A DNA stretch of 64,000 nucleotides from Agelas oroides. Taxonomy: Eukaryota; Porifera; Demospongiae; Agelasida; Agelasidae. Shown in pieces: positions 1-64,000 of this stretch. The stretch's first letter is position 1; every line of letters starts with the position of its first letter. The position numbers were made by a program, and so were the translations under genes. Below the pieces are notes generated by a model that did not search any database, was not told the DNA's origin, and saw nothing but the letters and a program-made list of their open reading frames with translations. The stretch covers positions 5,719,920-5,783,919 of the forward strand of contig OX422189.1 in NCBI GenBank assembly GCA_949130485.1, read 5' to 3'.

Positions 1-905
1 CTGTACAAATGTAAGCAAGGGACTAAGTTGCAATCTTCCCCATGATATTTTGTAGTCTACACAATCTCTCTTATACGTACACACGTGTTGTGTGTCACTA
101 CATAAACACCAACACATCCACACCCACGACATATGTGTGTATGTATAAGTGTAGACTACAAAATATCATGTGGAAGATTGTGGTGCTTGCACTTTTAGAC
201 CAATTTAAATATCAATTTTCTAGAAAATGGAATCTGATTTCATGGCCCTTTGACCTCCCATGAAATGAAAAATCTAATTTAGGAGGCATATATCCCACCT
301 AGTATAGTTTTGCCTATACAACAGGTGGGGCTTAACTGTGATAATTTCCCTCCCTGAGGGCTACAAGCGAAATTATGGCTCATAATTCCCTCTCCATTTA
401 TTTTTAGCTCACAGTCCACTACACTGCTATACTATATAGTATAGATTTTATACACAGTTGTGTGTAAATAATATTGAAGTTACTGTAAACACTTACACAT
501 GTACAGATGTGTTTACTGTAATAACAACAAGTGACCAATCAGGTGGAGTATATAATAGTTATAGCACAGGTGGCCAGAGATTTATGGCTGTAGTAAACAA
601 ACCTTGTCCTCAGGCTAGCTACGCCCTCGGACTCAGTCTGTTTACTGTCATAAATCCCTGGCACTGTGCTATTGTAATGTTCGGCGCGGCTGCGGGGCGA
701 GTCAGCGGCTTCAACCAGAAGAATGGCAAAAATCATAGTATTTGCATGTGCCAGGACAACTTGTGCATACAGACTCACTCTTTATAGCCAGGTACAAAAT
801 CAGGGCCGATATAAAATCGGGCTAGACTCATAAAATCAGGTGTGACTAACCGTGTACAGATATTACAAGACAGATAATACAAGACAGATATTACAAGACA
901 ATACA

Positions 906-1266
906 TCAGGTTTCATTCCTCCCAAGCTCCTGGTAATAACTCCCAATGTGCTGGGGAGCTGAAAGGAATCACTGGGTCAACAGTAGTGTCACCTATGTGG
1001 AGGTGAGCACACCCAATCCCTACCTCCATAGTGGACAATGACTCGGATGTCTGGCTTGTCAATCCCCATCCCAAATGCTACCGTTGCCACAATGCACTGT
1101 GTGCCTGTATATATTTGTGTGTGCATGTATGTGTGTATGTGAGAAGAACAGTCAGACAGACAGACAGGCAGACAGACAGACAGACAGACAGGTACATGTA
1201 CCTGAAGCTCATCCCTGAGGAACTTGTGATGAGTCTCTTTCCTCTGCTCATTGCTCAGACCAGGTA
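906..1266 (-). pseudogene. RecQ-type DEAD/DEAH helicase, C-terminal exon fragment (copy 1)
   Basis: Three consecutive exons read on the minus strand. Exon 1 (about 1266-1202) encodes GLSNEQRKETHHKFLRDELQ and ends at a GT donor. Exon 2 (1096-1024) starts CIVATVAFGMGIDKPDIR and runs to VHYG, helicase motif V. Exon 3 (958-906) reads APQHIGSYYQELGR and then reaches a stop three codons later. Phases agree (0, then 1) and introns are 105 and 65 bp, typical of compact invertebrate genes. In RecQ proteins the last motif is Q-x-x-G-R-A-G-R-D-G; here it ends at QELGR-NET-stop, so motif VI is cut. No earlier exons with the ATP-binding motifs were found, so this is probably a captured or decayed fragment. 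Confidence 0.72.
1153..1191. repeat. GACA microsatellite
   Basis: About nine to ten copies of GACA with one GGCA variant, inside the first intron of the RecQ-like fragment. An identical copy is at 5805-5843. Confidence 0.9.
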
Positions 1267-1268
1267 CT

Positions 1269-2110
1269 TGTCACAGTTCACAGACTTTTTTTTATTTAAA
1301 TGGGGCAGGGGTGGAATTGTCAGGAACATTCGCTCCTCTTCCTCCTCCCACTGTGAGAAAACAACTTGAAAAAGGTCAACTGGACTTTGTCACCTTTTCT
1401 GGCACATTTCTTACTCATGAAGGGTCCTCCCCACACCATAGTGCCTAACTCCACTGGAACTAAAACAATGGTGGAAACCACACTTTAATGGGTGGATGAA
1501 AGGTGCCACGCAATCTTAATATTTCTAGTACAGAGACCCTACTTTTACATGCATTCAATGGTGCTTACACTGCAAAAACAAGTTAGTTGTTTTAACCACA
1601 GAGTGGTTGCCCTGGTTGCAGACAAACTGGAGAGACATTTAGTTATGAGAGGTTCACTTTGGTATTAGAGACTAATTGCATAAGGCAACCCAAGGGGCAG
1701 CTGCCAAGTTCATCTTACAACCACAACACACTGAAAACCCTCATAACATCTGTCATTCCCTCACCTGAGAGCATGGAAGTTCCTTACTGGAACAAAAGTG
1801 CATTTGTAATGCTCCTTCACAGATGTTCTCCCACCTCATTCCCAAATCAATCTACAGCTTCTTATGGCACATTCAGCTGACTATCATATGCTACTTTCCT
1901 TATCTCTGTTGAGTATTGTCAAATACATAGGCTATGTCAGCCTTTTTCTTGTGCAGGTTATCAGTTGAAGATGGATGGCTATGTGCAGGAGAAGGCGATT
2001 CTGGGTAGCTATGGTAGTGCTGCTGAACTGTCAGGTTGGCAATCAAACACGAAGAATCATCCACTAAATACATACCTACCTGAGGACTATGCATACAGCT
2101 GTTTAAGCCA
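1269..2110. other. No gene recognised
   Basis: Unique DNA. About 1563-1690 resembles the left end of a CACTG(C/T)AAAAAC repeat also seen at 25477 and 50449. A minus-strand open frame at 1900-2094 has a protein-like composition but no recognisable domain or splice signals. Confidence 0.4.
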
Positions 2111-2118
2111 CATCACAG

Positions 2119-2414
2119 CAGTGTTGTTTTAGTTTAACATTCAGACTAGTAGTTTAGTTTTAGTTTAATTAGGCTATAGATTCAAACTGTTAGTTTAGTT
2201 GTAGTTTTAATTACTAAATCTAAAAACAGTTAATATCAGTACTTTTAGTTGTAGTTAACTACTGTTTTGGGTTTATTTCAAATTGGTTTAGTTGTAGTTT
2301 TTAATTAATAGACTAAAGCAGCATCAATTTTAGTTTTCGTTTTAATTATTAAAAGGTTTTATGCCTTATTAAAATAGATTTTAGTTTTGATTTTAGTTAA
2401 CTAAAACAACACTG
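2119..2414. mobile_element. hAT-type MITE, 296 bp
   Basis: The ends are inverted repeats, CAGTGTTGTTTTAGTT and its complement, and are flanked by a perfect 8-bp target duplication, CATCACAG, at 2111-2118 and 2415-2422. An 8-bp duplication with CAGTG-starting ends is the signature of the hAT superfamily. The interior is AT-rich and made of degenerate TTAGTTTAG words with no coding capacity, so it needs a transposase from elsewhere. Confidence 0.88.
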
Positions 2415-2569
2415 CATCACAGCACCTGAGCCAACAAACAGCTTCAGCAACAGATTTACATGAGCAGGCATCCATGTGCTCAATGTCATCATTTTGGCTT
2501 TTGTAATGAAGGCTACTGCATACACGGTGTATGTAGTATGATAGTAAATAGTCTACCTGAAAGCTGTTG

Positions 2570-2665
2570 CCATAGTCCAAGGGTGGGTTCAGTCAGCAGG
2601 AGTAATCCCAGGGGCAAGCTGCACATAACTACTTGGTTGCCATAGAAAAGACACAAGAATTTGCC
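2570..2665 (-). pseudogene. Relic of the tectonin lectin first exon
   Basis: On the minus strand this matches the signal-peptide region of the lectin gene at 3598-3690, including the GGATTACTCCTGCTGA core and the upstream ACCAAGTAG stretch. The frame and start codon are degraded. It lies about 0.3 kb downstream of the intact gene's stop, so the gene was once duplicated in tandem here. Confidence 0.55.
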
Positions 2666-2755
2666 ACTGCCCAGGCACGGCAGGCAGGCTAGGAAATAGT
2701 TTAACTATTCAGTTTTAGTATTAATTTAAGCACCTCTAATGTGTCCTTGTGTGAT

Positions 2756-2761
2756 TTTATT
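2756..2761 (-). terminator. Possible polyadenylation signal AATAAA
   Basis: AATAAA on the minus strand about 170 bp past the tectonin stop codon. This is a motif match only. Confidence 0.4.
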
Positions 2762-2931
2762 GCTGGAGCTGCTAGTTACTGAGAGCAATGTAGTGTTAAA
2801 ATCCAGAGCAAATAAAAACCAAACAGTTGCATTAACTTGCAGAACTTCTAACAATTAGTAAGTACAAGTAATTTTACTGTATGCATACATGTATGACAAG
2901 TTCAAAGTTTGACAATGTTCATTTTTCAAAT

Positions 2932-3663
2932 TTATATGGCAACTTGACGTTTGTAAATCCTTTTTGTTGAGCTTACTCCGAAAACTTCATCAATGCTAGC
3001 ATCACACTGTGACAGTGCTCCCTCCACCCTCTCCCAGTTTGCAATGCACGGCTTCTTGCACCTGAAGATTTGGTTCTGAGCATTCACACCAAACACTTCT
3101 TCTTGCCCACCAGCTGTTATGTGCTTCAGTTTTCCAGGAATATGTCGCCATGATCCACTTCCATCTACCGGGCGTGTGAATATATTATTGGCAGAGTTTA
3201 CACCATAGACATAGTCATAGCCGCCATCAATCTGTTTGAGTCGTCCAGGGACATTTATCCATGATCCTGTGCATGGCTTTTTGCACTTGTAAATGTAGTC
3301 ATTTGAGTTGACACCCCAGATGTAGCCATTCCCTGAAGCGGAGACATGCTTCAGTCGGCCAGGTATAAGCTTCCAGCTGTTGCCACTTCCATCAACTGGG
3401 CGTTTGTAGATATAATCGTTTGCATTCACTCCCCAGACCTCCTCATCACCTGCGTCAATTTGCTTAAGAACTCCTGGAATATGGGTCCAGAAGCCTGTGC
3501 AAGGTTGCACACATTTGTAGATTGAGCCACCACTGTTGACTCCCCATACATAGTTGACAGAGGCAGTCACGTGTTTCAGTTTACCTGGAATCAGTTTCCA
3601 TTGTCCAAGGGCAGGGCTGAGTACAGCACTCAGCAGGAGTAGTCCAAGAGCCCAGCTGTGCAT
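2932..3663 (-). CDS. Secreted tectonin-repeat lectin (fish-egg-lectin type), 243 aa
   Basis: Single-exon gene. The frame is open upstream to 3819, but I chose the ATG at 3663 because it is followed at once by a clear signal peptide (MHSWALGLLLLS...PALG, cleavage expected near residue 20). The mature part is six tectonin repeats of about 37 residues, each with a W-x-x-(I/V)-P-G-x-L-K start and a V-(W/Y/F)-G-V-N core; the sixth is the most divergent. Alternate repeats end in a K/R-C-x-x-P-C pair, suggesting regularly spaced disulfides. Tectonin proteins form six-bladed beta-propellers that bind bacterial lipopolysaccharide or glycans; a role in surface or innate recognition is inferred from the family. 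There is no transmembrane segment. Flanking exon relics on both sides show local duplication. Confidence 0.88.
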   Translation of the reverse strand: MHSWALGLLLLSAVLSPALGQWKLIPGKLKHVTASVNYVWGVNSGGSIYKCVQPCTGFWTHIPGVLKQIDAGDEEVWGVNANDYIYKRPVDGSGNSWKLIPGRLKHVSASGNGYIWGVNSNDYIYKCKKPCTGSWINVPGRLKQIDGGYDYVYGVNSANNIFTRPVDGSGSWRHIPGKLKHITAGGQEEVFGVNAQNQIFRCKKPCIANWERVEGALSQCDASIDEVFGVSSTKRIYKRQVAI

Positions 3664-3753
3664 TGCTACTTGGTTGCTGTATGTGCAAATCGAATAAGAA
3701 TTTGTGACTGCACTACAAGAGTATATGTCAGTTTGGGACTCTCTGATCTTTTT

Positions 3754-3761
3754 TTTATATA
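3754..3761 (-). promoter_or_regulatory. TATA-like box of the tectonin gene
   Basis: TATATAAA on the minus strand about 90-100 bp before the chosen ATG. It supports the downstream start at 3663, because the box lies inside the longer open frame. Confidence 0.45.
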
Positions 3762-3879
3762 TGCCTGATACAATAGAAATGCATGCTTCCATAGTTGTTA
3801 TGCCTATAGCTAATGGCAATCAACTTTGAACCATGCAAACATGTTTGAGATCAACAATCAAAATAGCTGCCTGCAATCA

Positions 3880-3935
3880 GAGGCCAGCTGCGCATGGCTA
3901 CTGTACATTATGTGATGGCACAAGAATTTGGAAAT
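3880..3935 (-). pseudogene. Second relic of the tectonin first exon
   Basis: Short minus-strand match to the start-codon region and 5' leader of the lectin gene (CAGCTGNGCATNGCTACT... and ...GAATTTG). It lies upstream of the gene. Too short for a firm call. Confidence 0.35.
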
Positions 3936-4139
3936 ACACAGCCCCCATTGACTGTAATTTGTTATGTAGAAGGTTGTGAATAGCACCTGTATGAGTACAT
4001 GCACTCCACTTTGTTCAAGTATACACACTCCTTCAAGACATCTCTGTGTGGGAGGGTATGCGTAAGAAAGCTTGTGTAGACTACAGAAGATCATGGGAAA
4101 GTTTACAATATACTTCTTTCTCGCAAGCTGAAGTAGTAT

Positions 4140-4650
4140 CGAGTTACACTGAAGGAGTTTATACATAATACTCTCTTAATGCATTCTACCACATAAACAC
4201 CAACATATCCACACCCAACACACAAGACATGACTGTGTGCGTACGTATAAGAAAGATTGTGTAGCAGTTATAGAGTTACACTGAAGGAGTTTATACATAA
4301 TACTCCCTCGAAGCATTTCACCACATAAACACTGACATATCCACACCCAACACACAACACATGACTTGTGTGTGTACGTATAAGAGAGATTGTGTAGACT
4401 ACAAAATATCATGGGGAAGATTGCAACTTAGTCCCTTGCTCACATTTGTACAGTAGTTATAGAGTTACACTGAAGGAGTTTATACATAATACTTCCTCGA
4501 AGCATTTCACCACATAAACACTGACATATCCACACCCAACACACAACACATGTGTGTGTACGTATAAGAGAGATTGTGTAGACTACAAAATATCATGGGG
4601 AAGATTGCAACTTAGTCCCTTGCTTACATTTGTACAGTAGTTATAGAGTT
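4140..4650. repeat. Tandem array, unit about 185 bp
   Basis: Units start with GTTATAGAGTTACACTGAAG near 4267 and 4456, with a shortened unit before (4140-4262) and a more diverged one from about 4000. Each unit carries a GTATAAGAGAGATTGTGTAG block that also appears, inverted, at the start of both 1.57-kb copies. Confidence 0.75.
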
Positions 4651-4734
4651 ACCTGTACAAATGTAAGCAAGGGACTAAGTTGCAATCTTCCCCATGATAT
4701 TTTGTAGTCTACACAATCTCTCTTATACGTACAC
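4556..4734. repeat. Perfect palindrome, arms 82 bp, loop 15 bp
   Basis: 4556-4637 is the exact reverse complement of 4653-4734. The left arm is the last tandem unit and the right arm is the start of duplicated copy 2, so the junction of the two repeats is itself a hairpin. A weaker inverted copy lies at about 4795-4838, and likewise 143-186. Confidence 0.85.
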
Positions 4735-6217
4735 ACGTGTTGTGTGTCACTACATAAACACCAACACATCCACACCCACGACATATGTGTGTATGTATAA
4801 GTGTAGACTACAAAATATCATGTGGAAGATTGTGGTGCTTGCACTTTTAGACCAATTTAAATATCAATTTTCTAGAAAATGGAATCTGATTTCATGGCCC
4901 TTTGACCTCCCATGAAATGAAAAATCTAATTTAGGAGGCATATATCCCACCTAGTATAGTTTTGCCTATACAACAGGTGGGGCTTAACTGTGATAATTTC
5001 CCTCCCTGAGGGCTACAAGCGAAATTATGGCTCATAATTCCCTCTCCATTTATTTTTAGCTCACAGTCCACTACACTGCTATACTATATAGTATAGATTT
5101 TATACACAGTTGTGTGTAAATAATATTGAAGTTACTGTAAACACTTACACATGTACAGATGTGTTTACTGTAATAACAACAAGTGACCAATCAGGTGGAG
5201 TATATAATAGTTATAGCACAGGTGGCCAGAGATTTATGGCTGTAGTAAACAAACCTTGTCCTCAGGCTAGCTACGCCCTCGGACTCAGTCTGTTTACTGT
5301 CATAAATCCCTGGCACTGTGCTATTGTAATGTTCGGCGCGGCTGCGGGGCGAGTCAGCGGCTTCAACCAGAAGAATGGCAAAAATCATAGTATTTGCATG
5401 TGCCAGGACAACTTGTGCATACAGACTCACTCTTTATAGCCAGGTACAAAATCAGGGCCGATATAAAATCGGGCTAGACTCATAAAATCAGGTGTGACTA
5501 ACCGTGTACAGATATTACAAGACAGATAATACAAGACAGATATTACAAGACAATACATCAGGTTTCATTCCTCCCAAGCTCCTGGTAATAACTCCCAATG
5601 TGCTGGGGAGCTGAAAGGAATCACTGGGTCAACAGTAGTGTCACCTATGTGGAGGTGAGCACACCCAATCCCTACCTCCATAGTGGACAATGACTCGGAT
5701 GTCTGGCTTGTCAATCCCCATCCCAAATGCTACCGTTGCCACAATGCACTGTGTGCCTGTATATATTTGTGTGTGCATGTATGTGTGTATGTGAGAAGAA
5801 CAGTCAGACAGACAGACAGGCAGACAGACAGACAGACAGACAGGTACATGTACCTGAAGCTCATCCCTGAGGAACTTGTGATGAGTCTCTTTCCTCTGCT
5901 CATTGCTCAGACCAGGTACTTGTCACAGTTCACAGACTTTTTTTTATTTAAATGGGGCAGGGGTGGAATTGTCAGGAACATTCGCTCCTCTTCCTCCTCC
6001 CACTGTGAGAAAACAACTTGAAAAAGGTCAACTGGACTTTGTCACCTTTTCTGGCACATTTCTTACTCATGAAGGGTCCTCCCCACACCATAGTGCCTAA
6101 CTCCACTGGAACTAAAACAATGGTGGAAACCACACTTTGGGTGGATGAAAGGTGCCACGCAACCTTAATATTTCTAGTACAGAGACCCTACTTTTACATG
6201 CATTCAATGGTGCTTAC
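4653..6217. repeat. Copy 2 of the near-identical 1.57-kb duplicated block
   Basis: Same sequence as 1-1568. The arrangement is a 4652-bp unit repeated in tandem with a truncated second copy. Near-identity over noncoding DNA means a very recent duplication or an assembly overlap. The block begins directly after a 15-bp loop, forming the right arm of the 4556-4734 palindrome. Confidence 0.9.
5558..5918 (-). pseudogene. RecQ-type helicase, C-terminal exon fragment (copy 2)
   Basis: Identical to the fragment at 906-1266, shifted by 4652: exons about 5918-5854, 5748-5676 and 5610-5558. It stops at the same place inside motif VI. Being inside the duplicated block, it gives no independent evidence of function. 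Confidence 0.72.
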
Positions 6218-6218
6218 T

Positions 6219-6500
6219 CAGTGGCGGATCTAGGATTTTTAAAAGGGGGGTTCCAGTGTGCACTTGATCGCTATATTTGGTGAAGCGTAATAAAGCGCGC
6301 AAAGTGCGCCGGTGTGGGGGCATGCTCCCCAGGAAAATTTTTGATTTCAGACCTTCTGAGATCGTTTCTGGTGCCGTTTTGAGGTGAAATAGCAAGAGTT
6401 GGAACACCTACTGCCAATGTAGTCATTGTGTTTGAAGCCTTTAAACACTCGCAGAATTTAAAGGCGTCGCTCTGCAGAGGCTGCAAAGCAGCTCAGTGAG
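6219..6500. mobile_element. One end of an hAT-like element
   Basis: It starts CAGTGGCGGATCTAGG followed by a purine/G run, and contains GGGGGCATGCTCCCCAGGAAAATT. That internal block recurs in the elements at 40536-41153 and 46878-47393. No matching right end was found, so it is truncated. The insertion point coincides with the end of duplicated copy 2. Confidence 0.55.
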
Positions 6501-6544
6501 GTGCAGGAAAAAAAAGAAGAAAATGTTAGTTAGCTACTGTACTT

Positions 6545-6790
6545 GTTCAGTCATTGCTCTGTGGGCCACAGTGCACCCTTATCTCTTCTGTTCCATAGTG
6601 CACCTTCATCCTTCAGTTTGTCCCATATATTACACTGTTATATATATATACCTTTTCCCTGTCCCATAGTGCACTCACATCCTTTTTTACACTAGCTAGC
6701 TGCTATACTCTTTTCTGTCTCATAGTGCACCCTCATCCTTTTGTCCCACAGTACACTAGCTGCTATTTTTTTTTCGGTCTCATATAGGCA
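6545..6790. repeat. Diverged tandem repeat
   Basis: Three to four imperfect units built on TCCCATAGTGCAC followed by a T-rich stretch. 6870-7630 after it holds no recognisable gene. Confidence 0.5.
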
Positions 6791-6814
6791 GTATATGGAG
6801 AATATACTACATGT

Positions 6815-6864
6815 TAGCCTCGTTCCCAGGCCTTCAATCACAGCTAATGCGGTGGAAGGCCTGG
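6815..6864. mobile_element. Relic of the TAGCCTCG foldback family
   Basis: Left end TAGCCTCGTTCCCAGGCCTTC is followed by a partial inverted copy, GGAAGGCCTGG. The outer right end is lost. Confidence 0.55.
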
Positions 6865-8243
6865 TAAAACTCCTACGTAGAATGACATCAAGCAAACGTT
6901 TGGAGGACATTTGGAGGTGTGGTACTTCTGGTAAACCACAGTCATAGGTCTAGACTAGTCTAAGCCAAAGCAGGTGCTATCACAGACAGGTGTTCAAAAC
7001 GACAGAGCAGTCTGGTGTTACTTCTCGGGTTCAGGAGGGGTCCTAATATTTCGAAATATAAGGACGGGGGATAACTATTTTGGGAGAGAACAAATTTTTC
7101 ATGACAGGAGCTCCCCTCCAAATTCCAAAAATAGGGTTCCTCATTCGCTTTACGTGTGTATTCCTCTTCCCCCTTCATCTCGCTTGCCTACTGATAGGGT
7201 ATCCAACCTGAAATATCAATGTGTACGCAGTGATTCCAAAACAGTGGTTTTCATAAGAGTCTGTCATTATAACAATGGACCTCCCGGAACTAATTTCTCA
7301 TGCAGAAGCTGAAATATATGGACCCCTGAGCAGATTTTTCCGAAATATAATGACCGCCTATGGACCCCCACAGGTCAGGGCCTGCGTGCATTTTCTAAAG
7401 TGTAGAAAAAGTGTTTGATACAGAACGATATAGACTGGACTCCAAATTGTGTCCTTTAGTTGACGGGGTTTTCTTCGAAGCCTCGGTGAGTAATGTATCA
7501 TCCATGTCTCGAAGATCTCCACAGTTGCTGCAGTTGTAGCTAGCCTCTGGCATTGTTGCACGGCTACATATAACACATCAGTTCTTGAATAGACATAGGA
7601 TATCTACTCACAATCGACACAAGTTAAACAAGGGGAGGCTGTCTTTTCACCCAATCCCATGTGGTACCGCCCTAATTGGTCATGTGACTTTCGGTGCAAC
7701 TTGCACGGCCTGCAGTACAGCGAGTCACTATAGCACCTTGTCAGTCCCGCGGTTGACCTAGGCTAGACTCTTGCAGCATGGAACTAGCTAGATGACTTCT
7801 TCCAGCGTTAGTACATGACGTTAATATTATGTTCTTTATTAGAAAAGTAGCCTGCCTGCATAAAGAATAAGGCTGATATTACTTGTTTTACTGGTTAAGT
7901 TGTACTGTAAGTTGTTCACCTGAAATTCAACCATGCAAGTTGATGCAAAACAGAACTGATTGTAAAATTTGACCATGAATACTTACAAAAAAATAACATC
8001 CTCATACCCAGGCCTTCTAATCATGCGTTAGTTTCTTGCAGTATGCCTGACAAGCACTGGAGTAAGAAGGACTGAGGCTAACAAAAATTGACTAGGTACA
8101 AAAATGACTACATACAACATGACAGCATGTAAGCATCATATATTAGGTCTTCACGTGGAAGGATACAACAGGCAGATCTTGACTGAATTCAGCTTCTACA
8201 AGTCTCAATCTGCAAGGAGAAATAGAAAAGTTCCCTCTCAACT

Positions 8244-8819
8244 CCGTCTCATGCCCATGCAGACTATTTTTCGGCACGCAGAGGGAAAAAAAGTCTGGTC
8301 AAAGGCCTATTCCGTTTTTGGATCCAAGTGCCACGATGGTGGCGCTCCAATCACATTGCTTCATGCGAATGACGTCATGTACTACAATAACTAATTTTAA
8401 GAAGGCTAGGCGGTTGAAGCGCTATCAGGAGACTAAAGCCAGGCAGAACCAGAGAATGGACTAGCGAAGGAATGCCAGGACTTCTGTGAACAGCGGTGTG
8501 CGCTTCTGAGCTTGACAACTGGCAGTGTGAAGTTTCTGAGCTTCAAATGTCGATAAGATTGTCCTGGCTTTCTGACGTTGACAGAAGCTTCAAGTTTCTC
8601 TGTTTCTTGGCGTTCGGAAGCTCCGAGAAGGATGATCCCTGCAACGAGCTGTCTCTTTTGAGTTCTTTCATAGTTTCAAGCTTTGTGTGACTTCACGTAA
8701 TGCATTTTTAAAGACGTTGCATCACCAATTTTTAAAACGCAGGGAACAAAAACGGAATAGGCCGTTGACCAGACTATTTTTCCCTCCCCATGTGGAAAAA
8801 TAGCCTGGGAACGAGACTA
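8244..8819. mobile_element. Nested foldback element, TAGTCTCG-type ends
   Basis: The right end AGCCTGGGAACGAGACTA and the left end (G)TCTCATGCCCATGCAGACT are diverged versions of the TAGCCTCG family. Inverted repeats of about 75 bp continue inward through TGGTCAA(A/C)GGCCTATTCCG. No clear target duplication remains. Confidence 0.6.
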
Positions 8820-9312
8820 AGCAACTCATGGACACTTGTGATAATAGGTCACCATATACATACCAAATAAAAGTAGTAAAGTTATGTGTATAGGATTAAG
8901 TTATTCCAACTGGGTGGATGGATAATTACCCAAGGCCACTATTCGATGACTTTTCACTCAGAGCTTCAGATTGTGCGGCTTATATTTGAGGGCAGTGTCT
9001 CATCAATAGTCGACAGTATGCATGACGTTATGAGGAGGGGGAGAGGGGGGTCACAACGTCACAGTGATGTTACTTGGGAAAAAATAGTTTGTAGATGCTC
9101 CCTTAGAAGGGCCTTATGCTAATCACGTTTATGCTTCTGTCTGGATTTTACTTTCACTGGCTCTTACACTTTTAAAACCACTTGTGTGATGTGATGTGAT
9201 GAGGACACACTTTAGCACAAGGCACACCCAGTCACCCTCTACCAGTGCTATGAAATCCTCCCTTTCCTTCTTGTCACACTCACAATCTACCAGGAGGTTT
9301 GGAGAGCAGACA

Positions 9313-9384
9313 AAAGTGGCCAGATGTGGTAAGAAGCCTCTTGTATTTATACAGAAGAGGCTTCTTACTGCATCTGGCCACTTT
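9313..9384. repeat. Hairpin, 30-bp arms, 12-bp loop
   Basis: The arms 9313-9342 and 9355-9384 pair at 28 of 30 positions. See findings. Confidence 0.8.
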
Positions 9385-9900
9385 CAGGAGTCAATCCTTG
9401 TCCCCATCCCAGTATATCTACCCTCTCTCATTTATACGTAAAGTAAAACATCGCTAAATCAATAAGCTGCCTTACCTGTCGAGGAGAACACGCTGCTCCT
9501 GCCGTTCGCAAGCGCAGTGTCCAACATATTTGCCTTCATCAATGACCTTTCGTCCTGGAGGCCTATCACGTGATCCGCATGGGATTGGGTGAAAAGACAG
9601 CCTCCCGTTAAACAAGTGGCTGTCGCATGGAAGGCGGAACAATCTTTTCAAGGTATAGCAATGACGTCATACATGTAACTAAACGTGAAACAGATAGTGG
9701 ACAAAATCCGGATACTACGCCGCAATTTTGATATTTGAACCCTCGAAATATTCGTTTCCCCGGAACAAATATTTCACATGAAATTAATCATCCCCCTTGA
9801 AATGGGTTTTCCCCTTCTTAGCGCTTCTTTGTCGGCGGAAAGTTCGTACAAGAACAGTCATATATCAGAGAGTCGATAGACTCTCCATGTAGGGATGGCG

Positions 9901-10455
9901 TAGCCTCGTTCCCAGGCCTTCGCACGTTGATCGCTTGCAGTACGAAATAATCATTTCATCACGTGATGTGTGCCACAGCTTACGTCACGACCATTCTACT
10001 GAAATCAATGATGTCATAGATGAGCTAGAGCCCAGTTTAGCGTTGAAAGAGGCCCCCAGAGATCACAGTAATGGTTCGTGTACGAACTTACCTAAGTACT
10101 AAAAGTCTCGGCAGCGAAAGAGCACAAGCTGCCATGTTTAGCTGGATAGTAGACGTCTATACTCAGATACCTTGGCCACATCGTGTTACTAGGTCGAACC
10201 TGGATTTTGGCTCCTCGTCTTCTTCAGCTCGAGTTTACTATTGTAGTCTATCGTACGCGCGTGACCTGTTTCAGGTTCTTCCAGCTCCATTTGTGGTTAT
10301 CTCTGCAACCAATGGTGCAACACGGCGCCGCCATATCTGGTGTGACGTAAAATTACGGCTGCGGCACACATCACGTGATGAAACGGACCAGGCCTTCTGA
10401 GCGAATTATTTCGTACTGCAAGCGACGAACGCGCGAAGGCCTGGGAACGAGGCTA
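9901..10455. mobile_element. TAGCCTCG foldback-family element, 555 bp
   Basis: Ends TAGCCTCGTTCCCAGGCC and its complement; the inverted repeats run about 100 bp, including GCTTGCAGTACGAAATAAT and CATCACGTGATGTGTGCC. Flanks GGGATGGCG (9892-9900) and GGGATGGCT (10456-10464) match at 8 of 9 bases, a 9-bp target duplication. No transposase. Confidence 0.82.
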
Positions 10456-10607
10456 GGGATGGCTCCGACGAGCCGTATAACTTCACCACAAATACGCTAA
10501 AAGGATATTTAAGCGCCCAGACATCCTCTTTGAGTGCCTTTATGATCAGCAAGACTCATATAAGTGGCCAAAAGCCACGCGGAAGACAGCTAAACGCGAA
10601 AGTGTGC

Positions 10608-11463
10608 GGTACCTTTCTCATTAAGACGCAATGGAATGCAGTATACGTGACGTCACGTCTGGGGTGCCTCAGAAGGCTTGCTAGGGCGAATTCTCCATTG
10701 TTATTATATGAGAACATGGCCTACGTTCAGACGGCTGCTGCTTCGTGTACGGGAGAAATACCGAGCTGCCTCGACACCGACCCAGAGTTCCAGCATCGGC
10801 CTTTCAACAGTGGTAATTCGAACTCCGTCCGACTTTGTTTGACACTGGACAGAGCGGTCGGCTACCACCAGGTACAGGAGGGATTACTATCGGCGAGCGG
10901 AGCTGTAGAGCTAGTCAAAACGTCTAAAATGTACATTTATACGTACTACTTACCAGTCACTACCTAGCTTAGCTTCGAGTATCTACATGTAATTACTATA
11001 GATAGCTTTTGCTCTAGTACAGCTTACTCGCACGCTTTCGCGGGTGTCAGGCAGCGCAAAGCTATGCTACGTAGACCGACACTGGACGACAGACACTTTG
11101 GGTTGGTGCACACCGCTGTAAGTTAGGCCTATACTCGACCAGAACTTATGACGCTAGTAGACACTTAGTAGCCACCACAAACCGTTGGGCGCACACAAGA
11201 CACGGTCATCTAACAGCTCCACGGCGGTGTCGAAAAAAGTCGCACGGAGTTCGAACTACCACTGTTGAAAAGGCCGATGCTGGAACTCTAGGTCGGCGTC
11301 TAGGCAGCTTGGGATTCCCACGGTACGCGAAGGCAGCAGCCGTCTGAACGTAGGCTACGTTCCCGTATATAGCAATGGAGAATTCGCCCCAGCAAGCCTT
11401 CCGAGGCACCCCAGACGTGACGTCACGTATTCCGCACATATTTTGATGTTAGTGGGAAAGGTC
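10608..11463. mobile_element. Long-inverted-repeat element, ~860 bp
   Basis: About 10655-10830 and 11245-11425 are inverted copies: GTGACGTCACGTCTGG, CTCCATTG, ACGTTCAGACGGCTGCTGC and TCCAGCATCGGCC on one side, their complements on the other. The outer 50 bp are more diverged and the target duplication could not be fixed. The 145-aa frame at 10530-10967 lies across one arm and is not a gene. Confidence 0.65.
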
Positions 11464-12657
11464 TACATGTATTGCCATTTTAGGGCGTGCATTGACGTCA
11501 TCGCATCATAGCAACCGTTGCTACGCCGCCATCTTGATAGGCAACATGGACGGTTTTTAAGGGACTTAAGTACTAGCGCGTCGAACTCCCCGCGCTAGCA
11601 ACGATCCTACAAGTAGCATCCCTTTCATGTTAACTGTCATGACTAGCTCTCTGCATACTATAAAGTTGAACCTAAATGCATGCTCCGTACCTCGAAGCGA
11701 GCTCGTAGAATAGGCCTCGCCATACATTTTCCCTATTCATTGCCTCTCAAAATGGCGGCGCGTATACGGTAGTATGCGGAAATATGCAGAAATTGCCTAC
11801 CGGGTGACGTCACATGCACGGCCCTTTGTTCAGACCGCTTTGTTCAACAACGATATCTCGCAAACGGATTAAGTACTCACCGCCATTTTAGCACGAAACT
11901 GATGCTTATCGCAGCGCGGATCTCTACGACTACTCAGCGTCTTCATAGCTTCAAATTCACCCTGGTCAACAAAAGCCATTCACAACACTCTGAGGCTGCT
12001 GTCCGTTGCTTAGGACGCCGTTTTGTACGCATGCGCACACAAAGTCTCGTTCCCAGACAAAAGACCACGGTCATTGGTCTGGAAGAGAGAGCGAAATCGC
12101 CAGCGGGCGGTACGCTTGGCTGGCACGGTCTTTTCGCCCCGCGGCATTGGGCAAGGCTTATGAACACCACGTAGGTAAGGCGCTGCATTCAGCTGCCTAC
12201 TTGTAGCTACACTAAAAATTTGATTGACAACTGAATCATGAAATTGGTTTCACAAAGTTTGGTATGGAGAGTAGTTGGCCCTTCATCAGGTTCTAGCTGG
12301 CTATATTACACACAATTAATACATGCCTGGAATCACTACTAAACTGTCAACACCGTTTCAAGTTCTGTGGTTGTGGTTACACTTGAAATATTCTTCTTGA
12401 GGCTTAGGTCTAACTGTAACTGAGATTAACATAAAAAAATATAGAAACAAGACTTAAAAAACATTTTAAAAATGTAAAAAGATGTAGGGATGGCATGCCA
12501 AAAAGTATGCAAACAAGGTAGGGATGATATAATAGTGAAGGTAAATTGCCCAACTTAAGTTTATCCACAGTCATAGTATACATCTAATAACTTTCCTTTA
12601 TGTACAAGTGTCGTAACAAAATATGAGTGGCTACATTTATCTATCTAGTACAACACT
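11464..12657. other. No gene recognised; CpG-rich then AT-rich
   Basis: 11464-12200 is unusually rich in CpG for this window, with frames on both strands that show no domain. A short TCTCGTTCCCAGAC end near 12043 is a probable foldback-family scrap. 12200-12657 is plain AT-rich DNA. Confidence 0.4.
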
Positions 12658-13250
12658 TCACTTTCTAGTACCAGTGACCAACTTTTTTGATAATGGAATA
12701 AGAGATGAAGGTGGGGTCTGGATATACAGAGTATACGCACTACTTTGCCACCTGCCCAGCATCTTAATGGTCGAGTCTTGGATGCCACATAGTGAAGCAG
12801 TGGTGGCTGCTCCAATACGGTAACTATGGCCCACATACTTGTGTGGATCATATCCAACTGCCTTTAGCGCCTCCCTGAGTTCTGCTCCCAGCCGAGCTCG
12901 TGTTAGGGGGCGGTGATCTTGAAATTGGAACATTGGACCAGGATGATTTCCCCGTCGTACCATATAATCCAATATTGCTGCAACAGGGCATAGATCTGTC
13001 CCTGTGGTTCCCAAATAGACTGTTGTTCCTTTACGAAATGGATCTGTTTTTGACGCTTTAATGCGTACTGTGATGTATTGGGGCTTTTCTGTGTTGTCTA
13101 CCATTACATCTGTATAGCTTAAATGTGTATTCGGGTCAAAGTTCCTATCAGATGGAGCCACTGGTTCACCTGTTCGGAGAAACCCAAAGAAACATAAACA
13201 TGAGATTGCCCAGAGCATGGATGCATTGTATTGATTTGGGCTTTTTTGCT
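12658..13250 (-). mobile_element. Fossil tyrosine-recombinase domain (DIRS/Ngaro or Crypton type)
   Basis: A minus-strand frame of about 190 residues has the layout of the catalytic half of a tyrosine recombinase: a GFLRTGE arginine block, a KASKTDPFRKG block, HSYRIGAATTA (H-x-x-R box) and a C-terminal GRWQSSAY region. This is the integrase type found in DIRS-like retroelements and Crypton DNA elements. No reverse transcriptase or terminal repeats were seen nearby, so it is only a piece of an element; age cannot be judged. Confidence 0.75.
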
Positions 13251-13777
13251 ATACTGCTTTCAGTTCACGGAGAATCACTGGTCAGGAGTAATTGGTAGGC
13301 GAGCCCGACTGCTTTTACCTGGGCCACTTTTCTTTAACCCTTTCACCACGTACTCCAGATGGGGAGATAGAGAGATTTCCAATTTGAACAAAAACTACTT
13401 CACACTTAGTCTAAGTCCAGGGCTGTTCACAGTAAACGACCCAATGGATGCTAGTTCAGTTGTGCAAGTGAACAAGATATAAATACTAGATACTGTGAGT
13501 TAGTGACAAACGTTGCTTAGTAACATCTTCCAAACTCCCAAGGCACAAATGTTTAATTAATGCAAAATCCCCAGAGCATAGACTACAAATATTCAGTTAC
13601 AGAGGATACCTACCAGATATGTATATGTCCCACAGAAGCTACGATGCTCTAGGGAATACAAAAATTCTTAAGCAACACACAGAAGCATCTCTGCACATTT
13701 CAACTGTTCATTGATGCGACTAAAATAACAAATTTTTGGTCACAACAACATAATCTCTTCTTTGAGTGATATGTATA
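13251..13777. other. No gene recognised
   Basis: No frame with recognisable domains and no clear repeat. Confidence 0.4.
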
Positions 13778-13919
13778 ATTAATAGCATGGTTTCGAGTGC
13801 AATTTGGGATTAATAGCATGAGTGAATGGCTATTAATTGCATGAGGCGAAGCCGAGTGCAATTATGCCAATCACGAGTGCTATTAATCCCAAATTGCACG
13901 AGAAAACATGCTATTGATT
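13778..13919. mobile_element. Small foldback element, ~140 bp
   Basis: The outer halves are inverted copies: TTAATAGCATG, CGAGTGCAATTTGGGATTAA and complements. It has an internal ATTGCATGAGGCGAAGCCGAG stem. It is noncoding. Confidence 0.65.
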
Positions 13920-13984
13920 GCTAATCATAAACTTTGCCAAGTTGACAGTACACTACAATAAGTATGAGCATGTATGAGATAGCC

Positions 13985-14100
13985 AAGTTTATTGTATACA
14001 AGTTTACAGTACACTGTATAGTTTACAGCAAATTGTTGATACTTACAAGTTTACAAGTTTATAGTACATTAGATAGTTTACAACAAATTGTTGTTACTTA
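13985..14100. repeat. Two-unit tandem repeat (~64 bp)
   Basis: Two imperfect units containing GTTTACA(G/A)CAAATTGTTG and TACTTACAAGT. Confidence 0.5.
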
Positions 14101-14107
14101 CAAGTCA

Positions 14108-14293
14108 CTGACCAATCAGTGAGCTACTACACTCATGCACTGTTGACAGTTTGTTTTTCAACCAATCAGAGAGCTATTACACTTTTGCACTGTTGACAGT
14201 CTGTTCTTCAGCCAATCAGAGAGCTATTACACTTTCTGCACTGTTGCTTAGCCAATCAGTGAGCTATTACACTTTTTGCACTGTTTACATGTA
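14108..14293. repeat. Tandem repeat, four ~50-55-bp units
   Basis: Units begin CCAATCAG(T/A)GAGCTA and contain TGCACTGTTGACAGT. They become shorter rightward. CCAAT occurs in each unit, but no gene start is near. Confidence 0.7.
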
Positions 14294-14490
14294 CAAGAAA
14301 AACACTATTTGGCATTTATTGCACTGTTGTTAATGGAGCTTAAGTATGGACTGTGATATAGTCATATGATTAATACATATATAGCTACATTTGTATATGC
14401 ATATACATGACTGTGGGTCATTCCTTCCTGTATGCTATCATGTGCCTCAAGTTGAAAGTGGGGAGCTATTTTTTTTGCTGCAGCATAACT

Positions 14491-14533
14491 CCAGCCTCGT
14501 TCCCAGGATACTGAGCACCTGGTTGTGAGACTA
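14491..14533. mobile_element. 43-bp relic of the TAGCCTCG foldback family
   Basis: AGCCTCGTTCCCAGG faces an eroded right end, GTGAGACTA. Target duplication not convincing. Confidence 0.4.
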
Positions 14534-14755
14534 AAATAATCCATTTGATGCTATAGGCGTACCTTTCCATCACCACTTTTATATACAGCTGCAGACTGGA
14601 CTATAAATACAAAATGCTCCTTGACACTTTTCCAAAACACACGCATGTACAGCCAGGAGGTGGCATAGTACTGGCATGAAACAATATATATAAACCAAGG
14701 AATACAGAATGCAATACACTATAGTTAATACTCGTGAGTTCAGGCTGTATAAATG

Positions 14756-17700
14756 TCAAGATAATGATAATCCCTTGCTGACCCAGCAGGATCTGAGCAA
14801 ACCATGTATGTGTTTACAATTCTTTTTGAGTTCTTTGACCTTCACAATAAAAGGTAGAAGATAGGCAGGATACAGAGCACTCACACAAAGAAATGCAATT
14901 ACCAAATTTTCACTAGTCTGCAGTGTATTATCCAATTCACTGGCACTACATTCTGCCTGTCTGCCTGTTGCCTCACACTGAAGATAGCCTTGAAGTACCT
15001 GCCTTGTTGAGTTCACTGTCGCTGATGCAGAAGCTGACAGAACTGAGTGTAGAATATTGAGTAGTAGTACATACAGTAGAAGTCCAAGGATTCTTCTTTT
15101 TGCCCGGCATCGTCTGACTGCCTCCTTTCCCTTCTTTGTCTTCTCTACAGCATGCTGTACAGTGGTAAATATGATATAAACAGTAAAGCTTCTTTCTGTG
15201 TCACTGAATGTTTCGTTATAGGCTATGGATCTTCACGTGTTGAAAGAAATCCACACACTAAACCTTTTGAAGTTGAACAAGCTCTAGAAATTGCATGACA
15301 TTGTGGGTGTACACAGACTTGCCTAGGCACCCTACCACACACAGGCCTTCAAGCTGATCTTAGAAGCCTCAACAACTGCAATGGTTAAACGCCAGCATGT
15401 GTGAACAGCTTCAAGTGACTTAGCCCATGCACACTATGGTAGCAGTTACAATTATGTGCTAAAAGAAGATGAGTTCATACGATACTGTGAATGGATATTT
15501 TACTGGTATATGCATACCTTCACCAATGTCCAGAAAACAAGTGCCTGCAGAGTTCCATGGCAACTTCAAATGCTCCCAACAATGCATCAGTATAAAAACC
15601 CACATCTTGTACAGCTACTAGGCACACCATGGGTGAAAAGGATATTACTTCATGTCCAAACACCAGGTTGACACCTGCAGGTACACATGGCAGGAGAATA
15701 CCAGCTATAGTCATTGCTGTGTAGACGTATTTCAAACGTCCTGCATTCCTAAAGGATTGGTAGTGGAAAGGGCAAACAACTGCCCAGAAGAGAAGACCCA
15801 TATAGAAGATGGCCCATAGGGAGAGCTGGTGTAAACTGTAAGAATAAACAGTGCCTGTATAAAATAAAGATAAAATGAAATCATGAATGTGATAGTGTAA
15901 CAGACTAAGCAGAGATATGGATTGAACACATGATAAATGCTAGCCTCGTCCCCAGGCCCGTTCGGCCTGGTATCCACTGTTTGCGCATGCGCTTAATTTC
16001 CCGACATTCCGGGAATTCCGGATAATACCGTGTTACCTCCGCGTGCCGTGACGTCAGGTACATGTATTTTGCCGTATATTTAATCGTACACTGCTGACAA
16101 TGGCTATTTCTGTGCAAGGCCTTGATTCTGCCGTGTTGTGTATGCCTTCCTGCGACTTCGAGGCGAAGCGACGGCGCATCTATGAAGCATTTATGCTTGT
16201 GTCTTATGGGTTTTGGCAAGTTATAATTCGTGTTACGAAGTTATAGCTTATGCGCCTATCAATGTTACGCCCCACTACCCCCTGTACGGGCTTTAGTGGG
16301 GCAAGGTGGGGATTTGACTAATTTAAATATCAATTGCCCCAATATACGGGACATACCCTATAATCAAATCCCCTTGCAGAAGGTGGGGGATTACTGGGGA
16401 TTTGACACACGCAGTGTAACTGTGCAGTATACGGAGACCATTGCCGTATTCAAGATGTCTTCAGAGGTAATCAAATGCCCGACTGTAGGGGCAGCCTCCT
16501 TCGGTCAAAGCCCCTATATTACCGCCATCTGCCTGTACGGGGGGTAGTGGGGCATAATATTGATAGGCGCATTACATTTGTAGTGTGAAGATGATACTGC
16601 GTCGACAGCACAGTTCAAGCGATAAGTGCTGGGGTCAGAAGGCCTGGGCAAAGGGCTAGGAGAGCAGCGCTCGCCTCTTTGGCGTTATACTATAAAAGCC
16701 CATATGCCATATATGAACGTCATAGTTCATAACCACATGATGTTGGTCGTCATTTGACACATCCATGCACAATTTCACGTGAGCTGTACGCACTAATTAA
16801 GCGCATGCGCGAACAGTGGATACCAGGCCCTCTTCTCCGATTTTTCGAACGGGCCTGGGGACGAGGCTAGATAAATGCATATCCAGAATTCCTGGAATGT
16901 TGAGAAATTAAGTGCATGTGCAAACAGTGGATATCAGGTCCTTTGTCTAATTTATCAAACCAGCCTTGGAACAAGTGTAGTTGTGTGCATGATTTGTCAA
17001 CACCACTTTGGTTGAAGTTTGTTGACAGACTGATAAACTGACAAACTGTGCGTATGGTAATTACTTACAAATCAAATATTGTGTCATCTTCCACTGCTGT
17101 GACACCCAGTCAGGTATGTGTAGTGAGGCAAGGCTTGGTAATCGTGTTGCACTGTCGGCCCCATAGGTACAAATGTTAAAGAAGTGTCATGTTAAGGCCC
17201 CCAGGGGCCCTAGACTCGTCCCCAGGTTCTCTCCTCAAACACGGTGAGGAGAGAGCCTGGGAACGAGGCTACAGGGGCCCCTGGAAGTCTGTAAGCACAC
17301 ATGGTCTCCATCACTACCGTCAAGCGGGCTTGAGTTGGATTCAGCCCAACCTCCATCACTCATGACCTCCATCCTAGATAGTGCTACTAGGCATGTTTAG
17401 CATGAACATCCAAGTCAATCATGATCTTGATCATAGGTAGATCTAGTGAGCAAACAAGCTAGCAAGCAAGCTCAGCATGAGCATCCAGCTATTTATTTAC
17501 ATCGCTCAGAAGTTTCTGGACTCCGATTATAGTACAAACATGTATAAATAGATGTTATAATTCATGACCACATGATGATATGGAATGTCATTTTGACACA
17601 TGCTTGCATAATTTCACATGAGATTTATGTAATATAGCGCATGTGCAAACAATGGATACCAAGTGCTCTTTTTGGATTTTTCAAACAGGCCTGGCTAGCA

Positions 17701-20700
17701 CATGACAATCTCGGTCATGGTAAATCTTTGCATCTTAGTATGTGTGATAGAGGTGAATGTGGTTCAAAATATATGGTTTGGCAGCCTGCCGCTGTAAGAT
17801 TTTGTGGGGGCACTGACCCCCAGCATAAAACTTTTGGGGGGCACATTGCCACAGTGCCACCCCCCCCCCCCCCCCCGATTCTGCTGCATATGCCAGTATC
17901 CCTAATCACACAAGATTCTTAAGCAAAATCATGTTCAGGCCTGTAGTTTGAAGACATTAATAATTAAGTAGCTAGATACCTGAGAGGGTGCAGTAGGGAG
18001 ATGCATTGAGTAGACTGTCTATTAAATCCACCGAATTGCAGAACCACATTTCGTTGAACGCTAGCGTCATAAAGAAGACTGCACATGGAGGAAACACAAC
18101 AAATGAAGGTACAAGAAAATGAACTTGTGTAGGTTGAATTCTCACCGATGGCCAAGGTGTCAAAGATCATAACAACCAGAATAAATGAAGGGAATGCGAA
18201 CCTACAGAGCCAGAAAGCAAATTACCATATTTACTCTTGATACCACGAACACAACAATGAACAATGCAAACAAGTTGCCACATGGAATGGAAGACATGCA
18301 GTAGTCCATTTTACAACATCTGATGTACTAGCCGTGAAGTGAGTATGTCAAAACACAATATGCTAGTCATAGCCAGCAGGATGGTGACGGTGGAAGGAAA
18401 ACTGTGAAGCAAATCCAGGTGTTCTACTCATTCATTCATTGTGAAAAAAGGGTTCGAAGAGCACTATACAGGGAATCTGCTTCCAGGTGCCCAAGCAACT
18501 GTATTGAGTGCAAACTATGAGTAATGGGGAGGACATGGGTAGTATGAAGCAGCACAAAGGAATTCACATCAAACACAAACAGTATTTCAGAGAATTAAGA
18601 GTGTCTAAAATGACTCGTACCCTAACCACAGATGGTTAGTGGCTTGGGAATGAGACGATCACCTATATGATTTTCATGCGTCCTGTCACCAGCTGATGGC
18701 TGCAACAGTGTTGCACGTAAAACCACCTTTATCCAGACCTCTAATTAATGGGCGCCTGCTTCCACTGGACACTATATATCTTTGGCTACACAAAATTAGT
18801 TTCCTGTTCCTGTTCAGCTGTGCTTGCTTGAGGTGGGTGACTTGTGTAAACTCTGTATTCAGCATGCAACCAGTGTTTACACAGTCTGCTTAGTGTCTAC
18901 TTTTTGCTAGTACAACTGGGTTTGGGACACCATTTTTCTTTGCACTTGATCATTTTTAATAATTTGAAAGATCACAAACAGGAAAGTAAACTTGAGTGGC
19001 CTTATTTATGATATTTTAATGACATTTGTTGGGTTCATGACTATACACAATATAAATGTTGGTACCATTTACATGTAATTGTAACCATAAAAAATTTGTC
19101 TAGAATTTGCAAAAATGGGTCAAAGTACTGATAAAAATACGTAAGCTCCAGCTGAGTTTAAGTACAAATTTTGGCATGGTGCACACGACCACGATCTTCG
19201 AACGGTTTTAGCGCTGGAGCTGTTTGAGGCTGCGTGTAACTCCAGAAACAATGATGGACAGTAAATTTCTCTGTTACATAAATAAAGTATGACAGAGAAT
19301 TGATAATTTTTAGATAATTGTGTTAATTACGATATGTCCACTTGCCAGTGCATCATTTCTGGCCATGCAGTAGGCAAAGATTTCTGTGCCATAGCAAAAC
19401 TTACGTCCTCCACTGAAGTGCTGAGATGACAAGATCCACAACTATAAAAATTGTTGCAAAGCACAATGATGTGATTGCTGTTGCTAATTCAGCAGTTGAA
19501 GGCGTGAGTTCCCATGCACCACATTGAGGTCTGCATGAACCCAGTTCTTGGTGTAGATAGAATCCATCACTACATTCCCTGCTGCAGTTTGAGCCAGCTG
19601 TAGCACTGTAGTTTCTGAAACTGGATTCCGCAGCTAGAATATTCTGATTGGTTGATGACATACCACTTGAATCTGTAAATTGGTAAATGTTCAAGATAAA
19701 AAACAAATTCGTAAGTTAAAATTTTGTGTTAAAACATTTTCGTAGAAGCTAATACTTTGTTGCCAATATTTTTAGAAGCCCAATAAGCCCAGCGAAATAA
19801 GTTCCTTCACCCACCATTGCATCTGCAACAAGGAGGTGAGTCACATGAACTTCAACCAATAGCTAAGAGTTACATCTGACCAGGGAAAAATGTAGCCGAA
19901 TGTATATGACGTTGCTGCAACCACATGAAATACTTTGATTCAAAAAGGGTTCATTCCACAAAAATTTGCAACAGGATGATCTACAAAAGATTTCTTTCAG
20001 CAGCTAATAGCTACATGAGTAAGCCTGACACATGCTAAATCTTGTATATTACCACTGTCTTCCATGTATATTGAGCAGTTGAGTGTAGTGTTGGTCAAGT
20101 TCACAGTGTACTCTTCTTCCAAGGGTGCCTGATGGGTGACAGGAAGATATCTGAGTGAGTCCCACACAATTTGTAATCCATAAAAAAAAGGCTGAGGGAG
20201 GCCACACAAGATCAGTGTACACAGTTGCATGACTTGTGTAAACTCTGTTTCAGCATGTAAACCACAGTGTTTGCCAACTGCACTGAGTGGCTTCACCATC
20301 CAGACTTCTATAGTCTGGCTTAAAATGAATGTAGATCAATGCATACTGGATTAAGGTTATGAGATACCGCTTGTGCGCACATACTTACCTAAATTTACAG
20401 AAAATTTGTTGTTCCATTTGTGGTGATATACTCTAACCCAACCCCAATAAACCCAAACCCAACCGATCAGATCAGACCTTTTGCCAAAAACACACTTTGG
20501 TATTGTAGCCCGAGCGTTTGCCTAAAGACTTTGGGGAATAAAAATCTGCACACCAAGCGTATATCTAAAATCATTATAGCGCACATAATTTTTGACCTCT
20601 ACCTTATATAAGCTGTTCCTGCAAAGACCAATGGGTGCAGAATTGTTTGTTGCTGGTTAGGTTCTTCTGATCAGGTTCCCAAGATATTTGGAATTTTGCC

Positions 20701-22340
20701 TGAAGTATGACAGTTTTGGATGAGAGCTGCTGCAAATGAGCTATTAATCTCATTAAGTCACCTAAGTGACTGACAGAACCTTGAGGTTTCCAACCCAATT
20801 TGTAGTCCATTAAGTACTACACAGGGCTTCACCTCTAGCTAAGGTTGAGCCGCCACCATAAATGTCAACATTGAGTGAGGGTGAGTTACAGCACCCTTCT
20901 TTGCTTGGTCTGCTTCATTCTCTACCACTCTCTGCCCTTTGCAGAAAGCGAAATGTTGATATCAACTGAGATCGATAATCGTTGCCCTTTGTCATTTCAT
21001 AGTCTGGTGGTCTGGACTGTGAGACTATTTCACTGAGCTAGGCCAGGTGGTGAATGCTGAATCATTTTTTGTCGGGCAGAAAACACTTTGTCATTGAGAA
21101 GCATGGGAGAGTAATAGATAGAATCTACTGAAAAAAGGAATACTGTGTGCATCCCTGCAACTGAGGGAAATAGTAACTCCATTTGTACTAAGTATTTGTG
21201 CAACTGTAAGGATTTGCGCTAAACTTGTTATATGATTCAGGCCCATAGCCAGGAAGTTTAGAAGGGGGGTTACATGGATGTCTGATTTGTATGTATGCCT
21301 ACAGGCCTGTGATTCTTTATCACTGCTATCTTTCACAGTTATTACCTCACATTCCAGGTTGTGGTTGATAAGGCCAAACACTCAAGATATTAAGTGCATA
21401 GCTATCTGGAAGCACAGCAAATCCCTTATAATCCAGAAGTGTCTTGTCTGCTTGAGTTGTTTGGCATTTAGCTACTGACCTTAGGAAAGGGTTGAGCGAC
21501 GTCTCTTTAAAAATGTGCCATTCCTTTACACATCCACTGTCTACCAGATATCTAGGAACATCACTGCATGTAATGAGAAGTATCTTAAGCCTTACGTACT
21601 CCATGCCAGTACTGCATGCAAGCAATAGATTTGGGGGTGCATGAGAAGACTGGTGCTATCAGGTCATATATAGTAACTTCCTTGCTCTTCTTGCTGAAGC
21701 ACAAAATGCAGTAGAGAAAAAAGGACATTGAGATCAGGCCAGGAATCAAATGAAGGTGGTCCAAATGCCAGTCAAATTCTCTTACCAACTAGCCTCATTC
21801 CCAGGCTCATGTGTGAGCCTGGGAGCGAGGCTACTTTCCAACTGGAGTTCTGGCATGAAGCAAAGAATAGATAGAAAATATGCACACTGACATATTGTTT
21901 ACTTCTCAGGCTGGGCTTTACATGTTGAGTGCCAAAGTGCAATACAACATTCTTTCAGAGAATGTATGGAGTGTTTGTTAATTGTCCCAGCTTTTCAATT
22001 TCATCCACCTAAGAACATATATAACTACAAGCCATGCACACTTGTAATGCCAAATGGTAGCTATACTCTGATCTGTATAATATACATGCATTACCTGAAC
22101 AGGCGATCTGATGATGGAATAAGTAAGAACAGACGGTAGTAGTGCCACAGCCCAAACTGCTACCACTGTCAGAAGACATAGGACATAGTGAAGCACTCTC
22201 CAAGCAGTTGACATTCTCTTAGTCTCTTCTGTTTGCCTTGTTTTTGAGTGTGTGTGCCTGTACGTCTTTCCAGGGATGTCATCACTGGCCTCAATCTCCT
22301 CCAGGTGCAACTCTGGTGACTGGTCCACTGGAGTCTCCAT
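14756..22340 (-). CDS. Seven-exon GPCR-like receptor, one base short in exon 6
   Basis: Minus-strand exons with GT..AG borders: 22340-22095, 20128-20053, 19672-19405, 18201-18146, 18078-17980, 15854-15518, 15154-14756. Exon 1 gives a charged N-terminus (METPVDQSPE) and a membrane anchor. Exons 2-3 give an N-glycosylatable ectodomain (NLTNTTLNCS, NCSRECSDG, CRPQCGAW) and TM1. Exons 4-5 give TM2 and a Cys-bearing loop. Exon 6 gives TM3-TM5 with VVCPFHYQSF after TM3. Exon 7 gives TM6-TM7 and the stop. The C-rich lead into TM1 recalls Frizzled-like receptors, but the ligand is unknown. All phases agree, but exons sum to 1481 nt, one short of a multiple of three. The shift lies near 15557, where TM5 passes from ...FEVAM into TLQALVFWTLVK in the next frame. 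That is a sequencing error, a null allele or a young pseudogene. Confidence 0.75.
15941..16869. mobile_element. TAGCCTCG foldback-family element, 929 bp, 9-bp target duplication
   Basis: Ends TAGCCTCGTCCCCAGGCCCG and complement. Inverted repeats extend through GGATACCA/TGGTATCC and GCGCATGCGC. The flanking GATAAATGC at 15932-15940 and 16870-16878 is a perfect 9-bp duplication. It sits in the receptor intron between exons 5 and 6 and contains a second element at 16251-16571. Confidence 0.9.
16251..16571. mobile_element. Harbinger-like MITE nested in the foldback element, 321 bp
   Basis: Inverted ends TGCGCCTATCAAT and complement continue through GCCCCACTACCCCC. TTA flanks both sides (16248-16250, 16572-16574), fitting the TWA target duplication of PIF/Harbinger elements. 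The interior repeats AAATCCCC words. Confidence 0.65.
17211..17271. mobile_element. 61-bp foldback-family element, perfect 9-bp target duplication
   Basis: TAGACTCGTCCCCAGG ... CCTGGGAACGAGGCTA with an 8-bp CTCTCCTC stem, flanked by CAGGGGCCC at 17202-17210 and 17272-17280. Receptor intron 5. Confidence 0.85.
17860..17876. repeat. Poly-C tract (17 C)
   Basis: Uninterrupted cytosine run in receptor intron 5; length may be unreliable in sequencing. Confidence 0.85.
18835..18895. repeat. Short dispersed repeat within receptor introns
   Basis: GACTTGTGTAAACTCTGT and the following CAGCATG(C/T)AA recur at about 20230-20290, in intron 2 of the receptor gene. Nothing else recognised in 18202-19404. 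Confidence 0.4.
21790..21833. mobile_element. 44-bp foldback-family element
   Basis: TAGCCTCATTCCCAGGCTCA ... TGAGCCTGGGAGCGAGGCTA is almost pure palindrome. Flanks CTTACCAAC (21781-21789) and CTTTCCAAC (21834-21842) match at 8 of 9 bases. Receptor intron 1. Confidence 0.8.
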
Positions 22341-22451
22341 GTTTCTGCTTTAGGTCTACTTCAGTAAACTCTACTTTCAGAAATATAACACCGCGGACTG
22401 CTTGCATGCAGGTATCTTAGCTATATCCGGCAGCCGCCTTTACACATCGCT

Positions 22452-23035
22452 ACGTGTACGTCCGCCTTCTGCGATTCGATAACGCGTGTCAATGTCAATA
22501 TTTACGTTGAAGTGTCCAAAGTTGAACTTTTTGCTGCATGTATAACCTCAGCTTCTGTATATTTGGTGAAATTTGCTCCAGCATTAGAGAGGGTGTAACT
22601 GCGGTATTAAGCATGCATTACTTCCTTCCCGTTGTTTTGCAGCTTACGCTTGCAGCAAGGTGATAATGATTCTGTAGGGGGAAATCTCAGTGGGTGTTTG
22701 TGTTAATAATTTTCTGCTACATATGTACACCGTGTCTATTCCTCCCAGTTTGTGTATGGGGTGGTGGTTCTGGGAATCCTGCATGGTGTTTATGTTCTAG
22801 AACATGATTGTGTAGTCTCGTGCCCCGCGGGGTCTGGGCATGAGACTAGAACATGTGTTGATGTTTTGACATGTGAATGTGTTGATTCTTATCAGTTCTA
22901 GAACAGTTCCGTTGGTAAGAATATACAGAAGCTGATGTTATACACGCAGCAAAAAGTTCTAAGAACTAACTTTGGACACTTTAACGTAAGTATTGACACT
23001 GACACGTATGCGTTATCGAACCGCAGAAGGCGGAC
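22452..23035. mobile_element. Inverted-repeat element, ~580 bp
   Basis: 22452-22565 and 22918-23035 are inverted copies: GTCCGCCTTCTGC, TCGATAACGC, AAGTGTCCAAAGTT, ACTTTTTGCTGC and complements. It lies just upstream of receptor exon 1, so it could affect that promoter. It hosts the 36-bp element at 22813-22848. Confidence 0.7.
22813..22848. mobile_element. 36-bp minimal foldback-family element
   Basis: TAGTCTCGTGCCC ... GGGCATGAGACTA. Right flank GAACATGTG matches left flank GAACATG-ATT-GTG apart from three extra bases. Confidence 0.55.
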
Positions 23036-23147
23036 TACTATAGGTGTACCGCAAAAATTAATTGCCGAGCGCCTTAGCGCGGGGCTACTAATCGTGCAGC
23101 GTAGTTAGTTCGCGTTTGTTTGTATGTATATATCCGTCACACTTTAA

Positions 23148-23790
23148 GGTGGCGGGATACTATTCTGTGCGTACGCGCGCCGCGTAGCAATAAATTAAGA
23201 TACTGTAATTCCTAATTGAACGTATACATGCGCATGTGCTATTCATTTGAACTTTGAACTCGGCCGATACGGTAGTAGTTATCGAATTTTTTTGTAACCA
23301 AAAATAAAGTCGTGAAGACTGATTTACAACTAGCGAAGACAGTGAAACTACGCAAAAATACCATGCGAAGGGCGACTCGAAGCAGTTTTTTCGATATTGC
23401 CTCCCGTTGCAACGTTATATCCCGTTGTTTCAAGGAAATTTGGTAAGACAGCAAGTTTTTGTCATTCAAAACTTTCTATTTCGAGTACCATTTACCGTAG
23501 CGGCAAAAACGTTTCGAGCCGCCCTAGATTTTATTAATGCGCATCTCCTACAGCGAGATCAAGTCGCTAGCATACTTCGTACTGTAGATTTTTGGTTAAT
23601 AGTTTGCGGGGACACTCGTGTGCTTACTGTGGCTACAACGTGAGCTACTTCAACAATTTTTCCTGTACACATTCACTACCCTCCCTACTTCATATTCAGT
23701 AGGTTTTGTAGTGCTGGGATGAATTCTGTACGAATATATTTTGTATTGATATATTTCATAAACCACGCCCACCAGGACTATCCCGCCACC
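23148..23790. mobile_element. TTAA-flanked element, 643 bp (Kolobok- or piggyBac-like)
   Basis: Inverted ends GGTGGCGGGATA and TATCCCGCCACC are flanked by TTAA at 23144-23147 and 23791-23794. The TTAA target fits Kolobok or piggyBac; GG ends favour Kolobok. Internal frames of 76-78 codons match nothing known. Confidence 0.72.
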
Positions 23791-23846
23791 TTAATTGCGT
23801 GGGCGCGGTTTCTGTGGTCTCGTCCCCAGACAACTAGCCACGTGGT

Positions 23847-23985
23847 ACTGGTCAGACCAGGAGGCAATCGAAAGATCGTGCGCGTGCGAGAGCCGAAATG
23901 GAGCAGGGGCCACATGGTACTGGTCCGAGCAGGAGGCGATCGACGTGTGAAAAAGGTCGTGCGAGAGCCGAAATGGAGTAGGAGC
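23847..23985. repeat. Two-unit imperfect tandem repeat (~67 bp)
   Basis: Units share TGGTACTGGTC, CAGGAGGC(A/G)ATCGA and GAGAGCCGAAATGGAG. The 148-codon frame at 23719-24165 is built on it. 23986-24568 has only TCTCGTCCCCAG scraps. Confidence 0.55.
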
Positions 23986-24568
23986 AGTCCAAGCGTGATC
24001 GTGCTAGAGAGCGAAGACGGAAACAAAGGGACACAGCATCAGAAGAGAGTAAGGCAAAGGAGAAAGAGTCTGACAGATACTCGCACGACACTTCGCTCAC
24101 TTCCTGAAACTCTTCAGACGACCGCTTTGCCATCTTCATCGCTATATCTCGTCCCCAGCACCTAGCACCTACACGCTACACGTGGTTACAACGGATATCT
24201 ACTTGCATATTTCCGGATATTCTTCTGCGCGGGGCATACTCTGCGCATGCGTATTCCTAGTAATATCACAGAGCGAGCCCAGATGCCAGATCTACCACAG
24301 TTGCTACCGTACTTAGACCTCTGAAGCCTGTGGTCCGAAAATATATCAGTCCGAGAATAAATTTTTGCCTCTATAGTAAGTTCATGCGAAAATTTTACAA
24401 CGAGGTGCACTGGCGCTCACCGTGAAGTTGCACGTATACCCGTGTTACAGATTTGATTTACAAAGTTGGATGCCGCTCTGTCTTTCTTTGGCGGTCGATG
24501 CGCCCTTGCTTCCTTATTTCCTACATATGGTAAATAAGATCTACAATACCGCATATACATGTAATGCT

Positions 24569-24636
24569 TAGCCTCGTTCCCAGACTCTCCCCAGGAGGGA
24601 AGGACAAATCGAAAGGAGGGGAGAGCCTAGAGTCAT
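24569..24636. mobile_element. Truncated foldback-family relic
   Basis: TAGCCTCGTTCCCAGACTCT faces GGGGAGAGCCTAGAG; the outermost right end is gone. Confidence 0.45.
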
Positions 24637-24672
24637 TTTTGTAGCACAGATGGTAGTCTAAGAGTAGTGGGA

Positions 24673-25085
24673 AACTGTAAAAAGGTTTAGGTTACTTCAA
24701 CCATTTTTTGGTCACCTCAGTTGCATTCCTTTTGTGTGTGGAACATGTAACGTTCAAGGAGTGCTTACAATGTGAACAGAGTGTAGTTGAGAAGCTTCCC
24801 TCTTTCGTGAAGTTGGTATCTCCTTTCAGAAAGCCTATTAATCAGCATGTCTGGTGAGGTTTGTTGTTTCTTTGATCTTACACATCTGCCCCTGGAGAGT
24901 TCCTTGGTTGCATGGTTGTGGTAGAAATGCCAGGAATGTAGCCAAATAGGTCTTCTGAAAAAAGAGACTAGCTAATGTAGCTAAAGAAAAAGCTCCTCCA
25001 TAAACTTTCCTATTTGTTAGCATTTTGTGGTCACACTGATCCAACTGAGACAACCTAAAATGTGGTTAAAGTAACTTTTGCAGTG
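24673..25085. mobile_element. MITE with A(C)TG(T/C)AAAAAGG-type ends, ~410 bp
   Basis: The left end AACTGTAAAAAGGTTTAGG and the right end ...TTAAAGTAACTTTTGCAGTG are inverted relatives. The interior block CACATCTGCCCCTGGAG ... GTAGCCAAATAGGT recurs at 53166-53240. Related to the element at 50449-50899. Confidence 0.55.
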
Positions 25086-25476
25086 AAGTAATTTCAGTGT
25101 ATAAAACAAGCAACTTATGTCTTCTTTTGAACTCATAGGTAATTAAATGTGTAATTCTCCAGTATAGAAAGCTCCATACCACAACCTGCCTAGCTACATC
25201 AAAATGAGCAGTACACATGCTCTTCAGTTCTCCATATCTCACATACAGACACAGTATGTATACTAACTTAATTTGTAATGTCAGTAGTCAAATACTTACC
25301 ATGCAAATTTGTAGCCATATTTGCTAAAGTTAATCTTCATACTGAGCTAAAGCAGCTCTTTTGCTAACTAAGGTCAAGATGATAGATAGCTACATTCAGG
25401 ATAGATCACTCATTTAGATTGGACTAACTGAATTCCTGATTTCCTGGTGAGGAGTCACAAGACTGCATGCATGCAC

Positions 25477-25575
25477 TGTAAAAACAGATTGGTTGTTTTA
25501 ACTGCAGAGTGGTTACCCTGGTTACATGGTTTACTTTGGTATATACTAGAGGCTAATTGTATAAGACAACCAGTT
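25477..25575. repeat. Left end of a CACTG(C/T)AAAAAC repeat
   Basis: GCACTGTAAAAACAG, TTGTTTTAACTGCAGAGTGG and AGGCTAATTGTATAAG parallel 1563-1690. 25086-25476 and 25576-26044 show no gene. Confidence 0.45.
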
Positions 25576-26044
25576 TGCTGATGTTGTGACTTGAACATGC
25601 ACATAGACTGCGAGTATTCTTCTGCACTGTTGACAGTTTTACAACCAAACAGACAGCTGGGACCAATAGTCCAGTCATTTTATGGTTTGACCTTAAACAA
25701 ATTACAGCACAAATGCTCTCAACTGTTTCTGGTACAGAAAAATGTGCTCTATAACATACTAAAAGTCTCGAGGAATCTCATGGGGGGAAAGTATAGAAAA
25801 TTGACCTCAACCGAATGCATTTTTTAGGTCAATTTGTATACATAATTAATGTATGCATGCATGGATTCTAGCTTACAAAACAAGATTCAGAGCATCAAAA
25901 CCTCTTTTTAAAATATAATATTGGTCAAAATAATATACTTTCAATAATGAAATCATCTAGCAGTGATGTATTGTGATAAAAAATTACAATTACTCAGTAT
26001 CGTCATCTATATCATCTTCATCCTCATGTATGGGGTTGTTTGAG

Positions 26045-27166
26045 TTATATAGTGCAGCCTGACCCTCTGCAGTTGCCACAAGCAGGAGAACATTTCACAT
26101 TGTGTTTCTTGCATGTGTACCTCATACTGCTGCATGCAGTGTGACAGTTACACCTGATCATTTTCAGGAGTTCATCTGGAGCTAGTGGCAAGTCGGTGAG
26201 TACTGGCATAAGTTTTCCATCACTCTTCTTCCATCCCCATTCCAGAGGCCTAATTTCGTCACCACTACCTTTCCACTCCAATATTTGGAAGTAAACTCGG
26301 AGGCTGTGGTATTTTGCAGCAGCTTAAATGGGTGGCAGGGTTTGTGGATGAATGCAGGAAGCGTTCGTAGAAACTTTTTCATAGAAACATTTATAGCGCA
26401 GAGAGTCGAGTGATTCCCCGGGTGTCTCATTATACAAAATTACCAATGCTTGTTCTCCTGCAGTGGAGATTTCCTTGGGGGTAGCTGACTCTGTAGCAAA
26501 CACCTTGGCTTGTTCTCAAAAGTGTCGACTCGATTTGAACTTCTTGAGAGAAGTGCCCTTTCCAATGCCATACAGGTGTGAGGTAGTATCATATCCAAGG
26601 ACTGCATGCAGAAAGAGGATGTTGCTGCATATTTCAGGACCTAGTTGCTCCTTGACAGCCTTGATGTTCCACACTTTGGGCTTCTTCGTATTTTTCTTGG
26701 GCTCTGGTCGAAAAAATATGTTATGAGAATCCAAGCTGGCGTGACAACACAACAAAATGAGTAGATCTGTGTCCTCACCAACCAGTGCAGTGTCCATTAA
26801 TGTGGCCGATTCCACCGCTTTCTGTACAATGAACACATCTGCATCTCCTGGGAGCATGGTACACTTTGCATTTCTTCTCCAGGTAGTTGCCAAGCATGTT
26901 GATGAACTGCTGCTTGTTGGTATACTGTTTGCCAGAAAATTCACTTTCTTCATGGTGAGTTTCATATCCTCAGTGAATGTGACAGCTACCCCAGCTTCCC
27001 CTTTGGCTTGTCTTTGATGTACCATGTCCTTTGTTGATGATTCACCATAGCCATCAAAGACGACAATTGCTTCACCATACTTCTTCACCATGTAATCTGT
27101 GTACCCTGTACATATCTCTCTGTAAGTGGCCCCCATGTCCATGGTATGCGCTGGAGAAGGAAACAC
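26045..27166 (-). pseudogene. PIN-like nuclease domain plus Cys-rich tail, multi-copy family, broken
   Basis: The largest open piece (216 codons, 27166-26516) has IVVFDGYGESSTKD near its start, LPGDADVFIVQKAVESA, then LVGEDTDLLILLCCHA and HAVLGYDTTS. The acidic residues in VFDGY, GDAD and EDTD resemble the metal-binding layout of PIN/FEN-type nucleases. The tail at 26130-26045 is a dense Cys motif, IRCNCHTACSS...CSPACGNCRG. This pairing is familiar from high-copy unannotated families in cnidarians, sponges and aphids and is probably transposon-borne. The frame is interrupted about twice, so this copy is dead. Neither function nor element family is established. Confidence 0.6.
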
Positions 27167-28907
27167 AGCAGCTGCCGCATACCATTGTCGTTACCAATAC
27201 AGTGCAGCCTCACTGAGCTACAAGTCACTTGGACACTTCAGTGAAGTGTGCACTTAGCTACTGGCTTGCTGCACTACAGCACATTCCATGCGTCCACAGC
27301 ACTTTTGATGGCAACGGCACTTCTTTACAATATTGACCAACGTCTCTCAATAGGCTTTGCATGGTGTTCTTAGCTCCTACACAACTCAGATACAGATACA
27401 CAATAGTAGCATGGCCATCTTCTGCCCAGCAAGTTCCCTTTGTTTATCATCTCGCCTCTAGCTACATCCGTTGTAGGTCTTAGACATACATTAGTGTTCA
27501 TGCAGTAGCAAGTAAGCTTCACTGCACTCGACATGCAATGGCTATGCTTATTGTTAGAAGCTGGATTGTGCACCTAACTCAGATTCTCTGTTCCCTGTTC
27601 CACTTTTGCTCCAATCTAGCCAGACTTCCATACTATGTGTACCTAGTGGGTTAGCTTAATGACTTCTTTATGGCAGGACAAGCTGATTTGTCCACCTGCA
27701 TTCAAGTCACTGTTTTCTTTCCAAAAGAAAAAGAAAACATTAGCTAGAAACATTTTCTAGCTCGTTCAGTGTGATGGTTGGCCATTTGTGTGAGTAAAGC
27801 TTGCTGAAGTGGGCTTGAATGTTTGTGAATGTGCTGGAAAGGTAGAGAGCCATCCTTGAAGATGGGTGTCATCACACAGTTGTCTGGCAAAGGTACTGTA
27901 GAAAGCTGACTTTTCGGGCTTGTAAGCCCACCCATTTTTATGCTAGCGAGAATGTGTGTAACTTGGCTCCATTCTAGGGGCTATGACAGGGAGTAGGTTT
28001 GTGGACATAACTCCCTGGCCTGGAGATGAGTGGGAAAAAACATACCTAGTTTTGTAGGGGGTGAGTTGAGCTTTCTGAACTGGGCTCAGTTTTGGTTGGT
28101 TTGAGTGGGGGTGTGGCTATGTTGGTTGAAAGCCAACATAGCAAAATTGTTGTTTTTGAGGTCAAATGTGTGTTTTGGCCTGTAGACTGGGATTGAAGTG
28201 GTCCCAGGACAAATCCATACGTAAAGTTTTTATTTGTTTTGTCTGTGTGTTGATGATGTGGTCAGACTGGGGGTGGAGCCTTGGAGAGGGTGCAAATTGT
28301 TTTTAGCTGAGAGACTAAAAATTAAGGTAGAGAAAGCAGTTTGGTGCTAACTTTTTGTGAATCTTGCCTACACTTTGACTTTACCCAGCCCATTCATCCA
28401 TCCACATGACTCGGAAATTTGTGATTTAAGGTTGTCCTACCTAACTAGTAACTAGGAATACGCATAGCACATGCGTATGATACCTCGTGCCGCGCATTGC
28501 GCATGCGGGCGGGGTGCGCGCAGCAATTGTCAGAAATTTTACACTGCTGGTTTAGTCAATTTAGTGGGAGCCAAAAGAACAATACCTGGCTTGATGAGAG
28601 TCTCCAGTACGTGCTTTCTACTTTAAAACTCTTTGTTGTTCTTTTCTTGCTCTCTTGGCTTCTACGGTGGGCTGACTTCTTTGCCTTTTGTTTTTTCTCA
28701 GAGTCCCCAGCCGTCGGCTGCGTTCAGCACTCGTTTATGCACTTCGCTCCGCAAAATACGTAACCAGATATTATAGTGCCAGTAGATGGATGCATAATTA
28801 TAATTTGCAAGCAGACAAGTGTCTTAATGAAGCTTGCTAAAATTGTGAGGGTGAAAGACTGATGAATAGTAATTTATATGTTTGTGCACTGAACTATGAA
28901 ATTGCAC
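27167..28907. other. No gene recognised
   Basis: GT-rich 27950-28330 lacks long frames. 28440-28520 is a CpG-rich spike around CGCATTGCGCATGCGGG. No repeats with matching ends were found. Confidence 0.4.
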
Positions 28908-29182
28908 ACTGACAGGCCTTGCTAAACTTACTGGAAGTGGCATTAGCTATGTACATACCTGTGCTGTCATAGGCCTTAACAATAATTATCTCTGCATTCA
29001 TTTACACATACAGATAATATTGTTTAGTATTGCAATATTGCTTACATTCTTACACTTCAAGGGCTGGCACATAGCTGTGATAAAAATACTACCATCCAGG
29101 AAAGTCCCAAATAGACTGCTAAATTTGTTTACTGTACCACACACAAGACTAAATTATGCTTTGTTTATATTGCAGGTACACT
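28908..29182. repeat. Diverged single copy of the foldback arm at 46156-46440
   Basis: Shares GGAAGTGGCATTA, ACATACCTGTGCTGTCATAG, AAAAATACTACCAT and ACACAAGAC in the same order as the left arm of the 46.1-46.9 kb foldback, but has no inverted partner and no 39-bp array. It looks like the pre-foldback form of the repeat. Confidence 0.6.
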
Positions 29183-30221
29183 TGGTATTGGCAGTAATTA
29201 CCCCGCATGTGCGTACACAAAGGGGTTTTAAATTAAGCAATCAGTTTTGTCTGTCGGTTGACTGCAGACCCAGGCAATAAATCATTGCAGCACTTCGTAA
29301 AATCTTCTCAAACCATACTGACTCATTCTAAAGAATATTTTGGGTGTGAAAAAAATATGCAATTCTTAAATACATGACCAAATGTTCACTCCAGAAGGTT
29401 GAACTGCCACCATTTGTATGGCTTTACTACACACTTTTATTACATGTTTCTTTGCTCTCCTACAGCTTCCTAGTTTTTTTTTTAAAGCAGTATTCAGCAC
29501 AAAGATGTCATGTATAAAGATGCTATATTCTGACTTGATGCTAAGAAAATTATTAAAATTCTTCCTAGGTGCCATATGCTGACATATGTAAACACTGAGT
29601 ATAGGTCTGAGAACAGGGCTAGCTTTCTTGGGTAACCTTTCTTTTTGTTTAATTGGCGATAAAATGTGGAAGCAGACAAGCTGTGTAATGATAATGTGAC
29701 TTCCTTATTTCTGACATCTTGCATTCACAGAGGCTTGTATTGTTATCATAGACCTTGCATACAAAAATTCACACAGACGTACTGTACCAGGGCAATACAC
29801 TGATATTAGTATATTAGGCATCTTATATGAGGAAGCAATTTGGGTGTATAAAATTGATGCAAACAAACCACTTGAATTAATGTACTTCAAGACTAAATTA
29901 AGTGATGCTTTGTCTACTGGACATTGCACAATTAGGATTGGCACATAATTCTGGTCAAAGTACATGAGAATACATGTCCCATAGTACTTTGCAAGAAAGT
30001 ACACAAGTACACGAAATACAATCTTGGTGCATTTGTTTACTGTTTTCATTGGTGTATTTTTTAGCACTGTATGCACATACAGTGTATTATGGTATACTTA
30101 TGAATCAATGTGTACATATACTGTACTGTTTGACTCCAGCATTCATGCAGTACTCACTGATGCCATTCTCACTGCCAAAACAGCTACTGCAGAGCTAGCT
30201 CCTTATTCATATTCTACAGTG
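29183..30221. other. No gene recognised
   Basis: AT-rich; the frames at 29705-30076 and 30024-30227 have no domain. The left edge of the duplicated array lies near 30222. Confidence 0.4.
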
Positions 30222-30836
30222 GTGTAGAGATAGCATAACTATGTATCTAAAATACAACTGATTTTAAATAGTATTCACAACAGTGAATAATTCCTTTCAC
30301 CTGCTTACTTGCTTATTTGCATGCCTTTATGTTTCAGGACTACAATAAGTGAATCAAGTGATCATGAGAGGTGGCACACCCCTCTCTTTAACCTAAACCC
30401 TCCCATTATCTACTATTGATCATTCTGTTCAACAATAGTAAGCTCCCACTACAGGAAATGAACTACTAATTATAAGTATTGAACAGAGAACTAAAGGAGA
30501 ACCCCAAGACACAGCTAGCTGAAATTGATCATCCCCCATCACAAGCTTGAATGAAAATGCACCCATTTGCAAACTCGACAAAAGCTGGAAGCTATATGTA
30601 GTTACTGTTGTTTCTAGTTGTCATTAGCTACCATACGTGTACCATCTTGGCATCTGAGGTTCAAAATATTTTGTTGTGAGCAGTACATATGTTTATAACT
30701 CAGCTCCAGAGTTACATAAATGGTGTACAGTACATTTACTTTCAGCAAAAGTAAGTGTACAGACTGTACACATCAAGTCAATTATTCCACAAGTACAAAA
30801 CGTGGAGACAATATAATCATGTTCTCCACAGTTATG

Positions 30837-32771
30837 TTAAAGGTTAGCTCTACGTTGCTGACTGTTCCCACATGCAGGAAAAGTCTCAGTCTCAATATCT
30901 TGATAACAATTGTCTGAATCGTCTCCTTCACCACCAACAAGGAGTGGCTTGTGTTCCTCTTCACTTCCATATTCTTCTGGGTGTAGGAGTCTGTCCGGTT
31001 CTTGTGACTGCAGGGCTGGATATTCTGTATGTTTCTTACACATGTGAAGAGCCTTTGTCCATGTCAGCAGTTTGTATGTTACATAAACAATGAAGTATAT
31101 CAAAGGTACAGTAGCAAGCACACCCAAAAGTTGAAAGGGAACAGGAGCAATGTATCGTGCATACATATTACAGAATAGTGCAAAGGCTATGAGAGTAAAC
31201 ACAGCGGAGTCCCAAACATTAAGCCAAAACTTGTCTTTGTAAGGACAAAAAAGGAGAAAAACTAGTGCTGCAATGACCAGGCATGCAATGGATACCATCT
31301 CATCATACACGCCAAATACACTGCCACCATACATTGCAAGCAGAAGCACTATTCGAAGAACAAGGTAAAGTCCTGCAAAGTACCGACAGTCCCTTGTACC
31401 ATTAGTACCATTCTTGTAGCAACCCTGGAAGACATCAGCAAATGCATGCAGAGCAAGCCACGTGCTACCACAGCACCCAAGACACTTCTGAAAAGGTTTA
31501 GTTGGATACAGTAACAGAACAAGTGCAGGAAAGAAGATAAAGATACAAAGGACAATGATTGCAAGGAGGGCAAATGGAAGATGTTTGTCACCAAACCATT
31601 CAAGTGATGGGTCATGGTACACCCTCCTGGGTGGGTCAAGTACTCCTCCAGTTGGGACATACAGCTGTGTGTAGCTCAGGAGCTGAAGTGATACGAATAA
31701 GATCTTGGAGTAGGAAAGAAGAAGAAATGCAGCAAATGTATGAACAAGTGAAGCTATGGGGTCCCACTGTCTTCCCCACCTTCGTTTACAGCTGCTGAAA
31801 CATTTACAAAATACTCTCCACAAACAAACCATGACTCGGCAGTCTCTAGCATGTAACTGCACACATATGTATGCAACAACAGTTAACAACAAAGGGTAGA
31901 AAGCTACAGTATACTCAAGGGCAACAACATGAAGTGGACTAATCTGATCACTAGCACAAAATGGAGGAATGAGATAGCGAAAAAAGTCCAGATTCCAGAT
32001 ACCATATATCGTGCTAAGTGTCAACACAACTACATGGAAAATTACTGACATGCTTTCAAAAGTGATCGACCAAGTTATAGCACTGACTACTAACTGACAT
32101 GCAAATATGTATGCATTCAGTGGTCCAGAAGTAATACGAACTTGAAACATAAGCATGAAGAGGAAAAGTAAGGTAGTGGGGAAAGTAGCAAAGAACACGT
32201 ACAGTGTCCAACCAAGGCCACTGCTCATGCAGGGAAGACATGGCATTGAATAAGAAAAGATGGTAGTTCCCAGATCCTCCTGGCATTGGCTACACATTAC
32301 TCCAGTGCGATTCAACCTACCACACAGAAACTCATTCAATTCAGAAGCATTTCGCGGGGGTTTTACGTATACATATTCATCACCTTCTTGGTTGACAAAA
32401 GGACATCCACCGACAAAGACAACATCTTCTTCTTCATTATAGTCCATGCAGTTTCCTGTCAGTAGCAGAGTCTGTTTTGTATTTAAATCACACAGCACTG
32501 TCCTTCCAGGAAGGTGTATCGGTTCACCACATTTGCAGTGGTTTGAGTTGCTGGTGACAGGAATGAACCATGATGGACAGCCATGATTGATTGGTTTCTC
32601 CCCGTCCAATTGAACAGCATTTCGTATCATTTCTTGCTGGCCATTAAAGCATTCAAGGCAGCCACAAAGAAAGGCACCAAACAGCAAGATACTTTTGACG
32701 CTCACGGCCATGAACATGGTAAACAACATTGAAACCCAAATTCTTGGTACGATTCTCAGGAGTGAGCCCAT
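30837..32771 (-). CDS. ~10-TM receptor-like membrane protein, copy 1 (644 aa)
   Basis: Intact single exon. The ATG at 32711 (residue 21, directly before the hydrophobic MAVSVKSILLF) is a more likely start than 32771, since the other copies begin at this point. Parts: signal peptide about 21-44; Cys-rich ectodomain 45-187 (GCPSWF, HCKCGEP, GNCMDYNEE, NRTGVMCSQC, CLPCMSS); about ten hydrophobic segments near 188-210, 217-237, 243-268, 283-305, 338-366, 399-423, 463-485, 491-510, 515-540 and 544-569; and a 75-residue tail. LSYSKILFVSLQLLSYT and GDKHLPF are landmarks of a receptor-like family common in sponges, cnidarians and choanoflagellates, of unknown function. The tail has an E-x-x-x-L-L sorting-type motif (E606-L611). 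Confidence 0.85.
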   Translation of the reverse strand: MGSLLRIVPRIWVSMLFTMFMAVSVKSILLFGAFLCGCLECFNGQQEMIRNAVQLDGEKPINHGCPSWFIPVTSNSNHCKCGEPIHLPGRTVLCDLNTKQTLLLTGNCMDYNEEEDVVFVGGCPFVNQEGDEYVYVKPPRNASELNEFLCGRLNRTGVMCSQCQEDLGTTIFSYSMPCLPCMSSGLGWTLYVFFATFPTTLLFLFMLMFQVRITSGPLNAYIFACQLVVSAITWSITFESMSVIFHVVVLTLSTIYGIWNLDFFRYLIPPFCASDQISPLHVVALEYTVAFYPLLLTVVAYICVQLHARDCRVMVCLWRVFCKCFSSCKRRWGRQWDPIASLVHTFAAFLLLSYSKILFVSLQLLSYTQLYVPTGGVLDPPRRVYHDPSLEWFGDKHLPFALLAIIVLCIFIFFPALVLLLYPTKPFQKCLGCCGSTWLALHAFADVFQGCYKNGTNGTRDCRYFAGLYLVLRIVLLLAMYGGSVFGVYDEMVSIACLVIAALVFLLFCPYKDKFWLNVWDSAVFTLIAFALFCNMYARYIAPVPFQLLGVLATVPLIYFIVYVTYKLLTWTKALHMCKKHTEYPALQSQEPDRLLHPEEYGSEEEHKPLLVGGEGDDSDNCYQDIETETFPACGNSQQRRANL

Positions 32772-33807
32772 GCCACAGAGTGCGCTTTTACGCGGAGGTA
32801 TTTCCGCGATAACAGGAAGTTCAGCTCACTTTTCTTGGGTGGGATGCTCGCAAGGGTGGTTGGCTCGCAGGGGTGGTTGACTGACTTCATCGAATTGCCG
32901 GTGAAACGAATGGCCTTGCATACCGAAGCATGTGTTAGATGGACCAATATCACCAGTGCATGGATGTTGTCCAATGTTGTAGACATTTATATACTAGCAA
33001 ATAGTGTCTGCATGGAAGGACATCCGTTTATTGTACTGGTATGAGACACAGGTACGGCTTATTTAGTCAGCTCCAGCGAGCAGTAGACCACTGTAGTCAT
33101 GAACTTGGTGGAAAATTTATATTGCCTATGTAACCTAACTGCCTTGTAACAACTTGCTGGCCTATACGGATGTAGTATTTGTAAGTAGTGATTGTAGTCA
33201 GCAGTGTGTGTACCTCTTTTCCACCCACACAGTGTAGAACTCTTCTCTATCTCTCAGTGAGTTAGCTGTGTGAACCGTGTATTATGCCCCGGCCGGGAAA
33301 CTGGAAAAAAGTATTTTTGATGAAGCAATAAGTAAGTTGGTGACCTTGTTTAGTACTAAGTTCTTGATGCAGTTATATAGACTGTTACATCAGTTTGTTA
33401 GCATTGAGCTTGGAAAAACATATATCCACTGGCTACTTCCATGGTATTGAAATACTGATCACATCTACTGAAGTGTCATGTATGGCTTATATAGTCTTAT
33501 GCATTCTACAACAGCATAATTATATGTAATAGCAAGACATGCACGGATTAGCTCCTCATGAATGTATAGACTCTATAATTATGCTTTCTAAAAATGAGGC
33601 TAACACTAAATAGACCTCTGTCTGTGAATACCTAAATTATTCACAAAGGAGTGCGTACATCGTCAATACATGTAACATAAATCATGAGAATGGTGTCGGT
33701 TTGCTTTGGCCCAAGTGATGTTTCTGAGTGGGAGAAATTCAGAATGCAACAATCAGTACTTTGGTGTTTGGAATTGTAACCATTTGGCTCTCTGTCTGCT
33801 ACAGGTA

Positions 33808-34020
33808 GTGTACACCTGAAGGAACCCTTGTCTTCCTCTTTGTAGGATTATTGTCACACTGAAATGGTGGTGTGTTGCTTTTACCTGGGTTGGTGGTGGC
33901 CACTAGAGGGAACATATCAGTGCATTGTAGCTTCTGTGCTGGGATTCTATGACTGGTGCCGGCCAGCCTGATATGTCTTCAGCAAGCCGTGTTGCATTGA
34001 TTCAGTTTTCCCTTGAAGAG
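33808..34020 (-). pseudogene. Relic of ALMS-gene large exon in unit 1
   Basis: The minus strand aligns to 62581-62760 of the intact gene (CCTCTTTGTAGGATTATTGTC, AATGGTGGTGT, TGACTGGTGCCGGCC). It is full of stops. It lies 3' of the relic exon at 34555, so exon order is scrambled relative to the intact gene. Confidence 0.55.
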
Positions 34021-34554
34021 TGAAAGTGATTACATAAAGTACACAGTTATGCATTTCAAGCAGGATAAAACATACCATAACTTTAGCAGGGTAAAGTAAC
34101 AAACACACCATAAGTAACTTTAGTGTTTAGAACCGCGACCTTTAGGAGAAGGCTGGAAGTACATTGCATGTAGCTATAAGAGGGTTTCATAGGAATGAAA
34201 ATGATTCAGCGAAACTGAGGAACACATTTATCTATTAAGCTTGAAATGTTCAGATCTGTCAGTGAAAGAAATAGGAAAGAATTCGTAAAAAAAGAAAAAC
34301 AAAAACATGATTAAGACTCAGTAACACTGATCAGTTTGGCCATTTGTGATGAAATTCTGTCTTGCCATATTTATCAATGCTCTTACTTCTTTCTGACATG
34401 TGTTTGCTTTGGACCTGCATTTTTGTGATTACAACAATCTTGAGCTATCACTGAGTCCTATAGATTTTGAGTGCCAAAAATCTGTAAGTGAAAACATATT
34501 TACCCCATTAGCTATAAAGGGTGGAAAATTGTATCTATGTAACTATTTGGGTAC

Positions 34555-34974
34555 CTCCTGGTACTCTTTGACTCTCTCTCTGTTGGTAGCATACACCTTG
34601 GCTCTTGTGTCTTCTTCACGTTTCTTGCGTACCTCAGGCAGCCGGTTGTAGAATCTAAGGCAAGGATGGACTATGAGAGTAAGTGTCTATTTGCATTAGG
34701 ACTTCACACTGCTAGTAAGAAAGATCCTCTTCAACTTTAGCAGCATAAAAGAGCACCCATGCGCAAACTATATAGCTGAATTGTCAACATGCAGCTACAA
34801 GGCTATAAAATAACTATACCTGAAATAATATGAGTTTTAGTTTAGTCAAACTAAAGAATGATATTAATATCTACAGATAACAAAGTGACTTCTACCTTAA
34901 ATTTCTCTCCTTCATTTCCCGGGCTTTGATCTTCTCTCTCTTCTGAGGTGACAGTACAGGTTTCACTGTGAGAG
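34555..34974 (-). pseudogene. Relic 3' exons of the ALMS-motif gene, unit 1
   Basis: Exon B (34974-34896) reads LTVKPVLSPQKREKIKARE...; exon C (34654-34555) reads FYNRLPEVRKKREEDTR... to EYQE. Both keep splice sites and open frames but lack the preceding large exon in order. They equal the C-terminal half of the ALMS motif. Confidence 0.75.
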
Positions 34975-35030
34975 CTGAGTGTGCATATAAAACTTACATG
35001 TAGTTTGGATCACCACATTTACAATAGTCT

Positions 35031-36216
35031 TAGCTTGCAGTTAAGTACTACATTGTTGTTTGATACATAGTCTCGTCCCAACGCTCCTAGCTTCTGACCG
35101 AAAACTGCCTACATGCAGTACCAGAAATGGTGCCCCTACAAGGGGAAAAGAGTGGTTTCTACACCTGTTCGTGCTAACAAGGTCCAGCCAGTGCTGACCA
35201 AGAACACTCTAAGCTAGCCAAGGCAGCTGCCATGTGCATGTGCATGTGCATGGCATGTCTTGAATATACCTGCCCACCTCACCTCTTTCAAAACCTATCT
35301 TCAAAACGGATTGCACCAACTGATAACATGCGGCCAAAGTCAGACGATACCAAAAAGCATCAGTGGTGGTTAAAGGTTTAATGTTCAAAAACAATCAAGC
35401 TATTTTCCCAAGAAGGCCAGCTTTGCAACACATTTTGATTGTCCACTTATTATGCTCTTTTATACATATTTCAGTGAAACAAGTCAATTGTAAATCATTG
35501 TAATAGAGATCCTGTACAACTATTGCTTCACAGCAAATACACGTACAGGATTATACATTTCCCTCTTTCGCTGTCTTTCATTTTAATATATGTTCCTTTC
35601 CTCTATGGTGTAGAGATAGCATAACTATGTATCTAAAATACAACTGATTTTAAATAGTATTCACAACATTGAATAATTCCTTTTACCTGCTTACTTGCTT
35701 GCTTGCATGTGTTTATATGTTTCAGGACTACAATAAGTGAATAAAGTGATCATGAGAGGTGGCACACCCCTCTCTTTAACCTAAACCCTCTCATTATCTA
35801 CTATTGATCATTCCGTCAACAATAGTAAGCTCCCACTACAGGAAATGAACTGCTAAGTATTGAAAAGAGAACTAAAGGAGAACCCCAAGACACAACTATC
35901 TGAAATCCACCATCCCCCATCACAAGCTTGAATGAAAATGCACCCATTTGCAAACTCGATAAAAGCTGGAAGATGGTGTATATATAAATTTTTGTTGCTG
36001 TTGTTTCTAGCTGTCATTAGCTACCATATGTGCACTATTTGTGGTTCAAAATATTTTGTTGTGAGCAGTATATATCTGTGCCTACTTTCAGTACATTAAC
36101 ATATCTCCTAGTTACATAAATGATGTGCTTTCAGCAAAAGTATAAGTGTACAGACTGTACTGTATTCCACAAGTACAAAACATGGAGACAATATAATCAT
36201 GTTCTCCACAGTTATG
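35031..36216. other. Unit 1/unit 2 spacer
   Basis: No gene. 35065-35606 matches 41198-43170 apart from insertions, and 35607-36216 matches 30222-30836. This is the downstream flank of the TM gene copy at 36217. Confidence 0.6.
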
Positions 36217-38297
36217 TTAAAGGTTAGCTCTACGTTGTTGACTGTTCCCACATGGAGGAAAAGTCTCAGTCTCAGTATCTTGAGGACAATGGTCTGAGTT
36301 TCTTTCTTTACCAGCAAGGAGTGGCTTGCACTCTTCTTCACTTCCATATTCCTCAGGGTGTAGGAGTCTGTCTGGTTCTTGTGGCTCCAAGGTTGGATGA
36401 TCTATACGTTTCTTACACATGTGAAGAGCCTTTGTCCATGTCAGCAGTTTGTATGTTACATAAACGATGAAGTATATCAAAGGTACAGTTGAAAGCACAC
36501 CCAAAATTTGAAAGGGAACAGGGGCAATGTATCGTGCATACATGTTACAGAATAGTGCAAAAGCAAAGAGAGCAAACGCAATGGAGTCCCAAACATTAAG
36601 CCAAAAGTTGTCCTTATAAGGGCGAAAAAGAAGAAAAACTAGTGCGGCGATAACCAGGCATACAATTGATACCATCTGTTTGTACATGCTAAATACACTG
36701 CCACCATACATTGTAAGCAGAAGCACTATTCGAAGAACAAGATAAAGTCCTGCAAAGTACCGACAGTCCCTTGTACCATTCGTACCATTCTTGTAGCAAC
36801 CCTGGAAGACATCAGCAAATGCATGTAGTGCAAGCCACCTTCTACCACAGCACCCAAGACACTTTTGAAAGAGTTTGGTTGGATACAGTAAGAGAACAAG
36901 TGCAGGAAAGAAGATAAAGATACAAAGAACAAAGATGGAAAGGAGGGCAAATGGGAGGTGTTTGTCACCAAACCATTCAAGTGATGCATCGTGAAACACC
37001 CTCCTGGGTGTGGTGACTGTGAACTCTAGACTCATTACTTCTGATTATTATTTCCGTTTCCTCCTTCTCATGTCAGATTATGTAATCATCTCTATATATT
37101 GCACGCATGTATATTCTATGCTCAGTCTGTACTTGGTTTCCTTTTGAAACTGTGCTGTTCAAGATGCGTGCCCACTTTGTCACAACACCACACTGGGTGG
37201 GTCAAGTACTCCTCCAGTTGGGACATACAGCTGCGTGTAGCTCAGCAGCTGAAGTGATACGAATAAGATCTTGGAGTAGGAAAGAAGAAGAAATGCAGCA
37301 AATGTATGAACAAGTGAAGCTACTGGGTCCCACTGTCTTCCCCACTTTTGTCTCCACAAACAAACCATGACTTGGCAGTCTCCAGCATGTAACTGCACAC
37401 ATATGTATGCAAAGACAGTTAACAACAAAGGGTAGAAAGCTACAGCATACTCAAGAGCAATGACATGGAGAGGACTAATCTGATCACTAACACAAAATGG
37501 AGGAATGAGATAGCGAAAAAAGTCCAGATTCCAGATACCATATATGGTGCTAATTGTCAACCATATTCCATGGCTAAATGATGTGCTTTCAAAAGTGACC
37601 GACAAATTTATAGTACTGACAATTAACTGACATGCAAATATGTATGCATTCAGTGGTCCAGAAGTAATACGAACTTGGAACATAAGCATGAAGAGGAAAA
37701 GTAAGGTAGTGGGGAAAGTAGCAAGGAACACGTACAATGTCCAACCAAGGCCACTGCTCATGCAGTGAATACATTGCATTGAATAGGAAAAGATGGCAGT
37801 TCCCAGACCCTCCTGGTATTGACTGCACAACACGCCAGTGCGGTTCAGTTCATCACAAAGAAACTGATTCAATTCAGAAACGTTTTGTGGAGGTTTTACA
37901 TAGACCCCATCAACATCACCTGTTTGGTTGACAAAATGACACCCACCGATGAACACCACATTATATAGTCCATGCAGTTTCCTATGAGCAGCAGGGTCTG
38001 TTTTGTATTTGAATCACACAGCACAGTCCTTCCAGGACGGTGTATTGGTTCACCACATTTACAGTGGTTTGAGTTGTTGGTGACAGGAACGAACCATGAT
38101 GGACAGCCATGATTGACTGGTTTTTCCCTGTCCAATTGAACAGCATTTCGTATCATTTCTTGCTGGCCATTAGAGCATTCAAGGCAGCCACAAAGAAAGG
38201 CACCAAACAGCAAGATACTGTTGACGCTCACAGCCATGAACATGGTAAACAACATTGAAACCCAAATTCTTGCTACAATTCTCAGGAGTGAGCCCAC
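36217..38297 (-). pseudogene. TM receptor-like protein, copy 2, broken
   Basis: Three pieces cover the full family length. The N-terminal part (38297-37896) loses frame near 37960, where about ten bases are missing after GNCMDY. The middle part (37959 to about 37200) is open but lacks ten residues of the Cys-rich intracellular loop (30-nt in-frame deletion near 37350). The C-terminal part (about 37010-36217) is open. A 182-bp insertion at 37011-37192 separates the last two. It is closest to copy 1 at the N-terminus and to copy 3 at the C-terminus, which suggests gene conversion or unequal exchange. Confidence 0.85.
37011..37192. mobile_element. 182-bp insertion inside TM copy 2
   Basis: Flanked by CTGGGTG (37004-37010 and 37193-37199). 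Ends are short inverted repeats around TGTGGTG..TGTGA. Intact TM copies show one CTGGGTG and no insert, defining the empty site. Superfamily uncertain; 7-8-bp duplications fit hAT. Confidence 0.7.
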
Positions 38298-39324
38298 GCC
38301 ACACAGGCGGCTCAGAGTGCGCTTTTACACGGAGGTATTTCCGCGATAACAGGAAGTTCAACTCACTTTGCTTGGGTGGGCTACTTGCAGGGGTGGTTGG
38401 CTCGCAGGGGTGGTAGGCTGACTTCATCGAATTGCTGGTGAAAAACGGCCTTGCATACCGAAACGTGTGTTAGATGGACCAATATCACCAGTGGATGTTG
38501 TCCAATGTTGTAGACATTTATATACTAGCAAATAGTGTCTGCACGGAAGGACATCCGTTTATTGTACTGGTATGAGACACAGGTACAGGCTTATTTAGTC
38601 GGCTCCAGCGAGCAGTAGACCACTGTAGTCACGAGCTTGGTGGAAAATTTATATTGCCTATGTAACCTAACTGACTTGTAATAACTTGCTGGCCCATAGA
38701 TGTGTAGTAGTAGTAGTGATTGTAGTCAGCAGTGTGTGTACCTCTTTTCCACCCACACAGTGTAGAACTCTTCTCTATCTCTCAGTGAGTTAGCTGTGTG
38801 AACCGTGTATTATGCCCCTGCCGGGAAACTGGAAAAAAGTATTTTTGATGAAGCAATAAGTAAGTTGGTGACCTTGTTTAGTACTAAGTTCTTGATGCAG
38901 TTATATAGACTGTTACATCAGTTTGTTAGCATTGAGCTTGGGAAAACTTATATCCACTGGCTACTTCCATGGTATTGAAATACTGATCACATCTACTGAA
39001 GTGTCATGTATGGCTTATATAGTCTTATGCATTCTACAACAGCATAATTATATGTAATAGCAAGACATGCACGGATTTAATTTAGCTCCTCATGAATGTA
39101 TAGACTCTATATGCTTTCTAAAAATGAGGCTAGCACTAAATAGACCTCTGTCTGTGAATACTTAAATTATTCACAAAGGAGTGTCAATACATGTAACATA
39201 AATCATGAGAATGGTGTCTGTTTGCTTTGGCCCAAGTGATGTTTCTGGGTGGGAGAAATTCAGAATGCAACAATCAGTACTTTGGTGTTTGGAATTGTAA
39301 CCAATTGGCTCTCTGTCTGCTACA
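38298..39324. other. 5' flank of TM copy 2, shared with copy 1
   Basis: Matches 32772-33800 closely, including GGAGGTATTTCCGCGATAAC about 30-60 bp before the longer start. Likely contains the common promoter; no element can be assigned. Confidence 0.5.
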
Positions 39325-39545
39325 GGTAGTGTACACCTGAAGGAGCCCTTGTCTCTTCCTCTTTGTAGGATTGTTGTCACACTGAAGTGATGGTGTGTTG
39401 CTTTTACCTGGGTTGGTGGTGGCCACTGGAGGGAACATATCTGTGCATTGTAGCTTCTGTGCTGGGATTCTATGACTGGTGCCGGCCAGCCTGATATGTC
39501 TTCAGCAAGCCGTGTTGCATTGATTCAGTTTTCCCTTGAAGAGTG
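39325..39545 (-). pseudogene. Relic of ALMS-gene large exon in unit 2
   Basis: Near copy of 33808-34020, with the same scrambled position relative to exons B and C. Confidence 0.5.
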
Positions 39546-40051
39546 AAAGTGATTACATAAAGTACACAGTTATGCATTTCAAGCAGGATAAAACATACCA
39601 TAACTTTAGCAGGGTAAAGTAACAAACACACCATAAGTAACTTTAGTGTTTAGAACACCTTTAGGAGAAGGCTGGAAGCACATTGAATTGACAAGGAATG
39701 AAAATGATTCAGCGAAACTGAGGAACACATTTATCTATATACTAAGCCAGATCTGTCAGTGAAAGAAATAGGAAAGAATTCATAAAAAAGAAAGAAAAAA
39801 ACATGATTAAGACTCAGTAACACTGATCAGTTTGGCCATTTGTGATGAAACTTCTGTCTTGCCAGATTTATCAATGCTCTTACTTCTTTCTGACATGTGT
39901 TTGCTTTGGACCTGCATTTTTGTGATTACAACAATCTTGAGCTATCACCGAGTCCTATGGATTTTGAATGCCTAAAATCTGTAAGTGGAAACATATTTAC
40001 CCCATTAGCTATAAAGGGTGGAAAATTGTATCTATGTAACTATTTGGGTAC

Positions 40052-40481
40052 CTCCTGGTACTCTCTGACTCTCTCTCTGTTGGTAGCATACACCTTGGCC
40101 CTTGTATCTTCTTCACGTTTCTTGCATACCTCAGGCAGCCGGTTGTAGAATCTAAGGCAAGGATGGACTATGAGAGTAAGTGTCTATTTGCATTAGGACT
40201 TCACACTGCTAGTAAGAAAGATCCTCTTCAACTTTAGCAGCATAAAAGAGCACCCATGTGCAAACTATATAGCTGAATTAATATGATGGTCAACATGCAG
40301 CTACAAGGCTATGAAATAACTATACCTGAAATAATGACTTTTAGTTTAGTCAAACTAAAGCTGAATGATATAAATATCTACAGATAACAAAGTGACTTCT
40401 ATCTTAAATTTCTCTCCTTCATTTCCCGGGCTTTGATCTTCTCTCTCTTCTGAGGTGACAGTACAGGTTTCACTGTGAGAG
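40052..40481 (-). pseudogene. Relic 3' exons of the ALMS-motif gene, unit 2
   Basis: Exon B 40481-40403 and exon C 40151-40052. The donor after exon B is AT instead of GT (TTTAAG|AT), so it could not be spliced normally. Confidence 0.72.
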
Positions 40482-40535
40482 CTGAGTGTGCATAGGAAAC
40501 ACAGTTTGTAGTTTGGATCACCACATTTACAATAG

Positions 40536-41153
40536 CAGGCCCGTAGGCAAGGGGGGTTCGAGGGGGTTCGGTCGAACCCCCCTTTTGGCTCGAAAAGATT
40601 TTATATGCACCGCTTAACTGTGCATTTTAAGTGCCCCACCGTTTGAAGTTGGTCCACTAGCCTCAATGCTATTGAGAATCACCGCCGTCAAAACAAGTCT
40701 GGTTGCAGCTATGCGAGTTTGTTCATGGAGGACCAGCGCGGAACGCTTGCGTAAGCTGTTTACGCCGCTGCGATGAAAGGACGCGCGTAAATACGTGCGT
40801 AAATAAATCGCTATTTCAGGCGCTCGAGAGTTCACCAGTTGTCTTCCAATGATGTCACCCAACCTGCTGCTCTGCCAACCTTAGTACCTTCTCTCTTGGA
40901 AAATTCGAAGTCAGCTTAGCAAACGCCTACGTGGACAGCCAAAGCAATACTCCGCGAACCATCTAGCTACTACGGCTCTGCTTCTGTCCCAAAATAGCCT
41001 CAGAAGCAATCTCAGAGCATCTAATTTCTAAAAATTTTCCTGGGGGAGCATGCCCCCAGACCCCTCTAGTCTTGCATGCTTATGCATGCATACATACACA
41101 TCTGACGTGACACCCATGTAACCCCCCTTTTAAAAATCCTGGCTACGGGCCTG
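40536..41153. mobile_element. hAT-like element, 618 bp, 5-bp target duplication
   Basis: Inverted ends CAGGCCCGTAG and CTACGGGCCTG. Flanking AATAG at 40531-40535 and 41154-41158. The uninterrupted site is visible in units 1 and 4 (AATAG at 35022-35026 and 61811-61815). Contains TTCCTGGGGGAGCATGCCCC as at 6318 and 47290. A 5-bp duplication with CAG ends fits the hAT5 group. No transposase. Confidence 0.85.
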
Positions 41154-41230
41154 AATAGTCTTAGCTTGCAGTTAAGTACTACATTGTTGTTTGATACATA
41201 GTCTCGTCCCAACGCTCCTAGCTTCTGACC

Positions 41231-41412
41231 GAAAACTGCCTACATGCAGTACCAGAAATGGTGCCCCTACAAGGGGAAAAGAGTGGTTTCTACACCTGTT
41301 TGTGTTAGCCCTTTAAACACTGAAAACTGCCTACATGCAGTACCAGAAATGGTGCCCCTACAAGGGGAAAAGAGTGGTTTCTACACCTGTTTGTGTTAGC
41401 CCTTTAAACACT
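41231..41412. repeat. 91-bp tandem duplication
   Basis: GAAAACTGCCTACATGCAG starts at 41231 and again at 41322; each unit ends TTAGCCCTTTAAACACTG. The second unit carries the left end of the next element, so the duplication followed its insertion. Confidence 0.8.
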
Positions 41413-41950
41413 GAATTTTTTTCACTGGAGATTAGTTTTAGCCTAAACATGCCTTTAACGCACCGTATCTCCATTTGTGTCAAAGCTCTGACTCCAAAAC
41501 TGAGCCCAACTCCACTTCCAGCCTTAGCAAGCAGACACGTGACCTTAACCACGCCCCCTCATTAACGAGCATGCAATGGTCGGCACTCTCGATTGGCAGA
41601 CACCCGCTTAGAGCCCAAGAAGCCTTCCCTGCCAGAAATGAACCCCCTGAAGGGTGAGAGTAGCATTTTCTAAGCCTGCTCATGCAGCCAGGCCAACAGT
41701 TGGCCCACCCGGTGCCAACCATGGTCCTTTTGCAGCCAAGCCTAGCAGCTGCCATGTGCACAGCACCCTGCGGGTGACCCCACCCACATCCCCCTGTCCC
41801 ACCTCCCCCTGTCCCACCTCCCCCTGTCCCACCTCCCCCTGTCCCACCCTTTCTGCTGACGCAGAACCTGCGCGCCAGCGCGCAGAGACTATCTTTTCTG
41901 CGCAGTGCGCAGTATGACGTTATCAAAAGTGTACTATAGGGTTTAAAGGG
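41399..41950. mobile_element. TTA-flanked element, 552 bp
   Basis: Ends CCCTTTAAAC and GTTTAAAGGG; TTA at 41396-41398 and 41951-41953, compatible with a Harbinger-type target. Absent from units 1 and 4. Holds a 15-bp minisatellite (CTCCCCCTGTCCCAC, about four units, 41785-41848), which accounts for the long low-complexity frames there. Confidence 0.5.
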
Positions 41951-41970
41951 TTAATTAACAAGGTCCAGCC

Positions 41971-42739
41971 CAGGGGGCCGGGGGTCGGACAAGATCACGT
42001 GCAGGAATTATTGCTGATGTTGCATTTATTTCACTATGGCGTTTGCATAGAGAAAAGAAACACGTAGTCGCATCAAATAGTTGTGTATTTCGAACTGTTT
42101 CGAAGTTGTGTGCGAAGTACAAGCTATATACTGGTAGAAATTTTACTGCGCCCTGCTGCGCCCGGGCGTTATCATGGCTAGTGGGACTGGTGCGAGGAAG
42201 AGACTGGGGGATCAACAACCAGCACTTCTGGAAGTGTAAGCAGCAGCATCAAGCGACTCGGTGATAGTAGCAGCGTTGAAGCTACTGAAGGAATCCCGGC
42301 GACCCCTCCAGAACTTGTCTCGTGTACCGATTTTGACAACTTATCTTCAGCTGTACGTGTAGCCTCGAACCCAGGCTTTCCGTCCCGGATTTCGTCTTGC
42401 AGCTTGGAGATTCAGAGCTGCGAGACAAAAAATTGGGATGGAAAGCCTGGGTTCGAGGCTACTGTAGGTGGTCTCATGCTTACTGTCACACCCAAGTCTA
42501 GGCCTGGACCAAAAAAGGGGTTACTGGCAAAAGGCTGGAAGGCAACACACCATCGTCTCGTTCATCGTCTAGTCTGAATACGAGTCATACAGCGGGCGCG
42601 AAGACTTGGGGGTAAAATACGCAGCAGCTGCCAACCCGGTCGCTCGTGTACTACTAAGTACACGTATTCGCGATCAATTGGAATTTCAAGAATGTAAAAT
42701 TAAATCACGTGCAATTCGAACCTTGTCCGACCCCCCCTG
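41971..42739. mobile_element. hAT-like element, 769 bp, with nested foldback
   Basis: Inverted ends CAGGGGG..GTCGGACAAG and complement, then CACGTG. GGTCCAGCC flanks both sides (41962-41970, 42740-42748); the duplication is 7-9 bp depending on where shared C/G bases are assigned. The empty site is in unit 1 near 35180. Contains the 102-bp element at 42360-42461. Confidence 0.78.
42360..42461. mobile_element. TAGCCTCG foldback-family element, 102 bp
   Basis: TAGCCTCGAACCCAGGCTTTCC ends with complement at the right; flanks CTGTACGTG (42351-42359) and CTGTAGGTG (42462-42470) match at 8 of 9 bases. Confidence 0.82.
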
Positions 42740-42748
42740 GGTCCAGCC

Positions 42749-43768
42749 AGTGCTGACCAAGACCACTCTAAGCTAGCCAAGGCAGCTGCCATGTGCATGT
42801 GCATGTGCATGGCATGTCTTGAATATACCTGCCCACCTCACCTCTTTTGCTACCACAAAACCTATCTTCAAAACGGATTGCACCAACTGATAACATGTGG
42901 CCAAAGTCAGACGATACCAAAAAGCATCAGTGGTGGTTAAAGGGTTAATGTTCAAAAACAATCAAGCTATTTTCCCAAGAAGGCCAGCTTTGCAACACAT
43001 TGATTGTCCACTTATTATGCTCTTTTATACACATTTCAATGAAACAAGTCAATTGTAAATCATTGTAATAGAGATCCTGTACAACTATTGCTTCACAGCA
43101 AATACACGTACAGGATTATACATTTCCCTCTTTCACTGTCTTTCATTTTATTATATGTTCCTTTGCTCTATGGTGTAGAGATAGCATAACTATGTATCTA
43201 AAATACAACTGATTTTAAATAGTATTCACAACATTGAATAATTCCTTTTACCTGCTTACTTGCTTGCTTGCATGTGTTTATATGTTTCAGGACTACAATA
43301 AGTGAATAAAGTGATCATGAGAGGTGGCTCTTTAACCTAAACCCTCCCATTATCTACTACTGATCATTTCTGTTCAACAATAGTAAGCTCCCACTACAGG
43401 AAATGAACTGCTAAGTATTGAAAAGAGAACTAAAGGAGAACCCCAAGACACAACTATCTGAAATCCACCATCCCCCATCACAAGCTTGAATGAAAATGCA
43501 CCCATTTGCAAACTCGATAAAAGCTGGAAGATGGTGTATATATAAATTTTTGTTGCTGTTGTTTCTAGCTGTCATTAGCTACCATATGTGCACTATTTGT
43601 GGTTCAAAATATTTTGTTGTGAGCAGTATATATCTGTGCCTACTTCATTAACATATCTCCTAGTTACATAAATGATGTGCTTTAAGCAAAAGTATAAGTG
43701 TACAGACTGTACTGTATTCCACAAGTACAAAACATGGAGACAATATAATCATGTTCTCCACAGTTATG
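42749..43768. other. Unit 2/unit 3 spacer
   Basis: No gene. Copies 35187-36216 nearly base for base; ends at the stop of TM copy 3. Confidence 0.6.
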
Positions 43769-45646
43769 TTAAAGGTTAGCTCTACGTTGTTGACTGTTCC
43801 CACATGGAGGAAAAGTCTCAGTCTCAGTATCTTGAGGACAATGGTCTGAGTTTCTTTCTTTACCAGCAAGGAGTGGCTTGCACTCTTCTTCACTTCCATA
43901 TTCCTCAGGGTGTAGGAGTCTGTCTGGTTCTTGTGGCTCCAAGGTTGGATGATCTATACGTTTCTTACACATGTGAAGAGCCTTTGTCCATGTCAGCAGT
44001 TTGTATGTTACATAAACAATGAAGTATATCAAAGGTACAGTTGAAAGCACACCCAAAATTTGAAAGGGAACAGGGACAATGTATCGTGCATACATGTTAC
44101 AGAATAGTACAAAAGCAAAGAGAGCAAACGCAATGGAGTCCCAAACATTAAGCCAAAAGTTGTCCTTATAAGGACGAAAAAGAAGAAAAACTAGTGCGGC
44201 GATAACCAGGCATACAATTGATACCATCTGTTTGTACATGCTAAATACACTGCCACCATACATTGTAAGCAGAAGCACTATTCGAAGAACAAGGTAAAGT
44301 CCTGCAAAGTACCGACAGTCCCTTGTACCATTGGTACCATTCTTGTAGCAACCCTGGAAGACATCAGCAAATGCATGTAGTGCAAGCCACCTTCTACCAG
44401 AGCACCCAATACACTTCTGAAAAAGTTTGGTTGGATACAGTAAGAGAACAAGTGCAGGAAAGAAGATAAAGATACAAAGAACAAAGATGGCCAGGAGGGC
44501 AGATGGGAGATGTTTGTTACCAAACCATTCAAGTGATGGATCATGGTACACCCTCCTGGGTGGGGGAAGTACTCCTCCAGTTGGGACATACAGCTGTGTG
44601 TAGCTCAGCAGCTGAAGTGATACGAATAAGATCTTGGAGTAGGAAAGAAGAAGAAATGCAGCAAATGTATGAACAAGTGAAGCTACTGGGTCCCACTGTT
44701 TTCCCCACCTCCGTCTACAACTGCTGAAACACTTACAAAACACTCTCCACAAACAAACCATGACTCGGCAGTCTCTAGCATGTAACTGCACACATATGTA
44801 TGCAAAGACAGTTAACAACAAAGGGTAGAAAGCTACAGCATACTCAAGAGCAATGACATGGAGTGGACTAATCTGATCACTAACACAAAATGGAGGAATG
44901 AGATAGCGGAAAAAGTCCAGATTCCACATACCATATATGGTGCCAAATGTCAACACAAGTACATGAATAAATGATGTGCCTTCAAAGGTGATCGACAAAT
45001 TTACAGCACTGACAATTAACTGACATGTAAATATGTATGCATTCAGTGGTCCAGAAGTAATATGAACTTTGAACATAAGCATGAAGAGGAAAAGTATGGT
45101 AGTGGGGAAGGTTGCAAGAAACACGTACAATGTCCAACCAAGGCCACTGCTCATGCAGTGAAGACATTGCATTGAATAAGAAAAGATGGCAGTTCCCAGA
45201 CCCGCCTGGCATCGGCTACACAATACTCCAGTGCGGTTCAGTTCACCACATACAAACTGACTCAATTCAGAAACATTTTGTGGAGGTTTTACATAGACCT
45301 CATCAACTTCACCTTGTTGGTTGACAAAAGGACATCCACCGATAAAGACCACATCTTTTTCTTCATTATAGTCCATGCAGTTTCCTGTCAGCAGCAGAGT
45401 CTGTTTTGTATTTGGATCACACAACACAGTCCTTCCAGGATGGTGTATCGGTTCACCACATTTGCAGTGGTTTGAGTTATTACTGACAGGAATGAACCAT
45501 GATGGGCAGCCATGATTGATTGGTTTCTCCTCGGCCAACTGGACGGGTTTCCCGTTCATTTCTTGTTGTCCATCAGAATATTCAAAAACGTCGCAGAGTA
45601 AGGCAATAAAAAGCAGAATATTCGTGACGCTCACGGACGCAGACAT
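43769..45646 (-). CDS. ~10-TM receptor-like membrane protein, copy 3 (625 aa)
   Basis: Intact single exon beginning MSASVSVTNILLFIALLC, a signal peptide without the 20-residue extension of copy 1. The ectodomain keeps the same cysteines (GCPSWF, HCKCGEP, NRTGVLCSRC) and all hydrophobic segments. The tail reads EEYGSEEECKPLLAGKERN. The C-terminal third is almost identical to copy 2, pointing to recent exchange. Its upstream flank differs from copies 1 and 2, so it may have another promoter; the array duplication breaks at its 5' end. Confidence 0.85.
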   Translation of the reverse strand: MSASVSVTNILLFIALLCDVFEYSDGQQEMNGKPVQLAEEKPINHGCPSWFIPVSNNSNHCKCGEPIHHPGRTVLCDPNTKQTLLLTGNCMDYNEEKDVVFIGGCPFVNQQGEVDEVYVKPPQNVSELSQFVCGELNRTGVLCSRCQAGLGTAIFSYSMQCLHCMSSGLGWTLYVFLATFPTTILFLFMLMFKVHITSGPLNAYIFTCQLIVSAVNLSITFEGTSFIHVLVLTFGTIYGMWNLDFFRYLIPPFCVSDQISPLHVIALEYAVAFYPLLLTVFAYICVQLHARDCRVMVCLWRVFCKCFSSCRRRWGKQWDPVASLVHTFAAFLLLSYSKILFVSLQLLSYTQLYVPTGGVLPPPRRVYHDPSLEWFGNKHLPSALLAIFVLCIFIFFPALVLLLYPTKLFQKCIGCSGRRWLALHAFADVFQGCYKNGTNGTRDCRYFAGLYLVLRIVLLLTMYGGSVFSMYKQMVSIVCLVIAALVFLLFRPYKDNFWLNVWDSIAFALFAFVLFCNMYARYIVPVPFQILGVLSTVPLIYFIVYVTYKLLTWTKALHMCKKRIDHPTLEPQEPDRLLHPEEYGSEEECKPLLAGKERNSDHCPQDTETETFPPCGNSQQRRANL

Positions 45647-46155
45647 GGTGGGGAGAGTCTGTACACGATTTAGTATGCATGCAATGCGGCTGCATTTTGT
45701 GGAAGTAGCAACGTCCGGTCACGCCCTTTATTTGCTGTGGATAACCGCATCAGATAATGAGTATCCGCAACGTCAATGGTGAGCTGGTAAATTTCCAATA
45801 AAGCAGCTAGCCCAGACAATTGTCTGCTAGCTAAACCATGCAGGCTGTTAGGCTATTATTCAAGCTTAGGAACCAGATATCGCAATACATTTGTAGTAGA
45901 AAAAGGGCTTAATCACCCACACCCTGAGCTCCAGCTGGGAAGTCACCAGCACTGAAGGGTTGACCAGAAAGTGGTCATCTAGTTGAAGGCATGGGGTGAA
46001 CTATATCATATTCCAGTTTACAATAACCTAGCTAGCTACCTCTTGCAAGTGGATGTGTTCACCACATGCAAGCAGACCCAGTATGAGATGTCTTTACCCA
46101 GCATCTGAAGCAATATGTGCGCAGCCACACACTGACAGGCCTATAAGCTGATCTT
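45647..46155. other. 5' flank of TM copy 3, no gene recognised
   Basis: Not shared with the other copies. Contains no frame of interest. Confidence 0.4.
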
Positions 46156-46872
46156 GCTACACTCACTGGAAGTGGCATTAACTATATACATACCTGTGCT
46201 GTCATAGACCATTCAATAATGCTCCCTACATTGTTTACATTGTTACTAAGACGGTACACTTTAAGGACTGACACATACCTGTGGTAAAAATACTACCATA
46301 TACATAAGAAGGAAAATCCCAATTAGCTAGGGTACTAAACTTGCATGTACTTTGTTTACTGTTTCTAAATTAGGTTTTGACTGTACTGTATGACACACAA
46401 GACCATATACTTCATTGTTTAGATTGCTGGTACACAGTGTACAAGCCACTCCTTGCTGGTAAAGAAAGAAACACAGTGTACCAGCCACTCCTTGCTGGTA
46501 AAGAAAGAAACACAGTGTACCAGCCACTCCTTGCTGGTAAAGAAAGAAACACAGTGTACCAGCCACTCCTTGCTGGTAAAGAAAGAAACACAGTGTACCA
46601 GCAATCTAAACAATGAAGTATATGGTCTTGTGTGTCATACAGTACAGTCAAAACCTAATTTAGAAACAGTAAACAAAGTACATGCAAGTTTAGTACCCTA
46701 GCTAATTAGGATTTTCCTTCTTATGTATATGGTAGTATTTTTACCACAGGTATGTGTCAATCCTTAAAGTGTACCGTCTTAGTAACAATGTAAACAATGT
46801 AGGGAGCATTATTGAATGGTCTATGACAGCACAGGTATGTATATAGTTGATGCCACTTCCAGCGAGTGTAGC
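46156..46872. mobile_element. Foldback element with a captured TM-gene tail array
   Basis: Arms of ~285 bp (46156-46440 and 46588-46872) are near-perfect inverted copies. Between them are four 39-bp tandem units, each CACAGTGTACCAGCCACTCC plus TTGCTGGTAAAGAAAGAAA. 31 bases of the first unit equal positions 43860-43890 of TM copy 3 on the opposite strand, the part encoding KPLLAGKERN. Because 39 is 13 codons, frames run through the array on both strands; they are by-products. Confidence 0.85.
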
Positions 46873-46877
46873 TGTAG

Positions 46878-47393
46878 CAGGGCCGTAGCCACCGGTCCGG
46901 TTAGTCCGGTTTCAACCGGACCACTTTTCCCGGGCCTCCCCCATGGCTTGCTTGGCGTCGCCAAATAGGGCCAGTGCTCGCGAACGCCCATGGCACACAC
47001 ACAGCGTGGTAATACGTTAAAACATAATACGAGATGGCTGCAAACAGTGCGAAAGAATCTCTTCCGAGTCTTCCAACAACTTTCTGTTCTTCCAAGCGAA
47101 CGATTAGTCTCACAAGCCTCATCTGCGAAGGGTATGGCTTGTGAGATTAGCGAATGGAAAGCTGCTATTTGGCGCAACGGGCAGAAAGGGTAGCTATTCA
47201 TGCGTATAGAACTCTGTCGCCTGGCCTCCGAGAAGCATCGTTTTGGCCCAAAAATTGTCTCAGAAGCAATCTCATAGCCTCTAAATTCCAAAAATTTTCT
47301 GGGGGGGGGCATGCCCCCAACCTCCCCTAGCTGTTGCGTGCTTACGCACGCACCACTAACCTGACCACGACAAATTTCATGGCTACGGCCCTG
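46878..47393. mobile_element. hAT-like element, 516 bp
   Basis: Ends CAGGGCCGTAGCCA and TGGCTACGGCCCTG; internal TTTTCTGGGGGGGGGCATGC block shared with 40536-41153. It interrupts the edge of the foldback's right arm. No target duplication is evident. Confidence 0.72.
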
Positions 47394-48782
47394 GTTACAC
47401 ATATTGATACCCTAAGTATAGTTACATAGCAGATAGAAGTATAATAGCTAACTGTGCCATGGCAGGATTAGTCTGTTGTACTGTACCCACCAGTAAATTG
47501 TATAAATAGCGATATCGGAGTAAAAATTGAAATTAATTTATCACATTAACAGCTATGATTTTTGAAAAGAGCATGAAACGGCGATTCTAACGGTACCAAT
47601 ATCATTAACTTTGACTCCATATAGCAGGTTGTATGAGCTTAGAAATGCAAGTGATTTGCAGAAAATTTATACGTTGTTTTTGCGTGATTATGCGTCCGGT
47701 ACACGTTCCGCAAGCGACTGCTAGTCCAATTGAGATGAAACTCGCTGTGAAGGTTAGTCAGTACCTATTCAGTCCAGTGAAGGTTGTTCATTTTGAATAC
47801 CTAGTGTAATGCCTGCACTAGGCTTGATAAACGCTTAAAAAACGGCGTTTTTCGGTTGTAAATAGTAGCATTTCCGCAGGAGTTGGATCAAAGTTGCAAT
47901 CAAAAACCTGCACTGTCCCCTTGGGCAACCAGTCCGGTATACAAATATAGCTGTTCATCGTTGAATATTGAAAGTCATTGTGATCAGGAGTACAAAGTCT
48001 GTTATTACCTCAAAAATACACAGAAAAGGGATGAAATATGACGAAAAAAGTGCATGCATTCTTGACTAAGGCAGACATTTTCACAAAATTAGTAAGTGCA
48101 AATGTACCTAAGCATCTAAGAAACCTCTGTACTCAATTTGATGCAGATGCGTTGTAGCAATGTGTAGATATGGCCTCTGTAGACGAAAACTGGCATACTT
48201 CTGGAGACTCTGACATCGCTAGTATAAACCCTATAACTATCTCATTCCCACACTCGAACTGTGAACCAATGTGCACGTGGATCACTTTCAGTTTCCCACG
48301 TTATACAGGAACAGCAAGCAATAACATGCTAGACAAGGTCTGGAGATGGGACTGTCAACTGTAAAAATTAATGTACTGTGATGGACTGGGTTTTGTAATT
48401 CTGGGTTGTTACTTCTGTATTTAAGTGACAGCTGTTCTGGTCTGTAAATTAATAAAGTTGCATGTGAATCGAACATCTTGAATAGCGCTGCAGCTTCGTA
48501 CGTTACAGTACATATGCATGTTGTCTGCCAGCCACACATGAAAAACCACCAGATGGATTCATGCCTGAGAGAACTGTGTATTGCTACCCCCATTTGTGGC
48601 TTGCATGCCTTAATTGTCTGTTTGAGCCAATGCAAAAGGAAAAACCTCCAGATATTCCAGTTGGTGCCATCTATACTCCACACCATTAACAGTTGATGTA
48701 CCTTCAAAGATGACGGAACATTTTTGTGAAGGTTATGTAAGCACTGTGGTTGCATGCTGAATACTGATTACATCTGATTGCC
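47394..48782. other. No gene recognised
   Basis: A 155-codon minus frame (48288-48755) has no domain. AATAAA at about 48451 on the plus strand could end a plus-strand transcript, but no coding exon was found. Confidence 0.35.
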
Positions 48783-48885
48783 TAGCCTCATTCCCAGGCC
48801 CTCGCCCAGCTTCCCGTCGGTTGCAGTCCCACTTTACCGTACTGCAAGCGACGGGAAGCTGGGCAAGGGCCTGGGAATGAGGCTA
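48783..48885. mobile_element. TAGCCTCA foldback-family element, 103 bp, perfect 9-bp target duplication
   Basis: TAGCCTCATTCCCAGGCCCT and complement with a GCTTCCCGTCG stem; CTGATTGCC at 48774-48782 and 48886-48894. Confidence 0.92.
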
Positions 48886-49062
48886 CTGATTGCCTAAGTC
48901 AGGCAAGTCAGAAAATTGACCCCCTACCCACACCATAAACAGGAAATTAACTTTGTGTAGCCTATAACATTCTATCTGGATGAAAATCTATGACAGTTAG
49001 GAATCACTGCCAGTTTTCATAATTTGATAAATCTTTTTGAGACTTACCAAAAGTGGTTGCAT

Positions 49063-49500
49063 TAATTATCTATGTACAGTCACTTATCAGTTATCCAAAT
49101 CTTCACTTATCCGAACCACTGAAATAATGATATTCACACATAATTTGCTATGTGGAATTTAATTTGCTGTCCATTCGAATAATAGTATTTATCCAAACAT
49201 TTCAGTTATCTAAACACCCGCATGTTCAGATACTGTATAGCTATAGGAGGCAATGTCAGTTTTTGTAATCTGAGAATTGTTTTTGAGACTTAACAAAAGT
49301 GGTTTGCATTAATAATTATTATCTATGTACAGTAGGAAGTCACTTATCCAATTTCAGTTATCCAAATCTTCACTTATCCGAACCATTGAATTCATACATA
49401 TTTTGATATGTATTAAATGGAATGTAATTTGTTTCCATTCAAATTTTTAACTTATCCAAACACCTTCCAATCTCAACATGTTCAGATGCTGTATATACAC
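49063..49500. repeat. Two copies of a TTATCC-rich MITE
   Basis: CAGTTATCCAAATCTTCACT and TTATCCGAACCA recur at 49080, 49340 and 60780, each ending ATGTTCAGAT(A/G)CTGTATA. Partial copy at 58725-58795. TTATCC(G/A)AAC-rich ends recall Tigger-type mariner elements. Confidence 0.6.
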
Positions 49501-49892
49501 AGCAAGTCTGGTAACCATAACACTAATGATTAATCTGCAATCAGCCCACTGGAGTCCCAAGGCCTTTCAACTATAATCAGCAGGCTATGTGGGGTGAGAC
49601 TTCTGTTTTGTTAAGTTTATCAATGCTCTTGGTTCTTTCTGACGTCTGTTTGCTTTGGCCCAGATTTTCTGAGTGGAAGAAATTGAGAATGTAATTCATA
49701 CATAATTATACATGTACTGTCACTAAGGGTTTATGGTGGGTTGTCAGTCCCACAGATTTCAATATCCAAAATGCTATCAAAATCTATGGATGGGCCAGCA
49801 CCTAGCTATATACTTCTATCAGTGGCATGGTAAGTTATATTTCAACATGTCAGTTTTGGTAGCAGTTCGCCATACTGGGAGGAAAAGTGTAC

Positions 49893-51241
49893 CTCCTGGT
49901 ACTCTCTGGCTTTCTCTCTGTTGGTAGCATACACTTTGGCCCTTGTGTCTTCTTCACGTTTCTTGCATACCTCAGGCAGCCGGTTGTAGAATCTAAGACA
50001 AGGATGAACAATGAGTAAGTTTGCATTAGGACTTCACATGGATAGTAAGTAAGATCCTCTTCAAATCTAACAGCATAAAGGAGCATTTCAGTAATAACCA
50101 TGTGCAAACCATGCATATAACTGGATTATATGATGGTTAACATGCAGCTACAAAGCTATGAAATAACTATGCCTGAAATAATGACTTTTAGTTTAGTCAA
50201 ATGATATTAATATCTATGTGATTTCTACATGTATCTTAAATTTCTCTCCTTCATTTCCCGGGTTTTGATCTCTCTCTTCTGAGATGACAGTACAGGTTTC
50301 ACTGTGAGAGCTGAATGTGCATAGGAAATTAAGTATGCGCAATTAAAAGTAACATTCAGGTAGTCTTAGTTTGCAGTTAAATACTACATTGTTGTTTGAT
50401 ACATAGTCTCGTCCCAACACTCCTCCTGACTGAAAACTGCCTACAGTACACTGCAAAAACTAAAAGGTTGCTTTAACCCAGCTTGGGTTGCCTCAGTTGC
50501 AGAAAACATGCGCACACTAGCCGATCAACTATAGCTCTCCAATTTCAGAGTGAAATACGCAAGAATGTTAGCTAGTCATGTTTCCTGGATAACATTACCT
50601 AGTTTAATTGTTTACTCTTCAGCCTTAAGTCTCCAATTTCAGACAGAGGAGTAAACAATTAAGCTAGGTAATACTGTCCAAGAAACATGACTAGCTAACA
50701 TTTTTCTGCATTTCAGTACGATTATCTGAAAATGGAGGTCTATTAACAATGTAATTGATCTGCTTGTATGCACATTGCTTGGCAGTGAAGCCACAACTAC
50801 ATAAGGAAAGTATTACAAATTGATCTGCTTGTATGCACATTTTTTGGTAGTGAAGCTGCAACTGGGATAACCTAAAGTAACCCTTTATTTTTTGCAGTGT
50901 ACCAGACGATGTCAAAAGGCATTATCAAAGGGTTAATTAATGTTTCAATAACAATCAAGCTATTTGCCAGCTTCAGGCAAATTATGCTCAAAACTTATGC
51001 CAACAATGACTGGAATGCAATTATTATGCTCTTAAAATGATCTGACGGTTAATTTTCCAGCCTCTCAGATTCACTGCTGCTATATTAAGTAAAAACACGT
51101 GGTTTCACTGCATTGAGTACAGAGTACAGAGGAAAATGCTTCAACTGTATCAAGACTTAGCCGTCTTGTCATTTAGTAATCAAGAAGTTATCAATGGGGA
51201 GGGGGGGAAGTCTTGAGAATGCAGTTATCTGTACACTTACC
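49893..51241 (-). pseudogene. Relic ALMS-gene exons, unit 3
   Basis: The end of large exon A (from about 51270, MFSPPEIHK then GT at 51240), exon B 50310-50235 (one codon shorter) and exon C 49992-49893, in the correct order. The exon B donor is AT rather than GT, as in unit 2. A TA-flanked MITE sits in the A-B intron. Confidence 0.72.
50449..50899. mobile_element. TA-flanked MITE, 451 bp
   Basis: Ends CACTGCAAAAACTAAAAGG and complement; TA at 50447-50448 and 50900-50901. The empty site (CAGTACCAG) is visible in unit 1 near 35117. An internal palindrome at 50566-50698 is built on GTTAGCTAGTCATGTTTC. TA target suggests Tc1/mariner or a relative. Confidence 0.7.
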
Positions 51242-51719
51242 TTTGTGAATCTCTGGTGGACTAAACATTTGACTAGCTATGCCAAGTTTAGAGTTGGATG
51301 TCACTAGGGTGGGTGTGTTGTGGCACCTTCCTGTACTTTGGCTTAGTCACTTCCAGCATCTTCACTGGTGTTGGTTCCTTTCTAGATTTTGTTCGATCTC
51401 CCCACTTTCTGGGCAGTGAGGTCGGACTTGTCCCATCACTGTTTCCGTGGGTAGCACATGCTCTGTTGATGTCATTTACTGCAAACATTAAGGCAGCAGT
51501 GTGATTGCAGGCTGAACTACCTGAATAATTTGCCCATTTGTTTTGTTAACAGCAGTGGTGTTTTGTATGCTCCAGCTTTCTGTGAGGGTAACACAGTTGC
51601 ATGGATGATGCAGTATCCTGAGGTGCTGGTCACATCATGAACTGATAGGCCCTGGACCTGCTTTGAGTCGAACGGCCTGTATCCCCTCTCGAATGGCTTT
51701 GTTGCGGTGACACGGTCTT

Positions 51720-52180
51720 TGCGCAGTCTACCAGTGATGGTGAATGTGTTTGAGGGTGAGTGGCGGCAGTTCGGCTAAATTAGCATCTATCCATCCTTGA
51801 TCTGACACTATTGTTGCTTGATATCCATCGGGTGCTGTCTCATCAGTTTCTTCATCACTCTCTTCTACAGGAGATTCAAGCCCACACTTGATTGCTCCTT
51901 CAACCCTATAAATAAACCAGTATTATGCTTTCCGTAATTTTTACTAACTGGAAGGAAGGGTTCAAATTCCTTCGCCTACTGGACCGCTACAGTAACCAAG
52001 TAATGTTACTTACTTCGCTTCAAGTTCATCCTTTTGCATCCCAGAATAGCCCAACCTGCCGACCTTAAGCCAGGTTTTGAGTGCAGTGCATGTCCACTTA
52101 TGGACCGGAGCAGTGCTGCAAGACCGCGAAGGGCCAGGTGAAGAGTCGTTGTTGTCTACTTTCACTCTAGTTGCCATCAT
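51720..52180 (-). pseudogene. SAP-like domain gene fragment, two exons
   Basis: Exon 1 from the MM at 52180 to about 52014 encodes MMATRVKVDNND and a SAP-like helix pair (KWTCTALKTWLKVGRLGYSG..KDELEAK), then GTAAGT. Exon 2 (about 51907-51735) continues in phase with VEGAIKCGLESPVEESDEE and ELPPLTLKHIHHHW, then a stop. Further coding-like sequence in another frame (to about 51530) reads RVTATKPFERGYRPFDSK. Order and spacing recall SAP-SWIM-YqaJ proteins that are multi-copy in cnidarians and sponges. Probably a decayed copy. Confidence 0.4.
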
Positions 52181-52260
52181 TTCTCTATAGGATAGGAAAA
52201 CAACTGAACTAACCTTGCAAAAGGATAAACAGTGAAAGACAGCTGACATGCGAAAGATAA

Positions 52261-53149
52261 AACTCGAAGAGTAGAGGTAGTCACACCATTCTCATGCCAT
52301 CGTATTCCAATAATGCCTACTGTTTTCCCCCAGATGTCATAATTACGTAACAATGGATAAAGTTCTATTGAGGTATATCTATGGGCATAACTAGCATTGA
52401 TGCAGAGGAGGCAGTTGCATCCTCACTTTTACTGTGAAATGATGTGTGCATGCACTCAGCCTTCATGGCAAGTTTAAAAAAAGTGAAATTATTTTTTGGA
52501 GTACCTGCGTGTTTAAAAACATGTAAATATTATAAATGCATACATGCAGTTACACTAGGTTGCTTGAAATATAAAGGAGATCACTATGACTGTATACCTA
52601 CTCTATCTTTCTCTCGATGTAGGATGAGGATGATCCGAATTTTGCTCTCAGGGAAAGCAAGTCAAACTTTGAATTCCATAATGTTATAGTGCGTTGTGTG
52701 CATGGACAAACTGAAGCTGCTTATTTTATCTCATGCTAGGTTATTGCATTTGTGCAACTTAAGGACTGCTATTCATCCATTTTTTGTACTTGTTTGCTTT
52801 TGAAGTATACATTTAACATGCGTTTGAACTTGGAACTTTTTGTGCGAGAGGAATTAAATCCTCCAGCTAGTGTTAAATTTATCCAAAAAACTGGTGTACT
52901 CCTACACAATTACACTGTTTGGAGGTGCCAAATGAGCACTCTCAGCTGGTGTCAATAATATTTGGCCTTTGAAGAACACCACAATATGCAGATCCTCTGG
53001 TGCTAAACAACCCTGGTGTAGCTAGTTCTACACCAATGAGTGTAGCATTACAACCATTTTAGAGGTGCTATCTGCAAAGGTAGAGTCACTGAGTGGACAT
53101 TCAAGCAACACCTCTTTTAAGTATTAATGTAACACCTCATTTTAACAGT
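52261..53149. other. No gene recognised
   Basis: AT-rich with small frames only (52444-52689, 52752-52958). Confidence 0.4.
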
Positions 53150-53390
53150 GTACGTCTCATATCTCTGGTCTCACACATCTGCCCCTGGAGTTCCTTGGTT
53201 GCATGGTTACAGGAATGTAGCCAAATAGGTATTCTGAAAGAAAAGACTGGTCTAAAGAAGAAGCTCCTCAATGGATCACATTTCAAGAACACCTAATTTG
53301 GTAGCAGTCCTTTGATAATAGTCACGCTGCTGTAACTGACAGAGATGACCTAAATGTGCGATTGAAGTAACTCAAGTGTTTTTACAGTGC
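53150..53390. mobile_element. Partial copy of the 24673-25085 MITE
   Basis: Shares CACATCTGCCCCTGGAG, TTCCTTGGTTGCATGGTT, TGTAGCCAAATAGG and a right end GTTTTTACAGTG. 53391-53929 after it has no recognisable feature. Confidence 0.5.
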
Positions 53391-53929
53391 AGTGACTGTG
53401 TTCAGATTTAAAAGGTTGAGTAATGTGCATGAGTGGAAAACACCACGTGTGGTTGCTACATTTTACCCAAAGTTACAAGTTTTCATTAGACATAGAAAAC
53501 ATGCACATGGGCTGGAATTCATCCTGAAGGAGATAAAGGATATTATATATACATACATGTACACTTACCTTTTTTTATGATTGACATTTAGCCTTGTTCC
53601 ATAGCTACAGCACAAATGAGGGAAACTTGCCCTACTGATAGGAACAAGGATAGAATGTACTAAGTGCACAGTATTTGCTTGCACATGTAATGCATGTTTG
53701 TGTTAATCAGCACACAAAAGCTTGTGCTAATAAGTGCATTCTTTTGTTGTCATGGTTCATGCAATAGAAATTTTAAATGATTTCATCCTATACCAAGCCG
53801 TCTGCTTACCAGTATGGAATATACTGTTGTTGCAACTTGTACTCATGATTATTGCTGTAATTATAATATAATTATGTGGTTACTATATATATTTTAGTGT
53901 GCAGGTTGATATATATATTTGTATAATTA

Positions 53930-55602
53930 ACCCTCGGCGCGCATGCGCAGCGAGGGTTACAGTACTTCGTTTGTCTGTCTGTCTGTCTGTATGTCTGTAT
54001 GTTTGTCTGTTACAACTAGCTTGGCTCACCTGACGGCGAAGTTTGGACACAGATAGGCTTCAAACCGAACGAGGATGTGTTTAAATTGAGCCGATTTTTC
54101 GAAAAAGGCTTCGTTCAAGAGTTATGCTGCGTTGTGTGCACCACAGCGCTCGATAGTCGGCCATCTTGAGATTACGTAACGTGCGGGCCGCGCGCGCATC
54201 ATGCCCATCATCTGGAGATCACGTGCGGGCCGCATCAGTCTGAGAACGGCACGCCGGTGTTACTACAGTGATATGTGTTGCCCCGAGAAATGTGTGCCCC
54301 CGAACACATTTCCCTAGTGATATCCGTTCCCCCAAACAGATATCACTAGGGTCAGGAGTTTCCAACATCAGTGATATGTGTTTCCATCTTCAAAGCTTAC
54401 ACCTGCATGGTTTATAGCGGGCTTGTTCTTTATCCAAGCACCTCAAGAATGGATGAAGGCTAATACCAAAGCATTTCTCAACTATACTATGTTTGATACG
54501 AAGGACGTTATAGGAATCAGTTTCTGTTCTGGCTCTCTTCGTTATTTTTTAGAGTCATCTTCTTGCTGGTCCACGTGATAATATACCTCCACAATGTAGC
54601 AACCTCTTGCATGCATTTCAAAGTAACTAGCTACTTCTGGCTCTTGCTGTATCCTTGTATCTGCATGTACTCTGCTGTCTTTAAATTCATATGAAACACT
54701 TGATATCACTTTCTTACCATTATAATTATATCTTAAGGGTATTGAACATTAGACTGTCCCTTCCTGCATGATATAAGTCCTGTCTTGGGATCAAGCTACT
54801 TTCTTACCTTTATCATGGGGGAACAGTTAACCCTGGGAAACATATATCACTGACGCTAATGTTGCCAACTATGCCAGTGATATCTGTTCGGGGGAATGGA
54901 TATCACTAGGGAAATGTGTTCGGGGGCACACATATCACTGTAACACCGGGACAGGGAGAGGTATAGGTCTAGAAACTCTCATGCACTTGCGGTGTCTGGA
55001 GAAAGTAGCCATGTCAGAGAATGGGCTACATGCTTAAAGAGAAGCAGCGCATGACGGCGTCGAAACCAACCGAATCACTTGATATTCAGTATTTCGAGTG
55101 ATCAATGTGGCTATTGTACTAGTTGGTCCGAGAGGAAGCCTTTGATCTTACGTACGTCTTACCACCAGGAAGCAAACTCAATACCCAGTCACTCTAAACC
55201 CTAACCCTAATCTGACTGGGAACGAGAATTCTGCCACACCAATAGTCACTTCATTATGCAATTCCGTGGTGCCAGAGGTACAACACACGGAAAACTACAT
55301 TGACTCAAAACACTGGTACACTTGATCGATCCATGATCAATCTGATCATGTACAGCAGATTCAGCTGGGCTTGCTACATATATGTAAATTGGCATGCAGC
55401 AACCATACTTGCTTTCTCCTTCTAACGAGTTACATGCTAGCAGTTGTCTATACATGTAAACATGTATTTTCACTTTCATAGAACTTTGAATAGCTGACTA
55501 GTTACATATACATATACATATATTATATAATTAGCTGTCCCAATGTCTCAACAGTACTAAATTCATTATCAAAAATCTTGGAGTTATAGCTGCGCCGAGG
55601 GT
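53930..55602. mobile_element. CCCTCGGCG-ended element, 1673 bp, TTA-flanked
   Basis: Ends ACCCTCGGCGCGCATGCGCA and complement (GCGCCGAGGGT), flanked by TTA at 53927-53929 and 55603-55605, compatible with a PIF/Harbinger target. A GTCT microsatellite follows the left end (53969-54008). Hosts the nested 54251-54951 element; no transposase seen. Confidence 0.62.
54251..54951. mobile_element. Nested element with GTGATAT-repeat termini, ~700 bp
   Basis: Both ends are ~100-bp inverted copies starting CCGGTGTTAC..AGTGATATGTG. Each arm repeats ATATCACT/AGTGATAT words three to four times, so arms are internally palindromic as well. Interior without recognised coding. Confidence 0.7.
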
Positions 55603-55820
55603 TTAGCACTTTAGTGCTTTTCATTGCTTTAGATTCTACTCATGATCAGCGCCATAATAGGATTCAAAACTTGGCTATATATATAGTGTAGGCAGTGCAA
55701 TATTCCTGTTAATTTTTCCTAGCAAATATATTTGGCCACACAACTCCTAGATTATTGATTTCCTTACAAAAGTATGTCTAAATACCATACAATGATTACA
55801 ATCCTGGGTACAGTACGTGA

Positions 55821-57716
55821 TTATGCCAAAGAGCTATGTATGGCCCTATAGCTAGGTTTCTGACTGTTTCCACATGGAGGATAGGTTTCAGTTTCAATAT
55901 CTTGAGGACAATGGTCTGAGTTTCTTTCTTTACCAACAAGGAGTGGCTTGTGTTCTTCTTCACTTCCATATTCCTCAGGGTGTAGGAGTCTGTCTGGTTC
56001 TTGTGACTGCAGGATTGGATGTTCTGTATGTTTCTTACACATGCAAAAAGCCTTTGTCCATGTCAGCAGTTTGTATGTTACATAAATAATGAAATACATC
56101 AAGGGTATAGTAGCAAGTACTGCCACAAATGCAATGGGAACAGGAGCAATGTATCGTGCATACATATTACAGAATAGTGCAAAGGCAAGAAGAGAAAACG
56201 CAGTGGAGTCCCAAACATTAAGCCAAAAGTTGTCCTTGTAAGGACGAAAAAGAAGAAAAGCTAGTGCTGCAATGACCAGGCATACAATTGATACCATCTC
56301 ATCATACATGCCAAATACACTACCACCGTACATTGCAAGCAGAAGCACTATTCGAAGAACAAGATAAAGCCCTGCAAAGTACCGACAGTCCCTTGTGCCA
56401 TTAGTACCATTCTTGTAGCAACCCTGGAAGACATCAGCAAATGCATGTAGTGCAAGCCACCTTCTACCACAGCACCCAAGACACTTCTGAAAAGGTTTAG
56501 TTGGATACAGTAACAGAACAAGTGCAGGAAAGAAGATAAAGATACAAAGAACAAAGATGGCAAGGAGGGCAAATGGAAGATGTTTGTCACCAAACCACTC
56601 AAGTGATGGATCATGATACACTCGCTTGGGTGGGTCAAGTACTCCTCCAGTTGGGACATACAGCTGTGTGTAGCTCAGCAGCTGGAGTGATACGAATAAG
56701 ATCTTGGAGTAGGAAAGAAGCAGAAAAGCAGCAAATGTATGAACAAGTGAAGCTACGGGGTCCCACTGTCTTCCCCACCTTCGTCTACAGCTGCTGAAAC
56801 ACTTACAAAACACTCTCCACAAACAAACCATGACTCGGCAGTCTCTAGCATGTAACTGAACACATATGTATGCAACGACAGTTAACAACAAAGGATAGAA
56901 AGCTACAGTATACTCAAGAGCAATGACATGGAGTGGACTAATCTGATCACTAGCACAAAATGGAGGAATGAGATAGCGAAAGAAGTCCAGATTCCAGACA
57001 CCATATATGGTGCCACCTATCAACACAACTGCATGGATAAATGATGTGCTTTCAAAGGTGATCGAAAGATTTAAAGCACTGACAATTAACTGACATGCAA
57101 ATATGTATGCATTCAATGGTCCAGAAGTAAGGCGAACTTGGAACATAAGCAAGAAGAGGAAAAGTAAGGTAGTGGGGAAGGTTGCAAGGAACACGTACAG
57201 TGTCCAACCAAGGCCACTGCTCATGCAGGGAAGACATTGCATTGAATAGGAAAAGATGGCTGTTCCCAGACCCTCTTGGCATTGACTGCACAATACTCCA
57301 GTGCGGTTCAGTTCACCACAAAGAAACTGATTCAATTCAGAAGCATTTTGTGGAGGTTTTACATAGACCCCATCAACATCACCTCTTTGGTTGACAAAAG
57401 GACATCCACCGACAAAGACCACATCTTCTTCTTCATTATAGTCCATGCAGTTTCCTGTCAGCAGCAGAGTCTGTTTTATATTTGGATCACACAGCACTAT
57501 CCTTCCAGGATGGTGCATTGGTTCACCGCATTTACAGTGGTTTGAGTTGTTGCTGACAGGAATGAACCATGATGGACAGCCATGATTGATTGGTTTCTCA
57601 TCAGCCGTTCGGACAAGTTTCCTGATAGTTTCATGCTGGCCACCAGAACATTCAAGGTAACTGCAGAGAAAGGCAATGAAAAGCAAAGTACTCACATACG
57701 CCATCATGATGGTCAA
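55821..57716 (-). CDS. ~10-TM receptor-like membrane protein, copy 4 (631 aa)
   Basis: Intact single exon; starts MTIMMAYVSTLLFIAFLC (signal peptide). The Cys-rich ectodomain includes GCPSWF, HCKCGEP and NRTGVLCSQC; the membrane core is full, with GDKHLPF and CRYFAGLYLVLR. The tail reads EEHKPLLVGKERN. Unlike the others, the last residues are KPSYRAIHSSLA instead of QQRRANL, so the 3' end diverged or was replaced. It is the copy nearest the intact ALMS-type gene and may represent the ancestral arrangement. Confidence 0.87.
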   Translation of the reverse strand: MTIMMAYVSTLLFIAFLCSYLECSGGQHETIRKLVRTADEKPINHGCPSWFIPVSNNSNHCKCGEPMHHPGRIVLCDPNIKQTLLLTGNCMDYNEEEDVVFVGGCPFVNQRGDVDGVYVKPPQNASELNQFLCGELNRTGVLCSQCQEGLGTAIFSYSMQCLPCMSSGLGWTLYVFLATFPTTLLFLFLLMFQVRLTSGPLNAYIFACQLIVSALNLSITFESTSFIHAVVLIGGTIYGVWNLDFFRYLIPPFCASDQISPLHVIALEYTVAFYPLLLTVVAYICVQLHARDCRVMVCLWRVFCKCFSSCRRRWGRQWDPVASLVHTFAAFLLLSYSKILFVSLQLLSYTQLYVPTGGVLDPPKRVYHDPSLEWFGDKHLPFALLAIFVLCIFIFFPALVLLLYPTKPFQKCLGCCGRRWLALHAFADVFQGCYKNGTNGTRDCRYFAGLYLVLRIVLLLAMYGGSVFGMYDEMVSIVCLVIAALAFLLFRPYKDNFWLNVWDSTAFSLLAFALFCNMYARYIAPVPIAFVAVLATIPLMYFIIYVTYKLLTWTKAFCMCKKHTEHPILQSQEPDRLLHPEEYGSEEEHKPLLVGKERNSDHCPQDIETETYPPCGNSQKPSYRAIHSSLA

Positions 57717-60700
57717 GCTGCGCGGGTGAACATATGCCTATACGGTAGAGTAGAGGCTGCCCCTGCCCGGCTTTTGATGTACGCGCGCGCGCGACAAATT
57801 TGCGATAGCATGCAGGAAGTCTTGTCACGGAATTTAATTTGGAGAAATTCCTTACATCATTGTTACAGGCTGAATGTGTTGTCTAACTACTCCCTATAAT
57901 ATGCACTATCTCCATGCACAGATAATAGAGCTATGCATGCAGCTACACAGCCGCGAATTATAAAGGCTTTACCCACCTCATGGTTACAAAGTTTTATCTA
58001 ACCCTGCACTTGTTTTTGGACCTAGTCTCTGCACAAGTTCATGCAACAAAGTTCAAAAGTATACTTCATAAACAATTATCTGCAATCACCCAACATAGAA
58101 CAACAACCCCAATATGCAGTTCTGTGTCTGGATCAGTGCCAATAGTACCATAGTTGGTTTGAAGAACTGGCCATCCCAGATGATCCTTGAACCACTAGCT
58201 AATTGACAAATGCTTGTATGTAGCTCTTCTAGTTTTGTGTGCCAGGAAGTAGTCTGCAAGCCAGACCCACTTCTGCAAAAAGAGGAAAGCATGCACTGAC
58301 GAACTGTGTGCACAAGATGTGTCCAAATGGAGTTTGATGTAAGTCGGATGCAATTGACATAAACCAGTTTCAAATACTGTACTATAGTCTAATGAAATAC
58401 TTCAGTTATAAAGTGCACAATGCTTCCCGAGATGTATCACCAGACTTTTCCCGGCAATTTATAATATATTTTTTGTTGTTATTTTGCATGTTTACCTGGT
58501 AGTATAAGGTGGATTATATAGAGTCTATAATTATATACTGCTATCTAACATGTGCTTCTACAGAAGAGATCCTTCATTTTGCTTTACTTGGTGTTTCAGC
58601 CGGAAGAGAAGAAGACCTCCACTTCATGTGAACACTACATAGCTACTCATTCTGTTTAGCTATATGGACTTTGCAGCTAGCCAAGTTTCTGCTACAACTT
58701 TGTATACAAATAGTATCGTTTCTCTTATCCAAACATTTTAGTTATCCAAACACCTCTCTGCACAAGTAGGCTCGGATAAGTGAGGATGCACTGTAAATGG
58801 AATCATTAATATTGTTATTCTCATTCCTTGCTCTTATGGCACTGACTCAGGAGTTTTATGACAAGAACACTCACTGATAAGAACATCGATCTTTCAAACA
58901 ACTTTGATTCAAAGGACATGACAAGTGAGATCTCAAGAGAAAACACTGTACTGCTCATAAATCCAGTTTGCTATTCAAACTTTGATAATCTCTTTGTCCT
59001 GGGGGAGAAGGAGGTAGAAAATTCCCTACATTCTGCAGTGTGCACTTCTACCCCAGACCATTTACCAGACCATCCTTTTATGCTGGGAGGACCTACAATC
59101 GAGACTAGGGTTGAGGTGAGGAAGGGTGGTGATTTAATTCCTGTTGTCAAGGCCCCACCACTGAGGCGACATGTCAAGTCCCTTACCAATCCCTGATATC
59201 AGCCTGGAGAGGGGAGGGGGGGGACAGACAGATCATTGATAGACACATAATTATGATTGTAGGAAGTAGCTACATGTTGATGTCCAGAATTTGCGCGGTG
59301 GTTGAAATTGAAGGAAAAGTGGCTCAAAATGGAAACGTCAACTATCTTGGGGGGTACGTATTTGTGCACTGGACAAACAATTGAGTCATATGAATTATGT
59401 GGTCTATAGATGCTTTTTCATTGGGTGTGGCTCACTATTTACTTTTGTAGGCAGGGCGCAGCTGTGTGCAAAATGTAGGCAATATACATGCAATCTCGAC
59501 AAATGAGTGATACAAAAGCTTCTGTTTAAGATGAAAGATCAATAAATATTGTACTGCGGTATTACCGTTTGTAAGTGGTTGGCCCTGCACGTTTGGAAGC
59601 CACAAAGGCTGAGAGACTGTCACACTTTGTACTGCTTTTAATTGTTTCCTGTTTACCTTGTATAGGACTTCATGTCTACCTTGCATTCCGTATCAGTTCC
59701 TGTTGAATGATTGTAGATTCTCTGGTGGATTCTACGTATCTACTTATCATGGTTCTACTGGAGTTGTCATCTTTTTGCTCTCAATGAGTTAGCCACTATT
59801 GGCTGCTTGATGCACTTTTGGTTAGCAACATGTTTTTGCCTCTGGAAATTATGGAAAGCCATTACTGTGGTACTTGCCAGTAGCACTATGATATCTTCAT
59901 TGTATCTAGACTACTTCCATCACACACATTGTTAAGAGGGAGTGTGTGAACAATATAAGAGTGTTCTACCAGCCAGGAAGACATAGTGCTCTGCAGGGTT
60001 CTAGGACACACCCCATAAGGTGAAGTGTGCAGCAACTTTTGTATGTGCTACCTTGTACATTCTACACAACGACAACAATGAAAGAAGTGTGTGAAAATGA
60101 TACATACATACCATTATTCAGGCACACAAAAAATTATTGAAGGCCTTGGGGGCTAAATCAGAGTGGGCTACCTGATTCCTTACCTGTAAACATCAGCTGA
60201 CAATCATAGCAATGCTGGTTACCTGAGACTTACTTTTAAGTCTTGACTGTAAATAATGTGTTGGTGGTTAGATTACACTGTGTGATCAGATTACATACAG
60301 GTTTCCATTCCAGAAGTTCCTTTTTATGAAGTCACACATTTTTGTTGTATGACATAAAATGCATGGCCATTCCAAATTGGGCAATATAGCTGATGCATGT
60401 GGTCTAGTACGTAACATGTCTTGCTTATGCAGTGGGCGATTCTACACATCAATAGAGTCCCTAGTGCCTATTAATAAGGAGATGTACATGATTGTGGCGC
60501 ATTGATTGTTCATACTACAGTGAGAGTGAGGAATGCAACCTTAGCATTGACCCATACCCATGCAGACAAAAAAAAACAAACAGGAAATTGCACGTGGCCT
60601 GACATTCCATCTGAATGAAAATCCATGACAGAATTAGGAAGTGACTGTCAGTTCTTGTAATCTGAGAAATCATTTGAGACTTACCAATAATTATAGCAAT

Positions 60701-60765
60701 TGACAGTCAATTATCTATGTAATATATCCCACCTAGTATAGTTTTGCCTATACAACAGGTGTATA
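57717..60765. other. Spacer between TM copy 4 and the ALMS gene, no gene recognised
   Basis: CG-rich GCGCGCGCGCGA lies 70 bp upstream of the TM start (promoter region). A 112-codon plus frame (58858-59196) and a minus frame after a good acceptor at about 58275 are unexplained. TTATCC scrap at 58725-58795. 60727-60762 repeats the CACCTAGTATAG..CTATACAACAGGTG hairpin of 292-325 and 4944-4977. Confidence 0.4.
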
Positions 60766-60930
60766 GTAGGAAGTTGCTTATCCAAATTTCAGTTATCCAA
60801 ATCTTCACTTATCCAAGCCACTGAATAACGACAATGATATTCATACATATTTTGATACGTATTAAATGGCTGCATTCTTTTACTTATCCGAACATTTCAG
60901 TTATCCAAACAACATGTTCAGATGCTGTAT
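60766..60930. repeat. Third copy of the TTATCC-rich MITE
   Basis: CAGTTATCCAAATCTTCACT and ATGTTCAGATGCTGTATAGC as at 49330-49500. Confidence 0.6.
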
Positions 60931-61334
60931 AGCAAGTCTGGTAACTAACACAAACGATTTCCAGCTAGTATTTTACATGCAGTGACTTCAGAGCCGGCCC
61001 ACTATAGTCCTGAGGTTTTTTTTGTTAAGTTTATCAATGCTCCTGGTTCTTTCTGATGTCTCTTTGCTTTGGCTCTGATTTTCTGAGTGGAAGAAATTGA
61101 GAATGTAATTCATACATAATTATGTAGTTACGGCAATTAAATACTGTCACTATAGGGGTTCATGGTGGGTTGTGTGTCCCTAAAGGTTTTAATATCCAAA
61201 AAGCTGTCAAAATCTGTGGATGGGCCGGCACCTATATACTTCTTTCAGTGAATTGTAATTTACATTGATATTTTAACATGTCAGTTTTGGTTGCAGTTAG
61301 TCATACTGTAACTTATTTGGGTGGAAAAGTGTAC

Positions 61335-64000
61335 CTCCTGGTACTCTGTGGCTCTCTCTCTGTTGGTAGCATACACCATGGCTCTTGTGTCTTCTTCACG
61401 TTTCTTGCGTACCTCAGGCAGCCGGTTGTAGAACCTAAGACAAGGATGGACTATGAGAGTAAGTTTGCATTAGGACTTCACATGGCTAGTAAGTAAGATC
61501 CTCTTCAACTCTAACAGCATAAAACAGCTTTTTACTTTTAATAGTAATAACCATGCGCAAACCATATAGCTGAATTAATATGATGGTCAACATGCAGCTA
61601 CAAGGCTATGAAATAACTATACCTGAAATAATATGACTTTTAGTTTAGTCAAACTAATTAATATCTACAGATAACAAAGTGACTTCTACCTTAAATTTCT
61701 CTCCTTCATTTCCCGAGCTTTGATCTTCTCTCTCTTCTGAGGTGACAGTACAGGTTTCACTGTGAAAGCTGAATGTGCATAGGAAACATAGTTTGGATCA
61801 CTGCATTTACAATAGTCTTAGTTTGCAGTTAAATACTACATTGTTGTTTGATACAGTCTTGTCCCAACACTCCTAGCTTCTGACTGAAAACTGCCTACAG
61901 TACAAGAAATGGTCCCCCTACAAGGGGAGAGGAGTGGTTTCTACACCTGTTTGTGCTAACAAGGTGAGAAGTGGTCCAGCTATAGTGCTGACCAAGACCA
62001 CTCTAAGCTAGCCAAGGCAGCTGCTGTGTGCATGTGCATGGCATGTCTTGAATATACCCACCAACCTCCCCCTATCCCACCTATTTTGCTAGCACAAAAC
62101 CTACCTTCAAAACGGTTTGCGCCAACTGATAACATGTGACCAAAGTCAGACGACGCCAAAAGGCATCATTGGTGGTTAATAGGTTAATGTTCAATCAAGT
62201 TATTTTCCCCAGAGGGCCAGCTTTAGGTTTTGGGAAATTATGCTCAAAACTTATGCCAACAATTGCTGGAATGCAACTATTATGCTCAAATTATGCTCAG
62301 TACAGTAATCTGACGGTTAATTTTCCAGCCTCTCAGATTCACTGCTGCTATATTAAATATAAACACGTGGTTTCACTGCATTGAGTCAGAGTACAGAGGA
62401 AAATACTTCAACTGTATCAAAACTTAGCCGTCTTGTCATTTAGATATCAAGAAGTTATCAATGGGGAGGGGGGGAGCCTTGAGAATGCAGTTATCTGTAC
62501 ACTTACCTTTGTGAATCTCTGGTGGACTAAACATGCCAGTGTCCTGCAGGCGAGACACAGGACTTGAGAAGGTAACTGCACGCCTCCTTGTAGGATTATC
62601 ACCCTGAAATGGTGGTGTATATGGAATGCTGCCTTTTGCTGGGTCAGTTGAGGGTGCACGTTGATCATGCCTGTGAATTGCAGCTCTTTGTCTTGGAGTT
62701 CTGTGACTGTTGCCTGCCTGCTGTGTCTTCTGCAGCTGTCTCTGTGATGCAACATCTTTCAACTGCTTCACACGAGATTGTGACCTCCTTATGAAATCCT
62801 GCCTTCGCAGCAAGAATGCTTCTTGTAGATTTTGTGTAGGTGGAGGGTGATCAATTGGTTTACTTTCATCAACTTCCATGTTATTATTAGTGTCATCAGT
62901 GGGTGTTGGTATGGTACTGTCTTGAAGAGAATCACTAGAGTTTGAAGGAGTCTCAGAACAGAGATCAACTGCAGCACTTCCTAATGTAGTTCCACTATAT
63001 TTAGGCTCTGTTATACTTAAAGGTACAGTGCCAACTCCCGAGGATGAAGTTTCTGATGCTGTAGACGCTTCAAGCATAACTGCATATGCACTGGGGTCTA
63101 CCGCAGGGGTCAGAAGAGGTTGGAAAGTGAGTTGATCAGACTCTTCCTCTACCCTGGCTCTATCAAGAGGTGCAGAATCCAGAGATGGTTGGGGAGCAGA
63201 GTCAAGAGTGTGGAGCAGATTGGTGGTTGTAACTACAGGGTCATGAGTATGTCCTATGTCTGTATGGCTTTGTGATGTCACAGTGGATGAGCATGTGTCA
63301 TTACCTGTGGAGAGATCAACTGGCTGGCTATCTTCCAAAGTGGTGATGGACAGAGGTTCTGTGTATGCCATTGCCTGGTTAGAGTACAATCTAGGAGGTG
63401 CAGGTGGAACATGTACTTGCTGTGAAGTGTTAGTTAGAGTGTGAGGAAGCCCAATGGTGTTGCTGATGCCTTGATCTGAGGACTGTTGTGAAAGTTCCAG
63501 TTGCTGATGTTGTTCTTTACTCATGTATGTAGAGGAAGTCACTTCTAGAAGTTCTGGCTCATGTTCACAACTAGGAAGACACAGTATGTGCTCACTTGGT
63601 ATTCTAAATGTAGGTTCTAAGGCCCGGTCTAAATTGTACATTGTTGGCTGTTGTATACTATTGTAACTCCCTTGATCCCTTTCTGTACTGTCATCTCTAT
63701 TCTCCTTGTTGGCAGTTCCAGTTTGGATGTAGGACTGTTGATATGTATGTAACATGTACGGATTGGGATACTGTACTGTACTTGTGTGCACAAGTGAAGG
63801 GTTGGAGATGGATGTATGAGTGACAGCAGATTGACAAGTAGAAGTTGGGTATGTGTAGCTGTCTTCGGAAAGTGATGCCCGAGTTAGACTTGTTGCTGTG
63901 GATGAAGGGTTTTCCTGAGGTGATTGGAATGATGGCGCTAGTTGTGGTATGGGACCAAAATGTGCTGAGGCCTCTTCAGAGTTGGACATTTCTAGGGTAG
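61335..64000 (-). CDS. ALMS-motif protein (ALMS1/C10orf90/CEP295-like), 5' end beyond window
   Basis: Three exons with agreeing phases: A from the window edge to 62507 (phase 1), B 61768-61690, C 61434-61335. Exon A's first ATG is at 63989, but the frame stays open to the edge, so the start may lie outside. Exon A is Ser/Thr/Gln/Pro-rich and probably disordered; its end has QEAFLLRRQDFIRRSQSRVK, the opening of the ALMS motif. Exon B gives VKPVLSPQKREKIKAREMK and exon C FYNRLPEVRKKREED...EYQE, the closing half. ALMS-motif proteins locate to centrosomes and basal bodies, so a ciliary role is inferred. After exon C a GT donor is present; whether a last exon follows, or the frame simply runs 17 codons to a stop, is unclear. 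Confidence 0.8.

What the first reader, a model, noticed from the sequence alone, without database searches (positions are those of the whole stretch)
46156..46872. Foldback element whose centre is a 4x array of the neighbouring gene family's own tail codons
The centre of an inverted repeat holds four 39-bp units, each with ~28-31 bp identical to the KPLLAGKERN-coding segment of TM copies 2 and 3, 2.5 kb away and on the other strand. A diverged arm at 28908-29182 lacks both array and partner, so capture, inversion and amplification seem to have happened at this locus. A transcript would form a long hairpin displaying sequence complementary to the receptor mRNA, which could feed small-RNA silencing of the family.
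Basis: partly seen in the sequence, partly recalled or inferred. Interest (0 to 1): 0.82.

Follow-up and report, generated by a model that had tools for sequence, protein, structure and literature searches.

The report
Palindrome with captured neighbour-gene fragments
A DNA palindrome picked up one, and probably two, short pieces of the gene next door while being copied or repaired, and one piece then repeated four times; it reads as a clear fossil of known kinds of copying error, with no sign so far that it regulates the gene.

Summary
Two 285-nt arms (98% complementary) flank four 39-bp units. Unit 1 matches 31 nt of gene copies 2 and 3 exactly; elsewhere in the window only copy 4 comes near (1 mismatch).

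New here: a second exact gene match, 17 nt, in the arm itself; 1 of 5000 shuffled arms has one as long. Only copy 3, of four, matches both exactly. But 12 of those 17 bases also occur in the arm's relative, so this piece is tentative.

Without the insert the tip is a near-perfect palindrome: 276 of 280 pairs around one base. The insert lies between 11-bp direct copies of that tip. One slippage plus two unit gains rebuilds the element exactly.

At the 4 mismatched pairs the left arm keeps the relative's base, and similarity to the relative continues past the left arm only. This favours fold-back copying over a mobile element.

The silencing idea is weak: the array is sense on the + strand and sits in the loop. 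Expression could not be tested.

Verdict: capture-and-slippage fossil, no shown function.

The parts
46156..46440 (+). left palindrome arm, probably the original copy
   Evidence: 98% complementary to right arm; at the 4 mismatched pairs outside the central base the left arm has the base of the relative at 28905-29182
46588..46872 (-). right palindrome arm, probably the inverted copy
46432..46602 (+). array: four 39-bp units plus a 15-bp remainder; units start at 46432, 46471, 46510, 46549; remainder 46588-46602
   Evidence: the first 15 bases read ACACAGTGTACAAGC in unit 1 and ACACAGTGTACCAGC in units 2-4 and the remainder
46442..46472 (+). 31-nt fragment identical to the sense strand of gene copies 2 and 3 (KPLLAGKERN codons)
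46405..46421 (+). 17-nt second match to the gene family in the left arm (IYFIVYV codons), exact to copies 3 and 1; tentative as a captured piece
   Evidence: 12 of the 17 bases are also in the relative
46607..46623 (-). mirror of the 17-nt match in the right arm
43850..43880 (-). possible donor of the 31-nt fragment, in gene copy 3 (copy 2, 36298-36328, is identical here)
   Evidence: 0 mismatches
44013..44029 (-). possible donor of the 17-nt match, in gene copy 3, starting 149 nt upstream of the other piece in the gene
   Evidence: 0 mismatches
43769..45646 (-). gene copy 3, open frame of 625 codons plus stop from its ATG; no Pfam match
28905..29182 (+). diverged relative of one arm, without partner or array
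   Evidence: 200 of 252 ungapped columns identical to the left-arm row, flank included
46128..46142 (+). 15-nt stretch left of the left arm, also left of the relative (28905-28919); not found right of the right arm
   Evidence: 2 of 1000 shuffles reach its score; the first 14 nt: 2 exact places in the window
46878..47393 (+). transposon-like segment with 15-nt inverted ends (1 mismatch) abutting the right arm, without a matching target duplication

Best explanation
This is a fossil of replication or repair errors at one locus. (1) An old single-copy segment, like the one at 28905-29182, was copied back on itself at a small inverted repeat at its right end, giving a nearly perfect palindrome (inferred; favoured by the arm differences and the left flank). 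(2) Tentatively, a short piece of the gene family, 17 nt or less, replaced arm sequence near the tip; it is in both arms, so it came before or with step 1, or spread between the arms. (3) The palindrome tip broke or stalled and 28-31 nt of the 3' coding part of gene copy 3 or 2 were copied in, leaving 11-bp direct copies of the tip on both sides (the structure is shown; the pathway, polymerase-theta-type end joining or microhomology-mediated template switching, is inferred). (4) Slippage between the two near-identical 15-bp tip copies, followed by two further unit gains, made the four-unit array (shown to be sufficient). The longer spacer would make the palindrome less breakable (inferred from yeast work). 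No function is needed.
For: Arms and array. Gene match. In 50,447 bases outside three excluded gene regions, every exact match of 15 nt or more to the gene-family coding sequence is inside this palindrome; the longest elsewhere is 14. Second match: 1 of 5000 shuffled arms has an exact 17-nt match, and 0 of 400 reach its alignment score in an earlier run. Of 4 gene copies only copy 3 has 0 mismatches to both pieces. Taking out the insert gives 276 of 280 paired positions around a single base. One slip plus two unit gains reproduces all 717 bases; plain fourfold amplification of unit 1 leaves 3 mismatches. At the 4 mismatched pairs outside the central base, the left arm has the relative's base. 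A 15-nt left-flank match between element and relative: 2 of 1000 shuffles reach it. The gene segment aligns in all four gene copies and in frame in the three whole ones aligned, so it belongs to the gene. In yeast, break frequency fell as spacers grew from 0 to 9 bp and Mre11 attack needed loops under 9 nt (PMC8053094, abstract and passages). Fold-back annealing at short inverted repeats makes inverted duplications in yeast and is inferred in humans (PMC10622511 and PMC3907307, passages).
Against: Four arm differences are few: all on one side has a chance of 1 in 16, or 1 in 8 two-sided. A fifth mismatch in the 285-nt arms, at 46436, was left out because it is the central base of the tip; there the relative agrees with the right arm. 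Of the 17-nt match, 12 bases are also in the relative, so only five base differences speak for a gene origin, and the match was tested after it was seen. TA stands on both sides four bases inside the arm ends, so a TA-inserting transposon is not excluded. The 14-nt flank word allowed 2 mismatches is expected 0.57 times by chance. Right of the right arm there is a 9-of-10 match to the relative's left flank and beyond the transposon-like segment a 9-nt match to the element's left flank; both are within shuffles (189 and 72 of 500) but faint continuation is not excluded. The slippage test rebuilds the sequence from pieces of itself; its independent content is one changed base in units 2-4. No allele or related genome without the insert could be examined. 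The missing target duplication of the segment at 46878-47393 is unexplained.
Confidence: 0.65

Rival explanations
1. It is a non-autonomous foldback transposon (MITE-like) that captured a gene fragment in its centre, here or elsewhere, and moved as a unit. The diverged relative is a half element that lost its partner.
For: Long inverted arms; TA on both sides of CACTC...GAGTG four bases inside the arm ends; inverted repeats are common in the window (25 listed pairs of 30 nt or more within 1 kb, this one included, some overlapping); foldback elements with tandem arrays are known (Tetris).
Against: Similarity with the relative runs past the left arm end and was not found past the right. No target duplication other than the dinucleotides TA or GC. 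Only one diverged relative found in the 64 kb. A matching gene copy lies next door.
Confidence: 0.22
2. It is a functional hairpin-RNA locus that silences the gene family through small RNAs.
For: Very stable predicted hairpin (-542 kcal/mol against a mean of -173 for 20 shuffles). The stem holds 17 bp of gene sequence in both senses. It begins 510 bp upstream of copy 3's ATG.
Against: The 31-nt matches are in the loop, not the stem. A + transcript is sense. Stem matches to the genes are at most 17 nt. Any long palindrome folds well, so stability is no evidence of function. No expression data.
Confidence: 0.04
3. The palindrome or the array is a sequencing or assembly artefact.
For: Fold-back reads and misassembled repeats are known artefacts (recalled). 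No reads could be inspected.
Against: Four substitutions between the arms and a gene-derived insert with one changed base shared by units 2-4 are not what a simple read artefact would give.
Confidence: 0.04
4. The gene tail came from the element rather than the reverse.
For: Sequence identity alone does not give a direction.
Against: All four gene copies align through the segment, including copy 1, which is diverged there.
Confidence: 0.02

Closest known systems
Templated sequence insertions at double-strand breaks (TSIP; alt-EJ filler)
   Same: A short stretch copied from elsewhere in the genome sits at a presumed break (PMC5110952 and PMC7407515, passages).
   Different: Here the site is a palindrome tip, 11 bp of the recipient are duplicated around the insert, and the insert was then amplified. 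In PMC5110952 duplications of 5 bp or more mark class 1, which is ascribed to LINE-1, while class 2 (break repair) has none.
Fold-back inverted duplications and template-switch hairpins
   Same: An inverted copy made at a short inverted repeat (PMC10622511 and PMC3907307, passages; PMC8794818, abstract and the part of the introduction shown).
   Different: Those are chromosome-scale and those are RNA-gene stems. This is an internal inverted copy of about 280 bp.
Foldback transposons with tandem arrays (Tetris, Galileo)
   Same: Long inverted arms plus a tandem array (PMC4079207, abstract and section 19).
   Different: In Tetris the array lies in the arms and is suggested to derive from them. 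Here it lies in the centre and derives partly from a host gene.
Gene-fragment-capturing transposons (Pack-TYPE)
   Same: Coding fragments inside inverted repeats (PMC8903248, search listing and start of abstract only; the inverted repeats recalled).
   Different: Here the captured pieces are about 31 nt and, tentatively, 17 nt or less, and mobility is not shown.

Membership tests
MITE or foldback transposon | long terminal inverted repeats | tested here: met
   285-nt arms, 98%
MITE or foldback transposon | target-site duplication | tested here: inconclusive
   only TA or GC, sliding the boundary from -15 to +12
MITE or foldback transposon | many similar copies in the genome | not testable with these tools
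   no genome held; one diverged half copy found in the window
MITE or foldback transposon | similarity between copies ends at the inverted-repeat ends | tested here: not met
   15 nt shared left of the left arm and left of the relative (2 of 1000 shuffles reach it); right of the right arm only matches within shuffles
Templated sequence insertion | insert matches a donor elsewhere in the genome | tested here: met
   31 of 31 nt to copies 3 and 2, about 2.6 and 10 kb away
Templated sequence insertion | no recipient duplication at the junctions (class 2, break repair) | tested here: not met
   11-bp recipient duplication on both sides; junction similarity weak and imperfect (38 of 41 over the extended match)
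Minisatellite by slippage | tandem units explained by slipping between flanking direct repeats | tested here: met
   exact rebuild, including the changed base; sufficiency only
Hairpin-RNA silencing locus | target sequence in the double-stranded stem | tested here: not met
   the 31-nt pieces lie in the loop; longest stem match to the genes 17 nt
Hairpin-RNA silencing locus | transcription and small RNAs | not testable with these tools

The most novel reading that the evidence does not exclude
The palindrome begins 510 bp upstream of copy 3's ATG. If the copy 3 transcript starts beyond it, that transcript would carry a leader hairpin whose loop shows four antisense copies of its own 3' coding segment, plus a 17-bp stem match: a gene that acquired a self-complementary regulator from its own sequence by copying errors.
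Probability: 0.05. Interest if true: 0.75.

Novelty: new variant of a known kind. Interest (0 to 1): 0.35.

Why it matters
If the reconstruction is right, one short locus records a chain of steps in order: inverted duplication, captured insert at the palindrome tip, and birth of a minisatellite, with a matching donor gene next door. It would be a natural example of how a breakage-prone palindrome gains a spacer and how a coding fragment becomes a tandem repeat. It also suggests a route by which self-complementary gene fragments could arise upstream of a gene.

Tried and rejected
Looked for relatives outside the window and found none: the 20-nt sequence shared exactly by both arms and the relative in viral contigs and genome contigs; an 18-nt part of the array core in viral contigs; the gene family in viral contigs (0 confirmed of 10 candidate stretches) and genome contigs (0 of 40); the element in plasmids (none). 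The window looks eukaryotic (an impression), so these collections were poor places to look and absence means little. Pfam gave no family for 8 of 9 window proteins given. The PDB profile search gave one hit, E 0.0033, with no stretch passing on its own, set aside as chance.

Considered continuation of the right arm directly or beyond the transposon-like segment: best scores lie within shuffles. Considered sequence from right of the relative displaced to the right of the palindrome: scores within shuffles. Considered the 9-mer TTGCTGGTA, shared by the arm tip and gene copies 2 and 3, as the entry point of the insert: it does not give the observed junction order (reasoned, not computed). Considered the gene tail coming from the element: disfavoured. 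Splice-donor-like words in the arms: noted only.

In one search the arm-versus-relative comparison was misaligned by one base; it was redone (8 mismatches in 43 bases, 5 of them within the 17-nt match). Confidence in the best explanation was lowered from a first 0.68 to 0.65, and the transposon rival raised from 0.20 to 0.22, on rechecking, because 12 of the 17 bases turned out to be shared with the relative and a fifth arm mismatch had gone untold.

Full report
What is there. No genome is held for the window; its genes and repeats look animal-like (an impression, not a test). At 46156-46872 two 285-nt arms, 98% complementary, enclose 147 nt. Tandem Repeats Finder reports 4.4 copies of a 39-bp unit at 46432-46602 with 99% match. 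As RNA the + strand is predicted to fold as one long hairpin, -542 kcal/mol against a mean of -173 for 20 shuffles, with the array in the loop.

The gene match. The 29-nt core of the unit is found 7 times in the window with up to 3 mismatches: four in the array, exactly in gene copies 2 and 3, and with one mismatch in copy 4; 100 shuffles give none. Unit 1 extends the exact match to 31 nt. The four gene copies align through this segment, copy 1 being diverged there (three whole copies as proteins), so the segment belongs to the gene and the element is the receiver. All copies are on the minus strand, and the array matches their sense strand on the plus strand. This piece does not tell copy 2 from copy 3.

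A second gene match. Comparing arms and genes showed an exact 17-nt match at 46405-46421, mirrored at 46607-46623, to copies 3 and 1. In 50,447 bases left after taking out three regions around the gene copies, every exact match of 15 nt or more to the gene-family coding sequence lies in this palindrome; the longest elsewhere is 14. Of 5000 shuffled arms, 1 has an exact match of 17 nt, 7 of 16 or more and 23 of 15 or more; 0 of 400 reached the alignment score in an earlier run, where the largest was 16. Copy 3 alone has no mismatch to either piece: copy 1 has 0 and 6, copy 2 has 1 and 0, copy 4 has 3 and 1. The two pieces are in the same order and sense as in the gene. Against this: 12 of the 17 bases are also in the diverged relative, so five base differences carry the case, and the match was tested after it was seen. 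It is held as tentative.

Order of events. Taking out the insert and one of its two flanking 11-bp copies leaves a palindrome with 276 of 280 positions paired around a single base. The insert therefore sits at the tip. At position 12 the four units and the remainder read A, C, C, C, C. A single insert followed by one slip between the two 15-bp near-repeats carries the right-hand C into the new unit; two more unit gains then give the window sequence base for base, while plain amplification of unit 1 leaves three mismatches. This shows sufficiency, not proof, since the pieces come from the window.

Origin of the palindrome. The relative at 28905-29182 matches one arm only (200 of 252 ungapped columns with the left-arm row, 187 of 251 with the right; both rows include flank). 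The 285-nt arms differ at five places. Four are transitions, at 46165, 46179, 46268 and 46320, and at all four the left arm has the relative's base; the fifth, 46436, is the central base of the tip, was left out of that count, and there the relative agrees with the right arm. The similarity with the relative continues left of the left arm for 15 nt (2 of 1000 shuffles reach that score); right of the right arm the best matches lie within shuffles. The only target-duplication candidates are TA and GC. Together these favour fold-back copying of an existing segment over insertion of a transposon, though not decisively: four differences on one side have a 1 in 16 chance, and TA is the signature of Tc1/mariner elements (recalled).

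Mechanism from the literature. In yeast, palindromes with spacers below 9 bp are attacked by Mre11, and breakage fell as spacers grew, levelling off from 9 to 12 bp, the longest tested there (PMC8053094, abstract and passages); the spacer here is 147 bp. Fold-back annealing at short inverted repeats yields inverted duplications (PMC10622511, passages; PMC3907307, passages). Templated insertions mark alt-EJ and polymerase-theta repair (PMC7407515, passages), and microhomology-mediated break-induced replication gives repeated template switches (PMC2621351, abstract). Either could have made the insert; the sequence does not separate them. A permanent spacer would make the palindrome less fragile, which may be why it persists (inference).

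The silencing idea. A plus-strand transcript would show sense sequence, in the loop. A minus-strand transcript would show antisense, still in the loop. The stem has at most 17 nt of gene sequence. The palindrome begins 510 bp upstream of the start codon of copy 3, whose frame is open, so a long leader of that gene could include it; nothing here shows that it does.

Verdict. The explanation is a chain of known copying errors with an unusual result. No title or abstract start listed in the nine paper searches made describes a host-gene-derived minisatellite at a palindrome tip; those searches cover open-licence papers only, list at most 20 papers each, and none was aimed at exactly this.

Noticed in passing
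window 1-1568 and 4653-6217: Two stretches 99.7% identical, 4652 bp apart, with an 84-nt inverted repeat at the junction, 4554-4637 / 4653-4736: a recent tandem duplication or an assembly fault.
   Followed up: no
window 36217-38324: Gene copy 2 is split over three listed reading frames; its 3' part is about 97% like copy 3 while its 5' part is about 86% like it (33 substitutions and 27 gap columns in 1843 for the 3' part and its flank), so it looks like a mosaic pseudogene or a gene-conversion product.
   Followed up: partly
window 40536-41153: A transposon-like insertion with inverted ends and a 5-bp target duplication AATAG; the duplicated segment at 35015-35040 shows the empty site.
   Followed up: partly
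window 46878-47393: A segment with similar inverted ends abuts the palindrome's right arm but has no matching target duplication, hinting at a rearrangement breakpoint there.
   Followed up: partly
window 30837-57737: A cluster of four copies of a gene for a long, hydrophobic, probably multi-membrane-span protein; no Pfam match for the three copies given to the search and no convincing PDB relative.
   Followed up: partly
window 2935-3819: A Tectonin-domain protein, E 1.1e-67.
   Followed up: no
window 28961, 46196, 46281 (-); 46747, 46832, 17111 (+): CAGGTATGT, a splice-donor-like word (recalled), occurs six times in the window, five of them in the palindrome arms or their relative.
   Followed up: no
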